Source of the DNA: Mixta hanseatica
Lineage (GTDB): Bacteria; Pseudomonadota; Gammaproteobacteria; Enterobacterales; Enterobacteriaceae
Reading direction: 5' to 3'
Length of the DNA: 64,000 bases
NCBI RefSeq assembly: GCF_023517775.1
Contig: NZ_CP082904.1
Location: 2,790,001 to 2,854,000 of the forward strand
Positions within the stretch are counted from its first letter, which is position 1, and the number at the start of each line of letters is the position of its first letter. The notes beneath the pieces are model-generated. The model was not told the origin of the DNA, did not search any database, and saw nothing but the letters and a program-made list of their open reading frames with translations. The translations under genes were made by a program, and so were the position numbers. Positions 1 through 64,000 of the stretch are shown here, piece by piece.

Positions 1-268
1 CGACCACGCTGCGCTACGCTGGGCAATAGATATGATTTAACTTATTGATAATATTTAATTATTATGCTTAACACGTTAAAAGCGTGAGCTGTCAGGCCCG
101 TATCTTACTGTTAATGCCAGCTTGCCTGCCTCGGTGACCGTAGCGGGAAGGTTTCAGCCGGTGCGCCCCGTTAGTTTTATCTCCATCTTTCCTGTAACGC
201 ATTTTCAGGCTGCCGATTGCGTCGGGCGTTCCGGCGCAGGCAGGTTTTCGATCTTGATGGAGATAAAC

Positions 269-1417
269 ATGAGCTTTCAACTGGCATTACCGGGCATCAG
301 CCTGCACGGCTATGAAGCGATTGCCGATATGGCGCGGCTGCTGACGCAGAAAAACTGGGGTAAGGCGCTGATCGTGACCGATACGCAACTGGCGGGGTTG
401 GGTTTAACCCGCAGCCTGACCGATAGCCTGGATCAGCAGGCCATTCCTTACGCCCTGTTTACCGGCGTTGCGCCAAACCCCACCGAAGAGCAGGTACAGG
501 CGGGCATTGCCGCCTTCCATCAGCACCAGTGTGATTTCCTGATCGCGTTCGGCGGCGGCAGCCCGATTGATACCGCTAAAGCGATTAAAATTCTTAGCGC
601 CAATCCTGGCCGCTCGGTCGATTACGCCGGCGTCGGCAAAGTGCGCCATCCCGGCGTGCCGCTGGTGGCGATCAATACCACCGCCGGCACCGCGGCCGAA
701 GCGACCAGCAATGCCGTGATCACCGACAGCGCGCGCCAAATCAAGCAGGTGATTATCGACAGCCATCTGATTCCCGATATTGCCGTTGACGATCCGGCGG
801 TGATGCTGGGCATTCCGCCCGATGTCACCGCCGCCACCGGTATGGATGCGCTGACGCACGCGCTGGAGGCGTATGTATCCCTCGGAGCGCACGTGCTGAC
901 CGATCCCTCGGCGCTGGAAGCGATCGCCCTGATTCGTCGCTGGCTGCCGGTCGCGGTTGCGGAAGGTCAGAATCGCGAGGCGCGCGAGATGATGGCCTGC
1001 GCGCAATATCTGGCAGGCATGGCCTTTAACAGCGCGGGATTGGGTCTGGTGCATGCGCTGGCCCATCAGCCGGGCGCGACCCATAATCTTCCGCACGGGG
1101 TCTGTAACGCGATACTGCTGCCGGTGGTGGCGGCCTTTAACCGCTCCGCCAGCGTCGCCCGTTTCGCGCGCATCGCCGTGGCGCTGGGCGTTGATACGTC
1201 GGCGATGGATGAAGAGGCCGCCAGCCACGCCGCGATTCAGGCGCTGCGCCAGCTTGCCGGGGAGGTTGGCATTCCCTCCGGCTTCCGTCAGTTAGGCATC
1301 CAGGAGAGCGATATTGAAGGCTGGCTGGATAAAGCGCTGGCCGATCCCTGCGCACCAGCCAATCCCCGTACCGCTACGCGTGAGCAGGTACGGGAACTTT
1401 ATCTCCAGGCGCTGTAA
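269..1417 (+). CDS. Iron-containing alcohol dehydrogenase (YiaY/FucO type)
   Basis: Group III metal-dependent alcohol dehydrogenase of 382 residues, a cytoplasmic NAD(P)-linked oxidoreductase interconverting a primary alcohol or diol and an aldehyde. The nucleotide-binding GGGSP lies at residues 95-99. The family's four metal ligands are all present: D193 and H197 in GMDALTHALE, H262 in VHALAH and H276 in LPHG. Length matches E. coli YiaY (383). The ATG at 269 follows a GGAG at 259-262 and begins the conserved domain; an in-frame extension to 122 looks non-coding. The gene faces apbC convergently with only a 3-base gap. Family is certain; substrate cannot be read from sequence. YiaY, FucO and AdhB-like paralogues are all possible, so no symbol is given. 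Confidence 0.9.
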   Translation: MSFQLALPGISLHGYEAIADMARLLTQKNWGKALIVTDTQLAGLGLTRSLTDSLDQQAIPYALFTGVAPNPTEEQVQAGIAAFHQHQCDFLIAFGGGSPIDTAKAIKILSANPGRSVDYAGVGKVRHPGVPLVAINTTAGTAAEATSNAVITDSARQIKQVIIDSHLIPDIAVDDPAVMLGIPPDVTAATGMDALTHALEAYVSLGAHVLTDPSALEAIALIRRWLPVAVAEGQNREAREMMACAQYLAGMAFNSAGLGLVHALAHQPGATHNLPHGVCNAILLPVVAAFNRSASVARFARIAVALGVDTSAMDEEAASHAAIQALRQLAGEVGIPSGFRQLGIQESDIEGWLDKALADPCAPANPRTATREQVRELYLQAL

Positions 1418-1420
1418 GGG

Positions 1421-2533
1421 TTACAGGGCGCGGAAGGCGATTTCGCCAGGGATGATCTCTCCCTGCCAGTAAAGCTCAGCCGCTACCGCGCCTGCCAGCT
1501 GCCGGTAAATCTCGGCGAACTCACTCTCCGGACGGCGGATGACGGTGGGTTGGCCGGCATCAAGATCTTCACGCAGCGTAATATGCAGCGGCAGCTGGCC
1601 CAGCAGACGAGTATGATATTTTTCCGCCAGCATCTCTGCCCCGCCGCTGCCGAAAATCGCTTCGTGATGGCCGCAGTTGCTGCAAATATGCATGCTCATG
1701 TTTTCCACCACGCCCAACACCGGCACTTCTACCTTTTCAAACATCACGATCCCTTTGCGCGCATCGATCAGCGCTACATCCTGCGGCGTGGTCACCACCA
1801 GCGCGCCGGTCACCGGTACGTTTTGCGCCAGCGTCAGTTGAATGTCGCCGGTGCCCGGCGGCATATCCAGCACCAGATAATCCAGCTCCGGCCACAGAGT
1901 TTCATTAAGCAACTGCATCAGCGCCTTGCTGGCCATCGGCCCGCGCCATACCATCGCGTTATCTTCAGTGACCAGATAGCCAATCGAGTTCGTGGCCAGG
2001 CCATGCACCATAATCGGCGCCATATGCTTGCCATCCGGCGACGAAGGGCGCTGGTCTTCGGTGCCCAGCATGGTCGGCACCGAGGGGCCATAAATATCGG
2101 CATCCAGAATCCCGACCCGGCTTCCCTCTGCCGCCAGCGCCAGCGCCATATTTACCGCGGTGCTGGATTTGCCGACGCCGCCTTTACCTGAACTAACGGC
2201 AATAATATTTTTCACGCCGCTAACGCCCGGCTGGTTTTTCACGCGCTTCAGGGTGGCGATATCGTGGCTTAAGCGCCAGTCGATTGCTTGCGCGCCGGTA
2301 ATACGCAGCAGGTCGGCGCTGGTTTGCTCTTTTAACGCTTCAAAACCACTGCCCCAGGCAAACGGCATTTTGATTTCGATATGCAGCTTATCGTTCATCA
2401 GCGCGACATGATGCAGCGCCTTCAGCGTAGTCAGGTTATGCTTTAGCGTCGGATGTTCAAATGTGGTCAATACGCCTGCGGTCATGGCGCGCAGCGTGTC
2501 GGGCGATAAGGCCCCCTGGGAGTGTGTACTCAT
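1421..2533 (-). CDS. apbC: Iron-sulfur cluster carrier protein ApbC (Mrp)
   Basis: Mrp/NBP35-type P-loop ATPase of 370 residues that binds and transfers Fe-S clusters to apo-proteins in the cytosol. An N-terminal MIP18-like domain (about 1-95) precedes the MinD-like ATPase with the deviant Walker A GKGGVGKS at 116-123. The cluster-binding C284-x-x-C287 motif sits in HICSNCG. Length equals that of E. coli Mrp (369). It is divergent from metG across a 211-base spacer, the same arrangement as in E. coli, which supports orthology. Confidence 0.97.
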   Translation of the reverse strand: MSTHSQGALSPDTLRAMTAGVLTTFEHPTLKHNLTTLKALHHVALMNDKLHIEIKMPFAWGSGFEALKEQTSADLLRITGAQAIDWRLSHDIATLKRVKNQPGVSGVKNIIAVSSGKGGVGKSSTAVNMALALAAEGSRVGILDADIYGPSVPTMLGTEDQRPSSPDGKHMAPIMVHGLATNSIGYLVTEDNAMVWRGPMASKALMQLLNETLWPELDYLVLDMPPGTGDIQLTLAQNVPVTGALVVTTPQDVALIDARKGIVMFEKVEVPVLGVVENMSMHICSNCGHHEAIFGSGGAEMLAEKYHTRLLGQLPLHITLREDLDAGQPTVIRRPESEFAEIYRQLAGAVAAELYWQGEIIPGEIAFRAL

Positions 2534-2744
2534 CCCTTCTCCTTGTGGTTCAGATGGTTTTATAACCGGCCTGGCGCCGCGCTTGCTTGTGCGTTTTCCG
2601 GCTATAAGTCGATGTGTCTAAGCATACCAGAAGCCTGGGCAAAGCGTATTTGCCTGACAACGCGCGAAATCCCTTTGTTTACGGCAGGTCGGGCTTTCGG
2701 TTACCATCTAAAGCCCTTTTTAACCAGAAGAAATAAGTCCCGCT

Positions 2745-4775
2745 ATGACTCAAGTCGCGAAAAAAATAATGGTAACGTGCGCTCTGCCGTACGCTAATGG
2801 CCCTATCCATCTCGGCCATATGCTGGAGCACATTCAGGCTGATATTTGGGTCCGTTACCAACGAATGCGCGGCAATCAGGTTTGGTTCATTTGTGCCGAC
2901 GACGCGCACGGCACCCCGATTATGCTGAAAGCGCAGCAGATGGGTATTACGCCTGAGCAGATGATTGCTGAGATGAGTCAGGCGCATCAGAAAGATTTCG
3001 CTGGCTTTAATATCAGCTACGATAACTACCACTCTACGCACAGCGATGAGAACCGCGAGCTGTCGGAGCTGATCTACACCCGGCTGAAAGAGAACGGTTT
3101 TATTAAAAACCGCACCATCTCCCAGCTGTTCGACCCGGAAAAAGGCATGTTCCTGCCGGATCGCTTTGTTAAAGGCACCTGTCCGAAATGTAAAGCGCCG
3201 GACCAGTATGGCGATAACTGTGAAGTGTGCGGCTCGACCTATAGCCCGACCGAGCTGATCGATCCGAAATCGGTGGTCTCCGGCGCGACGCCGGAGATGC
3301 GCGATTCAGAGCATTTCTTCTTCGATCTTCCCTCCTTCAGCGAAATGCTGCAGGCCTGGACCCGCTCCGGCGCGCTGCAGGAGCAGGTAGCGAATAAGAT
3401 GCAGGAGTGGTTTGAATCGGGCCTGCAGCAGTGGGATATCTCGCGCGATGCCCCCTACTTCGGTTTTGAAATTCCGGGCGCCCCGGGTAAATATTTCTAC
3501 GTTTGGCTGGATGCGCCAATCGGCTATATGGGCTCGTTCAAAAACCTGTGCGATAAGCGCGGCGATCTGAATTTTGACGAGTACTGGCAGAAAGATTCCA
3601 CCACCGAGCTGTATCACTTTATCGGTAAGGATATTGTTTACTTCCACAGCCTGTTCTGGCCGGCGATGTTGGAAGGCAGCAACTTCCGTAAGCCGAACAA
3701 CCTGTTTGTTCACGGCTACGTAACGGTAAACGGCGCCAAGATGTCTAAATCGCGCGGCACCTTTATCAAGGCCAGCACCTGGCTTGAGCATCTGGATGCC
3801 GACAGCCTGCGCTATTACTATGCGGCCAAGCTCTCTTCACGCATCGATGATATCGACCTTAATCTGGAAGATTTTGTCCAGCGCGTTAATGCCGATATCG
3901 TTAATAAAGTGGTTAACCTGGCTTCGCGCAACGCCGGCTTTATCGCCAAGCGTTTCGGCGGCAAGCTGGCGGACCATCTGGCCGATCCTGCGCTGTATAA
4001 AACCTTTACCGATGCCGCTGAAAGCATCGGCGACGCCTGGCTCAGCCGTGAATATGGCCGGGCGATCCGTGAAATTATGGCGCTGGCAGACGTGGCGAAC
4101 CGCTATGTTGACGAGCAGGCGCCGTGGGTGGTGGCGAAGCAGGAAGGGCGCGATGCCGATCTGCAGGCCATCTGCACCATGGGCATTAACCTGTTCCGCG
4201 TGCTGATGACCTGGCTGAAGCCGGTGCTGCCTTCTCTGAGCGAGCGTGTCGAGAGCTTCCTGAAAACCGAACTGCAGTGGGATGCTATCGCTACGCCGTT
4301 GCTGGATCATGAAGTCGCACCGTTTAAAGCGCTCTACAGCCGTATTGAGATGCCGAAAGTTAACGCATTGATTGAAGCCTCGAAAGAGGATGCCGCTGCC
4401 GCAGCGAAACCGGCGGTTACCGGCCCGCTGGCGGACGATCCGATCGCGGATACCATTACCATCGATGATTTTGCCAAAGTGGACATGCGCGTGGCGCTGA
4501 TTAAAACCGCCGAGCTGGTTGAAGGTTCCGATAAGCTACTGCGTCTGGTGCTGGATGTGGGCGGTGAAACCCGTCAGATCTTCTCCGGCATCCGCGCGGC
4601 CTATCCGGATCCTGCGGTGCTGGTTGGCCGTCATACCATCATCGTGGCTAATCTGGCGCCGCGTAAAATGCGTTTTGGCGTATCGGAAGGCATGGTGCTG
4701 TCAGCAGGCCCGGGCGGTAAAGATCTGTTTATCCTCGGCGCGGACGGCGCACAGCCGGGTATGCCGGTTAAATAA
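2745..4775 (+). CDS. metG: Methionyl-tRNA synthetase
   Basis: Class I aminoacyl-tRNA synthetase charging tRNA-Met, 676 residues (E. coli 677). The HIGH signature reads HLGH at 22-25. The zinc knuckle has C146/C149 and C159/C162, and KMSKS is intact near residue 333. The C-terminal dimerising, tRNA-binding OB domain (EMAP II-like) runs from about 570 to the end, after a short Ala-rich linker. The ATG follows a purine-rich AGAAGAAATAAG. Downstream lies a copy of a dispersed repeat whose strong stem-loop may end the transcript. Confidence 0.99.
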
Positions 4776-4793
4776 GCTTTCTGTGATCGGCCT

Positions 4794-4884
4794 GCCAGCC
4801 GATCGTAAAAAGGCATAAAACGTCATCCCTGATGACTTGTCCCGCGCTCTCCATCGCGCGGGACGTTTTACGCTTTTGCCAGGC
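4794..4884 (+). repeat. Dispersed intergenic repeat, copy 1 (orientation A)
   Basis: About 90 bases that recur in reverse orientation at 32916-33004. Shared blocks are GCCGATCGTAAA, AAAACGTCATCCCTGA and a GC-rich inverted repeat (here GTCCCGCGC and GCGCGGGAC, 4838-4863) followed by a T-rich stretch. The two copies differ mainly in the hairpin loop, where paired changes keep the stem. It sits just 3' of metG and may double as its terminator. It matches neither the ERIC nor the REP/BIME consensus that I know. Confidence 0.75.
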
Positions 4885-4972
4885 CGCTTGCCGCCCTGTC
4901 AGATAAATGTGACCGGTAGCACGAATCGGGGTTTCAGCGTATGATTATCGGCGCTAACCACAGGAGTCTGCC

Positions 4973-5365
4973 ATGTCAGTCGTGCTGTCTGCCTGCTGGC
5001 GCTATCTGCGCGCCTTCATCATTATTTATCTCTGCCTGTATGCCGGTATCGGCATTTCCTCTCTGCTGCCCATCGTGATCCCCGGCAGTATTATCGGGAT
5101 GCTGATCCTCTTTCTGCTGTTGGGTTTTCAAATTGTTCCGGTGAACTGGGTAAAGCCCGGCTGTTACCTGATCATCCGCTATATGGCGCTGCTGTTTGTA
5201 CCGATCAGCGTCGGCGTCATGAACTACACCGATATTCTCAGCGCCCAGTTCGGGCCCATTATGGTTTCCTGCGTGCTCAGCACCATGCTGGTATTAATGA
5301 TCGTCGGCTACAGTTCGCATCGTCTGCACAGCAAACCCATCGTCGGGGAAAATAAAGATGAGTGA
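4973..5365 (+). CDS. yohJ: YohJ, LrgA/CidA-family membrane protein
   Basis: Inner-membrane protein of 130 residues with four predicted helices, UPF0299/LrgA family. This is the small holin-like partner of an LrgA/LrgB pair, implicated in control of murein hydrolase activity or export of small organic acids. Similarity to E. coli YohJ (132 aa) runs the whole length, including the [11 protein letters not shown] segment. The ATG at 4973 follows an AGGAG seven bases upstream. Its last eight bases overlap yohK, so translation is probably coupled. Confidence 0.93.
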
Positions 5366-6050
5366 TATGTGGTGGTCGTTGCCGCTGACGCTGGCGGTGT
5401 TTTTTTCCGCCCGCTGGCTGGCGGCGCGGGTAAAAATTTCCCTGTTTAATCCGCTATTGATCTCAATGGCGGTGATTATCCCGCTGCTGCTGCTGATCAA
5501 TATGCCCTACGCGCGTTACTTTCAGGGCAGTGAAATCCTTAATAGTCTGTTACAGCCGTCGGTAGTGGCGCTGGCGCTGCCGCTGTATGAACAAATCCAC
5601 CAAATTCGCGCCCGCTGGAAATCGATTATCGGCGTCTGCTTTATTGGCAGCATTACCGCCATGGTTTCCGGCACCGCTATCGCGCTGTGGCTGGGCGCCA
5701 CGCCGGAGATTGCCGCCACCATTATGCCGAAATCGGTCACTACGCCGATTGCCATGGCGGTTTCCGCCTCGCTGCATGGCATTCCGGCCATCAGCGCTAT
5801 CTGCGTGCTGATTGCCGGCGTCCTGGGCGCGGTATTCGGTCATATGCTGCTTAACCTGATGCGCATTAGAACCAAAGCCTCGCGCGGGCTGGCGATCGGC
5901 AACGCGTCGCATGCGCTTGGCACGGCGCGCTGCGCCGAAATGGACTATCAGGAAGGGGCGTTCAGCTCGCTGGCGCTGGTGATCTGCGGCATCATTACTT
6001 CGCTGCTGGCGCCGTTTCTTTTTCCCGTGCTGCTGGCGATTTTTGGTTAA
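5358..6050 (+). CDS. yohK: YohK, LrgB-family membrane protein
   Basis: LrgB-family inner-membrane protein of 230 residues (E. coli YohK 231) with about six to seven hydrophobic segments. The family signatures [17 protein letters not shown] (about 115-131) and [12 protein letters not shown] (about 181-192) are present. It starts inside the end of yohJ, so the two form one transcription unit and presumably one membrane complex. cdd follows after about 130 bases with its own promoter. Confidence 0.94.
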
Positions 6051-6104
6051 AAGTTGCGAGAGATCGCGCAAATTGTAATTTCATTTCATAGATTGCATTG
6101 CCGT

Positions 6105-6147
6105 AGCGACACAGATCACATATAACCCCTTGGCGGTGCTTTACAAT
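6105..6147 (+). promoter_or_regulatory. cdd promoter with CRP site
   Basis: AGCGA-N6-TCACA at 6105-6120 matches the CRP consensus at 8 of 10 positions. A -10 like TACAAT lies at 6142-6147. A start near 6154 would put the CRP centre (6112.5) at -41.5, the class II position. E. coli cdd is known to be activated by CRP and repressed by CytR. The sites are read from sequence; the transcription start is inferred. Confidence 0.6.
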
Positions 6148-6178
6148 TTTGGGCTATCCCTTTTATAAGAGGCATGCA

Positions 6179-7069
6179 ATGCATCCACGTTTTCGTCCGG
6201 CCTTTGCCGACTTAGCGGCCGATCTTCAGGCCGCCCTGCTTCCAATTCTTGACGCTGAAGATTTTGCCGCCTTTTTTACCCCCGACCAGGTTAACGACTT
6301 ATGCCAGCAGAGCGGAATGGATGCCGACGCCTTAGCGCTGGCGCTGCTGCCGCTGGCTGCCGCCTGCGCCGTGACGCCACTGTCGCGGTTTGACGTTGGC
6401 GCGGTGGCACGCGGCATCAGCGGGCACTGGTATTTCGGCGCCAATATGGAATTTAGCGGCGCCACCATGCAGCAGACAGTACACGCCGAGCAAAGCGCGG
6501 TGACGCATGCCTGGCTGCGCGGCGAACGCGGCCTGCAAACTATCACGGTCAACTACACGCCCTGCGGCCACTGCCGTCAGTTTATGAACGAACTGAACAG
6601 CGGCACGGCGCTGCGCATTAGTTTGCCTGACCGTCCGGTCGCAACGCTGGCCGACTATCTGCCGGACTCGTTCGGCCCACGGGATTTGCATATCTCGACG
6701 CTGGTGATGGATGAGGTGGATCACGGCTTCGCGCTGTCAGGCGATACCCTGACGCAGGCAGCCATCGCCGCCGCCAACCGCAGCCATGCGCCCTACAGTC
6801 AGGCGCACAGCGGCGTCGCGCTGGAAAGCGCCAGCGGCGCGATTTATCACGGCGGCTATATCGAAAACGCTGCTTTTAACCCCAGCCTGCCTCCGCTGCA
6901 GGCGGCGCTGATCCTGTTGAATATGCATGGCGAAAGCTGTCAGCAGATTACCCGCGCCGTGCTGGCGGAACATCCCGATGCGCGCCTGCAACAGCAGCCC
7001 GCCACCGCCGCCACTCTGCAGGCGCTGGGCTGCGCTGCGCTGCACACCGTGACGCTACAAAAAGCGTAA
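6179..7069 (+). CDS. cdd: Cytidine deaminase
   Basis: Homodimeric zinc enzyme of pyrimidine salvage that deaminates (deoxy)cytidine to (deoxy)uridine. At 296 residues it is the long enterobacterial form, with a catalytic N-terminal domain and a degenerate C-terminal copy. The active site is complete: H102 and the proton shuttle E104 in VHAEQS, C129 and C132 in PCGHC, identical in position to E. coli Cdd. The ATG at 6179 was chosen over an in-frame codon at 6149 because AAGAGG precedes it and it matches the family start. Confidence 0.97.
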
Positions 7070-7086
7070 CGCCTGCTGGTAAGTGT

Positions 7087-7118
7087 CAGCTTTTGTTATC
7101 GAAGGTTAACAAAAGCTG
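7087..7118. other. Perfect 12-bp hairpin between cdd and maeA
   Basis: Arms CAGCTTTTGTTA (7087-7098) and TAACAAAAGCTG (7107-7118) are exactly complementary around an 8-base loop. No T-tract follows on either strand, so it is not a canonical intrinsic terminator. It lies in the presumed maeA leader and may be an mRNA processing or stabilising structure, or an operator. Confidence 0.5.
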
Positions 7119-7218
7119 TACTTCTGCGAGAATTTTCTTAGGATCGTGGCACCCTTATCGTGATAAAAACACTGGCCACTTCCAGAGAGAACGTGCCTGC
7201 AACCGGAGCAAACACCGC

Positions 7219-8916
7219 ATGGAACTCGATTACGAGAGTAAACGTCCGCTTTATATTCCTTACGCTGGTCCCATTCTGCTGGAATTCCCGCTACTGAACA
7301 AAGGCAGCGCCTTTACCATTGAAGAGCGTAACGACTTTAACCTCAACGGCCTGCTGCCAGAAACCGTGGAAACCATTGAGGAACAGGCGGAGCGCGCCTG
7401 GCGTCAGTTCCAGGATTTCAAAAACAATAACGATAAGCATGTCTACCTGCGCAATATTCAGGATACTAACGAAACGCTATTCTATCGTCTGCTCGACAAT
7501 CATCTGGAAGAGATGATGCCGATCATTTACACCCCGACGGTAGGCGCCGCCTGCGAACATTTCTCGGAAATCTATCGCCGCGCGCGCGGTCTGTTTATCT
7601 CTTACCCGAACCGCGCCAGCATTGAAGATATGCTGCAGAACGCCACCAAGCAGAACGTGAAAGTGATCGTGGTCACCGACGGCGAGCGTATCCTCGGCCT
7701 GGGCGACCAGGGCATCGGCGGCATGGGCATTCCTATCGGTAAGCTATCGCTCTACACCGCCTGCGGCGGCATCAGCCCGGCCTACACGCTACCCGTGGTG
7801 CTGGATGTCGGTACCAATAACCAGCAGCTGCTGAACGATCCGCTCTATATGGGCTGGCGTCATCCGCGTATTACCGGCGAAGAGTATGACCGCTTTGTCG
7901 ATGAGTTTATCCAGGCGGTGCGCAGCCGCTGGCCAAACGTACTGCTGCAGTTTGAAGATTTCGCGCAGAAAAACGCCATGCCGCTGCTGGAGCGCTACCG
8001 CGATCAGCTGTGCTGCTTTAATGATGATATTCAGGGCACCGCCGCGGTGACGCTGGGTACGCTGATCGCCGCCAGCCGCGCGGCCGGCAACCGCCTGCGC
8101 GATCAAAACGTGGTGTTCCTTGGCGCCGGTTCCGCGGGCTGCGGCATCGCCGAACAGATTATCGCTCAGATGAAGTCGGAAGGCTTAAGCGATGAAGAAG
8201 CGCGCGCCAAAGTCTTTATGGTGGACCGCTTCGGCCTGCTGACCGATAAGCTGCCCAACCTGCTCAGCTTCCAGAGCAAACTGGTGCAGAAAAGCGAAAA
8301 CCTCAGCGACTGGAATCTGCCCAGCGATGCCATCTCGCTAATGGACGTGGTGCGCAATGCCAAACCGGATATTTTGATTGGCGTATCGGGCCAGCCGGGC
8401 CTGTTCAGTGAAGAGATCATCCGTGAGATGCATAAACACTGCGCGCGGCCGATCGTAATGCCGCTTTCCAACCCAACGTCACGCGTAGAGGCCACCCCGG
8501 CTGACCTGCTCAGCTGGACCGACGGCGCGGCGCTGGTCGCCACCGGCAGTCCGTTTGCGCCGGTGACCTGGCAGGGCAAAACCTATCCGATCGCCCAGTG
8601 CAACAACTCTTATATCTTCCCGGGCGTGGGCCTGGGCGTCATCGCCTCCGGCGCAACGCGCGTGACCGATAGCATGCTGATGGCGGCCAGCCGCGCGCTG
8701 GCGGACTGTTCGCCGCTGGTGAACGAAGGCGAAGGCCCGGTGCTGCCGGAAATCAAAGATATCCAGGGCGTATCGAAAGTGATCGCGATGGCAGTCGGCA
8801 AGGCGGCGCAGCTGGCGGGCGTGGCGGTGGTCACCTCGGAAGATGTACTTTCCCGCTCGATCGCCAATAACTTCTGGATGCCGCAGTACCGCAACTATCG
8901 TCGCACCTCAATCTAA
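7219..8916 (+). CDS. maeA: NAD-dependent malic enzyme
   Basis: Oxidative decarboxylation of malate to pyruvate with NAD reduction; cytoplasmic, anaplerotic/gluconeogenic. The 565 residues equal E. coli MaeA (SfcA) exactly. The N-terminal malic domain has [18 protein letters not shown] and the metal/substrate region [10 protein letters not shown] and [11 protein letters not shown]. The Rossmann domain carries [13 protein letters not shown]. The ATG at 7219 follows GGAG (7205-7208); the upstream in-frame extension to 7093 is non-homologous. Confidence 0.98.
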
Positions 8917-8925
8917 GCGACACCC

Positions 8926-8950
8926 TCTCCGCCTGATAGCGGCGGAGATT
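8926..8950 (+). terminator. Hairpin after maeA
   Basis: TCTCCGCC (8926-8933) pairs with GGCGGAGA (8941-8948) eight bases after the maeA stop. Only a weak T-tract follows, so it may act as a 3'-end stabiliser or an inefficient terminator. Confidence 0.45.
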
Positions 8951-9014
8951 GCTTAAAAAAGCCGCGCCCGACCGGCGCGCGCTTGCTTCACGTTAGCGCC
9001 TCAAGTAGCCTTGA

Positions 9015-9773
<759 letters not shown>

Positions 9774-9818
9774 CGGCTGTGGTGTTATCGCCTCTTCTTG
9801 CTGCCGCCCAGGGCAATA

Positions 9819-11861
9819 TCAGAGCCAGCGCTGGTCCGGATAGAGCGAAACGCGAATATTGAACAGATGCACCATAGCCGCAAAGATATCGGGATGCCTG
9901 AGAGCAAGCGGCTCCAGCGTTGCCAGCAGCTGATTAAGCTCATGTAGCAAATCCTGATGCGGGCGGGTGTGCAGCGCCTTCATTTTCCGCCGCAGATAAA
10001 GGCTCAGTTCATGAAACATCTGGCCGCTGTCAATATGGTGCTGCTGTAGTTCACTGTGATAACGCGCATAATAGTCATAGCAGTTAGCGCCGATCCAGGT
10101 TTCAGCGATCAGATCGCCCGCCGCACTCAGTTCAGCATTGGGATCAAGCCGTTTACGCGGCAGAATGATATTCACCCGGTCCAGCATCCGAATAATGAAA
10201 TGCTGACGCATCAGCAGCGAAGCGGCATTCCTCTCCACGGCTTTAATGAACCCCAGCAGATCCCTTACGCCCATCGCCACCGCGCGCCTGGCGATCCACG
10301 ACGGACGCCGGTTGCGGATAATGGCGGTGAGCGCCACGGCGATAATAATGCCGGTCAGGGTAGAGATACCCGCATTCAGCGTCACAATCATATTGGGCAC
10401 ATAGTGATGACTGAGCCCGATAAAACCGGGTAGCTGAATCGCTACGCTAAGTCCGATCAGATTGGTAGCAGGTCGCGCCAGCACCAGCCCCAGCATAAAC
10501 AGTCCAGGAAACAGACAGATGATCAGCGCCTGTAGCGTATTGGCCTGCGGTATCAATATCGCGATATAGAACAGACTGATCAGTAAGGCGATGACCACGC
10601 CTTTTATAAATAGCCGCATCGGCGTAACCGGCGAATCGATGCTGGCAAAAAAGGAGCTGGTGATCGCCGCCATCATCGGTACATTCGCACCGTCAGCCCA
10701 GCCGCTCCCTGCCCAGAACAGGCAGGAAAGGAAGGTGGCTAAAAAGGCGGTTAACGCCGAGAGCAGCAGCAGTCCGCGGTCGGTATGGCGCAGATTAGCA
10801 CCGCCCGTAGATAAAACGCTATCGCCGCTGCTGTAAAGATCGGCCGCGCGGGCAGTCACATTGTGCCAGGCATCGCCGATACGCACAAAATTCGCCAGCC
10901 GCTCCAGCAGGCCGGTAAATAGCAAAATCTCTTCGGTGGTCATGTTTCCCGCGCGCCATTCTTGCTGCAGGGCCGTCTGGCATTCGCTCAGCAGATGCTG
11001 AATTGCCGCCGTATTGCGGGAGACGTCAAAATTAAGCCATAAAAGGAAGTGCTGAAACACCTGGCTGACGCACGGCGGAAACGGAATCTTCAGGTCAGCC
11101 AGCAGCGTAAGCCGGGTTTCAATCGCCGTTAGCGTCGGCAACAGATAGGTCAGGTGTTTGTACTGGACGCTGACCAGCCGGATCACATTGCGCGCGGCTT
11201 CGCCTTCGTAAATACAATGCGTCAGCAGCGTTTCCACATTCAGCGGATAGTTCGCCATGCCAATCAGAATATCTTCTCGCTCTGGCGTCCGGCGGCCGGA
11301 GGTATGGCTAATTAAATCATTGCAGAGTTTTTGCGCGGTTTTATACCAGTTGCTCACGCTCTGACTTAACAGATGGTGCATAGGAACAGGCAATATCAGT
11401 CGATGAATCAGCGAGCTACAGATAATGCCGAGGGTGATTTCCTCAATGCGCGAAATAACCGTCCAGGTAATGGCATAAGGCGAACTGACCGTGGGAAACC
11501 CCATAATGGCCGCGCTGTAGCCAGCCAGCATAAAGATATAGCTTTTCGGCGTGCGATCTTTAAGAGAGAGATAGAGGCAAATCGCCACCCATAACGAGAC
11601 GCTAAAACTGAAAAACAGCGGGGACTGCACCGTTTCAGGATAAATCAATAAAATAAAGCATCCGCCAAGCAGCGTACCCAACAGGCGAAAAATCGATTTC
11701 GACAGCGTGGAGGCAGCATAGAGCTGTGAGGTAACAAAAACCGTTGTCACTGCCCAGGCGGGTTTTTCAAAGTTAAGCAGAAGCGCAATTGTTAAAGCCA
11801 GAAACGCAGCGAGCGTCGTTTTGCCAGAAAACAACACCGCGCTTGTTGTGAACCACTTCAT
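9819..11861 (-). CDS. FUSC-family (AaeB/YccS-like) inner-membrane efflux protein
   Basis: Protein of 680 residues with two sets of clustered hydrophobic helices (about 10-165 and 365-520), each followed by a soluble domain. This is the duplicated FUSC layout of AaeB, MdtO and YccS, which export aromatic acids or similar compounds. No AaeA-like periplasmic adaptor lies next to it, so the substrate is unknown. The ATG at 11861 is preceded in frame by a stop and by CTCCCCCC, that is, no recognisable Shine-Dalgarno; still, it is the only start compatible with the first helix. It stands alone between sanA and the mgl operon. Confidence 0.85.
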   Translation of the reverse strand: MKWFTTSAVLFSGKTTLAAFLALTIALLLNFEKPAWAVTTVFVTSQLYAASTLSKSIFRLLGTLLGGCFILLIYPETVQSPLFFSFSVSLWVAICLYLSLKDRTPKSYIFMLAGYSAAIMGFPTVSSPYAITWTVISRIEEITLGIICSSLIHRLILPVPMHHLLSQSVSNWYKTAQKLCNDLISHTSGRRTPEREDILIGMANYPLNVETLLTHCIYEGEAARNVIRLVSVQYKHLTYLLPTLTAIETRLTLLADLKIPFPPCVSQVFQHFLLWLNFDVSRNTAAIQHLLSECQTALQQEWRAGNMTTEEILLFTGLLERLANFVRIGDAWHNVTARAADLYSSGDSVLSTGGANLRHTDRGLLLLSALTAFLATFLSCLFWAGSGWADGANVPMMAAITSSFFASIDSPVTPMRLFIKGVVIALLISLFYIAILIPQANTLQALIICLFPGLFMLGLVLARPATNLIGLSVAIQLPGFIGLSHHYVPNMIVTLNAGISTLTGIIIAVALTAIIRNRRPSWIARRAVAMGVRDLLGFIKAVERNAASLLMRQHFIIRMLDRVNIILPRKRLDPNAELSAAGDLIAETWIGANCYDYYARYHSELQQHHIDSGQMFHELSLYLRRKMKALHTRPHQDLLHELNQLLATLEPLALRHPDIFAAMVHLFNIRVSLYPDQRWL

Positions 11862-12140
11862 TTAGGGGGGAGTACCGTAGCACCAGTATGTGGCGGCTAT
11901 TCTGGCAAACAGAATAAAAACTTACTCTCACTAAAAATATACAAATTGTTTCCACTCTGCTTTTAATTTTTTAATTGAATTAAAACATCTCTTTTTTTAT
12001 GCGTTTTATTTAACCTGATTAATCCTTACGGCTTATCGATTTATGCATCAAAAAAGGGCATTAAGAAAGGCAATCGATTGTATTTAAAGGATTATTCAGC
12101 TGAATGAAATAACCCAGGCGATGAAAAAATTAACCAGTGA
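11862..12140. other. AT-rich intergenic region, no gene seen
   Basis: Markedly AT-rich compared with both flanks, with runs such as TTTTAATTTTTTAATTG near 11961. It should hold the promoter of the leftward FUSC gene. I see no coding frame and no clear operator. Its composition would suit H-NS binding, which is inference. Confidence 0.5.
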
Positions 12141-12148
12141 AATGAAAA

Positions 12149-12168
12149 GCGGCGGTATTTACCGCCGC
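12149..12168 (-). terminator. mgl operon terminator
   Basis: On the minus strand GCGGCGGTA and TACCGCCGC form a 9-bp stem followed by TTTTCATTT, eight bases after the mglC stop. This is a good intrinsic terminator for mglBAC. Confidence 0.8.
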
Positions 12169-12176
12169 CTGATTGC

Positions 12177-13187
12177 TTATTTCTTGCGCGAATATTTTAA
12201 CGAATCCAGCGCGACAGCAAAAATGATAATGCCGCCCTTGATAATATACTGCCAGTACGGGTTAACGCCGATGTAGGTCAGGCCGTAGTTGATAACGGTA
12301 AAGATCAGTACCCCGGTCACCACGCCCGCGACGGTGCCGACACCGCCGGCAAAAGAGACGCCGCCCACCACGCACGCGGCGATAGCATCCAGCTCATACA
12401 TAAAGCCGAGGTTGTTGGTGGCACTGCCGATACGGCCCGCTTCCAACAGACCGCCGAAAGCGTAGAACACGCCAGACAAGGCATAAATCAGGATCAGGTT
12501 AAAAGGGACGTTAACGCCGGACACTTTTGCCGCTTCCGGGTTACCGCCAATGGCGAAAATATTTTTGCCGAAGCGCGTTTTGTTCCACAGGATCCAGACA
12601 AACACGATGGCGATAATCGCGTAAAAAGTAATGTAGGAAAGTTTAAAATCGCCAAAGCGCAGGAAGCCCTGGGTAAAGGTCGAGAAGCCGGCGTCAAAGC
12701 CGGCAATCGGCGAAGCGCCCACGAAATCGTAATAGAGCGAGTTAATGCCGTAGACGATAATCATGGTGCCCAGCGTGGTGATAAACGGCGTCACCTTCAG
12801 ATAAGCGATAATCACACCGTTAACCAGACCAATCAGGCCGCCGACTACGCAGACCACCAGGATCACCAACGGAATGGGTAAGGTATCCATGCCGGGGAAC
12901 ACTTTATTGGCGTTCTCCATCGACTGCAGCAGCGTTGCCGCTACCACCGCCGCCAGCCCAACCTGACGTCCGGCTGAGAGATCGGTGCCCTGGGTAACAA
13001 TCAATCCGGCCACGCCCAGCGCGATAATAATACGCACCGAAGACTGGGTCAGAATATTACTCAGGTTCATTAAACTGAGGAAGGTAGGATCCTGGAAAAT
13101 GATAATCGCCAGCAGCACCAGCAATACCACATAAATGCCGCCCTCTTTTAACCAGGTCAGCGCATTCTTTTTAGTTGTAGCTTTCAT
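12177..13187 (-). CDS. mglC: Galactose/methyl-galactoside ABC transporter permease
   Basis: Inner-membrane permease of the BPD_transp_2 (ribose/galactose) family, 336 residues as in E. coli. About eight to ten hydrophobic helices, and the family signature GTDLSAGRQVGLAAV lies near residues 66-80. It forms the translocation channel for beta-methylgalactoside and galactose with MglA and the binding protein MglB. It is last in the mglBAC operon, 19 bases after mglA, with a strong terminator directly behind. Confidence 0.98.
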   Translation of the reverse strand: MKATTKKNALTWLKEGGIYVVLLVLLAIIIFQDPTFLSLMNLSNILTQSSVRIIIALGVAGLIVTQGTDLSAGRQVGLAAVVAATLLQSMENANKVFPGMDTLPIPLVILVVCVVGGLIGLVNGVIIAYLKVTPFITTLGTMIIVYGINSLYYDFVGASPIAGFDAGFSTFTQGFLRFGDFKLSYITFYAIIAIVFVWILWNKTRFGKNIFAIGGNPEAAKVSGVNVPFNLILIYALSGVFYAFGGLLEAGRIGSATNNLGFMYELDAIAACVVGGVSFAGGVGTVAGVVTGVLIFTVINYGLTYIGVNPYWQYIIKGGIIIFAVALDSLKYSRKK

Positions 13188-13206
13188 GGTAACAACCCTT
13201 ACATCG

Positions 13207-14724
13207 TTAAAGGTGTAACGACGCTAAACGTAATATTTCGTTCTGCGTGGTATTTTTGGTTTCAACAATACCGGCAACGAGACCATTACTCATTACCAGG
13301 ATGCGGTCAGTAATGCCCAACAACTCCGGCATTTCCGAAGAGATAATAATGATGCCTTTATCCCTCTTCGCCAGTTCGGAAATAAGCTGATAGATTTCAA
13401 ACTTTGCGCCAACGTCAATGCCGCGCGTCGGTTCATCCAGCATTAATATTTCCGGTTGGGTTAACAGCCAGCGGCCAATAATCACTTTTTGCTGATTGCC
13501 GCCGGAAAGCGAGCCGATGGAGGTATGATGCCCCGGCGTTTTTACCCGCATGGCATCAATAACCCACTGGGTATCGCTTTTCATGCGGCTGTTATCCAGC
13601 AGGCCGAGCCGGTTTTTATACTGGCGAATATTGGAAATTAATGAGTTAAAACCAATATCTAAATAAGCATAAATCCCGGTGGAGCGGCGCTCCTCGGTAA
13701 CCAGCGCAAAGCCGTGGTTTATCGCTTCGTTGGCGCTGTGATTATTAATCGCCTTGCCGTGCAACTTAATGGTGCCGCCCGACTTTTCACGAATGCCGAA
13801 CAGCGTCTCGACGATATCGGTACGCTTGGCGCCCACCAGACCGGCAATGCCGAGGATCTCCCCTTTATGCAGATCGAATGAAATATCACGAATTGAGGGC
13901 TGGCGCAGCGAGGTCAGGTTGCGCACTTCCAGAATCACTTCGCCCGGCACGTTGGTTTTATCCGGGAAGCGCTGGTTCAGCGAACGTCCTACCATCATGG
14001 CGATGATCTTATCCATATCCAGCCCTTCCAGCGGCTGGGTATTGATCCACTGGCCGTCGCGCAGAATGGTAATTTCATCACACAGCTGGAATATCTCTTC
14101 CATCTTATGAGAGATATAAACAATGCCGCAGCCGCGATCTTTCAGCTTACGAATAATAGTGAACAGGTGATTTACTTCTTTCTCGGTCAGAGAAGAGGTC
14201 GGCTCATCCATAATCACAATTTTAGCGTCATAGGAAAACGCTTTGGCGATTTCCACCATCTGCATTTGTGAAACGGAAAGCAGCGCCACCTTATCACGCG
14301 GATCGATATCAATATCCAGTTCGTCAAAAATGGCTTTGGTATCGCGATACATTTTATCGTGATCGACAAATATTCCTTTGCGCGGATAACGCCCCAGCCA
14401 CATGTTATCCATGACCGAGCGCTGTAATACCAGGTTTAATTCCTGATGCACCATGGATACGCCATTTTCCAGCGCCTCTTTTGCGCTCTGGAAGTTTACC
14501 TCTTTCCCCTGGAAAAGAATTGTTCCGCTGTCTTTACTGTAAATACCAAACAGGCATTTTAATAAGGTCGATTTACCTGCGCCATTCTCCCCCATCAGCG
14601 CGTGAACGGAATGTGGCCGGACTTTTAAATTAACATTATCCAAAGCCTTCACGCCGGGAAATGACTTATTGATATTCGTCATTTCCAGCAAGAATTCATG
14701 CTGTGCTGTTTTTTCACTGGCCAT
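13207..14724 (-). CDS. mglA: Galactose/methyl-galactoside ABC transporter ATPase
   Basis: Tandem ABC ATPase of 505 residues (E. coli 506). The N-terminal cassette has GENGAGKST (about 44-52), the variant signature LSVSQMQ and Walker [10 protein letters not shown]. The C-terminal cassette has the usual degenerate Walker A region (GLVGAKRT), SGGNQQK and LMLDEPTRG. One fused subunit of this type energises the MglC channel. It lies between mglB and mglC with short spacers. Confidence 0.98.
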
Positions 14725-14791
14725 AATTTACCTGGCTAAATGTCTCTGCGTCTGGCAAAAAGGGCACAGCTAGCGCTGCGCCCTGGTTTGT

Positions 14792-15787
14792 TTATTTACT
14801 GAATTGAGCAAGGTTTTCTTTATCTACCGCCACGTAAGGGATACGTACGATTTTATTTTCCAGCTTAAAGTTGGTGCCTTCCGCTGCGGGTTTGCCATCC
14901 GCAAGGTTTTTCGCCAGTTCAAAGGTCGCCTTCGCCTGGTTGGCACCGTCGTTCAATACCGTACCGGCCATCGCGCCCGATTTGACCATCGCCAGCGCTT
15001 CCGGCAGCGCATCGACGCCAAATACCGGAATGGACGATTTATTGTGCGCCTTCAGCGCTTCAACTGCGCCCATCGCCATCGCATCGTTGTTGGCGATGAC
15101 GACTTCGATTTTGTTGGCGTTAGGGCCAGAAAGCCAGGCGTCTACTTTGTCTTTTGCCTGCGCGGTATCCCACATCGCGGTATCCATCGCCAGCTGCTGC
15201 GTTTTGATGCCGTCTTTGTTCAGGGTGTCAATAACATATTTGGTACGCGCTTCCGCATCCGGATGGCCTGGCTCGCCTTTCAGCAGCACAAACTGAATCT
15301 GACCATCTTTATTCAGATCCCATGCCGGGGTGGCTTTCCAGTGTTTCTCAATCAACTGACCCTGGATAACGCCGGACTCTTTCGAATCAGTGCCCACGTA
15401 GTAGGCTTTATCGTAGCCGGCCAGCACTTTGGCGCTCGGTTCTTTGTTAAAGAACACTACCGGCACATCGTTGCTGCGCGCTTTATCAATCACCACGCCT
15501 GCCGCAGCCGGGTCAACCAGGTTGATCGCCAGGGCTTTTACCCCTTTGGCCAGCAGCACGTCAATTTGGTCGTTCTGTTTTGACTGGTCGTTCTGCGAGT
15601 CATTCATCAACAGCTGAACGCCGCCGGCGGCCTGCGCATCTTTTTCCAGATCCTTACGCACCATCGACATAAAGTTATCGTCATATTTATAGATGGTAAC
15701 GCCAATACGGGTATCTGCTGCGTGCGCCGTTGCACCAAACATCATGCTGGCAACCAGGGCTGTGAGGGTGAAAACCTTCTTATTCAT
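14792..15787 (-). CDS. mglB: D-galactose-binding periplasmic protein
   Basis: Periplasmic type I sugar-binding protein of 331 residues. The signal peptide ends in AHA at 21-23 and the mature protein begins ADTRIGV. In E. coli MglB delivers galactose/glucose to MglAC and also to the chemoreceptor Trg. The calcium-site loop DLNKDGQIQ (about 157-165) is conserved. First gene of the operon, preceded by a 327-base regulatory gap with a CRP site and a gal-type operator. Confidence 0.98.
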
Positions 15788-16015
15788 AGTATTAGTATCT
15801 CCGGTTTTTACAGGGGTCGTTCTACATCCAAACCCTCTATCTCATGGACAGAGGTGCGCGGATACTCAGTGAAAAAATCGGCCTGGGCGGGTAGTTGATC
15901 AAACGTTACGCAAAGCCGATGGATTGCTGACACAAAACCTGACTTCCTTAATCGGTAACGCTTCCTGGAAAGTAATCGCAAATGTGTTATGCGGCGCGTA
16001 GAACGATTCTGCTGG

Positions 16016-16120
16016 GCTAAAACCGTTACATTATGTTTCATCGCCGTTAAGTCGCAGCTATCATAGAGAGGCGTATGTTAATTAACTGTGAATTTACTCA
16101 CAGATTGAAAACGGTTACAT
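16016..16120 (-). promoter_or_regulatory. mglB promoter: perfect CRP site, gal operator, -10
   Basis: Reading leftward: a -10 TATGAT (complement of 16060-16065); a perfect CRP palindrome TGTGA-N6-TCACA at 16087-16102, centred 41.5 bases upstream of a start near 16053; and a GalR/GalS operator TTGAAAACGGTTACAT at 16105-16120, near -60, overlapping the galS stop. A weaker second half-operator (AAACCGTTACAT) lies at 16020-16031 inside the leader. The layout is that of an activated promoter repressed by GalS/GalR and is close to E. coli mgl. Confidence 0.8.
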
Positions 16121-17155
16121 GGCGGAATCGTTTGAAAGAGTGACCGGTGCCACACTTTGTCGTGCGGCCACCGAATGTCGGCGCACCAGCGTCGGCATAA
16201 AACAATGGCGGGCATTAGCATCCAGCTCGCCGGCGGCGCCTTTTAACGCCAGTTCCGTCGCCAGTTTGGCCATAGAAACAATGGGATAGCGTACCGTGGT
16301 TAGCTGCGGATCGGTATAGCGCGAAATGGGAATATCATCGAAGCCGATAACGGAAACCTGTTGCGGCACCAGAATACCGTTATCTTTTAATGCGGTTAGC
16401 GCGCCGGTGGCCATGCTGTCGTTGTAGGTAAACAGCGCCGTCAGCTGCACGTTGCGGCCCAGCAGCTCCACCATCGCCGCTTCCCCGCCCTGCATATCCG
16501 GCTCGCCGCTGCCGATCCAGACTTCCGGCGGCATAATGCCCTGCTCGTGCAGCGCCTGTAGCCAGCCCGCTCGCCGCTGCTCTTCATCCTCAATCGGATG
16601 GCTGGAGCCGAGATAGCCAATGCGCGTATGCCCCTGCTGCAACAGCATGCGCGTCGCCATCAGCGCGCCGCTGACGTTATCCAGCCCGACGCAGCGATAT
16701 TCATAACCGGGAACGATGCGGTTAACCAGCACCATACCCGGCACCTGATCCATAAAGTGGCTCAGTTCGGCGTCGGAGAGCGATTTAGAGTGCACCACCA
16801 GCGCGTTACAGCGTTGGCGGATCAATACCTCAATCGCGTGCCGCTCTTTCTCTTCCTGATGCCAGGAGTTACTGATCAGCACATGCTTTTGCACCCGCTG
16901 CGCTACGGTATCCACCGCCTTAACCAGCGCGCCGAAAAAGGGATCGGACACATCCATTACCACCACACCAATGGTGTCGCTCACCTGCGTCGCCAGCGCC
17001 TGCGCGTTAGCATTGGGCCGGTAGCCCAACGCATCTACCGCCTGCTGCACGGCATCGCGGGTTTCGGCCGTTACCGCGCTGCTGTTATTCAGCACGCGAG
17101 AAACCGTCGCGACGGAAACGCCCGCCAGACGCGCGACGTCACGAATGGTAATCAT
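16115..17155 (-). CDS. galS: mgl/gal isorepressor GalS
   Basis: LacI-family repressor of 346 residues, the same length as E. coli GalS, with the N-terminal helix-turn-helix [20 protein letters not shown] and the hinge NANAQALA, then the periplasmic-binding-like effector domain. It represses mglBAC and its own gene; the inducer is galactose. Placement directly upstream of mglB distinguishes it from the paralogue GalR. The ATG at 17155 matches the family N-terminus; the longer frame to 17236 is not conserved. Confidence 0.96.
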
Positions 17156-17222
17156 GATTGATGACCTGAAATAAGGAAGTAATGCTGCATGTTTTACCTG
17201 CCGACTGGAAGAGCTGACGGCT

Positions 17223-17284
17223 ATTCTGGCAGGCAAGCGCGCTGGGCTACGTGAATCAGGTCACATTGATGAAAACGGTTACAT
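17223..17284 (-). promoter_or_regulatory. galS promoter: CRP site and gal operator
   Basis: CGTGA-N6-TCACA (9 of 10 matches to CRP) at 17250-17265 and a gal operator ATGAAAACGGTTACAT at 17269-17284. Spacing (19 bases centre to centre) nearly equals that at mglB (18). A -10-like CAGAAT (complement of 17223-17228) would place CRP at -41.5. This indicates autoregulation plus catabolite activation. Confidence 0.7.
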
Positions 17285-17311
17285 ACAATTTAATAACAAT
17301 TGTGACGGGCA

Positions 17312-18475
17312 TCATTGTCCGGGACGGGCGTTATGTAGCGGCTTGCCCGCCGCCAGCCGGGTAAGCTGTCGCCATAGCCACTCCAGCGGCCCCTGACGGA
17401 AGCGGCGCAGCCACAGCGTTGAAAACAGCAGATTAGCTAGCCATACCAGCGGCACCAGCATTAACAGCTGCAGGCGATCGAAATGCATAAACAGCTCAAA
17501 GCGGTAGAACAGCGTGGTGCAGATCAGGGTTTGCAGCAGATAGTTGCTTAACGCCATGCGGCCTACGCAGCAGATGGGCTGGGTGATTTTCAGCCGGGCC
17601 AGCTGTGGCCAAAAGCCAAAACAAAGCGCCGCATAGCCAAGGCTAACCAGCGGCGCGGCCAGATCGCGCGGCGCCTGCAGATAAAACGCCGACCAGCGAA
17701 ACGCCCAGCCCAGCTGCCACTGCAGCAGCGTCGCCGGCAGTTGAATCAGCCAGCCGAGGGTTAATAAAATCACCGCCGTGCGGCGATAGTGACGGCGGCT
17801 GAACGCACCCTGCAGCCAGCCGTTGCGCATCAGCGCGCCGCCGATCATCATCAGTCCCGCCAGCTGCCAGCCATACTGCGCACCCAGCGCCAGCAGCATC
17901 GAAGAGAGGTGATCAAGACGATTTTGCACCGCATTCCAGCCGCCGTTAAGCTTCCAGAACATTTCATACTGAATATCCGCCGCCGCCGGCAGCCAGGAGC
18001 GCGCCGGTTCCGGCGAGGAGATCAGGCCAAACAGCAGCAGCACGCCCACGCCCACCAGATAGAGCATCGCGCCGGTATTAAACAGCGAGCGCGTGGAGGG
18101 CACATCGCGGATCATGCGCCAGGCAATCAGCCCGATAATGCCGTAGGCGAGCAGGATATCCCCTTCCCAGAGAAACAGAGCGTGAATAAACCCGAAGATC
18201 ACCAGCCAGCTTAGGCGCGCCTGGATCCAGCGCTTACCGCGCGGCAGCAGCATTTGCAGGCCCGCGCCAAACAGCAGGGCAAACAGCGTCAGGAATTTGC
18301 TTTGCGCCAGCAGATCAAGCGTCGCCCAGCTAAGCGCATCGCTTAGAGAAGGCTGCCCGTGCCAGGCGGGATTAAGGTAGGCGGCGGAAGGCAGGCCGAA
18401 GCCGCTGATATTCAGCAGCAGGATACCGAGAATGGCGAGACCACGAATAAAATCCAGCGTGATATTTCGTTGCAT
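17312..18475 (-). CDS. yeiB: YeiB, DUF418 inner-membrane protein
   Basis: Polytopic membrane protein of 387 residues (E. coli YeiB 385), DUF405/DUF418 family, with about nine hydrophobic helices and the N-terminal RNITLDFIRGLAILGIL motif. Function is unproven; the DUF418 fold is related to acyltransferase-3 enzymes. It follows folE by 39 bases on the same strand, as in E. coli, and probably shares its transcript. Confidence 0.93.
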   Translation of the reverse strand: MQRNITLDFIRGLAILGILLLNISGFGLPSAAYLNPAWHGQPSLSDALSWATLDLLAQSKFLTLFALLFGAGLQMLLPRGKRWIQARLSWLVIFGFIHALFLWEGDILLAYGIIGLIAWRMIRDVPSTRSLFNTGAMLYLVGVGVLLLFGLISSPEPARSWLPAAADIQYEMFWKLNGGWNAVQNRLDHLSSMLLALGAQYGWQLAGLMMIGGALMRNGWLQGAFSRRHYRRTAVILLTLGWLIQLPATLLQWQLGWAFRWSAFYLQAPRDLAAPLVSLGYAALCFGFWPQLARLKITQPICCVGRMALSNYLLQTLICTTLFYRFELFMHFDRLQLLMLVPLVWLANLLFSTLWLRRFRQGPLEWLWRQLTRLAAGKPLHNARPGQ

Positions 18476-18514
18476 GCCGGTTCCTGCTGCGTTTCCCTCT
18501 GCCGTCAGAGGAGA

Positions 18515-19180
18515 TTAGTTATGACGCACCGCGCGCAAAAACTCCTGGCGCGTGTTCTGGCTGGACTTAAACAGGCCGCCCAGTGAGGTGGTGGTGGTCG
18601 CGCTGTTGGCGTCGCGAATGCCGCGCGCCTTCACGCAGTAGTGCACCGCGTCAATTGATACCGCCACGTTATTGGTGCCGAGCAGCGTTTGCAACGCAAT
18701 CAGCACCTGCTGCGTCAGACGTTCCTGCACCTGTGGGCGCTGAGCGAAGAACTGCACGATGCGGTTGATTTTCGACAGGCCAATCACTTTATCTTTGGGG
18801 ATATAGGCCACGGTCGCCTGACCATCAATGATCACGAAATGGTGTTCACAGGTACTGGTCAACGTAATGTCGCGCACGGTAACCATCTCATCCACCTTCA
18901 TTTTATTTTCAATGAGGGTGATTTTTGGAAAATTAGCGTAATCCAAACCAGAGAAGATTTCATTAACATACATCTTGGCGATGCGGTGTGGGGTTTCCAT
19001 CAGGCTGTCATCTTCTAAATCAAGATTGAGCAGCTGCATGATTTCAGTCATATGCCCGGCAATCAGCCGTTTACGCGTTTCGTCATCCATTTCACGTACG
19101 GGCGCACGTAACGGGGTTTCCAGTCCACGCGCAACCAGCGCTTCGTGAACCAGAGCAGCTTCATGACTTAACGTCGCCAT
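18515..19180 (-). CDS. folE: GTP cyclohydrolase 1
   Basis: Converts GTP to 7,8-dihydroneopterin triphosphate, the first step of folate (and queuosine) synthesis; a cytoplasmic homodecamer. 221 residues (E. coli 222). Zinc ligands are visible in TSTCEHHF (Cys, His) and VHYCVKARG (Cys). The chosen ATG at 19180 begins [15 protein letters not shown], aligned with the E. coli start; the frame stays open to 19267 without homology. Followed by yeiB. Confidence 0.98.
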
Positions 19181-19315
19181 GTGATGTTTCTCCAGCAGGT
19201 GTAACAGCCGATAATCGCCAACGGGGTCGTTATCGGGGTAATAATCTGAGGGCGTATTCTGAAGCACTCCGCCCGGTTTATCCAGTGAATACGCGTAATC
19301 GCTACTGAAATCGCT

Positions 19316-20467
19316 TCATGCAGCGCGCCGCCATACCAGCCCGCCGGCCAACAGCAGCGCAGCGCCGGCAACGTAGAGCGCAGGATCGAGGCGATGCAGC
19401 ACCAGGGTGGAAAGCGAAGAGAGCAGCGGTCCCGCCAGCTGACCAATGGCGTAGCCGGTAGTCAACAATCCCGCCAGATAACGGGAATGCTGCGGCGCCA
19501 GCTCGCGGCCATACTGCAGCGTCAGCTGCACTACGCAAAGGAAACCGCCGCCCGTTAGCAGCCCCCCCAGCGCCAGCCCACCGATGCCCGGCATCAGCCC
19601 GCCGATAAATACGCCCAGCGCCTGCGCCCAGAGCGCGATCGCCAGGCGGGTATGAGCGGCGGCCCATCGCCGGGTAACTATCGCGAGGCCGATGCCCGCC
19701 ACCGCCGCCCCGCCGAAGATCGGCCAGACAAACTGAGCCACCAGGCTATGCGGGAAACGCGTGACCGCCAGCTGCGAGAGAAAGGTCGCCGGCAGAATAT
19801 AGCCAAAGCCCGCCAGGCTATAGCTCCAGACCAGACGTTTCAAATTACCGTTCAGCACCAGCGGCGCGGGCGCAGTTTCCGGTCGGTGCAGTTCGCCGCG
19901 GCGCGGTAGATTGAGCGCAATCGGCGCGATCAGCAGCAGAGCCAGCGCGCCATAGGCCAGCCATGCGCCAGCTGCCGAAAGATGATAATGGTTCAACATC
20001 ACCGCCAGCATCCCGCTGAGAAAGATACCGATGCCCGGCCCGGCAAATACCATTGCCAGCAGGGCCGGTCTGCCGTGCTTTTGCAGCTGTTCACCGCACC
20101 ACGCCGCTACCAGCACCATCGCCCAGCCGCTGGCCCAGCCGATAAAAAAGCGCAGTGTGCCGTGTAGCCACGCGCTGTCCAGCCATGCGGAGAGCAGCGT
20201 CAGCGCCACCGCTCCCCAGACGCCCGCCTGCAGTCGCCTCTCGACGTGGCGGCGCGCGCGCATCGCATCAAAAGAGCCGCACAGATAACCGAGATAGTTC
20301 AGAGCCGCCACCACACTGGCGCTGGTAAGCGTAAGCTGCTGTTCAGCAATCATCAACGGCACCTGCGGCGTAAAGGCGAAACGCCCAATACCCATCGCCA
20401 CCACCAACGACAACAACGCGCTGAGCGCAATCTGCCCTGCCCCTGCCTTCCTGCCTGGATTGTGCAT
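19316..20467 (-). CDS. YbfB/YjiJ-family MFS transporter
   Basis: Major facilitator protein of about 383 residues, twelve predicted helices, YbfB/YjiJ family. The diagnostic N-terminus is LSLVVAMGIGRFAFTPQVPLMI. Substrate unknown. I place the start at the ATG at 20467, just before the first helix; a GTG at 20527 would add 20 unlikely residues, and neither has a clear Shine-Dalgarno. It is divergent from the LysR gene at 20573, so that regulator may also control it. Confidence 0.8.
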   Translation of the reverse strand: MHNPGRKAGAGQIALSALLSLVVAMGIGRFAFTPQVPLMIAEQQLTLTSASVVAALNYLGYLCGSFDAMRARRHVERRLQAGVWGAVALTLLSAWLDSAWLHGTLRFFIGWASGWAMVLVAAWCGEQLQKHGRPALLAMVFAGPGIGIFLSGMLAVMLNHYHLSAAGAWLAYGALALLLIAPIALNLPRRGELHRPETAPAPLVLNGNLKRLVWSYSLAGFGYILPATFLSQLAVTRFPHSLVAQFVWPIFGGAAVAGIGLAIVTRRWAAAHTRLAIALWAQALGVFIGGLMPGIGGLALGGLLTGGGFLCVVQLTLQYGRELAPQHSRYLAGLLTTGYAIGQLAGPLLSSLSTLVLHRLDPALYVAGAALLLAGGLVWRRAA

Positions 20468-20572
20468 AATTACTATCAACTTTTGTAATGAACGGTTGCG
20501 TCCATCATGCCCGACGTTTAAACTCACAAAAAGTGAATGTTTATAACCAAGTTGATTACGGTAAGAGAACAG

Positions 20573-22604
<2,032 letters not shown>

Positions 22605-22616
22605 ACGGGAGCCATC

Positions 22617-23459
22617 ATGCCAACGACGCTGGAATTACTGGAAGAACATCGTATGTTTGGTGGCTGGCAGCAGCGCTGGCGTCATCATTCGTCGGTGCTG
22701 GGCTGCAACATGACCTTCGGCATTTTTCTGCCGGGTCCGCAGAGCGATGCGCCGCCGCCGGTGGTCTGGTGCCTGGCGGGTCTGACCTGTACCGATGAAA
22801 ACTTCTCCGTTAAGTCGGGCGCGCAACGCATAGCGGCGGAGTTAGGTCTGGTACTGGTAATGCCCGATACCAGCCCGCGCGGCGACGAAGTGCCGAACAG
22901 TGAAGCTTACGACCTGGGACAGGGCGCAGGTTTCTATCTGAACGCGACGCAGGAACCGTGGCGGCAGAATTTCCATATGTACGATTACATTAACGAGGAG
23001 CTGCCGGCGCTGATTGCCGCCAGCTTTAAGGTAAGCGATCGTCAGGCAATTATGGGACACTCCATGGGCGGCCACGGCGCGCTGATGCTGGCGCTGCGTA
23101 ATCCGCAGAAATTTACCTCTGCTTCCGCCTTCGCCCCGATCGTCAATCCGTGCGCGGTGCCGTGGGGCCAGAAAGCGTTCAGCGCCTACTTAGGTGACGA
23201 TCGTGAGCAGTGGCGGCAATATGATAGCTGCTGTCTGATGCAACAAGCGCAGCAGACGCTGCCGATGCTGATCGATCAGGGGGACAGCGACCAGTTCCTC
23301 GCCGATCAGCTGCAGCCGGAGCAGCTGGAGGCGATCGCGCAGCAGCACGACTGGCCGCTAACGCTGCGTATCCAGCCGGGTTACGACCACAGCTATTTCT
23401 TTATTGCCTCATTTGTTGAGGATCATCTGCGCTTCCATGCGCAGCATCTGTTGGCATAA
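22617..23459 (+). CDS. yeiG: S-formylglutathione hydrolase
   Basis: Alpha/beta-hydrolase (esterase D family), 280 residues, hydrolysing S-formylglutathione to formate and glutathione, the step after FrmA. Nucleophile S149 in GHSMGGHG, acid in IDQGDSDQF, His in GYDHSYFF. More like E. coli YeiG than FrmB along its length (ending RFHAQHLLA). It completes a two-enzyme formaldehyde operon and is followed by a strong terminator. Confidence 0.95.
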
Positions 23460-23464
23460 CAGCA

Positions 23465-23490
23465 AAGGGCGGCGCAGGCCGCCCTTATTT
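23465..23490 (+). terminator. frmA-yeiG operon terminator
   Basis: AAGGGCGGC (23465-23473), loop GCAG, GCCGCCCTT (23478-23486), then TTATTT-type ending, six bases after the yeiG stop. Confidence 0.85.
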
Positions 23491-23520
23491 ATCGCGACGC
23501 TTAGATAAGGGTTGCGCCGA

Positions 23521-24309
23521 TTACAGGCCCGGTTCAGCTACCAGTCCGTCAATTAACACCTGCGGGGTGCCCTGCGAGCAGCGCTCGATGCGCCCGCGCA
23601 CGCCATAGACTTCGGCCAAACTTTCCGCCGTAATCACTGCTTCCGGCGCGCCATCGGCAATTAACCTGCCCTGTTGCAGCATTAATACATGCCCGGCATG
23701 GCGCAGCGCGATATTAATATCGTGTACCACTACCAGGGTAACAATATTACGCAGCCGGGTCTCCCGCCGCACTAAATCCATTACGTGGAACTGATAATTT
23801 AAATCCAGCGCGCTGAGCGGCTCATCCAGTAATAACAGCTGTGGACGACGAATTAACGATTGCGCTAATCCCACCAGCTGTTTTTGCCCACCGGAAAGCT
23901 GGTCGAGGTAGCTTAAAGCCAGATGAGCAATTCCTAGCTGTTCCAGTAACGCCATCACTTCCGCTTCACTGGTGGCGCTGCCGCCGTAGCTGCCGGAAGC
24001 GCGTTGGGCGACGATAATCGATTCCAGCACGTGCAGATGCACGCCTGCCGGCAGCGACTGCGGTAGGTAAACCACTTTTTCCGCGCGGCGGACGAAAGGC
24101 AGCGCCGTCAGCTCTTCGCCATTCAGCCACAGTTCGCCCTGCGCCTGATTCAGGCCGGCCAGGGAGCGCAGCAGCGTTGATTTACCGCAGCCGTTCGGCC
24201 CCAGCAGCACGGTGATTTTCCCGCGCGGCAGCTGAGGAACGTTGAGGTTTTCAATCACTTTACGTTTGGGGTATCCACTATGAAACGCGCGGATCTGTAA
24301 GCCTTCCAT
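23521..24309 (-). CDS. Iron/siderophore-type ABC transporter ATPase
   Basis: ABC ATPase of 262 residues, FepC/FecE class: Walker A GPNGCGKST (about 33-41), signature LSGGQKQ, Walker B LLLLDEPLSALD. Its start overlaps the stop of the upstream permease gene (ATGA), so translation is coupled. It powers uptake of an iron chelate or related metal complex. No substrate-binding protein gene is adjacent; it may be encoded elsewhere. Confidence 0.92.
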   Translation of the reverse strand: MEGLQIRAFHSGYPKRKVIENLNVPQLPRGKITVLLGPNGCGKSTLLRSLAGLNQAQGELWLNGEELTALPFVRRAEKVVYLPQSLPAGVHLHVLESIIVAQRASGSYGGSATSEAEVMALLEQLGIAHLALSYLDQLSGGQKQLVGLAQSLIRRPQLLLLDEPLSALDLNYQFHVMDLVRRETRLRNIVTLVVVHDINIALRHAGHVLMLQQGRLIADGAPEAVITAESLAEVYGVRGRIERCSQGTPQVLIDGLVAEPGL

Positions 24310-25391
24310 CAGACATTCCCCCGATGACGCAGAATAATGGTCAGGAAAAACGGCACGCCAACCAGGGAGGTGACAATGCCGACCGGGATAATGATGCCCG
24401 GGATCAGATTTTTCGAGGCGACCGAGGCCATTGACAATACCAGCGCGCCGGTCAGGGCGCTGGCAGGCAGGTAGAAACGGTGATCTTCACCGAATATCAG
24501 CCGGGAAATGTGCGGCGCGACCAGGCCAATAAAACCAATTGGCCCGACAAAGGCCACCGCCAGCGCTGAAAGAATACTGATGCGCAGCAGCGTGCCCAGA
24601 CGCAGACGACGCACGTCGATGCCAAAGCTGACGGCGCGATCTTCCCCCAGGCGCAGCGCGGTCAGTTTCCAGGCGCTCATTAACGAGAATGGCAGCAACA
24701 GCAGCACCGCCGCGCTGAGAATGCCCAGCTTTTCCCACGAGGCGCGCGCCAGGCTGCCCATGGTCCAGAACACCAGCCCCTGCAATGTATCTTCGCTGGC
24801 GATGAACTGCAGCATGGAAACCAGCGCGTTAAAGGTGAACACCAGCGCAATCCCGAACAGCACCACGCCGGAGGTGGCGACCCGCGTCCAGCGTGTAACC
24901 GCATCCAGCATCAGCGCCGCAAGCAGCGCAAAGACAAAAGCGTTGCCGGAGATAAACCACTGGTCGGGGATGCCGGGAATGCCGATACCCAGAATGATCG
25001 CCAGCGCAGCGCCAAAGGCAGCGGCGGACGACACGCCCAGGGTAAACGGGCTGGCCAGCGGGTTATTCAGGATGGTTTGCATTTCCGCGCCGGCCAGGCC
25101 AAGCGCCAGGCCTACCACTACCGCCATCAGCGCATAGGGCAAGCGGATTTCCCAGACGATCACCCGCGTTCCGGCATCGACGCTCTCCGGTTGCAGCAGG
25201 GTATGCCATAGCGTGTCCAGCGTCAGGCCGGAAGGGCCAAGAGTAAAATCGAAAATTAGCGAAGTCAGAATGGCCAGCAGCAGTACGCCCATCATCATCA
25301 GGCGGTGCCGTAACAGTTGGCGGTAGCGTCCCATCACCTGCTCAGGCGGCTTAGCGCTGACGTAGTGGGCGGAATCGGGTGTCACACTCAT
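24309..25391 (-). CDS. FecCD-family iron transport permease
   Basis: Polytopic permease of 360 residues, FecCD/BtuC fold, with about ten helices. Family signatures are LALGLAGAEMQTILNNPLA (about 95-113) and FVGPIGFIGLVAPHISRL (about 267-284). ATG at 25391 has AGGA about seven bases upstream; a TTG at 25406 is less likely. As a single FecCD permease it would have to homodimerise. The Fur box 138 bases upstream supports iron-repressed expression. The ligand cannot be deduced. Confidence 0.92.
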   Translation of the reverse strand: MSVTPDSAHYVSAKPPEQVMGRYRQLLRHRLMMMGVLLLAILTSLIFDFTLGPSGLTLDTLWHTLLQPESVDAGTRVIVWEIRLPYALMAVVVGLALGLAGAEMQTILNNPLASPFTLGVSSAAAFGAALAIILGIGIPGIPDQWFISGNAFVFALLAALMLDAVTRWTRVATSGVVLFGIALVFTFNALVSMLQFIASEDTLQGLVFWTMGSLARASWEKLGILSAAVLLLLPFSLMSAWKLTALRLGEDRAVSFGIDVRRLRLGTLLRISILSALAVAFVGPIGFIGLVAPHISRLIFGEDHRFYLPASALTGALVLSMASVASKNLIPGIIIPVGIVTSLVGVPFFLTIILRHRGNV

Positions 25392-25528
25392 GTTAAATCC
25401 TGTCAATGTCCGTTATTTCCGGCACGGCGGACGGTTCCTGCGGTCATCGTGCTGCAATAAGGCTACGCGACGCCCTGACCCGCCGTTAACGGCAGGCCTG
25501 ACGGTAAGGGCTGGAACAATAAAACAAA

Positions 25529-25543
25529 TGATAATGGTTATCA
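25529..25543 (-). promoter_or_regulatory. Fur box upstream of the FecCD-type operon
   Basis: TGATAATGGTTATCA is a 7-1-7 inverted repeat differing from the Fur consensus TGATAATNATTATCA by one base. It lies between the lysP terminator and the permease start, so the controlled promoter should fire leftward. Confidence 0.85.
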
Positions 25544-25572
25544 ATGCAATTTGTAGCATTGTTATAGTTAGC

Positions 25573-25600
25573 AAAAAGGCGCCACTTTCGTTGCGCCTTT
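25573..25600 (-). terminator. lysP terminator
   Basis: On the minus strand AAAGGCGC and GCGCCTTT form an 8-bp stem followed by TT, 24 bases after the lysP stop; the T-run reads GCCTTTTTGC. It separates lysP from the Fur-controlled operon. Confidence 0.75.
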
Positions 25601-25624
25601 ATTGTATCTGCCGATTATCAACCG

Positions 25625-27091
25625 TTAGTCACCGAAACGCGGAAACTCCATATCGCGATAGCGCACGAAACGGCTGCGGCGCACCAGTTTGTAACCAAAC
25701 CAGATCACCAGGAACAGCGGGATGCCGATATAGGTGGCGGCTACGCCGTACCAGTCAATGGTATCCGCCAGAAAAGCCTGATAGTTCTGCCCGAGGGTAA
25801 TAATCAGGCAAAGCACGAAGGCGAACATCGGTCCCAGTGGGAAAAAGCCGGAAAGATAAGGCAGCTCTTCCAGTTTATGCCCCTGCGCTACATAACCGCG
25901 ACGGAAGCGATAGTGGCTGATGGCAATACCCAGCCAGGCGATAAAGCCGGTCATCCCTGAGGTATTCAGCAGCCACAGATAAACCTGCTGGTTGCCGAAT
26001 TTTGAGGTCAGGAAGCAAAGCGCGGCGACTACGGTAGTGGCATAAAGCGCATTGCGCGGCACGCCGTTTTTCGACAGCTTAGCGAAAATACGCGGCGCTT
26101 TACCTTCGCTGGCCAGGGTAAACAGCATGCGCGTCGAGGCGTACATGCCGGAGTTGCCCGCTGACAGCACCGCCGTCAGGATCACCGCATTCATCACCGC
26201 CGCCGCCGACAGCAGACCGGCATGCTGGAACACCAGGGTGAACGGGCTGACGCTGATATCTTTTACATCGTTACGCAGCAGGCTGGGATCGGTGTAAGGA
26301 ATGATCAGGCTGATAATCAGAATGGCGAAAATATAGAACAACAGAATACGCCAGAATACCTGACGCACCGCGCGCGGAATGTTCTTCGCCGGATCTTCCG
26401 ACTCGCCCGCCGCGATACCAATCAGCTCGGTGCCCTGGAACGAGAAGCCGACAATCATCGCCACCCCGATCATCGCTGAAAACCCGCCGGCGAACGGCGC
26501 TTCGCCGATCTGCCAGTTTTGCCAGCCGGCGCTTTCGCCGCCGCGCAGAATGCCGATCATCATCAGTACGCCGATGATGATAAAGATAATCACGGTGGTA
26601 ACTTTAATCAGCGAGAACCAGTATTCCGCTTCGCCGAAGCCTTTGACGGAAATATAGTTCAGCAGGAACATCAGGCCGAGGAACAGCGCGCTCCAGATCC
26701 AGCCCGGCGTATCCGGGAACCAGTAACTCATCACCAGCTGTGATGCCACCAGGTCAACGGCGATAGTCACCGCCCAGTTGTACCAGTAGTTCCATCCAAG
26801 GGCGAAGCCAAAGCCCTCTTCAACATATTTGGCACCATAGGTGGAGAAAGAGCCCGAAACTGGCATAAACGCCGCCAGTTCGCCGAGACTGGTCATCAAA
26901 AAGTAGACCATCAACCCGATAAGCGCATAGGAGAGCAGCGCACCGCCTGGTCCCGCCTGCGAGATTGTCGCCCCTGACGCGACAAACAGCCCGGTGCCGA
27001 TAGATCCGCCAATGGCGATCATTGTTAAATGGCGCGCCTTTAACGCACGCTGTAACCCAGGTTGTTGTGTTGTTTTTTTATCCTGAACCAT
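25625..27091 (-). CDS. lysP: Lysine-specific permease LysP
   Basis: APC-superfamily amino acid:proton symporter, 488 residues (E. coli LysP 489), twelve helices. The N-terminal IAIGGSIGTGLFVASG and GFSFQGTELIGIAAGESEDP segments are hallmarks of the LysP branch. In E. coli LysP imports lysine and inhibits CadC. It is followed on the same strand by its own terminator and lies downstream of yeiE, the E. coli order. Confidence 0.97.
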   Translation of the reverse strand: MVQDKKTTQQPGLQRALKARHLTMIAIGGSIGTGLFVASGATISQAGPGGALLSYALIGLMVYFLMTSLGELAAFMPVSGSFSTYGAKYVEEGFGFALGWNYWYNWAVTIAVDLVASQLVMSYWFPDTPGWIWSALFLGLMFLLNYISVKGFGEAEYWFSLIKVTTVIIFIIIGVLMMIGILRGGESAGWQNWQIGEAPFAGGFSAMIGVAMIVGFSFQGTELIGIAAGESEDPAKNIPRAVRQVFWRILLFYIFAILIISLIIPYTDPSLLRNDVKDISVSPFTLVFQHAGLLSAAAVMNAVILTAVLSAGNSGMYASTRMLFTLASEGKAPRIFAKLSKNGVPRNALYATTVVAALCFLTSKFGNQQVYLWLLNTSGMTGFIAWLGIAISHYRFRRGYVAQGHKLEELPYLSGFFPLGPMFAFVLCLIITLGQNYQAFLADTIDWYGVAATYIGIPLFLVIWFGYKLVRRSRFVRYRDMEFPRFGD

Positions 27092-27217
27092 ATTTAAACG
27101 CTATAAATGGGGTGAAAAGAGGCGCGATTGTAGCAACTCATCGGGTCAAGTATAGCGATAACCCTGCGTTATAAGTTACCTTCATGATCCGCGCCGGATT
27201 ATTAGTAGGCCCGTTAA

Positions 27218-28084
27218 TTATTCCCGGCAATAGCTCAGAAAGCGGCTTAGCGCCTTGGAAATATGTTTCTGCCGATGGTGGATACGGTAAAGGGTACGCG
27301 ATAAGGTCGGCAGCGGCACCTTTATTTCTACCAGCGAGCCGGTTTCCAGCTGTTCGGCAATCACCCGCCGCGACAGGCAGCTAATACCCATCCCGTGCCG
27401 TACCGCATGCTTGATCGCTTCCGAGTTGCCCAACTCCAGCGCCAGCTGGAACTGCGGCAAATGCGACAGCAGCAGATAATCAACGATTTCACGTGTGCCC
27501 GACCCGCGTTCGCGCAGGATCCAGGGCGTGGCGGCCAGACTTTCCAGGGTCACCGGCTGCTGGCGCAGCGGCGTATCGGGCGCGGCAAACACCACCAGTT
27601 CATCCTGTAGCCAGGGCTCGCTGACGATATCGCTGACGTGGCACGGCCCTTCTATCAGCCCCAGATCCACGCGAAAATCCGCCACCGCATTGATCACATC
27701 CTGACTGTTGCCCACGCTCAGCTCCAGCGGCAGCTGCGGATAGTCGCGCCGCCAGGCGGCAAGCATACCCGGCAGCAGATAATTGCCGATGGTGCTGCTG
27801 GCGTACAGACGAATCGCGCCGTTATCCTCGCGAAACAGCTGTTCAATATCGCTGGCCTGCTCCAGCAATCCTACCGCGCGCGGATAGAGCAGACGGCCAT
27901 GTTCATTCACCACCAGCCGCTTACCGACGCGATCGAACAGCTGCACCCCCAGCTGCCCTTCCAGATCGGCCAGCGCGGCGCTGACCGCCGATTGCGAAAG
28001 CGCCAGCAATTGCGAAGCCTGGGTGGTGGAGCCGCTTTTCAGCACCTCGGTAAACACTTCAATTTGACGCAGCGTAATATGCAT
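27218..28084 (-). CDS. yeiE: LysR-family regulator YeiE
   Basis: LysR-type regulator of 288 residues with the N-terminal helix-turn-helix (about 18-37, [20 protein letters not shown]). Orthology to YeiE rests on full-length similarity and its place between lysP and yeiH. YeiE has been linked to iron homeostasis in E. coli and to sulfite tolerance through yeiH in Cronobacter. Here a DUF1232 gene is inserted between yeiE and yeiH. Confidence 0.94.
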
Positions 28085-28094
28085 CGATTGTCCT

Positions 28095-28475
28095 TTACAT
28101 CATAAAATGTCTGACGCTCCAGATCAGCAGCGCCAGCCAGAACAGCAGCAATAGCATCAGGCCGCTGCGGCTAATCAATTTTTTTCCCTGCCGCCGCCGC
28201 TGTTCAGCGTTGGCCAGGCTGCGGGCGCGCACCTGAGCCGGCATCATGCGCAGCAGCAGCATTACGCCCGACGGCACGATCACCGCATCGTCCAGCCATC
28301 CTATCAGGGGGATCACATCAGGGATCAGATCGATGGGGCTAACGGCGTAAACCGCCAGCAGCCCGGTACCCAACTTTAACCACAGCGGCGCATGAGGATC
28401 GCGGCAGGCAAACCACAGCGTCAGCGCATCTTTTTTAATCAGCCGCACCCAGCGGCGTACCCGATTAAACAGCAC
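28095..28475 (-). CDS. DUF1232 (YkvA-family) small membrane protein
   Basis: Protein of 126 residues carrying the DUF1232 signature [21 protein letters not shown] (about 43-63) and a C-terminal helix. Function of the family is unknown. Ten bases upstream of yeiE on the same strand, so they may be co-transcribed, and divergent from yeiH. It is not part of the E. coli lysP-yeiE-yeiH block. Confidence 0.85.
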
Positions 28476-28585
28476 TTTCTCCTCCCGCTTATATCACTTA
28501 TTCCGATTAATAATAAATATATAATCAATTTCACTTTTAAGCCAGGCGTGGCGCACACTTGTCGCAACGAAAGAGGAGTCCGTCT

Positions 28586-29644
28586 ATGGCTGAGTTAACC
28601 CTGACAAAATCACCTTACCGTCCGGGACGTTTGTTACCCGGGCTGCTGTTGACCGGCCTGATTGCCGCCGTGGCGCTCGCGCTGGGCAATCAGACGACCT
28701 TTGCCGCGCTGGGCCTGAGCGGGCTGACGCTGGCGATTGTTATCGGCATGCTGCTGGGCAATACTCTTTATCCACATCTGCATTCCGTCTGCGACAGCGG
28801 TGTGCTGCTGGCGAAGCAGCGTCTGCTGCGGCTGGGGATTATCCTGTACGGTTTTCGTCTTACCTTCCAGCAGATTGCAGGCGTGGGCGTCAGCGGCATC
28901 GTTATCGACGCGCTGACGCTGAGCTCGACGTTTTTGCTGGCCTGTTGGCTGGGTCGACGCTGGCTGGGGCTGGATCGGGAAAGCTGCTGGCTGATCGGCG
29001 CGGGCAGCAGCATCTGCGGCGCTGCCGCCGTGCTGGCCACCGAGCCGGTAGTTAAGGCGCAGGCGGCGAAGGTGGCGATAGCCATCGCTACCGTGGTGCT
29101 GTTCGGTACGCTGGCAATTTTTATCTGGCCCCTGCTCTGGTCGCTGGCGCACCCGCTGTTCCCTGCGCTGACCACAACACAGTTTGGCATCTATACCGGT
29201 TCGACTATCCATGAGGTGGCGCAGGTGGTAGCCGCAGGCCACGCGATCGGCCCGGAGGCGGAAAACGCGGCGGTGATCGCCAAAATGCTGCGCGTGATGC
29301 TGCTGGCGCCGTTCCTGCTGCTGCTTTCCGCCTGGATCCAACGCCAAAGCCCGCAGCAGCCGACGCAACGAGGCGCTGTCCCCTTTCCCTGGTTCGCCCT
29401 AATGTTTATTGCGGTAGCGCTGTTTAATTCATTTCATCTGCTGCCTGCCGGCTGGATTGCGCTGATCAACCAGCTCGATACGCTAATGCTGGCGATGGCG
29501 ATGGCCGCTCTGGGCCTGACCACCCATGTCAGCGCGTTTAAACAGGCGGGGGTTCGCCCGCTGCTGCTGGGCCTGATGCTGTTTATCTGGCTGCTGCTGG
29601 GCGGTGGCGCTATTAACCTGTTGGTTCACCATTTCATGCCTTAG
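28586..29644 (+). CDS. yeiH: YeiH, UPF0324 inner-membrane protein
   Basis: Membrane protein of 352 residues with about ten helices, UPF0324 (PSE, putative sulfate exporter) family. Conserved stretches include RLGIILYGFRLTFQQIAGVG, GAGSSICGAAAVLATEPVV and GSTIHEVAQVVAAG. Probably exports sulfite or sulfate; direct evidence is thin. The ATG at 28586 follows AAGAGGAG at 28571-28578; an ATG-less extension upstream is rejected. Divergent from the DUF1232 gene. Confidence 0.93.
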   Translation: MAELTLTKSPYRPGRLLPGLLLTGLIAAVALALGNQTTFAALGLSGLTLAIVIGMLLGNTLYPHLHSVCDSGVLLAKQRLLRLGIILYGFRLTFQQIAGVGVSGIVIDALTLSSTFLLACWLGRRWLGLDRESCWLIGAGSSICGAAAVLATEPVVKAQAAKVAIAIATVVLFGTLAIFIWPLLWSLAHPLFPALTTTQFGIYTGSTIHEVAQVVAAGHAIGPEAENAAVIAKMLRVMLLAPFLLLLSAWIQRQSPQQPTQRGAVPFPWFALMFIAVALFNSFHLLPAGWIALINQLDTLMLAMAMAALGLTTHVSAFKQAGVRPLLLGLMLFIWLLLGGGAINLLVHHFMP

Positions 29645-29699
29645 GCGCATCAGTTATCATGGCCTGCCTGCTCAGGCAGGCTATTAACAGGAGAACAGC

Positions 29700-30557
29700 A
29701 TGAAATTTATTGGCGCGCATGTCAGTGCGGCGGGCGGTGTGGAACAGGCGGTGTTACGCGCCCATGAACTGGAAGCCACCGCCTTTGCGCTGTTTACCAA
29801 AAATCAGCGGCAGTGGCGAGCGGCGCCCTTATCCACCGCGACGATCGACGCCTTTCGCAGCGCCTGCGAAAAGTATGGTTACAGCAGCGGTCAGATCCTG
29901 CCGCACGACAGCTTTTTAATTAATCTCGGGCATCCGCTGGAAGAGCCGCTGGAAAAATCGCGTAAGGCGTTTATTGATGAATTGCAGCGCTGCGAACAGC
30001 TGGGGCTGTCGCTGCTTAACTTTCATCCCGGCAGCCATCTTAGCCAGATCGATGAGGACGCCTGCCTGCAGCGCATTGCTGAATCGGTGAATATTGCGCT
30101 GGATAAAACCCGTGGCGTTACCGCGGTAATTGAAAATACCGCCGGTCAGGGCAGCAACCTGGGCTATCGCTTTGAGCATCTGGCGGCAATTATCGATCGG
30201 GTGGAAGATAAATCGCGCGTTGGCGTCTGTATCGATACCTGTCACGCGTTTGCCGGCGGCTACGATCTGCGCAGCGAAGCGGATTGCGAAGCGACTTTTG
30301 CCGAGTTCGATCGCATTGTCGGCTTCCAGTATCTGCGCGGCATGCATTTGAACGATGCGAAAAGCGCTTATGCCAGCCGCGTTGACCGCCATCACAGTCT
30401 CGGCGAAGGCAATATCGGCAAAACCGTATTTAGCTGGCTGATGAAAGACAGCCGCTTTGATAATATTCCACTGATTCTGGAAACCATTAATCCCGATATC
30501 TGGAAAGATGAAATCGCCTGGCTGAAATCGCAGCAGCGCGCCACCAGCGTCGATTAA
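29700..30557 (+). CDS. nfo: Endonuclease IV
   Basis: Zinc-dependent AP endonuclease of 285 residues (identical length to E. coli Nfo), a TIM-barrel enzyme of base excision repair that incises 5' of abasic sites and acts on oxidised bases. The AP endonuclease family 2 signatures are visible: NFHPGSH (about 107-113), [13 protein letters not shown] (about 143-155), [13 protein letters not shown] (about 177-189) and MHLNDAKS (about 215-222). Strong Shine-Dalgarno AGGAGA before the ATG. Confidence 0.98.
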
Positions 30558-30559
30558 CC

Positions 30560-30593
30560 GCGCTTTTGCCAGCCCGTTTGGGGCTGGCAAAGC
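30560..30593 (+). terminator. Terminator between nfo and the YnfC-like gene
   Basis: GCCAGCCC-GTTT-GGGGCTGGC extended by CGCTTT/AAAGCG arms, lying between convergent genes. The A/T runs flanking the GC stem let it work in both directions. Confidence 0.65.
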
Positions 30594-30603
30594 GGTAACC
30601 ATT

Positions 30604-31317
30604 TTAATAATTTTCCATTTTATGGTTAGAAAAGGTCACTGACACCGCATCACGATAATCTGCATCGTTTGCAGTGATTTGTGAACAGAGTGCGACATTG
30701 CCATCCTTCTGATAGCTACAGCTCTGTTTAAGCCATACGGTATCCTTTCCTGCTGTTAGCGAAGTTTCCATATCCACAAACTGCGGGTTACCTGCCGGGT
30801 AAAAAAAACGGCTATCTGTTTGTTTTTCATAATCCCGAATACGTACCGGAAACTGCCCGAAACGATACTCAAAGCGTTGGCTAACTTTACCGCTTACGCG
30901 ATCGATAATACTTTCCAGCAATCCCTGCGCATTGTAGCTAAGCCTGTATTTCCCACTTTTATTTTCCAGCTCGGTCACCTGGCAGCGCTGATTTACCTTT
31001 CCGCTAACAGGCTGGCCTCGATTCGAGGTGAGGACGCCATGCTGGTTAACGATATGAAATTCAGCGTCGTTGAGCTTATCGGCCATATTGATGCGGGTGA
31101 AACAGCCGCTGCGGTCGTACCAAACATCTGTCATAGCCAATAGTTCGCCCGTGCTATTTCTGATCCACTGCAGGCTATGTTTAACCGGCCCGACGCTGGG
31201 ATCGTGATTAAAGAGCTGCGCGGCGTTAAGTACCGCAGGCTGAAAACGTATCGGTGAGGTCGCCTGCACGGAGGCCGTCAGGCATAACGCACCTGAGAAT
31301 AAAAACCATTTTTTCAT
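30604..31317 (-). CDS. YnfC-like (UPF0257) exported protein
   Basis: Exported protein of 237 residues with a Sec signal peptide ending near SVQA (about 20). It resembles E. coli YnfC: FNHDPSVGPVKHS against FDFDPLRGPVKDF, SGCFTRINM, a CQ motif, EYRFGQFP, and KQSCSYQKDGN against KQSCEYDSHAN. YnfC is a lipoprotein, but here no lipobox Cys is seen at the cleavage region, so this is probably soluble periplasmic. Four cysteines in the mature part could form two disulfides. Function unknown. The ATG at 31317 follows GGGACA. It is divergent from the 473-residue gene at 31448. Confidence 0.75.
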   Translation of the reverse strand: MKKWFLFSGALCLTASVQATSPIRFQPAVLNAAQLFNHDPSVGPVKHSLQWIRNSTGELLAMTDVWYDRSGCFTRINMADKLNDAEFHIVNQHGVLTSNRGQPVSGKVNQRCQVTELENKSGKYRLSYNAQGLLESIIDRVSGKVSQRFEYRFGQFPVRIRDYEKQTDSRFFYPAGNPQFVDMETSLTAGKDTVWLKQSCSYQKDGNVALCSQITANDADYRDAVSVTFSNHKMENY

Positions 31318-31447
31318 TATTGTCCCTGCCAAATAAGGCCATTTAAAAAAGATAGAGAATATCTAAGCCTTTAGCCTGATAACAGCGCTTAAGTTACGCA
31401 CAAACCGGCCGATAGAAGAAACTTATTTGCTCTACAGGGACTGAAGT

Positions 31448-32869
31448 ATGAAACGCATTGTTTTGCCAGTGGGATTATTGCTTGCAACGCTGGCGGCCGC
31501 ACCATTTAGCTCCGCCAGCGAAGGCGGTCAGCCTAAAACGATTAAATCCATCTGGATTAATCCTTTCATGATTATGCGCCTGAATAATCATATCAATATG
31601 GTCAGCAACGTGACTTTTAGCGATGGGCAGCTGGTACAGCGCTGGACGGCGGTCGACTGCACTCAACGGCAGGGTTATCGCCTCTACTGGGATATGCTGG
31701 ACAGTGAAGGGCAAACCGGGCACCGCTTTTACGGCGACAGCCTGGCGCATTATGCACCGCCGCAGCCCAGCCATGAAACCACGCCGGAGCAGATCGCACA
31801 GCTGTGCGGCAGCAAGTTAAAAGAGACCGACTGGGTTTACGTAGAAAAAAAGAACAGCTGGGACACGCCGACGCTGCTTGACCGTGCCAACATTGTTCGC
31901 GTCGGCGATAATCTGATCGTTAAGATCGGCTACGGCTACGATAAGATCAGCTGGGATCCACCTTATGATGCCCCCTTTGATTTAAAGATCGAACAGCATT
32001 TATATAACTGCACATCACGGGTTGATAAGGTTATCGGCGCGCTGGATGTCGATCCGCAGGGTTACGTCACCGACAGCCTGATAGATAAACAGGTGATACG
32101 TCGCGCCAGCAGTTTTGAGAGCACACCCGCCACGCTCAACGCCTTTAATAAAATCTGTCAGTTACAAGACGGCGATGATTTCAGCGGGTTAGGACGCTAT
32201 GTTAGTAAAAAAGGCAAAAAGGCTGACGAGGTTCTCGGCCCGATGATGCCGCAGTTCGACGATAACCAGACGCAATGGCTGGATCGCTTTCCGCTGGATG
32301 CGGCAGTGATACAGAAAGCGCAAACGCTGGTAAAAGGCTGGGCAATGCCGAAGTTCCAGCGCCTTAGCTGGACCGAAACCAGCAGCACAGGCGACAAAGT
32401 AAGCTACAGAATGGATGCACGTGCCGATGGGCTGGTGGTACGTCTGGATGACTATCGCCTGTTTAAAGCGCAGCGCATTATGGTTGCGAACAGCATTCAG
32501 ATGCAGTCCGCTCTTTCCATCAGCGCCCTGCCCAATCAAACCCAAACGCTTGAGACTACGCTGCGTTTCCCGCTTTATCAGGGGCAGCGCTACGTTACCA
32601 CGGTAAAAAACAGCGAGCTGGGCGAGAAGAAAAAGATCAATACGCTGATCGAGTCCTGCATCGTGGAGGATAAAGAGGATGCCCACACGCTGAATCCCGC
32701 CTTTCGCGGCAGTTACTGGCGGGTACGCTGTGAGCAGCGCGGCGGTGATGATAATGTCACTACGGTTTCCGCTTTTTTAACCGACCTGAATATTTTCCTG
32801 CCGCTAGAACGCAGCGATAAAGGGAAAAACCAGCGGTATACACTAAGCGAGGTGACGCTGCGCCGCTGA
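31448..32869 (+). CDS. Unrecognised exported protein, 473 residues
   Basis: I do not recognise this family. A clear Sec signal peptide (KR, hydrophobic 5-17, cleavage near SSAS about 24) is followed by a 450-residue soluble-looking chain rich in aromatic and charged residues. There are six mature cysteines (for example in VDCTQ, QLCGS, NCTSR, KICQL, ESCIV, RCEQR), consistent with three disulfides in the periplasm. No further membrane segment or lipobox. The start follows GGGACTGAAGT. It shares a short divergent promoter region with the YnfC-like gene, and both sit between nfo and fruA, where E. coli has unrelated genes. Confidence 0.8.
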   Translation: MKRIVLPVGLLLATLAAAPFSSASEGGQPKTIKSIWINPFMIMRLNNHINMVSNVTFSDGQLVQRWTAVDCTQRQGYRLYWDMLDSEGQTGHRFYGDSLAHYAPPQPSHETTPEQIAQLCGSKLKETDWVYVEKKNSWDTPTLLDRANIVRVGDNLIVKIGYGYDKISWDPPYDAPFDLKIEQHLYNCTSRVDKVIGALDVDPQGYVTDSLIDKQVIRRASSFESTPATLNAFNKICQLQDGDDFSGLGRYVSKKGKKADEVLGPMMPQFDDNQTQWLDRFPLDAAVIQKAQTLVKGWAMPKFQRLSWTETSSTGDKVSYRMDARADGLVVRLDDYRLFKAQRIMVANSIQMQSALSISALPNQTQTLETTLRFPLYQGQRYVTTVKNSELGEKKKINTLIESCIVEDKEDAHTLNPAFRGSYWRVRCEQRGGDDNVTTVSAFLTDLNIFLPLERSDKGKNQRYTLSEVTLRR

Positions 32870-32915
32870 GGCCGGACGCCCGTACAGACCGGCACCTAAC
32901 GCAAAGCCGGGGCAT

Positions 32916-33004
32916 GCAGGCAGAAGAGTAAAGCGTCCCGCGCCACGGACGGCGCGGGCCGAGCCGTCAGGGATGACGTTTTTGCGTCTTTACGATCGGC
33001 CTGC
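32916..33004 (-). repeat. Dispersed intergenic repeat, copy 2 (inverted relative to copy 1)
   Basis: Reverse complement of the element at 4794-4884: GCCGATCGTAAA, AAAACGTCATCCCTGA, then a hairpin CCCGCGCC/GGCGCGGG whose loop differs, then a TTTACTCTT-like end. Found 3' of the unrecognised exported gene, as copy 1 is 3' of metG. Confidence 0.75.
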
Positions 33005-33033
33005 ATGTCCCGTGCGATCACCTTACCAGAAAC

Positions 33034-33061
33034 AAAAAAGCCAGCCCGCAGGCTGGCTTTT
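33034..33061 (-). terminator. fru operon terminator (bidirectional)
   Basis: AAAAAGCCAGCC-CGCA-GGCTGGCTTTTT, perfectly symmetrical, 20 bases after the fruA stop. Runs of A and T on both sides let it stop transcription from either direction. Confidence 0.9.
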
Positions 33062-33080
33062 GACTACCCTGAACCCTGAC

Positions 33081-34787
33081 TCAGGCTTTCGCCAGTTCAG
33101 CCTCAGGACGTTTCAGCACCGCGTAAGAGACGCCTGCCAGCACCGTACCCACCACAATCGCCAGCAGATAACCCAGCACCGGCGTAATCGCGCCCGGGAT
33201 TAGCAGCACGAACAGACCGCCGTGCGGCGCCATCAGTTTCGCGCCCACCATCATCGAGATAGCGCCGGTTACCGCACCGCCAACGATACAGCAAGGCAGA
33301 ACGCGCATCGGATCGCGAGCGGCAAACGGGATAGCGCCTTCGGAAATAAAGCACAGCCCCAGCACCAGCGCCGCTTTACCGCCCTCCTGCTGACCTTTGT
33401 TAAATTTCCGGCGCGCCAGCAGCGTCGCTACGCCCATCGCCAGCGGCGGCACCATGCCGGCGGCCATAATCGCCGCCATCGGCGCATAGGTTTGCGAACT
33501 GAGCAGACCTACGCCGAAGGCATAGGCGACTTTGTTAATCGGGCCACCCATATCGGCGCACATCATACCACCGAGGATCGCACCCAGCAGCACCGCATTC
33601 GCCGTACCCATATTGCCCAGCCAGTGCGTCAGGCCTTCCATGATTTTCGCTACCGGCGTACCGACCACGTAAATCATCAGCAGACCGGTAATCAGACTGG
33701 CCACCAGCGGAATAATTAATATTGGCTTCAGCGCCTCCATACTCTGCGGCAGCTTCACCTTACTGCTCAGAAACTTCGCGGCGTAACCGGCAATAAAACC
33801 GGCGATAATGCCGCCAAGGAAACCGGCGTTAATCGAACTGGCCAGCATCCCGCCGATCAGGCCCGGCGTCAGGCCAGGACGGTCGGCAATAGAGAAAGCG
33901 ATAAAGCCTGCCAGCACCGGCACCATCAGAGCAAAAGCGGTGCCGCCGCCGATCTGCATCAGCGCCGCCGCCAGCGTGCCCTGCTCTTTAAAGGCGGTGA
34001 TACCAAAAGCGAAGGACAGCGCAATCGACAGGCCGCCCGCCACCACCATTGGCAGCATATAGGAAACGCCGGTCAGCAGATGGCGATAGGCTCCGGCGCG
34101 CTCCTGCTGTTCGCCGTCGTTAGCCGCACCCGACGCGTTGCCTTTCGGCTGATAAGGACGCGCTTCAGCCAGCGCTTTATCAAACTCCTGCGCGGTTTTC
34201 TTCAGCGCCAGGCCGGTAGAGGTGCGATACATCGGCTTGCCGGCAAATTTTGCCAGATCCACTTCAATATCCGCCGCCACGATCACCAGATCGGCGTCGG
34301 CGACTTCCTGCGGCGTAATCGGGTTGCCCGCGCCGACCGAGCCGCGCGTTTCCACTTTTACCCACCAGCCGCGTTTTTTCGCTTCAGTTTCAATCGCTTC
34401 GGCGGCCATAAAAGTATGGGCTACGCCGGTTGGGCAGGCGGTAACCGCCACAATACGTTTTGCCCCGCTGGCGGCAACATCAGCCGTTGCCGGCGCCGCA
34501 ATCGGCTCGGCAGCCGGAGCCTGCCAGGGTTTTGCTTCCGCTTTAGCGCGGGTCAGGAAAGCCTGCGGATCGCGCAGCGCCTGCGCCGCTTCGCCCAGCC
34601 ATACCGCTTTGCCATTCAGCGCGCTGTCTGTGGGCTGCTTGTTGCCCAGCACAATAACCAGCTCAGCATCGGCAGGGTTTTCCACCAGCGCCAGGCCAGA
34701 CTTGCCCGCCGCCGCCGCGATAAGTTGTTTTGCCATATAACCGGAGGCCAGCCCCAGCGAAGGATCTGTAATCAGCAGCGTTTTCAT
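33081..34787 (-). CDS. fruA: PTS fructose transporter EIIB'BC
   Basis: Membrane component of the fructose phosphotransferase system, 568 residues (E. coli 563). Order: degenerate EIIB' (1-85), Ala/Pro-rich linker, EIIB (about 108-205) with phospho-acceptor C118 in VTACPTGVAHT, then EIIC (about 230-560) with eight or more helices. Imports fructose as fructose-1-phosphate. Last gene of fruBKA. Confidence 0.98.
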   Translation of the reverse strand: MKTLLITDPSLGLASGYMAKQLIAAAAGKSGLALVENPADAELVIVLGNKQPTDSALNGKAVWLGEAAQALRDPQAFLTRAKAEAKPWQAPAAEPIAAPATADVAASGAKRIVAVTACPTGVAHTFMAAEAIETEAKKRGWWVKVETRGSVGAGNPITPQEVADADLVIVAADIEVDLAKFAGKPMYRTSTGLALKKTAQEFDKALAEARPYQPKGNASGAANDGEQQERAGAYRHLLTGVSYMLPMVVAGGLSIALSFAFGITAFKEQGTLAAALMQIGGGTAFALMVPVLAGFIAFSIADRPGLTPGLIGGMLASSINAGFLGGIIAGFIAGYAAKFLSSKVKLPQSMEALKPILIIPLVASLITGLLMIYVVGTPVAKIMEGLTHWLGNMGTANAVLLGAILGGMMCADMGGPINKVAYAFGVGLLSSQTYAPMAAIMAAGMVPPLAMGVATLLARRKFNKGQQEGGKAALVLGLCFISEGAIPFAARDPMRVLPCCIVGGAVTGAISMMVGAKLMAPHGGLFVLLIPGAITPVLGYLLAIVVGTVLAGVSYAVLKRPEAELAKA

Positions 34788-34803
34788 TCTACCTCTCCTG
34801 CTG

Positions 34804-35742
34804 TCAGTTAAAGGGTTTCAGGTCGACGCGCGCCATCATCGCGGCCAACTGAGTACGATCGGTTACGCCTACATTGCTTTGACTGACCGCCAGTGCGGCG
34901 ACAGCGGTAGCCAGACGCAGAGTATGTTCGCTTGATTCGCGCATTAGCAGGCCGTAGATCAGCCCGCCGACCATCGAATCGCCCGCGCCTACGGTGCTAA
35001 CCACTTCACAGGCAGGCGGCTTCGCGATCCATTCTCCGGAGGCGTTAACCCACAGCGCGCCTTCCGCGCCCAGCGAAATCACCACGTGAGCGATGCCCTG
35101 TTCGCGCAGCGCGTGCGCCGCTTCGATAACATCTTCAAGCGTAGGCAGCTTACGTCCGGCCCAAATTTCCAGCTCGCGACGATTCGGTTTCACCAGCCAT
35201 GGCGCGGCTTTCAGCCCGGCGACCAGCGCTTCGCGGCTGCTGTCGAAAATGATGCATGGGCACTGAGTGCGCAGATCGCTCATCCAGCGGGTAAAGGCGT
35301 CCGGCGCCACGCCAGCAGGCAGGCTGCCGCTTACGCAGACCATATCGAACTGGCCCAGCCAGGTCAGAGAATCGGCGGTAAAGCGTTCCCAGTCCTGGGC
35401 GCTGACGTCGAAACCGGAAAAGTTCAGGTCGGTGACTTCGCCATCTTTTTCGGTCAGCTTAACGTTGATACGCGTACGGCCCGGCACGACCTGAAAACGG
35501 TTGGCGATGCCCAGTTCGCTAAACAGATGCTGGAAGCCGTCCTGATTTTCTTTCCCCAGGAAACCGCCAACGGTGACGTCAATGCCCAGATCTTTCAGCA
35601 CTTTCGCTACGTTAATACCTTTGCCGGCAGCGTGCAGACCGGTGGTTTTCACCAGGTTAACTTCACCACGCTCGATTTCCGGGCAGTAACCTACCAGGTC
35701 ATAGGCCGGATTTAGCGTAATGGTTGCGACGCGTCTGCTCAT
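34804..35742 (-). CDS. fruK: 1-phosphofructokinase
   Basis: PfkB-family sugar kinase, 312 residues as in E. coli, converting fructose-1-phosphate to fructose-1,6-bisphosphate. The N-terminal [10 protein letters not shown], the G-rich substrate loop [16 protein letters not shown] and the C-terminal anion hole/catalytic [12 protein letters not shown] (about 250-261, Asp base) are present. Its ATG overlaps the fruB stop by four bases, indicating coupling, and fruA follows 16 bases later. FruK also interacts with Cra in E. coli. Confidence 0.98.
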
Positions 35743-36872
35743 GCTGCCCCCTCGCCCAGGCCACTGTTAATGGCCTCTTCAATCGCATTCAGCGCCTGCT
35801 GCGCATCTTCGCCGCTGGCGGTGAAGCGCAGGCGATGACCTTTTTTCACGCCCAGCGCGACCACTTTCATCAGGCTGCGACCGTTGGCCGGCTTACCGCT
35901 GCCGTCCAGGTTGGTGATAGTGACGTCACAGTTAAATTGTTTGATGACGCTCACCAGCGCGGTGCCCGGACGGGCATGCAGACCATGTTCGTTGCGGATG
36001 ATAAATTCCGCCGTCAGCACATCCGCCTGCTCATCCACTTCGCTGGTTAACAGCGCCAGAACGCCTGCGGCGTCGGCCTTCAGCAGCCGTTCCGCTTTAT
36101 TTTTCAGCAGCAGGTCGCTCAAATAGTTGAGCACCTGCAACGGTTTATCATCGGCTACCGCAACGGTTACCAGCATCGCTGCTGTTTCGCCTTCAACGTC
36201 AAACGGCTGTGCGGCGCGGCTGACCGCCACGGCGCTGCCCAGATTGCCGTCGGTGCTGTCGTTCAGCCAGATGCCCTGGCCCAGGTTCAGCGGCTTCGCA
36301 CCGATAACCTGCGCGACAAAGCGCGCATCGACCGCGCCGGCCTGCTGTAGGCGGCCCGCATTAAGCGCCTGCAGCGTCATCAGATCGCTGGCGTTGACAT
36401 CAACGGCGATCAGCGAGGTATCAAATTTGAATTCGCTGCCCTGCTTCTCGCCCATCAGCAGGCTGCGCAGCTCTTCAGCGGAGTCGGTCGTTCTTAATTG
36501 CGCTGCGACATCATCATCACTCAGCACATGGGTCAGCTGACGCAGCAGCGCCAGATGCTCATCGGAGCGGGCGGCGATGCCGATTACCACATACGCGGTT
36601 TGATCCTCACCCCAACTGATGCCCTGCGGAAACTGAAATACCTGGACGCCGGTTTGCTGAACCAGGTCGCGGGTATCGGTGGTGCCGTGAGGAATTGCGA
36701 TACCGTTGCCCAGATAAGTTGAAGTTTGTTGTTCGCGGGCCAGCATGCCATTGACATAGCCTTCGCCAACGTTGCCAGCGGCGGTCAACGCAGCGGCGAC
36801 CTGACGAATAGCCTCTTCTTTATTACCGGCTGTCTGCCCTGGATGGATAGCCTTGATATCAAGCTGGAACAT
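35739..36872 (-). CDS. fruB: PTS fructose EIIA-FPr (diphosphoryl transfer protein)
   Basis: Cytoplasmic phosphocarrier of 377 residues (E. coli 376): EIIA domain with H62 in IAIPHGTTD, a central module (about 150-270), and a C-terminal HPr-like FPr domain with H299 in [10 protein letters not shown]. It passes phosphate from enzyme I to FruA. The ATG at 36872 matches E. coli, and the upstream open frame to 36944 is in the regulatory region with the Cra boxes. Confidence 0.97.
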
Positions 36873-36894
36873 AGTTCTCCTCTCCTGCCGAAAT

Positions 36895-36974
36895 TGAATC
36901 GTTTCAGCTGCATTGAGAAAAAAAGCGTTATCCCATGCCAACATTAACTACCGAGATAACGCTGAAACGTTTCA
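36895..36974 (-). promoter_or_regulatory. fruB control region: two Cra (FruR) operators
   Basis: TGAATCGTTTCA (36895-36906) and the perfect palindrome TGAAACGTTTCA (36963-36974) both match the Cra operator. E. coli fruB also has two. Between them is an extra inverted repeat, AGCGTTATC (36924-36932) and GATAACGCT (36955-36963), whose right arm touches the upstream Cra box. Fructose-1-phosphate released by FruA would lift repression. Confidence 0.85.
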
Positions 36975-37222
36975 ATCAGTGTGGAGCAGAGTCACGTTTG
37001 TGCGCAAGTTATGTCTGAATCGGCGTAGCATATTTTTGAAGCAACGCACATTTCATTTACGTTTTCAGAATAATTCGGCGGCAAAGCTGACGGCGTCGCT
37101 GACGACAACGGGAAATTATCGATCGTCTTCAGCAGTCATCAGCAAAGGATAATAAAGCGGCGCGACAGCCGGTTGAAAAGAGGTTTACGTCGGGCAGACG
37201 CAGGCGGGTAGCCTAATGGGGA

Positions 37223-37477
37223 TCAGGGGGCGGTAGCCGCTTCCAGGATTAACAACCAGGTCAGCGCCTGTTCGCGCGACGCGCCGCACATTTCAGCCGA
37301 GGGCTGTAGTCCGGCGCAGACTTTCGGACGCAGCGGCGAAGCGAATATTTTACAGCGCTGCTGCTCATCCAGCTGGACACAGGGCGTATTGGCCGGTTTG
37401 CCGTGCGGCATCCCGGGAATGGGTGATGAGATGGACGGCGCTGTACAACAGGCCCCACAACCGCTACGACATTCCAT
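37223..37477 (-). CDS. yeiW: YeiW, UPF0153 cysteine-cluster protein
   Basis: Small YkgJ-family protein of 84 residues, same length as E. coli YeiW. Conserved cysteines in [34 protein letters not shown] and MCGA suggest a metal or Fe-S site. Function unknown. The ATG at 37477 was chosen because the conserved domain begins with MECR. Divergent from yeiP. Confidence 0.92.
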
Positions 37478-37627
37478 ACTACTCTCCCGCTGAAAACCTG
37501 GCGACAATAGCAGTCCGTTACGGGAATTGCTATCTGCCCGCTAAAAATCACTGCGGGATCTTGCCTGCTCTGTTAGCCGGGAGTACTTTGTCGCGATTCT
37601 TAACGATACGATGCAGAGAGAGAATAG

Positions 37628-38200
37628 ATGCCAAAAGCTAACGAAATTAAACGCGGTATGGCCGTGACCTGGAACGGCAAGCTGCTGCTGGTTAAAGACA
37701 TTGATATTCAAAGCCCCAGCGCGCGCGGCGCGTCTACCTTATATAAAATGCGCTTTACCGATATCCGTACCGGAATGAAGGTCGAAGAACGTTTTAAAGG
37801 CGACGATATTCTTGATGCCATTTCACTGGTGCGCCGTTCCGTCACCTTCTCTTATGTGGATGGCGATGAATATGTCTTTATGGATGAAGAAGACTACACG
37901 CCTTACATCCTGAAGAAAGATCAGATCGAAGAAGAACTGTTGTTTATCCCTGAAGGCGGCATGCCGGGTATACAGGTATTGACGATGGATGGTCAGGTGT
38001 TGGCGCTTGAACTGCCGCAAACCGTCGATATGGAAATCGTAGATACTTCGCCGGGGATTAAAGGCGCATCAGCCAGCGCGCGCACCAAACCTGCCGTGAT
38101 GGCCACTGGCCTTTCCATTCAGGTGCCTGAATATCTCAGCAACGGCGATAAAATCCGTATCCATATCGCCGAACGCCGCTATATGGGGCGTGCAGACTAA
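37628..38200 (+). CDS. yeiP: Elongation factor P-like protein YeiP (EfpL)
   Basis: EF-P paralogue of 190 residues (same as E. coli): KOW-like N-domain and two OB domains. At the loop tip where EF-P carries a modified Lys it has R33 (SPSARGAST), the EfpL signature. EfpL relieves ribosome stalling at XPPX and other motifs. The start follows AGAGAGAATAG. Its stop is followed by an AT-rich palindrome. Confidence 0.96.
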
Positions 38201-38222
38201 CTTCAGCCTTGCGCCCGCCAAA

Positions 38223-38252
38223 CCAAATGTTACATTATAACATTTGGCTTTT
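38223..38252. terminator. AT-rich palindrome 3' of yeiP, terminator-like and Zur-box-like
   Basis: CCAAATGTTA (38223-38232), CATTA, TAACATTTGG (38238-38247), then CTTTT. As RNA this is a 10-bp stem with a T-tract between two convergent genes, so a terminator is the simplest reading. The core AAATGTTACATTATAACATTT also matches the gammaproteobacterial Zur operator at nearly every defined position. No promoter faces it at close range. Confidence 0.55.
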
Positions 38253-38541
38253 ATTGATAGCTAACGATAATCAGCCCCCGCTGCTGCTGGTTATCCAGCC
38301 AGAGCAGTTCAGTTTGCACGCTTTGCTCCGCCAGCCAGGCGCGGGTAAAGCGCGCTAACGGCTGTGAGTGACGCAACCATTGGCCCTGACGGTAGCATTC
38401 ACTCTCTATTGCGCTCTGCGCCACGGCGATATGGCAGCCAGGCGTATTAAGCCTGCCGTAAAACATCAGCGTTCCGGCGCTGCTGCGGGCAGAAAGCGAT
38501 AATAAGGCTAATAATAAGGCCACGCCGATGCGGTATTTCAT
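38251..38541 (-). CDS. Small secreted pilin-like protein
   Basis: 96 residues with a signal peptide (MKYRIGVALLLALLSLSARSSA, cleavage about 22). The mature chain begins GTLMFYGRLNTPGC and ends GLIIVSYQ, recalling the first and last strands of type 1 fimbrial subunits, with two cysteines (PGCHI, SECYR) that could form the pilin-type disulfide. At about 74 mature residues it is too short for a full pilin. It stands alone, with no chaperone/usher genes nearby. The ATG at 38541 begins the signal peptide; a longer frame to 38628 is unlikely. Assignment weak. Confidence 0.6.
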   Translation of the reverse strand: MKYRIGVALLLALLSLSARSSAGTLMFYGRLNTPGCHIAVAQSAIESECYRQGQWLRHSQPLARFTRAWLAEQSVQTELLWLDNQQQRGLIIVSYQ

Positions 38542-38647
38542 GGTTGTTCCATCCCGATAGTTATTTCCTGGTAAATATATAATTAACGGCACCGCGTCAT
38601 TTTGTCGCAGCAGCAAAGGGCGAATCATTCATTAAAAGGAGATCTCT

Positions 38648-39631
38648 ATGATCCAGGTCAACCTGATTACCGGGTTTCTTGGCAGCGGCAAAACCACCAC
38701 GCTATTGCATTTACTGGCGCAGAAACCGGAAGGCGAAAACTGGGCCATCCTGGTGAATGAATTCGGCGAAATCGGCATTGACGGCGCGCTGCTGGCGGAA
38801 AGCGGCGCGGTGCTGAAAGAAATTCCCGGTGGCTGTATGTGTTGCGTTAACGGCCTGCCGATGCAGGTGGGGTTAAACATGCTGCTGCGTCAGCATCAGC
38901 TCGATCGGTTGCTGATCGAGCCCACCGGCCTTGGCCATCCTAAACAGATTCTCGATATGCTGAGCGCCGAGGTATATCAACCCTGGCTGAACATCCAGGC
39001 CTCGCTGACGCTGCTTGATCCGCGTCAGTTGAGCGATGAGCGCGTGCGTACCAATGAGAATTTCCGCGATCAGCTGGCCGCGGCGGATATTATCGTCGCC
39101 AATAAGCAAGATCGCTGGCAGCAGCAGGATCGTCAGGCGCTGGCGCAGTGGCAGAAGGACCAGCTGGGCGATCGGTTGCTGGTCTGTACCGAATATGGCC
39201 GCATCGATCCGACATTATTAGCGCAGCCGCGCCGTAACCTGCGCGCCCTGCCTCAGGGCGAAGCGCATCAGCACGCTCACCGAGACTCAGGCCTTGCCGC
39301 GTTACGGCTCGATCGCAATACGCGCTGGCGTCGGGCCTTTAATCAGGGCCAGGGGTACACTGCCTGCGGCTGGGCTTTTGACAGCGACACGCTGTTCGAT
39401 ACCATCGGCATTCTTGAATGGGCGCGTCTGGCCCCGGTGTCGCGGGTTAAAGGGGTGGTGCGCATTGCTGAAGGCGCGGTCAGTATTAATCGTCAGGGCG
39501 CCGATTTTCATATCGAAACGCGCCAGACGCCGCCGCCGGATAGCCGTATTGAAATTATTCACGACAGTGAAGCGGACTGGAATCAGCTCCAACGCGAGCT
39601 GTTGAAACTCCGTTTAAGCGATAAGCCCTAA
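38648..39631 (+). CDS. yeiR: YeiR, COG0523 zinc-binding GTPase
   Basis: G3E-family (CobW/COG0523) GTPase of 327 residues (E. coli YeiR 328). Walker A GFLGSGKTT at 9-17; the metal-binding CxCC motif is C63/C65/C66 (GGCMCC); NKQD is the guanine-specificity motif (about 154-157). The His-rich linker (AHQHAHRD) precedes the CobW C-terminal domain. E. coli YeiR is a zinc-stimulated GTPase thought to aid metal homeostasis. AAAAGGAG lies just before the ATG. Confidence 0.94.
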   Translation: MIQVNLITGFLGSGKTTTLLHLLAQKPEGENWAILVNEFGEIGIDGALLAESGAVLKEIPGGCMCCVNGLPMQVGLNMLLRQHQLDRLLIEPTGLGHPKQILDMLSAEVYQPWLNIQASLTLLDPRQLSDERVRTNENFRDQLAAADIIVANKQDRWQQQDRQALAQWQKDQLGDRLLVCTEYGRIDPTLLAQPRRNLRALPQGEAHQHAHRDSGLAALRLDRNTRWRRAFNQGQGYTACGWAFDSDTLFDTIGILEWARLAPVSRVKGVVRIAEGAVSINRQGADFHIETRQTPPPDSRIEIIHDSEADWNQLQRELLKLRLSDKP

Positions 39632-39669
39632 TCTATGCCGCTATTTTTGACCTTTGCTGCGAGTTCTAA

Positions 39670-40383
39670 ATGAACGCAAAACGTTTAGCGATTATTTTGC
39701 TGCTGAATCTGCTTGGGGTGGCGTTATTTTTATCCTGGTTCTTACCTGAGCATCACGGTGCCTGGTTCAACATCGATAAAGCGATCTTTTTCTGGTTTAA
39801 CCAGCATATGGCCACCAGCCATATCTTTGCCTTATTGCTGGCGATCACCAACTATCGCGGCTTTGACGCGGTATCGTTGCTGGCGATGGGCCTGCTTTAC
39901 TGGTCATACTGGCGGCGTGAAACGCCGGAAGGCCGTCGCCGCATGCTGGCGATCGGCGTCTGCATGCTGTTAACGGCAGTGGTGCTTAACCAGCTCGGCC
40001 ATCTGCTGCCGGTACAGCACGCCAGCCCAACGCTGTTTTTTGAGCAGGCTTATCGCGTCAGCGAGCTGACCGGCATTCCGGCGAAAGATGCCTCTAAAGA
40101 TAGCTTCCCGGGCGATCACGGCATGATGCTGATTATTTTTGCCTGCTTTATGCTGCGTTACTTTGGCAAAAGGGCTTTTGTCATGGCGCTGGTGATTGTG
40201 GTGCTGTTCTCGTTGCCGCGTATTATGGCGGGCGCGCACTGGTTTACCGATGTCGCTGTCGGCTCGCTCTCAGTCATGCTGGTGGGTCTGAGCTGGTGGT
40301 TGATAACTCCCGCCAGCGATGTTGTGGTTAACTGGCTGTGGCGCACGCTGCCGGGCAGATATAAACCCGGCCAGCCGCACTAA
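39670..40383 (+). CDS. lpxT: Lipid A 1-diphosphate synthase LpxT
   Basis: PAP2-superfamily inner-membrane enzyme, 237 residues as in E. coli LpxT (YeiU), transferring phosphate from undecaprenyl pyrophosphate to the lipid A 1-phosphate at the periplasmic face. Phosphatase motifs: KDASKDSFPGDHG (about 139-151; motif 2 SxxGDH-like) and RIMAGAHWFTDV (about 184-195; motif 3). Six predicted helices. Followed by a strong terminator. Confidence 0.95.
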   Translation: MNAKRLAIILLLNLLGVALFLSWFLPEHHGAWFNIDKAIFFWFNQHMATSHIFALLLAITNYRGFDAVSLLAMGLLYWSYWRRETPEGRRRMLAIGVCMLLTAVVLNQLGHLLPVQHASPTLFFEQAYRVSELTGIPAKDASKDSFPGDHGMMLIIFACFMLRYFGKRAFVMALVIVVLFSLPRIMAGAHWFTDVAVGSLSVMLVGLSWWLITPASDVVVNWLWRTLPGRYKPGQPH

Positions 40384-40410
40384 GCCTTCGCTGGCGCTTC
40401 GCACAAGGAA

Positions 40411-40447
40411 AAGCCCCGTCAGACTGTTGCTGACGGGGCTTTTTTTA
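40411..40447 (+). terminator. lpxT terminator
   Basis: AAGCCCCGTCA, loop, TGACGGGGCTT followed by TTTTTT, 28 bases after the lpxT stop. Confidence 0.93.
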
Positions 40448-40448
40448 T

Positions 40449-40900
40449 TTGATTATAATTAGCCTGCTAATCAGTAATACAACTGAAATAATTATCGCCT
40501 GCGCCCTGAATATTCGCTGCCCGCCCGGCCTGTCCAGTCTGCTTTTTCTGAAAAGCGAGGCCATCCGATAAATTGACCGTTTAAACGCCCTTTAATCCTG
40601 CCATTATTTGCTTAAATTTGTCGATAAAGTAACCAAATGGTTATGTATTGATTTCACATCAAAAAAACCTATAAAAAAGTGCGTAAAACCACTCGCCATG
40701 CGGCTTGCAATCGGTTAACCTCAGCCACAGCCCGGCAAAAGTCGTACGCAATGTGCGCTTCTGTAAATAAAAAGTGTGCGTATTTACACATTTTAAAGAT
40801 TCAGAAATTGTCTTATGTGCTGGGAGTATTTAATCTCGTGCCGTTTTGCTCATTAATCAGCGACCTCCGGTCGTAAGGACTTCAAGGGATAATAAACATA
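40449..40900 (+). promoter_or_regulatory. Long AT-rich mepS upstream region
   Basis: About 450 bases without a credible gene; a 65-codon open frame at 40679-40876 has no Shine-Dalgarno and an atypical composition. It must carry the mepS promoter and a leader. TGTGC-N6-ACACA at 40775-40790 resembles a CRP site weakly (8 of 10). AAGGGATAA precedes the mepS ATG. Confidence 0.45.
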
Positions 40901-41473
40901 ATGGTCAAATCTCAACCGTTCCTGAGATATATCTTGCGGGCAATCCCTGCTGTCGCGCTGGCGACGTTACTCTCAGCATGCAGTGGTCATCACGGGCAAA
41001 ATGCGCAAACTGAGACCCATGCAGTGAATAACCAAAATGGTTTTTTACTTCAAGCGTCTCAGGATGAATTTGAACAAATGGTGCAGAATGTCGATATTAA
41101 ATCGCGCATTCTGGAGCAATATGCCGACTGGAAAGGCGTGCGTTATCGTTTAGGCGGTACCACTAAACGCGGCATTGACTGTTCCGCATTTGTGCAGCTT
41201 ACTTTCCGTGAACAATTCGGTCTTGACCTGCCGCGCTCAACGTCAGAGCAAAAAGATACGGGCCGTCAGGTAGCGCGTACCAAGCTGCGTCCCGGCGACC
41301 TGGTGCTGTTTCGCGCAGGCTCTACCGGCCGTCACGTAGGCATCTATCTGGGCAATGACAATTTTGTCCATGCCTCGACCAGCAGCGGCGTGATGATCTC
41401 CAGCCTTAATGATTCATACTGGAAAAACCGCTATCGCGAAGCACGACGCGTATTAAGCCGGACACAAAGTTAA
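40901..41473 (+). CDS. mepS: Murein DD-endopeptidase MepS (Spr)
   Basis: Outer-membrane lipoprotein of 190 residues (E. coli 188) that cleaves D-Ala-mDAP cross-links to allow wall growth and is degraded by NlpI-Prc. Signal peptide with lipobox LLSAC, lipidated C27. NlpC/P60 domain with catalytic C94 (GIDCSAF), H145 (GRHVG) and H157 (NFVHAS). Ser follows the lipid Cys, consistent with outer-membrane sorting. Terminator downstream. Confidence 0.97.
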
Positions 41474-41509
41474 TTCTTATCCCTGATGTTTGAGATTAAT
41501 GAGCAATTA

Positions 41510-41537
41510 AAAACGCTGCCCCGGCAGCGTTTTTTTC
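41510..41537 (+). terminator. mepS terminator
   Basis: AAACGCTGCC-CC-GGCAGCGTTT with a seven-T tail, about 40 bases after the stop. Confidence 0.92.
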
Positions 41538-41700
41538 ATCCCTTACCCGCCACTTTTGAAAAAAGTGCCCGGCTAAAAAGCTTTACGTCAGAATAACAAG
41601 ACATACAGTCCCACTCGTTATATTCTCCGTTTCTTATTATCAGATACTGACTGTACTAATTCTCACAATAAAAACCGGCTAAAGCGGGAGATTATGCCCA

Positions 41701-43269
41701 ATGCCATTATCCAAAGTTATAAAGCGCCAAGCGGATCACCCGCGCCGGATAGCCTGGATCAGTACCGTTGCGGGACTCATTTTCTTTCTTGTTTTTAGCG
41801 CCGTTACACTGTTTATTATCCAACATAAACGGGCGCAGCAGCACGATCGGCTGGTAAACGCCAGCAAAGCCTATATGCAGGATCTGTTTAATAATCTCGA
41901 AAAAAGCCTGATGCCGCTGCTGAAGTATACGGACGGCAGTTGTCAGCGCGCCGGTAGCGTGCTGACCTCGCGCGCAGCCTTTATTAACGATATTCGCACC
42001 ATCTTGCTGGTGCATGATGGCCAGGCCTGGTGCTCATCGGCGACCGGTACTTTTCTGCTACCGGTGAGTCATTTCTCTCCTTTGCTGAAACTGACACGTC
42101 CGCACGATATCGTGCTGGTCGGCGGGACGCCAATGCTTCCCCATAAGCCTGCGATACTGCTGTGGCTACAGCATCCTGAAGCCATTCATCAGGGCATCCT
42201 CGCCACGCTGGATGTTAATATAACGCCCTTGCTGTTGCTGGTGGCAGGACATGAGAGCGTTGACGGGCTGGCCATCGCCTCGGGCGATAAGGCGCTGCTG
42301 ACCTGGAGTAACAAGCTGGTACCCCGTACGACATTGCCCGCTCGGGCGCTGCGCCAGTTTACCCTGCCGGGCTACGCGCTTACCTTCTACCTGTACGGCG
42401 AAGAACTTACGCTACGTGATATCGCTTTTGTGTTAATTGCTGGCCTGTTGCTGGCCGTGGTGGTCGCCTCGGCCAGTTGGCTCCTCTTTTCACTGCGCCT
42501 GCGTCCCGGTAAAGAGATCCTGCTGGGTATCAAACGTAACGAGTTCCATGTGGTTTATCAGCCGTTGCTTGAAGCGGCATCCGGTCGCGTCTACGGGCTG
42601 GAGGCGTTACTGCGCTGGACGCACCCGGTTACCGGCCCTATCCCGCCGGATGCCTTTATCAACTACGCCGAAAGCCAGAATATGATCGTGCCGCTGACGC
42701 GTCACCTGTTCAGGCTGGTTGCGCAGGATGCCCAGCTGCTCCGCTGTTATCTGCCGCCGGGAACGATAATGGGGCTGAATATCGCTCCAGGGCACCTTTC
42801 TGCCGGGAGCTTTCACCAGGATGTTAATGAGTGGATCGCCGCCATGCCGCCCGCGCATTTTGATTATGTGTTTGAGATAACTAAACGCACCATGGTGGCT
42901 GGAAAAAATGTCGCAGCGGTGTTTGACTGGCTGCACCAGCAAAATATCACTATCGCGATTGACGATTTCGGCACCGGCCACAGTGCGCTGATTTACCTGG
43001 AGAAATTCAACTTCGACTATTTAAAAATCGATCGCGGTTTTGTGCAGAGTATCGGCATGGAAACCGTGACGTCGCCAGTGCTGGATGCGGTGCTGACCCT
43101 GGCGCGTAAGCTAAACCTGAAAACCGTTGCCGAAGGCGTAGAGACGGAGGAACAGGCCGCCTGGCTGATTAAGCGCGGCGTCAGCCATATGCAGGGCTAT
43201 CTGTTTAGCCGACCGCTACCGCCTGAGCAACTCATCAGTTATTTGCAACAACAGGCCGACGCGCACTGA
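41701..43269 (+). CDS. pdeN: Cyclic-di-GMP phosphodiesterase PdeN (Rtn), CSS-EAL
   Basis: Inner-membrane c-di-GMP phosphodiesterase of 522 residues (E. coli Rtn 518). Helix at about 20-40; periplasmic CSS domain with the redox motif C111-S-S; second helix about 238-262; cytoplasmic EAL domain from about 275, with EAL at 301-303, DDFGTGHS and KIDRGFV. In this class DsbA/DsbB-controlled disulfide state and proteolysis set activity. It is in its E. coli position, upstream of yejA. Confidence 0.95.
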   Translation: MPLSKVIKRQADHPRRIAWISTVAGLIFFLVFSAVTLFIIQHKRAQQHDRLVNASKAYMQDLFNNLEKSLMPLLKYTDGSCQRAGSVLTSRAAFINDIRTILLVHDGQAWCSSATGTFLLPVSHFSPLLKLTRPHDIVLVGGTPMLPHKPAILLWLQHPEAIHQGILATLDVNITPLLLLVAGHESVDGLAIASGDKALLTWSNKLVPRTTLPARALRQFTLPGYALTFYLYGEELTLRDIAFVLIAGLLLAVVVASASWLLFSLRLRPGKEILLGIKRNEFHVVYQPLLEAASGRVYGLEALLRWTHPVTGPIPPDAFINYAESQNMIVPLTRHLFRLVAQDAQLLRCYLPPGTIMGLNIAPGHLSAGSFHQDVNEWIAAMPPAHFDYVFEITKRTMVAGKNVAAVFDWLHQQNITIAIDDFGTGHSALIYLEKFNFDYLKIDRGFVQSIGMETVTSPVLDAVLTLARKLNLKTVAEGVETEEQAAWLIKRGVSHMQGYLFSRPLPPEQLISYLQQQADAH

Positions 43270-43336
43270 TGTTCAGCGCGCAGGTTGTTGATGGCGGCCC
43301 CCGCGCCGCTTATCTGTCCAGGAGATAACCGACTCA

Positions 43337-45142
43337 ATGTTACTTCGTCTGCTTATACTGGCTCTTTTTATCGGCGCAGCGTCCGCTGCGCGGGCTGATA
43401 TTATTCATGAAGGCTACGCTTTCGCCGAGCTGGGCGAGCCGAAATATGATCCTGGCTTTACCCATTATGATTACGCCAATCCGGCTGCGCCGAAAAGCGG
43501 CAAAATCACGCTGGCGGTTATCGGTAATTACGATAACTTTAACCGCTTCGCCTCGCGCGGCTATCCCGGCGAAGGCACCATTACGCTGTACGATCGGCTG
43601 TTCGCCAGCTCGGAAGATGAAGTTGGCAGCTACTATCCGCTGATTGCGGAATATGCCCGCTACCCCGCCGATTTTAAGTGGGCGGAAATTACCCTCAATC
43701 CTCGCGCCCGCTTCCATGACGGTTCGCCAATCACCGCGCAGGATGTGGCCTTTACCTTTAAAAAGTTTATGACCGAAGGGGTAACCTCGTTTCGCCTGAT
43801 CTATAAGGGCGTTACGGTAAAGGCGATCTCGCGACTAACGGTGCGCATTGAGCTGCCGAAGGCGGACAAAAATGTGATGCTGGGGCTGTTTAGCCTGCCG
43901 GTGCTGTCGGAGAAATTCTGGCAGTCGCGTAAATTCAACGAGCCGCTGGGCTATCCGCCGCTTTCCAGCGGCCCTTACCGCATCAGCGCTTATAAAATCG
44001 GCCAGTACATTACTTATTCACGCGTGAAGGATTATTGGGCCGCCGATCTGCCGGTCAATAAAGGCCGTTTCAATTTCGATACCATCCGCTACGACTATTA
44101 TCTGGATGACAACGTCGCCTTTGAGGCGTTTAAAGCGGGAGCCTATGATTTTCGTGCCGAAGGCTCGGCAAAAAACTGGGCAACCCAGTACCACGGAGAC
44201 AACTTTGCACAACAACGGATAGTGAAAGAGGCGCGGCCCAATCAGGCCACTACCGATGCCGCCTGGCTGGCATTTAACAATGAGAAACCGCTGTTCAGCG
44301 ACCGTCGCGTTCGCCAGGCATTAACGCTGGCCTTCGATTTTGAATGGATGAATAAAGCGTTATTTTACGGCGCTTATTTACGCAGCAGCAGCTATTTTCA
44401 GAATACCGAATATGCCGCACGCGGTTATCCGGATAGTGCCGAGCTGGCGATTCTTGCCCCTTACAAAGGAAAAATTCCGGATGAGGTGTTCAGCGAACGC
44501 TACCAGCCGCCGGTCAGCGACGGCAGCGGTTACGATCGCGCTAACCTGTTGAAGGCACTGGCGCTGCTGAAGCAGGCGGGCTGGCAGCTTAAAAACCAGC
44601 AGCTAATTAACGACGCTGGAAAACCGTTTCGCTTTGAACTGCTGCTGCCGAGCGGCGGCAATAGCGCCTGGGTACTGCCTTTCCAGCACAGTTTAAAACG
44701 TCTGGGCATTAGCATAGATATCCGCCAGGTCGACAGCTCGCAGTATTTGCGGCGGCTGCGACACGGCGATTATGATATGACGCCGGGGCAATACTACGCC
44801 ACGCCATGGCCGAACAGTAACCTTAGCCAGTTCTGGCAGTCAGCTTTTATTGATTCCAGTTGGAACCGACCACGGGTAAAAAGCCCGGTACTGGATGCGT
44901 TAATTGATCGTATTCTGGCGCATCAGGGCGATAAGACGGCGCTGTTGCCGTTAGGGCGCGCGCTGGATCGAGTGCTGCTGTGGAACTATTACATGATCCC
45001 GATGTGGTATGGGGCCAGTGACCGCTACGCCTGGTGGAATAAATTTTCACATCCGGCCGTGACGCCCGCCTTTTCCGTCGGGCTGGAGAGCTGGTGGTAT
45101 GATGTAAACAAGGCCGAAAAATTACCGGCCGAGCGACGTTAA
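43337..45142 (+). CDS. yejA: Peptide ABC transporter binding protein YejA
   Basis: Periplasmic SBP_bac_5 (family 5) protein of 601 residues with a signal peptide ending ARA at 18-20. Hallmarks FHDGSPITAQDVAFTFKKF and a DDNVAFEAFKAGAYDF region are present. In E. coli and Salmonella the YejABEF system imports oligopeptides including microcin C and defensin-type peptides. First gene of yejABEF. Confidence 0.96.
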   Translation: MLLRLLILALFIGAASAARADIIHEGYAFAELGEPKYDPGFTHYDYANPAAPKSGKITLAVIGNYDNFNRFASRGYPGEGTITLYDRLFASSEDEVGSYYPLIAEYARYPADFKWAEITLNPRARFHDGSPITAQDVAFTFKKFMTEGVTSFRLIYKGVTVKAISRLTVRIELPKADKNVMLGLFSLPVLSEKFWQSRKFNEPLGYPPLSSGPYRISAYKIGQYITYSRVKDYWAADLPVNKGRFNFDTIRYDYYLDDNVAFEAFKAGAYDFRAEGSAKNWATQYHGDNFAQQRIVKEARPNQATTDAAWLAFNNEKPLFSDRRVRQALTLAFDFEWMNKALFYGAYLRSSSYFQNTEYAARGYPDSAELAILAPYKGKIPDEVFSERYQPPVSDGSGYDRANLLKALALLKQAGWQLKNQQLINDAGKPFRFELLLPSGGNSAWVLPFQHSLKRLGISIDIRQVDSSQYLRRLRHGDYDMTPGQYYATPWPNSNLSQFWQSAFIDSSWNRPRVKSPVLDALIDRILAHQGDKTALLPLGRALDRVLLWNYYMIPMWYGASDRYAWWNKFSHPAVTPAFSVGLESWWYDVNKAEKLPAERR

Positions 45143-45151
45143 GGAGTCAAT

Positions 45152-46237
45152 GTGGGCGCTTATTTAATTCGTCGCTTATTGCTGATTATCCCCACGCTAT
45201 GGGCGATCATTACGCTGAATTTTTTTATTGTGCAGATTGCTCCCGGCGGCCCGGTTGAGCAGGCGCTGGCCAACGCGCAGTTCGGCCAGACTACTGGCCT
45301 GCCCGGCAGCGGCAACGCGCAAAACGGTCGGGCGGCGCTTAATAGCACGCCTGGCGATAGCCAATATCGCGGTTCACGCGGTCTCGATCCGGAAGTGGTG
45401 GCGGAGATCACCAAACGCTACGGTTTCGATAAACCGCTCCACGAGCGTTATTTCACCATGCTATGGAACTATATCCGCTTTGATTTCGGCGACAGTCTGT
45501 TTCGCAGTGCCTCGGTGATCCAGATGATCAAAGAGAGCCTGCCGGTTTCTATTTCGCTTGGCCTGTGGAGTACGCTGATTATTTATCTGGTATCGATCCC
45601 GCTGGGTATTAAAAAGGCGGTACGCAACGGCAGCGCCTTTGATATCTGGAGCAGTACCCTGATTATCGTTGGCTATGCTATTCCCGCCTTTCTGTTTGGT
45701 ATCATGCTGATTGTACTGTTTGCCGGCGGCAGTTATCTGGACTGGTTTCCGCTACGCGGCCTGACGTCGCCGCAGTTCGCTACGCTGCCGTGGTATGACA
45801 AAGTCATGGATTATTTTTGGCATATTACGCTGCCGGTGCTGGCCACGGTAATTGGCGGCTTCGCCACCTTAACCATGCTGACCAAAAATTCCTTTCTTGA
45901 TGAGATCCGTAAGCAATATGTGGTTACCGCGCGTGCGAAGGGGCTGGATGAAAATAAAATTCTCTATCGTCACGTGTTTCGCAACGCCATGCTGTTGGTG
46001 ATTGCCGGTTTCCCCGCCACCTTTATCAGTATGTTTTTTACCGGTTCGCTGCTGATTGAAGTGATGTTTTCGCTTAACGGTCTTGGTCTGCTGGGCTATG
46101 ACGCTACCATTCAGCGCGACTACCCGGTGATGTTCGGTACGCTGTATATCTTTACGCTGATCGGTTTGTTGCTGAATATCTTAAGCGATTTGACCTATAC
46201 GCTGGTCGATCCACGCATCGATTTCGAGGGGCGATAA
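45152..46237 (+). CDS. yejB: Peptide ABC transporter permease YejB
   Basis: DppB-type permease, 361 residues, six helices. N-terminal [20 protein letters not shown] and C-terminal [17 protein letters not shown] match E. coli YejB. The start codon is GTG at 45152, six bases after AAGGAG; this is also the aligned E. coli N-terminus. The EAA loop is around residues 265-285 ([20 protein letters not shown]). Ends one base into yejE. Confidence 0.95.
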
Positions 46238-47262
46238 TGAGCCGTTTAAGTCCGGTCAACCAGGCGCGCTGGCAGCGCTTCCGTCAGAACCGTCGCGGCT
46301 ACTGGTCGCTGTGGCTGTTTGCATTGATCTTTGTGCTCTGCCTGGGTGCAGAGCTGCTGGCGAATGACAAGCCGCTGCTGGTGCATTATCAGGATCGCTG
46401 GTACGCCCCGCTGCTGTTTAATTATAGCGAGAGCGATTTTGACGGGCCTTTCGCCACGGCCGCGGATTATCAGGATCCCTGGCTGAAACAGCGGCTGGCG
46501 CAGGATGGCTGGGCGCTGTGGGCGCCGATCCGCTTTGGTGACAACACCATTAATTTCGCTACGAGCGTGCCCTTTCCTTCTCCGCCTTCCGCGCAAAACT
46601 GGCTGGGTACCGATGCCAACGGCGGCGATGTGCTGGCGCGCATTCTGTACGGCACGCGGATTTCCCTGCTGTTTGGCCTGATGCTGACGCTGATTTCCAG
46701 CGTTATCGGCATCAGCGTCGGCGCGGTGCAAGGCTACTTCGGCGGCAAAGTGGATCTGTTTGGCCAGCGCATTATCGAAGTCTGGTCCGGTATGCCTACA
46801 CTATTTTTAATTATTCTGCTTTCCAGCGTGATCCAGCCCGGCTTCTGGTGGCTGCTGGCGATTACCGTGGCGTTTGGCTGGATGAGCCTGGTCGGCGTGG
46901 TACGCGCCGAATTCCTGCGCACGCGCAATTTTGATTATGTGCGGGCGGCTACCGCGTTGGGCGTTAGCGACAGCCGGATTATACTGCGTCATATGCTTCC
47001 CAATGCGATGGTCGCAACCCTGACCTGGCTGCCGTTTATTTTGTGCGGCTCGATCACCACCTTAACCTCGCTCGATTTCCTTGGCTTTGGCCTGCCGCTG
47101 GGATCGCCTTCACTTGGCGAGCTGCTGTTGCAAGGTAAAAACAACCTACAGGCGCCCTGGCTTGGGCTGGCGGGCTTCTTTACTCTGGCTATTTTACTGT
47201 CGTTGCTGATTTTTATCGGCGAGGCGGTACGTGACGCGTTCGATCCCGCTAAGGTCTCCTGA
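46237..47262 (+). CDS. yejE: Peptide ABC transporter permease YejE
   Basis: DppC-type permease of 341 residues (same as E. coli YejE). N-terminal OppC-N segment with one helix, a large periplasmic loop containing DRWYAPLLFNYSE, then a five-helix core with EAA motif RAATALGVSDSRIILRHMLPN. The stop/start overlap with yejB (TAATG) implies coupling. Confidence 0.95.
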   Translation: MSRLSPVNQARWQRFRQNRRGYWSLWLFALIFVLCLGAELLANDKPLLVHYQDRWYAPLLFNYSESDFDGPFATAADYQDPWLKQRLAQDGWALWAPIRFGDNTINFATSVPFPSPPSAQNWLGTDANGGDVLARILYGTRISLLFGLMLTLISSVIGISVGAVQGYFGGKVDLFGQRIIEVWSGMPTLFLIILLSSVIQPGFWWLLAITVAFGWMSLVGVVRAEFLRTRNFDYVRAATALGVSDSRIILRHMLPNAMVATLTWLPFILCGSITTLTSLDFLGFGLPLGSPSLGELLLQGKNNLQAPWLGLAGFFTLAILLSLLIFIGEAVRDAFDPAKVS

Positions 47263-47263
47263 T

Positions 47264-48865
47264 ATGTCTTCTCCCCTGCTTAGCATTAATCATCTCAGCA
47301 TCGCGTTTCGCCAGGGCAATAGCGAGCAGCGCGTGGTGGATGATCTTTCCCTTACGGTTGAGGCTGGCGAAACGCTGGCGCTGGTAGGTGAGTCCGGCTC
47401 TGGTAAAAGCGTCACCGCGCTGTCGGTGATGCGCCTGCTGCCGTCGCCGCCGGTGGTCTGGCCGCAGGGCGAGATCCTGTTTGAAGGTAAGGATCTACTG
47501 CGCGCCGATGAGCGCACGCTCCAGCGGCTGCGCGGCAACCGCATGGCAATGATTTTTCAGGAGCCGATGGTATCGCTTAATCCGCTGCATACGCTGGAGA
47601 AACAGCTGTATGAGGTGCTGTCGCTACATCGGGGCATGCGGCGCGAGGCGGCGCGCGCTGAAATGCTGAGCTGTCTCGATCGCGTCGGCATCCGCAACGC
47701 GCGTGCGCGGCTGGTCGACTATCCGCATCAGCTTTCCGGCGGCGAACGCCAGCGTGTGATGATTGCGATGGCGCTGCTGACCCAGCCGGATCTGCTGATT
47801 GCCGACGAGCCGACGACCGCGCTGGACGTCACGGTGCAGGCGCAAATTCTGACGCTGCTGAAAGAGCTGAAGCGCGAGCTGAATATGGGCCTGCTGTTTA
47901 TCACTCATAATTTGAACATTGTCCGCCAGTTGGCCGACAGCGTCAGCGTGATGCAAAAGGGTAAAGGGGTGGAACATGGCCGCTGCGATCGGTTGTTTGC
48001 TGCGCCGCAGCATCCCTATACACGCCAGCTGATCGATGCGGAGCCGACCGGCCGCCCCGCCCCGGTTGATCTCAGCCAGCCCGTACTGCTGCAGGTCAAT
48101 CAACTGCAGGTGGCTTTCGCGGTTAAACGCGGGCTGCTGCGACGCAGCACGCATCAGTATCAGGCGCTAAAAAATCTCAGTTTTAGTCTGCGTCCGGGTG
48201 AAAGCCTGGGGCTGGTGGGGGAATCCGGTTCCGGTAAAAGCACGACCGGACTGGCGCTGCTGCGGCTGATCGCCTCGCAGGGCGAGATCCACTTTGCCGG
48301 CCAGCCGCTGCAGAAGCTGAGCCGTCGGCAAATGTTGCCCTGGCGGCCACGGTTGCAGGTGGTTTTTCAGGATCCTAACTCTTCGCTGAACCCGCGGCTG
48401 AACGTGGTGCAGATTATTGAAGAAGGCTTACAGGTGCATCGTCCGGCGCTGACGGCGCAGCAGCGCGAAGCTCAGGTGATTCAGGTTATGCAGGAAGTCG
48501 GGCTTGATCCCGCTACCCGCCATCGCTATCCGGCAGAGTTTTCTGGTGGGCAGCGCCAGCGCATCGCTATCGCCCGCGCGTTGATTCTGCAGCCTGAGCT
48601 GGTGATTCTGGATGAACCGACCTCGTCGCTGGATCGTTCAGTACAAAAGCAGATTCTGCAGCTGTTGAAAAAACTGCAGCAGGAACATCGCCTGGCCTAC
48701 ATTTTTATCAGTCACGATTTACAGGTGGTGCGTTCGCTCTGTCATCAGGTAGTGGTGCTGCGTCAGGGCGAGGTGGTAGAGCAAGGAGATTGCGCAGCGG
48801 TATTCGCCGCACCGCAGCAGGAATATACGCGACAGCTGCTGACGCTGGCGCAAACGGCGGACTAA
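47264..48865 (+). CDS. yejF: Peptide ABC transporter ATPase YejF (double cassette)
   Basis: Fused DppD-DppF-like ATPase, 533 residues (E. coli 529). First cassette: GESGSGKSV (about 41-49), [20 protein letters not shown]. Second: GESGSGKST (about 322-330), [20 protein letters not shown]. The ATG at 47264 directly follows the yejE stop (TGATATG); an alternative start at 47231 would overlap yejE. Last gene of the operon. Confidence 0.96.
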
Positions 48866-49004
48866 CAGATGGCGCGGGCATTGATGCCGCCGCGCCGCCC
48901 GCCCGGTAAACGTTTAATCAGCCGTGCGCCAACGATTAACAAAACAACGGATCGGCGACAAGCGGCTAAAACCGCCTATGCAAAGCAGCTGAACGTCACT
49001 GGAA

Positions 49005-49337
49005 TCAAAGCGGCTGGGCAGTGAAGGTTTCGGCAATCGCTACGCCCTGGTTTTTCAGGCGCACCGTGGCGGCGCTCTCATCGCTGCGCTGCACAAATAA
49101 ACAGGGTTCGCCCTGCCATTCAACAATGGCGCATTCCACCTGAATTTCCGCCAGCATAGCGCGCATCTTCTGCATCACGTCCCAGGCAGGAGCGCCATCA
49201 TGGCTAAGCAGACGCAGGCCAATCAGGTCGTCCTCGGCCGCCAGCGTATTGAGTTCTATCGCCCCGCCAGCCATGCCGGCTGCCCAACGGTAGCTTTGCG
49301 GCAAGCGGTGTACAATCGACAATTGTAAAGTGTTCAA
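49005..49337 (-). CDS. yejG: YejG family protein, probable TTG start
   Basis: About 110 residues, homologous over the whole length to E. coli YejG (114): LQLSIVHRLPQSYRW, GEPCLFVQRSDESAATVRLKNQGVAIAE. Function unknown. The E. coli protein starts MTSLQLS; the equivalent codon here is TTG at 49337, six bases after GGGGA. A GTG at 49353-49355 would add six residues but lacks a Shine-Dalgarno. Convergent with yejF. Confidence 0.85.
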   Translation of the reverse strand: MNTLQLSIVHRLPQSYRWAAGMAGGAIELNTLAAEDDLIGLRLLSHDGAPAWDVMQKMRAMLAEIQVECAIVEWQGEPCLFVQRSDESAATVRLKNQGVAIAETFTAQPL

Positions 49338-49583
49338 ATGCAATCCCCAGGGCACCTGATGCTCACGATTCGCTGCGTCTCCGGCAAAGTATGGCGCCGG
49401 CTCGCATAGCGCGCTGAGCGTTTTATTGTTACGGCATTTTGAGAGTTAGCTCTCATTTTGCTGCTATATGTACCGCGTTCACGAAACAGGCACAACCACT
49501 TTTGCTTCATTCCTGTAACTTTTACACACGTATACTTTTACATATAATCAACAATCCGTCATTTTTCCAGGCCCTGAAAGGAT

Positions 49584-50786
49584 TTAGCGGGTGCGCCCTG
49601 GCTTATGCGCCCGACTGGCGTAACCATACAGCAGCAGTGAACAGGTGGCGCAGAGTGCGATGGACCACACCATCGGCCAGGCGCTGGTAAAATTGGCCAT
49701 TGATAGCAGCGCGCCTACCAGCGCGCCCACGCCAAAGCGCAGCGTGCCCGCCAGCGAGGAGGCGGTGCCGGCAATATGGGGAAACTCATCCAGAATCACC
49801 GCCATCGCGTTAGAAGAGACCATCGCTACGCAGCCGATAAACAGAGCCACGCCAAACACCAGCGGCAGAAAGCCGAGATTAAACGCGCTGACGATCAACA
49901 GCCAGATCCCCATGGCGAACTGGATCAGCAGGCCGAAACGAAACATCGCCAGCGGGCCAAAGCGGCGCACCGAACGGCTGTTAATCAGCGTCATAATAAA
50001 CAGGAACACCACGTTTAACGCGAAGTAATAGCCGAAGTTCTGCGGCGATACGTGATTAATTTCGATATAGACAAACGGCCCGGCGTTCAAAAACGAAAAC
50101 AGTCCGGCAAAAGAGAAGCCGCTGGCCATCATATAGCTGAAGGCGCGCTTATGACGAAACAGCGACAGGAAATTGCGCAGCGTGGTGCGTAAATGGAAAC
50201 GCTGGCGCTGCTCTTTCGGCAACGTTTCGCGAATTTGCGTCGCCACCATCAGCGTAACCGCCAGCGCCGCCAGCGACAGGCTCCAGAAAATCGCGTGCCA
50301 GCTCCATAATATCAGCAGCCAGCCGCCGATAATCGGTGCCAGCAGCGGCGCGATGGTGGTTACCAGCATCACAAACGACATCATGCGGGAAAATTCCTCT
50401 TTCGAGAAAGAATCACGCATCAACGCATTGATCACCACGCTGGCCGCCGCCGCTGAGAGACCATGCAGAAAACGCATGTTGATCAGCTGCTCAACGCTCT
50501 GCGAAAGGGCGCAGGCCGCCGCCGCCAGCGCGAAAATCAGCGTGCCGATGGTGATCACCGGTTTACGGCCAAAACTGTCCGCCAGCGGGCCATACACCAG
50601 TTGCCCCAGCGCAAAGCCTAAAATATAGAGGTTAAGCGTCATCTGAACGCTGCCGGCGCTAACGCCAAACTCTTTGGCAATCTGCGGCATCGCCGGCAAA
50701 TACATATCAATCGATAAAGGCATTAACATTGCCAGCAGGCCGAGGATAATAACCAGCCCGATGGATGAATTTTTTTCCTTACGCAA
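49584..50786 (-). CDS. bcr: Bicyclomycin/sulfonamide resistance MFS transporter Bcr
   Basis: DHA1-family drug:proton antiporter, 400 residues (E. coli Bcr 396), twelve helices. Motif [13 protein letters not shown] (about 66-77) and the N-terminal [15 protein letters not shown] typical of Bcr/CflA are present. Downstream of rsuA on the same strand with a 41-base gap, the E. coli arrangement. Confidence 0.94.
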
Positions 50787-50827
50787 CTTCAGCTCCTTCC
50801 TTCAGCCTGTGCCACAGAGAGTCATAT

Positions 50828-51532
50828 TTAACGCGGCGCGCCGATGCTGGCGATCTCTTCTTCCGTCAGCGGACGGTATTCGCCCGGCTCCAGATCGTCA
50901 TCCAGCGTAATCTCGCCAATGCGCTCGCGGTGCAGCGCCACCACATGGTTGCCGATCGCGGCGAACATGCGTTTAACCTGATGATAGCGCCCTTCACTAA
51001 TGGTCAGACGCGCTTCCGTCTCGCTAAGCACTTCCAGCGTAGCCGGCTTGGTTAGCGTTTTCTCGCCGTGCAGCTGCACGCCCTCGGCAAACAGCTGCGC
51101 GGTCTCTTCCCGCAGCGGATGCTCCAGCGTGACCCGATAGGTTTTTTCACAATGGTGGCGCGGCGAGGTAATACGATGCGACCACTGCCCGTCGTCGGTA
51201 AGCAGCACCAGCCCGGTAGTATCAATATCAAGACGCCCTGCCGCATGCAGTTTCCAGGCGGTCGGCTCCTCAATAAAATAGAGAATGGTAGGATGATCGG
51301 GATCGTCGGTAGAGCAGACATAGCCCTGCGGCTTGTTCAGCATAAAATAGCGCGGCCCGACCTGAAGCTGGAGCAGATTGCCTTCATATTCTACCTGGTG
51401 TTCCGGCTGCACCTTAAACGCCCCGTCGCGTACAATTTCGCCGTCTACCGTTACGCGTTTGGCCCGCAGTTCCCGCGCGGCGATGGCCCGGCTAACTTCC
51501 AGTTGTTGAGAAAGAAATTTATCAAGTCGCAT
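50828..51532 (-). CDS. rsuA: 16S rRNA pseudouridine(516) synthase
   Basis: RsuA-type pseudouridine synthase of 234 residues modifying U516 of 16S rRNA. N-terminal S4 RNA-binding domain (1-60), catalytic D102 in [10 protein letters not shown], and the [15 protein letters not shown] motif (about 184-198). The ATG at 51532 aligns with E. coli; upstream codons to 51583 do not. Divergent from radD. Confidence 0.97.
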
Positions 51533-51690
51533 TGCGTTTGTGATGCCTGTTGTCTGACCTGGAGAGATACGCCCGTGGCGCATGAAGAGCGCTAAGTATA
51601 CCTGGAGTTGTCAGCAGCGGACAGAGTGAAATGCCGTTTCATCCGCTTTCATGGCATAATGTCGGCCGGTTTCCAAAATCTATGCTGCTC

Positions 51691-53445
51691 ATGTCGTTTA
51701 CTCTGCGTCCTTATCAACAGGAAGCGGTTGAAGCTACGCTTAACCACTTCCGCCGTTCCCAACAGCCTGCGGTTATCGTGCTGCCTACGGGCGCCGGTAA
51801 AAGTCTGGTGATTGCTGAACTGGCGCGGCTGGCGCGCGGACGCGTGCTGGTGCTGGCGCATGTGAAAGAGCTGGTGGCGCAAAACCACAGCAAATATCTG
51901 GCGCTGGGACTGCAGGCGGATATTTTCGCCGCCGGACTGGCGCGCAAAGAGAGTAAAAGCAAAGTGGTATTTGGCAGCGTACAGTCGGTGGCGCGTAACC
52001 TGCCGCTGTTCGACAGCGCCTTTTCACTGCTGATTGTTGATGAATGCCATCGCATCGGCGACGATGAAAACAGCCAATACCAGCAGATTCTGACGCACCT
52101 GCGCCTGCACAATCCGCAGCTGCGGCTGCTGGGTTTGACGGCAACACCCTATCGCCTCGGCAAAGGCTGGATCTACCGCTTTCACTATCACGGCATGGTG
52201 CGCGGCGATGAACGTGCCCTGTTCCATGACTGCATCTACGAGCTGCCGCTGCGCTATATGATTAAGCATGGCTTTTTGGTGCCGCCGGAGCGGCTGGATA
52301 TGCCGGTGGTGCAGTACGATTTCAGCCGCCTGAGCGCGCAGGCAAACGGTCTGTTTTCCGCCGACGATCTCAACCGCGAGCTAAAACAGCAGCAGCGCAT
52401 CACGCCGCATATTATCAGTCAAATCGTGGAGTTTGCCGCCGATCGCAAAGGCGTGATGATCTTCGCCGCCACCGTTGAGCATGCCAAAGAGGTGCTGTCG
52501 CTGCTGCCGGAAGGAAAAGCGCTGGTTAGCGCCGATACGCCGGGACCGGAGCGCGACGCGTTGATTAACGCCTTCAAACAGCAGCAGATCAAATATCTGG
52601 TCAACGTCGCGGTGTTAACCACCGGCTTCGATGCGCCGCATGTCGATCTGATCGCTATTCTGCGCCCTACGGAATCGGTCAGTCTCTATCAGCAAATTGT
52701 CGGGCGCGGGCTGCGCCTGTGCGAAGGAAAAAGCGATTGCCTGATTCTGGATTATGCCGGTAATCCGCACGATCTGTTTACCCCGGAAGTGGGCGCGCCC
52801 AAAGGTCAGAGCGATAACCAGCCGGTGCAGGTGTTCTGCCCCGCCTGCGGCTTCGCCAATACCTTTTGGGGTAAAACCACCGCCGACGGCACGCTGATCG
52901 AGCACTTTGGCCGTCGCTGCCAGGGCGTGCTGGAAGATGACGAAGGCCATCGTGAACAGTGCGACTACCGTTTTCGTTTTAAAAGCTGCCCGCACTGTAA
53001 CGCTGAAAATGATATTGCCGCGCGTCGCTGCCATCAGTGCGATGCGGTGCTGGTCGATCCCGACGATATGCTGAAGGCGGCGCTGAAGCTGAAGGATGCG
53101 CTGGTGCTGCGCTGCGGCGGCATGACGCTGGAGGCTGGCCGTGACGATAAAGGCGAATGGCTGAAAGCCACCTATTACGATGAGGATGGCACCAGCGTCA
53201 GCGAGCGTTTTCGCCTGCAAACGCCTGCGCAGCGCACCGCCTTTGAGCAGCTGTTTATGCGGCCGCATCAGCGGGCACCCGGCGTACCGCTTGGCTGGCA
53301 AACCGCCCGTGATGTGGTGGCGTTGCAGCCGCTATTGCGTCATCCCGATTTCGTCGTGGCACGGGCGCGCGGGCAGTTTTGGCAGGTGCGTGAAAAGGTG
53401 TTCGACTATCAGGGTCGCTATCGCCGCGCCAATGAGCTGCGCTGA
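51691..53445 (+). CDS. radD: DEAD/DEAH-like helicase RadD
   Basis: Superfamily 2 protein of 584 residues (E. coli RadD/YejH 586) involved in recombination intermediates and repair of double-strand breaks. Walker A LPTGAGKS (about 31-38), DECH box (VDECHRIG), TATPYR motif III and QIVGRGLR motif VI. A C-terminal four-Cys zinc region ([17 protein letters not shown]) follows. The start at 51691 matches the E. coli N-terminus [11 protein letters not shown]; an in-frame ATG at 51631 lies in the leader. Confidence 0.95.
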
Positions 53446-53483
53446 GAGGCCGCGCCGGGAACGAAGGCCCTCTGCACTTCCGT

Positions 53484-53512
53484 TTGCTCCGGCCGCTAAA
53501 CACCGCTATAAT
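53484..53512 (+). promoter_or_regulatory. rplY promoter
   Basis: -35 TTGCTC (53484-53489), 17-base spacer, consensus -10 TATAAT (53507-53512). A start near 53519 gives an 80-base leader before the rplY ATG. Confidence 0.75.
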
Positions 53513-53599
53513 GCCGCGCGCTTTTGTCTGACAAGAGCTGAACAATCCAACCTGCTGCTGGGTCGCCTGTAGCAGGATCATTTATTGAAGAGAGTTACC

Positions 53600-53884
53600 A
53601 TGTTAACTATCAATGCAACTGAACGTAAAGAGCAGGGTAAGGGTGCGAGCCGCCGCCTGCGTGCTGCTAACAAATTCCCGGCTATCATCTATGGTGGTAA
53701 GGAAGCAGCTGTTTCCATCGAACTGGATCACGATTCTGTACTGAACCTGCAGGCTAAGCCTGGCTTCTACGACGAAGTTCTGGTTCTGAACGTCGATGGT
53801 AAAGAAACCAAGGTTAAAGTTCAGGCTGTACAGCGTCACCCGTTCAAGCCGAAACTGCACCACATCGATTTCGTTCGCGCTTAA
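53600..53884 (+). CDS. rplY: 50S ribosomal protein L25
   Basis: 5S rRNA-binding protein of 94 residues, equal in length to E. coli L25 (short, without the CTC extension). Highly biased codon use and conserved [13 protein letters not shown] and [17 protein letters not shown] at 53600 has GAAGAGAG upstream and aligns with E. coli; an in-frame ATG at 53585 would add five residues. Monocistronic, with promoter and terminator. Confidence 0.98.
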
Positions 53885-53903
53885 TCGCAAACGGATCTAA
53901 AAG

Positions 53904-53928
53904 AACGCCGCATCCGCGGCGTTTTTTT
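53904..53928 (+). terminator. rplY terminator
   Basis: AACGCCGC-ATCC-GCGGCGTT followed by TTTTT, 20 bases after the stop. Confidence 0.93.
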
Positions 53929-53964
53929 ATGCCTGCGCGCCGGCCAAAACCCGCGCGCTGGCGC

Positions 53965-54969
53965 TTACTGCCCGCCGGTACGACGCTGCAGCTGATCGCG
54001 CAGATTCGGCGGCGTTCCCTTGATAGTAAGGGTATCGGTCGCCGGATCCCAGAAGATGCGCTCGCCCAGCAGCATCGCATCAAAATTGATGGTTAACCCG
54101 CCGCCGCTGCCAGCAAACTTCGTTAGCTGACGCAGCGTACTGCGATCCGCCGGGAAGCTCTCTTCCAGCTCGTAGCCCTGCTCCTGCGTAAACTCCTGAA
54201 AGTTCTTTTCACCCAGCGGCGGCAGTTCGCGCGCCAGCTCTTCAATGGCGATCTCCTCGCCTGCCTGCAGCTGTTCGTTGCAATAGCTGTAAACCTGCTG
54301 GCGATAGTTTTGCCGCTCGGCCTTATCCAGGCTGGATTCGGCACAGTAGTCATCCACCGCCTGCAGCAGTCCGCGGTTTTGCGCTTTGGTATCCAGCCCA
54401 ACGCTGGCCCCAAGGAAATCCATAAAGAAATCGGCTACCTTACGCCCGACGCGTCCGCGTAAGAAAGTCAGATATCGGGTGGATTCCGGGTTGGTTTCCC
54501 ATTCGGTCAAATCGACGCGCGCCACGATATCGGCGTGGTTGATATCCAGATAGTGCACGCTGCTGATATCGAGTTGCTCATTGACGCGCATGCTGCTCTG
54601 GCTGTTTAGCACGGCGATGAGCAGATACTCCACCGCCAAATAACGGTAGTGGCAAAACAGCACAATGCCGCCGTCGGCAAAGGGATATTTTGCCAGCTCA
54701 TCACGCAGGCGCCCGGTTGCGGCGCGGCTGAAAGCCAGAAAATCCTGCTGGCCGTCACGGCATGCGCGCAGCGTTTGCGCCAGCTCGCTCTCAGGGTTGA
54801 ACAGGCCAAACGCTTTGCTTTTCGCGCTATAGATCCGGTGCAGCTCTTCCACCAGTTCCGACACGGCCTGGGTGGCGGGCAACAGGCTATCACGCAGCAC
54901 CAGCTCCAGCGTTTGCTCATCACGTTTGATCAACTGATGCAGGGCAATCTGGTCGATATCCAGACTCAT
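53965..54969 (-). CDS. yejK: Nucleoid-associated protein YejK (NdpA)
   Basis: Cytosolic nucleoid-associated protein of 334 residues (E. coli 335), NdpA family. Conserved [19 protein letters not shown]-terminus and [19 protein letters not shown] near the C-terminus. Exact role unclear. The ATG at 54969 follows AGGAGAG; longer frames upstream are leader. Divergent from yejL. Confidence 0.95.
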
Positions 54970-55149
54970 GTTAGACTCTCCTTTAAGCTTCAGGCGCGTA
55001 TTCAAACACCCCGCGCCCTTGCGATCAACCGGCGGCTTCATTAACAGGAAGCGTTGCCGAAGTTTAACGCGCTGTAGACGATAAAAGTGCAGAAAAAAAG
55101 GCGTGCTTACGGTAAGATACCGCCTTTTCAATACGTATTAGTTAAGGTT

Positions 55150-55377
55150 ATGCCACAATCATCCCGTTATAGTGACGAACGCGTGGAGCAGATCCTCGCG
55201 CAGCTGGTGCAGGTGCTGGAATCAAACCAGGCGCCAACCGATCTTTCCCTGATGGTTCTGGGGAACATGGTCACCAATTTAATCAATACCAGCGTGGCGC
55301 CTGCACAGCGTCGTGCGCTGGCCCGTTCCTTCGCTGATGCGCTGCAAGCCTCAGTGCGCGAAGATAAAGCCCACTAA
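55150..55377 (+). CDS. yejL: YejL, UPF0352 small protein
   Basis: 75 residues, same length as E. coli YejL; all-alpha UPF0352 fold, function unknown. [16 protein letters not shown] start and [18 protein letters not shown] core conserved. ATG preceded by AAGG. yejM begins 21 bases after its stop, so the two form a unit. Confidence 0.94.
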
Positions 55378-55398
55378 TGTGATGATCTGACCGCAAAT

Positions 55399-57150
55399 AT
55401 GGTTACCAATCGGCAGCGCTACCGTGAAAAAGTCTCCCAGATGATTAGCTGGGGGCACTGGTTCGCGTTGTTTAATATCATTTTTGCTACCCTGCTGGGC
55501 AGCCGTTATCTGCTGGTTGCTGACTGGCCCGGTTCACTGGCGGGGCGCGTTTACGCCTTTACCAGCTGGATCGGCCATTTCAGCTTCATTGTTTTTGCGG
55601 CTTACCTGTTGCTGATCTTCCCGCTCACATTTGTGGTGATGTCGCAGCGTCTGCTGCGCTTCTTATCCGCCATTGTCGCTACCGCCGGGCTGACGCTGCT
55701 GTTGGTTGACAGTACCGTGTTTAACCGTTTCCACCTCCATCTGAATCCGGTGGTGTGGGAACTGGTGGTCAATCCCGATCAAAGCGAAATGGCGCGTGAC
55801 TGGCAGCTGATGTTTATCAGCGTGCCGGCTATTTTCCTGGTGCAAATGCTGTTCGCCACCTGGAGCTGGCAGAAACTGCGCAGTCTCAACCGCCGCAGCT
55901 TCGGCAAGCCGCTGGCCGTGCTGTTTATCAGCGCGTTCTTCGCCAGCCATTTGCTCTATATCTGGGCGGACGCCAATTTTTATCGACCCATCACCATGCA
56001 GCGTTCTAATTTGCCGCTCTCTTATCCGATGACCGCCCGCCGGTTTCTGGAGAAGCATGGCTTGCTGGATGCTCAGGAGTATCAGCGCCGTCTGGTGCAG
56101 CAGGGCAACCCGGAAGCGGTCTCCGTTGCCTATCCACTGAGTGATATCCGCTTCAGCGACAGCGGATCCGGGCAAAACCTGCTGATGATCACTGTCGATG
56201 GCCTTAATCAGGCCACGCTGCCGAAAGCGCTGCCCAATTTGACGCGCTTCGGTGAAGAAAATGTGCGGTTTAGCCAGCACTTTACCGCTGGCAGCTCGCC
56301 GGATAGCGGTCTGTTTGGTCTGTTTTACGGGATTTCCCCGAGCTATATGGATGGGGTGCTGGCCTCGCGTATCCCTTCCGCCTTTATTAATGCGCTGAGT
56401 CAGCAAGGTTATCAGTTCGGCCTGTTCGCCTCTGACGGCTTCAGCTCGCCGCTTTATCGTCAGGCGCTGCTGGCTGATTTCTCTCTGCCGCTGGCCAGCA
56501 ATCAAAGCAACGGCCAGACCACCGGACAATGGCAGCGTTGGCTTGGCTCGCTGCCGAGCGGTCGCGCGCCGTGGTTTTCATGGATCTCCTATCGCGGGCT
56601 GAGCGATCTGCCGGATCGCGGGAAAGAGAGCGCGCAACGCTATAACCGTAACGCGCAAGAAATTGATGGCGAAATAGGTCAGGTGTTGTCCACGCTGCAG
56701 GAGAAAGGATTGCTGGATAATACCGTTGTGGTAATCACTGCTCAGCAGGCCATTACGCTACATGGTCAGCAGAACGATAATGGCCGCCCTGCCCTGCAGG
56801 TGCCGCTGCTGATCCACTGGCCGAATACGCCGGCGCAAACCATCAGTAAGCTGACCGATCATCAGGATGTGATGGCAACGCTTATGCAGCGTCTGCTGCA
56901 CGTTAGCACGCCGCCCGCCGAGTACTCGCAGGGGGAAGATCTGTTTGCCGCCCGACGTCGTCATGACTGGATTACCAGCGCGGATAACGATCGCCTGATT
57001 ATCACCACGCCGCAAATTACGCTGGTGCTGGACGCGAACGGCAGCTATCAGGCTTATAACCGCGAAGGCCAACGGCTGAAGGATCATAAGCCGCAGCTGG
57101 CGTTACTGTTGCAGGTGCTGACGGATGAAAAACGTTTCATCGCTAACTGA
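55399..57150 (+). CDS. yejM: YejM (PbgA/LapC), LPS-synthesis regulator
   Basis: Essential inner-membrane protein of 583 residues (E. coli 586): five N-terminal helices (about 18-190), Arg-rich linker, and a periplasmic sulfatase-like domain from about 245 ([15 protein letters not shown]) lacking the full catalytic set. It senses periplasmic-face LPS and controls LapB-FtsH degradation of LpxC, and binds cardiolipin. Downstream lies proL. Confidence 0.96.
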
Positions 57151-57222
57151 TTATTAATAAAGCAGTTAGCAAGCCGGCATCTTGCATTTAGCCAGATTCC
57201 GGGTAGTATAACGTCCACATAT

Positions 57223-57299
57223 CGGCACGTAGCGCAGCCTGGTAGCGCACTGTCATGGGGTGTCAGGGGTCGGAGGTTCAAATCCTCTCGTGCCGACCA
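57223..57299 (+). tRNA. proL: tRNA-Pro(GGG)
   Basis: 77-nt cloverleaf: acceptor CGGCACG/CGTGCCG, D-arm GCGCAGCCTGGTAGCGC, anticodon loop ATGGGGT with GGG at 57257-57259, T-arm GGAGG-TTCAAAT-CCTCT, encoded CCA. Same sequence type and location (after yejM) as E. coli proL. Its 3' end is the left attachment site of an integrated element and remains intact. Confidence 0.97.
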
Positions 57300-57301
57300 A
57301 A
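57277..57301 (+). repeat. attL, overlapping the tRNA-Pro 3' end
   Basis: Left copy of the 25-bp direct repeat; it includes the T-loop, acceptor strand and CCA plus two bases, so integration rebuilt a functional tRNA. Confidence 0.92.
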
Positions 57302-57513
57302 TTCTCCCAACGTTTTGTCTGGTGAAGTCCAGAGAGAACCATAAAAAACAGTTTAAACAGTAGGTTGTTGAAACCTGCTGTTTTTCTGTTGTCTAGTGAA
57401 ATCCTGATTGATACAGTGGAATCCACCTGATTTAGGCATACTCATGGGCATACGTTTCTAAGACTGCCTTTTGATATGCCTAAGCCTTCCGAGGAACAGA
57501 ATGGAGACTGCTT

Positions 57514-58749
57514 ATGGCAAGACAGACCAAGCCCTTAAACAATACCGAAGTGAAGAACGCCAAAGCTGCTGAACGAGCATTGGTTCTTTATGACGGGGAT
57601 GGTCTGGAACCGCAGGTAACTCCCGGAGGCTCAAAACTCTGGCGGTTTCGTTATTACAAACCCTTCACTCGTAAACGGGCCATGATCAGCTTTGGTTCAT
57701 ACCCTTCCGTTTCGCTTTCCGAAGCCCGCCAAAATCGTGAATCAGCCCGCGCTCTTCTCAGCAAAGACGTTGACCCTCAAGAGCACAAAAAGGCAGAGCA
57801 ACTTCGTCAGAAGAGTGTGAGTGAAAGTACGTTTGAAAAAGTTGCAGCTGAGTGGTTTAAGACCAAAGAGGCAGCAGGATTAACAACTCACACTCTTAAC
57901 GATATCTGGCGTTCAATGAGTAAATATGTGTTCCCACATATTGGCTCTATGCCTATTTCTAACATTACAGCCCAACAGTTCATCGGATCCCTTAGCCCAA
58001 CTCATGCTACAGGCAGACTCGAAACTGTTAAAAGGTTGAGTCAGCGTATTAATGAGGTTATGGATTACGCTTTGAACTCTGGCTTAGTCACTTCAAACCC
58101 AGCGGCAAAAATCGGTAAGACGTTCCATAAGCCAAAAGTAAAACATCGCCCCGCCCTCTTACCTGAACAGCTACCTCTGCTTATGAAGAAGCTCGCATTT
58201 GCGAGCATTGGCAGACAGACGCGCTGCCTTATCGAATGGCAGCTCCTTACAATGACTCGACCGGCAGAAGCGGCGATGACACGCTGGGATGAGATCAATT
58301 TCGAGACAAAGGAATGGCACATTCCTGCTGGTCGCATGAAAATGAAACGTATGCATATTGTACCGCTGTCTGAGCAGGCACTTGCTGTGCTGGAAGTTAT
58401 GAAACCAATCAGCCAGCACAGATCACACGTTTTTCCCGGTTACCGCAATCCCCTGGAACCAATGAACAGTCAGACGGCAAACATGGCGCTAAAACGTATG
58501 GGCTTCAAAGGTATCCTTGTTGCGCATGGTATGAGATCCATAGCTTCAACGGTTCTCAACGAGAAGGGATTTCAACCTGACGTCATTGAAGCAGCACTGG
58601 CTCACATTGATACCAATGAGGTCAGGAGAGCTTACAACCGTTCTCAGTATCTTGATCAACGAAGAGAAATGATGGCTTGGTGGGGCGGACATGTTGAACT
58701 GTCAGCAAGCGGTAATTATAGCATTCACTCTGGCTTAGATTGGCATTGA
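57514..58749 (+). CDS. P4-type tyrosine integrase
   Basis: Site-specific recombinase of 411 residues: N-terminal DUF4102 arm-binding domain (1-90), core-binding SAM-like domain (about 105-195) and catalytic domain. Catalytic residues: R249 (MTRPAEA), a Lys in the 276-279 turn, H338-x-x-R341 (HGMR), H364 (LAH) and nucleophile Y374 (RRAYNR), so apparently active. Starts 212 bases after attL, as usual for tRNA islands. Followed by a terminator. Confidence 0.95.
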   Translation: MARQTKPLNNTEVKNAKAAERALVLYDGDGLEPQVTPGGSKLWRFRYYKPFTRKRAMISFGSYPSVSLSEARQNRESARALLSKDVDPQEHKKAEQLRQKSVSESTFEKVAAEWFKTKEAAGLTTHTLNDIWRSMSKYVFPHIGSMPISNITAQQFIGSLSPTHATGRLETVKRLSQRINEVMDYALNSGLVTSNPAAKIGKTFHKPKVKHRPALLPEQLPLLMKKLAFASIGRQTRCLIEWQLLTMTRPAEAAMTRWDEINFETKEWHIPAGRMKMKRMHIVPLSEQALAVLEVMKPISQHRSHVFPGYRNPLEPMNSQTANMALKRMGFKGILVAHGMRSIASTVLNEKGFQPDVIEAALAHIDTNEVRRAYNRSQYLDQRREMMAWWGGHVELSASGNYSIHSGLDWH

Positions 58750-58778
58750 AGGTTTTTTTATTGGTCTTTTATGTAGAT

Positions 58779-58806
58779 AAAAAAAGCCCCAAAAGGCTTT
58801 TTTTAT
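58779..58806. terminator. Bidirectional terminator after the integrase
   Basis: AAAAAGCC-CCAAAA-GGCTTTTT with long A and T runs, 30 bases past the integrase stop and just beyond the end of the antisense small ORF. Confidence 0.8.
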
Positions 58807-58828
58807 TATGTACTACTTAGAAATGTAA

Positions 58829-58957
58829 CTATGGTTTGGAATTTTTACTAGGCTTTACCTTTGGATTATTTCCCGGAGTTTTCTTGTTATCACGCTGACG
58901 CTGGTCAGGTTGACCTGTTGAGTCAGCAATACGTTTCGGACCAGGCTTGAGTGCCAT
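58829..58957 (-). CDS. Small basic protein, 42 residues
   Basis: Short open frame on the minus strand beginning MALKPGPKRIADSTGQPD and ending VKPSKNSKP. It is very rich in Lys, Pro, Asn and Gln and lacks hydrophobic segments, so likely disordered and nucleic-acid binding if made. AGGAG lies eight bases upstream of the ATG, and a terminator follows the stop. No family recognised. Convergent with the integrase, as small accessory genes of satellites often are. Confidence 0.5.
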   Translation of the reverse strand: MALKPGPKRIADSTGQPDQRQRDNKKTPGNNPKVKPSKNSKP

Positions 58958-59744
58958 AGAAATTCTCCTGTGAACTTTTAAGAGGGAACCCTTCTGTCCA
59001 AAATATGAGCAATAGTTGGCTATATCAAGAGATCTTTTGACAAACTGATGGGGATTTGATCAAGGTCTAATTTTTAAGAGTTCATAGCAAGATGAATATA
59101 GATACAACTAATGCTAAATCTCGTTCTGACCGAGATACTATCTGAGTATCGTATTACTTGGCTGGAGGGTTACACTCGAATCCAGCTGGGTTTAGACACA
59201 TAATCTGAGTAGTGAACAAACATAACTGGAGTCTTATCTAACTCGCTTCAAGCACTATTACCAGTATTTGAAAGTCACCCCTCAAAGTTCTATAATAAAA
59301 ACAGATGCTTGTGCAGATTTACTTTAGTTATATCTGGAAACCAGTTCCTGGTAGCCACTTAAAGCATTCAATAGATTACCTAATAATGTATCTGTATCTA
59401 CGTTAGGAATAAAATTTTCTAAGCCCAACCAAACCTTTTTCACAACGTTATGCTGTGTGGGTATAAATTACCTGCATCTTGGCCACCTATTTTCTGACCT
59501 TTAAAGCACCAAAGCATCAATCTTACTTATATCAAACTACTTTCACCTTAGCTGTGGCTTTAACGCTATTATTTAAGTTCATGATTTTTAATGAGTAAAA
59601 AAACAACAATCAATATTGATTAGAAAATTCTTAATTTTCATATCAAAACACTCTAATATGTATAGAAAAATTTTAGTTACCTAGCTATAAAGTGATAATG
59701 CACTGATATGCAAGGTAAAATCCTCAATTCAAAGGTTATGCGTA
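58958..59744. other. AT-rich region of the island, no gene seen
   Basis: About 790 bases without an open frame of note or recognisable RNA. It should contain the promoter of the downstream DUF4011 gene. Probably non-coding remains of island sequence. Confidence 0.5.
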
Positions 59745-60224
59745 ATGGACGAAATAGAAGGCTCACTTTACAAAAACTCCAATCTGTCACTCAGCCAGAA
59801 ACTTGAAAAGTCGCGAGCTGAGTTACTCGATCTGACAGCTAGAAATCGTTTACTTAACATACCAAAATCAAAAACTACAAAATTTTTAGAAGTAGTTAAT
59901 GAAAGGTCTGACATTCTGTTCAAGATGCTTTTTGAAGAAGGCAAGCCGTTCACTTTTCTTCATGGTCGAGAAGATAAAAAGACAGATGAAAGCAATGAGA
60001 ACAGTGAGACAGACTCAGAGTCTGAAGATATTATTTTCTTAGATGACTCCGAAACCAACCACAATGATACAAAACTCCAGACCAAGCTCACGCCAAAAAC
60101 ATTACAAAAAAAGTTATTAGATTTATATTATGACTCAAAGACCCTTGAAGAAGAGCAAGGCGTAAACATCCTGTTTCTATCGTTAGGATCGCTTAAATGG
60201 ATAGATCCTGTAGTGGTTTACTGA
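59745..60224 (+). pseudogene. DUF4011 helicase-type gene, N-terminal fragment
   Basis: The first ~154 native codons of a gene cut by the IS at 60209; the last residues (VVVY, stop) are IS-encoded. LEKSRAELLDLTARNRLLNIP (about 21-41) is the start of the DUF4011 domain, which opens very large proteins (often 1,500 residues or more) with a superfamily I helicase and frequently a Vsr-like nuclease and DUF3320. Such proteins recur in bacterial defence islands. An acidic low-complexity stretch lies at about 78-105. The remainder is absent from this window. Confidence 0.75.
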
Positions 60225-60280
60225 ATTTGGCCACCTGAACAGAGGTGATATGCTCACCTCTGAACATTACAGGTGCCTCA

Positions 60281-61449
<1,169 letters not shown>

Positions 61450-61488
61450 CCACTATATACGCATAAATTCATACCTTTGAATGAACTA

Positions 61489-61513
61489 TTCAAATCCTCT
61501 CGTGCCGACCAAA
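61489..61513 (+). repeat. attR
   Basis: Right copy of the 25-bp tRNA-Pro 3'-end repeat, 31 bases after the IS right end. The sequence that follows carries the ancestral tRNA terminator. Confidence 0.9.
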
Positions 61514-61523
61514 ATTCCCTAAG

Positions 61524-61552
61524 AAAACCAGCCGATTACGGCTGGTTTTTTT
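61524..61552 (+). terminator. Original proL terminator
   Basis: AAAACCAGCC-GATTAC-GGCTGGTTTT plus TTT, 11 bases beyond attR; displaced from proL by the island. It now leaves proL itself without an adjacent strong terminator. Confidence 0.88.
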
Positions 61553-61814
61553 GTTTTCTGAAAATGAAGCAGGGCAAAATCTGGGTAAAACTCGGGTAAA
61601 ACCCTGACGTTGACAGGTCTTTTTTTGTCGGGTAATACTGGCCGTACTGAATCTACAAGCGGTTAAATTTTACGCGGCATGATTTTATAAAGTTGGGTGG
61701 AGAGGCGTAATAAAATACCCTGCAGGGAAATAGGCCCAGAGCTGCTTGTAGGCTCAGTTGACACCTGGCACCAGCTACTTACTGGGGCCGCAACTAAACT
61801 ATAAGGAGGCCAGG

Positions 61815-61982
61815 ATGGCTATCTCTACTATCACCCCAGAAACGCTCACCCCCATCACGCATAATTCCATTCCTGTTATCACGACTGAACTGCTGGCGCA
61901 GCTGTATGGCACCCAGCGTCAGCGCATCACTAACAATTTCAACCGCAACCGTCGCTCAGTTCTAATCGGGATTTGCCGCTGA
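61815..61982 (+). pseudogene. Phage ORF6N-domain protein, truncated
   Basis: About 45 codons of an ORF6N (KilA-N-type, phage antirepressor family) domain: IPVITTELLAQLYGTQRQRI then TNNFNRNR, after AAGGAGG and an ATG at 61815. At about 61955 homology breaks off and the frame stops shortly after, where an unrelated minus-strand fragment begins. The normal protein is several times longer. Confidence 0.7.
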
Positions 61983-62305
61983 TAATCACCCCCCGCAACA
62001 TACCATTTCCCCTGCGTAACATTACCCAGCGTGTACGCTGATTCGTTACTGGACGGAAACATAATGCGCAGTTGCAACGCACCACCGGTCGAAGAGGAAA
62101 CCGCAAAACCTGTACCGTTTCCTGCTGTCACGTCGCGATTATCAATGATCCAGTTAAATTTTGAGACATCATCTACACGGAACCCGAATAAAAACGACAT
62201 TTCCGCCAGACCTGGCTTGTAGCACGACGTCTGGCTACCGCCGCTGGCGCTGGGGCGGCGGGGGATCGGCGTGGAGCTGGATAAGAAAAGGTTTGAGCAA
62301 ACCAC
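61960..62305 (-). pseudogene. Phage structural-gene fragment
   Basis: Minus-strand open frame with a coding-like stretch, including FLFGFRVDDVSKFNWIIDN and LGNVTQGKWYVAGG, resembling beta-sandwich (LamG-like) regions of tail-associated proteins. It lacks a start and is cut at its 3' end by the ORF6N fragment. The exact parent gene is not recognised. Confidence 0.45.
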
Positions 62306-62483
62306 GGAGGAAATAAAATTATTAAAACAATGTCTTTTCTCCGATGATTTTTTGTGATGCCTGTCAATATTTTTGGTAAAAAATAAAAGTTATTTCCCCA
62401 CTTTAGTTAATTATTAAATTCTGCATGAAATAACATTCTGTTTGAGATGGGTATTTGTATTTTTATATGTCCAGTTGTTGTTA

Positions 62484-62512
62484 TTGACAAGAGCCATGCC
62501 TTACTTTAATTA
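62484..62512 (+). promoter_or_regulatory. Promoter of the microcin-like cassette
   Basis: Consensus -35 TTGACA (62484-62489), 17-base spacer, -10-like TAATTA (62507-62512), 54 bases before the cassette ATG, in a very AT-rich 260-base stretch with no other gene. Confidence 0.55.
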
Positions 62513-62565
62513 TTTTATTGAATCTAAGGATTCAAATTCAAAATTAAATAGAGAAGGAATTCATC

Positions 62566-62741
62566 ATGGAATTGTTTAATGAACAACAATTAACTCTAGT
62601 TACTAGTGCCAGTCGAAATGGTGGCTGGGAGGGGTACTGGGGGCACTGGCGGGCGGCTGCTTTAAATCCGAGGGCGGTAACGGTGGTGGTGGTGGTTCTG
62701 GCAGTAACTCCAGTTGTAGCGGCGATGGTTGTTCATGGTAA
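62566..62741 (+). pseudogene. Microcin-like precursor peptide, frame-interrupted
   Basis: ATG at 62566 after AAGGA. The first 15 codons, MELFNEQQLTLVTSA, match class II microcin leaders in length and spacing (compare MRTLTLNELDSVSGG of colicin V: L9, V12 and a small residue pair at 14-15). In the ATG frame the rest is an odd W/V-rich tail ending at 62748. One extra G in the GGGG at 62631-62634 would instead give SRNGGWEG then VLGALAGGCFKSEGG, a Gly run and NSSCSGDGCSW, stop at 62741. That is a Gly/Ser/Cys-rich bacteriocin-like core of about 43 residues. Frame loss, recoding or sequencing error cannot be distinguished here. Confidence 0.55.
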
Positions 62742-62747
62742 TTGGTA

Positions 62748-62948
62748 ATGAAGAATAAAATAATTAACGTCCTCGCAGTTATACTGGGTATTGCATTAGC
62801 TACATCATTAATGAACGGAGCCGGAGTTATAGATACGGGCTGGCCCGGCTTACCCGTAAACTTTTCTCGCTTCACGTTATTATTGTTATGTACGGCTGGG
62901 TGCATATACGTTTTCAAGAAAGTTTTAATATTTATTGGCGGGGATTAA
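62748..62948 (+). CDS. Two-helix membrane protein, probable immunity protein
   Basis: 66 residues: a helix at about 4-22 (NVLAVILGIALATSLM), a short loop with GWPGLPVN, a second helix at about 43-62 (LLLLCTAGCIYVFKKVLIFI). Size and topology are those of class II microcin immunity proteins. It begins six bases after the stop of the Gly-rich frame (and the ATG overlaps the stop of the other frame), implying translational coupling; its own Shine-Dalgarno is poor. No homologue recognised. A terminator follows. Confidence 0.6.
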   Translation: MKNKIINVLAVILGIALATSLMNGAGVIDTGWPGLPVNFSRFTLLLLCTAGCIYVFKKVLIFIGGD

Positions 62949-62962
62949 TTTTCGTGCCATTC

Positions 62963-62987
62963 AAGGCTCGCTACGGCGGGCCTTTTT
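62963..62987 (+). terminator. Terminator of the microcin-like cassette
   Basis: AAGGCTCGC-TACG-GCGGGCCTT followed by TTT, 15 bases after the immunity-like gene; a common phage-type terminator. Confidence 0.8.
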
Positions 62988-63103
62988 CATATCTGCGCCC
63001 CGGCGCTCCTTATTCAATCCGGGCGCCGGCGGAAGGAGTATGCGGCTGCGTCTGGTTCGATACACCTCGCGAGGGTATTTTCGGCACGCTATAGGTGCAT
63101 CGC

Positions 63104-63520
63104 CAGAAAACTGAGCAAAAAGAGGCGTCTCATGTTGCTATCCCGATCGGCGACGCGCTGGAATCGATCATAGACAGCAGCCGGGATAATGTGGCGAGTC
63201 CCTACGTTGTTCATCGCCTGCCGAAAAAACGCAGCAACCGTATTAGCCAGGAGGTGAACCACCCCACCCAGGTCGCGCCTGACTATCTGAGCCGCGCATT
63301 TTTGGCATTGAGGGGCCAGGTCGGCGTGGCAGCCAGTTTGCCTCCAGAGCAGCGTCCGACATTTCACGAGATTCGCGCGCTGGCCGCATTCCTGTTTAAA
63401 CAACAGGGCTGTGATCCGCAGGCGCGAATGGCACACGCTGATGCAAAATCCACGAAAATTTATACAGAGAACCACGTTGAATGGGTGCATGTGCCGCACG
63501 CGGAGATCAGGCCCATCTTT
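63104..63520 (+). pseudogene. Lambda-type phage integrase, C-terminal remnant
   Basis: The coding frame retains the second half of a tyrosine recombinase: SPYVVHRLPKK, VAPDYLSRAF, LPPEQRPTFHEIRALAAFLF (box II HxxR) and a degraded IYTENHVEWVHV end. The N-terminal arm-binding and core-binding domains are missing. It shows that a second, unrelated phage once integrated in this locus. Confidence 0.75.
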
Positions 63521-63577
63521 ATGTCTCGACAACGTAAAGGTAGCTTCTTACGCGCCGAAAGGCCAGGAGAAGCAACC

Positions 63578-63691
63578 ATGAAGCAGCAAACGGCAATCCT
63601 GATCGCCACCCTCGTTATAGCGGCGGCAGCGACCGTCCTACTGCTTAGCTCAGCCGTTGCTGCCGACCCAAACCGTTCTAATAAACAATGA
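63578..63691 (+). CDS. 37-residue single-helix membrane peptide
   Basis: ATG at 63578 with AGGAGA eight bases upstream; MKQQTAILIATLVIAAAATV and LLLSSAVAADPNRSNKQ give one helix (about 5-26) and a short polar tail. It is in frame with the integrase remnant, so it could be read as that ORF's tail, but the ribosome site suggests an independent small gene. Resembles short phage/toxin-like membrane peptides only in general form. Confidence 0.4.
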   Translation: MKQQTAILIATLVIAAAATVLLLSSAVAADPNRSNKQ

Positions 63692-63891
63692 GCTATGGAC
63701 TATGAGCAAACGCTAAGCGACATAAAACGTCTATCTCCTGTGTGCAGCATGACCTATCTCCCTGTCTTACCTAATGCATTACGCCTGTTTGCCAGATTCG
63801 ATATCTCCCTATAGTGAGGTGTTTTCCTTTGCACGCTGAAATATTTTTCTTCAGCAATCATTTACTTGTTAATTTCTTTAATAATGGCATC

Positions 63892-63918
63892 TACAAACTT
63901 TTAACCGCAGGCCGATAG
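63892..63918 (+). promoter_or_regulatory. FliA (sigma-28)-type promoter
   Basis: GCCGATAG at 63911-63918 matches the sigma-28 -10 element GCCGATAA at seven of eight positions. An imperfect -35 (TACAAACT) lies 11 bases upstream. The ATG of the chemoreceptor-like gene is 34 bases downstream. Confidence 0.5.
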
Positions 63919-63952
63919 TAGCAACGTTCATAACTCATCCAGGTAGATCTTC

Positions 63953-64000
63953 ATGAAATTATCAACCCGTCTTGCTGCTGGATACAGCTTGCTCATTTTA
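63953..64000 (+). CDS. Methyl-accepting chemotaxis protein, start only
   Basis: Only 16 codons are in the window: MKLSTRLAAGYSLLIL, the usual short cytoplasmic start and first helix of enterobacterial chemoreceptors. The FliA-like promoter just upstream supports the reading. Partial at the window edge. Confidence 0.55.
   Translation, partial: MKLSTRLAAGYSLLIL

What the first reader, a model, noticed from the sequence alone, without database searches (positions are those of the whole stretch)
62484..62987. Candidate undescribed microcin-type cassette in phage debris
A compact unit reads promoter (TTGACA-17-TAATTA), AAGGA, precursor, two-helix immunity-like protein, terminator. The precursor leader MELFNEQQLTLVTSA has the exact length and residue spacing of class II microcin leaders, with SA in place of GG/GA. 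The alternative-frame core is Gly-rich with three Cys and many Ser, ending SCSGDGCSW, which is unlike colicin V, E492, H47, M or B17 as I know them. No export or modification genes are in the window, so it would rely on functions elsewhere.
Basis: partly seen in the sequence, partly recalled or inferred. Interest (0 to 1): 0.8.

Follow-up and report, generated by a model that had tools for sequence, protein, structure and literature searches.

The report
Broken microcin gene with surviving immunity gene
This is the wreck of a small bacterial weapon gene of a known type (a microcin related to microcin PDI), whose neighbouring self-protection gene is still intact; apparently intact relatives sit elsewhere in this genome and in a sister species.

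Summary
Promoter, leader, core tail, immunity gene and terminator have homologues in the same order. This genome carries a second copy with an open 118-aa precursor (C1:1208577), and sister species G007 an open precursor of the window's core type. In the window, leader (62566-62646) and core tail (62607-62738) lie in different frames. About 55 codons are missing (176 nt against 345 in G007), among them the first of two conserved cysteines, and Ser stands where the 10 other aligned rows have Gly in the leader. The family belongs with microcin PDI: the G272 relative matches all eight published McpM landmark positions. The 66-aa immunity ORF is intact and has homologues in 30 of 392 genomes sampled (E <= 0.001). 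In the genus, 6 of 9 cassettes have a broken or missing precursor, but all 9 keep an open immunity ORF. So the window most likely holds a resistance-only relic. C39 exporters lie elsewhere in the genome. A new, decayed member of a known kind; toxin-less bacteriocin immunity genes are already described.

The parts
62347..62641 (+). 5' conserved block (promoter, untranslated leader, start of precursor)
   Evidence: 85% DNA identity over 295 nt to G005:C1:709515-709809; 75% to G000:C1:1208478-1208656 over the inner part
62484..62512 (+). promoter TTGACA-17-TAATTA
   Evidence: sequence; same spacing upstream of the precursor start in all five loci aligned
62554..62558 (+). ribosome-binding site AAGGA, 7 nt before ATG 62566
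   Evidence: sequence; GG kept at this place in all five aligned loci
62566..62748 (+). 60-aa ORF, leader frame ('frame A'): residues 1-27 are microcin leader and start of core, the rest is read as out-of-frame translation
   Evidence: residues 1-28 75% identical to the open 118-aa precursor at G000:C1:1208577, E 5.6e-9; local score 125, 300 shuffles max 39; profile E only 0.24
62607..62741 (+). core-tail frame ('frame B'), C-terminal ~38 residues of a microcin, three Cys, ends GCSW-stop
   Evidence: best hit of the 32-homologue profile among the window's six-frame segments, E 2.3e-5; score 157 to the G007 precursor, 300 shuffles max 73
62748..62948 (+). 66-aa immunity-type protein with two hydrophobic stretches (residues 5-23 and 45-63), intact; its ATG overlaps the stop of frame A (TAATG) and lies 6 nt after the stop of frame B
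   Evidence: profile of eight other immunity proteins: E 1.7e-11, next window segment 1.4; 91% identical ORF in G002, 41% in G007 and G005; hydropathy
62959..63011 (+). 3' conserved block with intrinsic terminator (hairpin 62963-62984)
   Evidence: 94% over 53 nt to G005, 88% over 42 nt to G007; for the hairpin

Best explanation
A decayed microcin cassette of the microcin PDI/S group (class IIa), left in prophage debris. Ancestrally one promoter drove a ~115-aa precursor (15-residue leader cut after Gly-Ala/Gly-Gly by a C39-peptidase ABC exporter, then a Gly-rich core with conserved Cys) and a 66-aa immunity protein of the inner membrane. In this genome an internal loss of about 55 codons, with a change of frame, means that no complete microcin can be made (well supported, ~0.93). 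The immunity ORF stayed intact next to the conserved promoter. It most likely still protects the cell from the matching microcin of relatives (inferred). Shown: homology of the parts, frame split, open relatives, exporter genes elsewhere. Inferred: expression, membrane location, protection, and selection for it.
For: Open paralogue in the same genome. Eight homologues in the first protein search, 42 in the profile search; 31 of these 42 end in Cys-[Ser/Thr]-Trp and, by eye, 41 of 42 have GA or GG at the leader end (P0042 has GC). Open precursor of the window's core type in G007, with the immunity ATG directly after its stop. The two window frames match different ends of the family. Conserved Cys in 38 of 39, 39 of 39 and 36 of 36 non-gap rows at three columns of a 39-row alignment. 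The G272 relative, start taken at MSNIREL, has GG at 17-18, GA at 35-36 and Cys at 57, 90, 109, 118, the positions published for McpM (PMC5311971, abstract and passages). Immunity homology. Immunity ORF open in 9 of 9 cassettes of the genus against 3 of 9 precursors. dN/dS of immunity genes that stand beside broken precursors: window against G002:4469334 0.29 (6 synonymous, 6 nonsynonymous, P 0.04); G002:3744009 against G003 0.27 (4 and 4, P 0.08); pooled P 0.007. In the second pair the precursor remnants differ by several gaps, the immunity genes by none. Both C39 exporters of G000 have Cys/His/Asp at the spacing quoted for CvaB.
Against: The dN/dS tests rest on 20 differences in two pairs, and part of that divergence may predate precursor loss. 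G002:4469334 has lost the conserved promoter, and G002:3744009 and G003 lack the leader part, so an open immunity gene there need not be expressed. By profile alone frame A is not significant (E 0.24). No expression or protection data exist. A 66-codon ORF can stay open for some time without selection.
Confidence: 0.65

Rival explanations
1. The whole cassette is neutral debris: the precursor is dead and the immunity ORF is open only because it is short and the loss is recent.
For: It lies among fragments of phage genes; one G002 copy lacks the promoter; single dN/dS tests are weak (P 0.04 and 0.08).
Against: Immunity ORF open in 9 of 9 cassettes of the genus while 6 of 9 precursors are broken; pooled dN/dS test P 0.007; promoter and terminator kept in the window copy.
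Confidence: 0.28
2. The locus works as a microcin: either the 60-aa frame A product is itself active, or programmed frameshifting joins the two frames.
For: Promoter, ribosome-binding site and leader present; both frames recognisable.
Against: Frame A beyond residue ~28 aligns to nothing in the family (not searched on its own); the middle of the core, with the first Cys that is essential in McpM (PMC5311971), is missing however the frames are joined; the leader ends SA where the 10 other rows have Gly at that position; the open relatives read in one frame.
Confidence: 0.04
3. Sequencing or assembly error in an intact gene.
For: G runs near the frame change; only one genome of this species was at hand.
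Against: 169 nt fewer than in G007 plus a changed leader residue is not a base-calling slip; the contig is 4.3 Mb and the genome is rated 100% complete; other species show different breaks of the same kind of gene.
Confidence: 0.03

Closest known systems
Microcin PDI (McpM/McpI) and microcin S, class IIa microcins
   Same: Leader cut site, four-Cys layout, precursor with small immunity gene, C39 ABC exporter; the G272 relative matches all eight McpM landmarks
   Different: Window precursor is broken; many family members here have a 15-residue leader and a YGGQ[GA]xGFVGT block; no C39 exporter in the window
Open paralogue G000:C1:1208577-1208930 between genes that read as queA and tgt
   Same: Promoter, leader and start of core (75% identity over 28 aa), immunity-type partner (E 1.6e-6), similar terminator
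   Different: Complete 118-aa open frame; different core tail and immunity sequence
G007:C1 cassette (L056:1156-1704)
   Same: Same core tail type (score 157 against frame B) and immunity protein 41% identical
   Different: Open precursor with the middle of the core and a GA leader end
Orphan bacteriocin immunity genes of E. coli plasmids (PMC12546727, abstract and passages)
   Same: Immunity gene beside a truncated toxin gene, or without one
   Different: Here chromosomal, in another genus, in the PDI-type immunity family
Class II microcins predicted by cinful in Enterobacterales (PMC9746304, passages and section 9)
   [quoted passage not shown] same component list
   Different: The text seen reports candidate precursors; 'pseudogene' does not occur in it. 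Its supplements were not readable here

Membership tests
class II microcin (working) | single open precursor with leader plus core | tested here: not met
   leader and core tail in different frames, middle missing
class II microcin (working) | leader ending GG or GA | tested here: not met
   SA in the window; Gly at that position in the 10 other rows aligned
class II microcin (working) | C39 ABC exporter and membrane fusion protein in the genome | tested here: met
   two C39 exporters in G000, each beside a HlyD-type protein (HlyD model matched below its curated cut-off); one beside a TolC-family protein (above cut-off) and a 104-aa GG-leader ORF
class II microcin (working) | antibacterial activity | not testable with these tools
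   none
microcin PDI/S group (by descent) | sequence homology of precursor parts | tested here: met
   frame B E 2.3e-5 by profile; frame A E 0.24 by profile but 5.6e-9 to the paralogue; widened profile of the same family E 4.7e-14 to the McpM-like ORF of G272
microcin PDI/S group (by descent) | four Cys, first two essential | tested here: not met
   window tail keeps three; the first lies in the lost part. This speaks against function, not against descent
microcin PDI/S group (by descent) | direct comparison with the verified McpM sequence | tested here: inconclusive
   only published residue positions were compared, through the G272 relative
immunity protein of these microcins | small protein with two hydrophobic stretches directly after the precursor, homologous to others | tested here: met
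immunity protein of these microcins | protects against the cognate microcin | not testable with these tools
   none
class IIb (siderophore) microcin | Gly/Ser-rich C-terminus with modification genes | not tested
   the tail ends Cys-Ser-Trp and aligns with PDI-type tails; modification genes were not searched for

The most novel reading that the evidence does not exclude
In this genus PDI-type microcin cassettes are repeatedly converted into resistance-only loci: the precursor is destroyed in different ways while the immunity gene is kept by selection, and in the window the broken 60-aa ORF still serves immunity by ending in TAATG, so that ribosomes are handed on to the immunity start.
Probability: 0.24. 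Interest if true: 0.5.

Novelty: new member of a known kind. Interest (0 to 1): 0.34.

Why it matters
It turns a vague 'possible new microcin' into a step in microcin evolution: weapon lost, shield kept. The cassette set of one genus (open, broken, and reduced to immunity) lets the open question 'toxin loss or immunity gain' for toxin-less immunity genes, posed in PMC12546727 for plasmids, be tested on chromosomes. It also gives an immunity family without a Pfam or NCBIfam match above cut-off for the window protein that may find PDI-type cassettes which precursor searches miss: 30 of 392 genomes by the immunity profile against 9 of 392 by the precursor profile (the precursor profile was the narrower of the two, 8 close rows).

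Tried and rejected
DNA searches of the cassette in E. coli genomes, plasmids and phages found, in the rows listed, only 36-41 nt around the terminator (22 of 5426 E. coli genomes, 20 rows listed; 1 plasmid; 1 phage). Scans of genome contigs with the immunity protein and with P0005, and of viral contigs with the immunity protein and the open precursor, found no relative, so phage carriage is not supported beyond the local debris. Plasmid tblastn with the open precursor and with P0037: no match; with the G004 precursor: four Enterobacter plasmids. Two of these four were opened: one has HlyD and C39 exporter genes next to the precursor, the other shows none within 8 kb. Pfam and NCBIfam gave nothing above cut-off for precursor or immunity protein; PDB, asked with the precursor only, nothing. 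Attempts to name the organism through plasmid contigs and phage records failed; I suspected Cronobacter, no call confirms it.

Corrections made on checking. A genus-wide run with the immunity profile added a ninth cassette (G003, precursor leaderless and split, immunity open). G412's immunity ORF is open over 70 codons; the stop counted lies at its end, so an earlier thought that both G412 genes are broken was wrong. A second immunity pair was tested (one search was the same script, which did not find the start). Because of these I raised the best explanation from 0.62 to 0.65, lowered the neutral rival from 0.30 to 0.28 and raised the novel case from 0.22 to 0.24.

Counting caveats. One search lists 36 matches; I used the 28 with E <= 1e-5 and dropped 8 weaker ones (three inside ORFs of 434-482 aa, two short pieces with stops, three at E 2e-5 to 6e-5). 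Of the 28, 13 have an open precursor frame upstream (G107, G132, G004:C9, G350, G110, G297 twice, G272, G214, G152, G000:1208956, G380:3711604, G420), 9 a broken, fused or leaderless one (window, G002 twice, G005, G004:C1, G165, G412, G347, G406) and 6 none that I could recognise (G231, G380 twice, G024, G267, G349). G132 has no ATG start in its frame, G152 lacks the usual C-terminus, and the leaderless form of G347/G406 is shared by two species and may not be broken. G420's precursor was missed by the profile and seen only, so other 'none' verdicts may be wrong too. The six broken cassettes of the genus are not six independent losses: G002:3744009 and G003 share the leader loss.

Full report
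What is there. The window (G000:C1:2790001-2854000) holds at 62347-63011 a compact unit: promoter TTGACA-17-TAATTA, AAGGA, a 60-aa ORF (62566-62748), a 66-aa ORF (62748-62948) and a hairpin terminator. By pattern alone promoter and terminator are no better than chance. Their conservation is the evidence: the five loci aligned by their precursor starts (window, the second copy in this genome, G005, G004:C1, G007) all have TTGACA, 17 nt, TA[AG]TTA, and the terminator block is 94% identical in G005.

The unit has a family. A DNA search of the own genome found a second place 75% identical over promoter and leader. It encodes an open 118-aa protein between genes that read as queA and tgt (names recalled from the translations). 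Searching with it found 8 proteins, then 42 by profile. The full-length ones are mostly 111-120 aa, with a short leader ending in GA or GG, a Gly-rich body and Cys at three nearly invariant columns (38 of 39, 39 of 39, 36 of 36 non-gap rows of a 39-row alignment). Of the 42, 31 end in Cys-[Ser/Thr]-Trp.

The window copy is broken. Frame A (62566-62646) matches the leader and start of core of the paralogue (score 125; 300 shuffles, max 39). Frame B (62607-62738) matches the tail of an open precursor in the sister species G007 (score 157; 300 shuffles, max 73). A profile of 32 homologues, run on 2644 six-frame segments of the window and four loci, put frame B first and frame A second among the window's segments (E 2.3e-5 and 0.24; the latter is below the inclusion threshold, the next one has 0.45). 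The two homologous stretches overlap for about 20 nt in a G-rich run that resembles both relatives, as one internal deletion that also changed the frame would leave. From ATG to the frame B stop are 176 nt, in G007 345, so about 55 codons are missing, the first family cysteine among them. The leader also ends SA, where the 10 other rows aligned have Gly at that position.

Which known kind. The precursor profile, widened by seven precursors from fetched loci, hits an ORF in G272 with E 4.7e-14. Counted from MSNIREL, that ORF has GG at 17-18, GA at 35-36 and Cys at 57, 90, 109 and 118. These are the two cleavage sites and four Cys reported for McpM, the precursor of microcin PDI (PMC5311971, abstract and passages); there, Cys 57 and 90 are needed for inhibition. 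So the family lies with microcin PDI. [quoted passage not shown] I could not check whether these exact sequences are in their supplements.

The immunity gene. A profile of eight small proteins found downstream of other precursors, without the window copy and its G002 relative, finds the window ORF at E 1.7e-11 among 1825 segments (next 1.4). Without the G005 relative as well it is 3.9e-7 (next 0.9). The window protein has two hydrophobic stretches (mean hydropathy 2.11 and 2.07); so have five of the six other genus copies computed, the second stretch of G005 being weaker (1.47). The family occurs in 30 of 392 Enterobacteriaceae genomes, 21 of 154 genera, at E <= 0.001; some of the weakest hits look spurious.

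Precursor lost, immunity kept. In the 8 genomes of the genus the immunity profile finds 9 cassettes in 6 genomes. The precursor is open in three (G000 queA-tgt, G004:C9, G007) and broken or missing in six: the window; G002:C1:4469334, only the last codons left; G002:C1:3744009, leaderless remnant fused to the immunity frame; G003:C4:100140, leaderless and split; G005, one stop; G004:C1, frame split. The immunity ORF is open in all nine. The window and G002:4469334 immunity genes differ at 12 sites, dN/dS 0.29, P 0.04. The G002:3744009 and G003 pair differs at 8, dN/dS 0.27, P 0.08; their precursor remnants share the leader loss and differ by several gaps, the immunity genes by none. Pooled P is 0.007. 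This is suggestive, on 20 differences. Across the 28 clearer immunity loci, 13 have an open precursor frame and 15 do not, with the caveats in Tried and rejected. Against expression: the retained copy at G002:4469334 has lost the conserved promoter.

Export. The C39 peptidase family has two places in this genome, both outside the window. One (C1:4286251) lies in a run of RcsB-like response regulator, TolC-family protein, HlyD-type protein, C39 ABC exporter and a 104-aa ORF starting MRNLTLNEISQVSGG. Its Cys30, His103 and Asp119 have the spacing of the CvaB triad Cys32, His105, Asp121 quoted in PMC9746304; the other exporter (C1:2899430, beside a radical-SAM peptide maturase) has the same spacing. 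G005, with a broken precursor, shows no C39 exporter in that search; G006 has neither exporter nor cassette; G003, with a broken precursor, does have an exporter.

How it most likely works. Shown: homology of parts, broken precursor, open immunity ORF, exporters in the genome. Inferred: the promoter still transcribes the unit; ribosomes finishing frame A at TAATG start the immunity ORF; the protein sits in the inner membrane and blocks the matching microcin. The cell would then be immune to, but not a producer of, this type, while carrying an apparently intact second microcin gene. Orphan immunity genes, some beside truncated bacteriocin genes, are described on E. coli plasmids, 53 of them for microcins (PMC12546727, abstract and passages), so the state is known in kind. 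The text searches run listed no paper on this locus.

Noticed in passing
G000:C1:1208577-1208930 (L002:1600-1956) and L002:1934-2161: Open 118-aa PDI-group microcin precursor with overlapping 75-aa immunity-type ORF, inserted between genes that read as queA and tgt.
   Followed up: yes
L017:4858-10880 (G000:C1:4282857-4288879): Response regulator, TolC-family, HlyD-type, C39 exporter and a 104-aa ORF with a GG leader: a complete-looking microcin export locus with its own precursor candidate.
   Followed up: partly
L016:6890-11521 (G000:C1:2896889-2901520): XyeB-like radical SAM gene (below the model's cut-off), apparently split into two ORFs, followed by HlyD-type protein and C39 exporter; a 297-aa ORF with no NCBIfam match follows.
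   Followed up: partly
window 57514-58749, 61815-61982, 63095-63691: Tyrosine integrase beside tRNA-Pro, an anti-repressor fragment and a second integrase remnant: prophage debris on both sides of the cassette.
   Followed up: partly
window 60209-61454: IS3-family (IS911-like) element 95% identical to a stretch of a Salmonella phage record, cutting the 59745-60224 ORF.
   Followed up: no
L063 (G000:C3, 37.8 kb contig): First 6 kb 100% identical to conjugative plasmids of Salmonella, E. coli and Enterobacter: a widely shared plasmid.
   Followed up: no
L103:2778-3305 (G380:C1:3711277-3711804): Two immunity-type ORFs in tandem after one precursor.
   Followed up: no
L112:1253-1704 and L113 (G003:C4, G002:C1:3744009): Leaderless, differently broken precursor remnants with nearly identical intact immunity genes, about 13 kb from a C39 exporter in both genomes.
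   Followed up: partly
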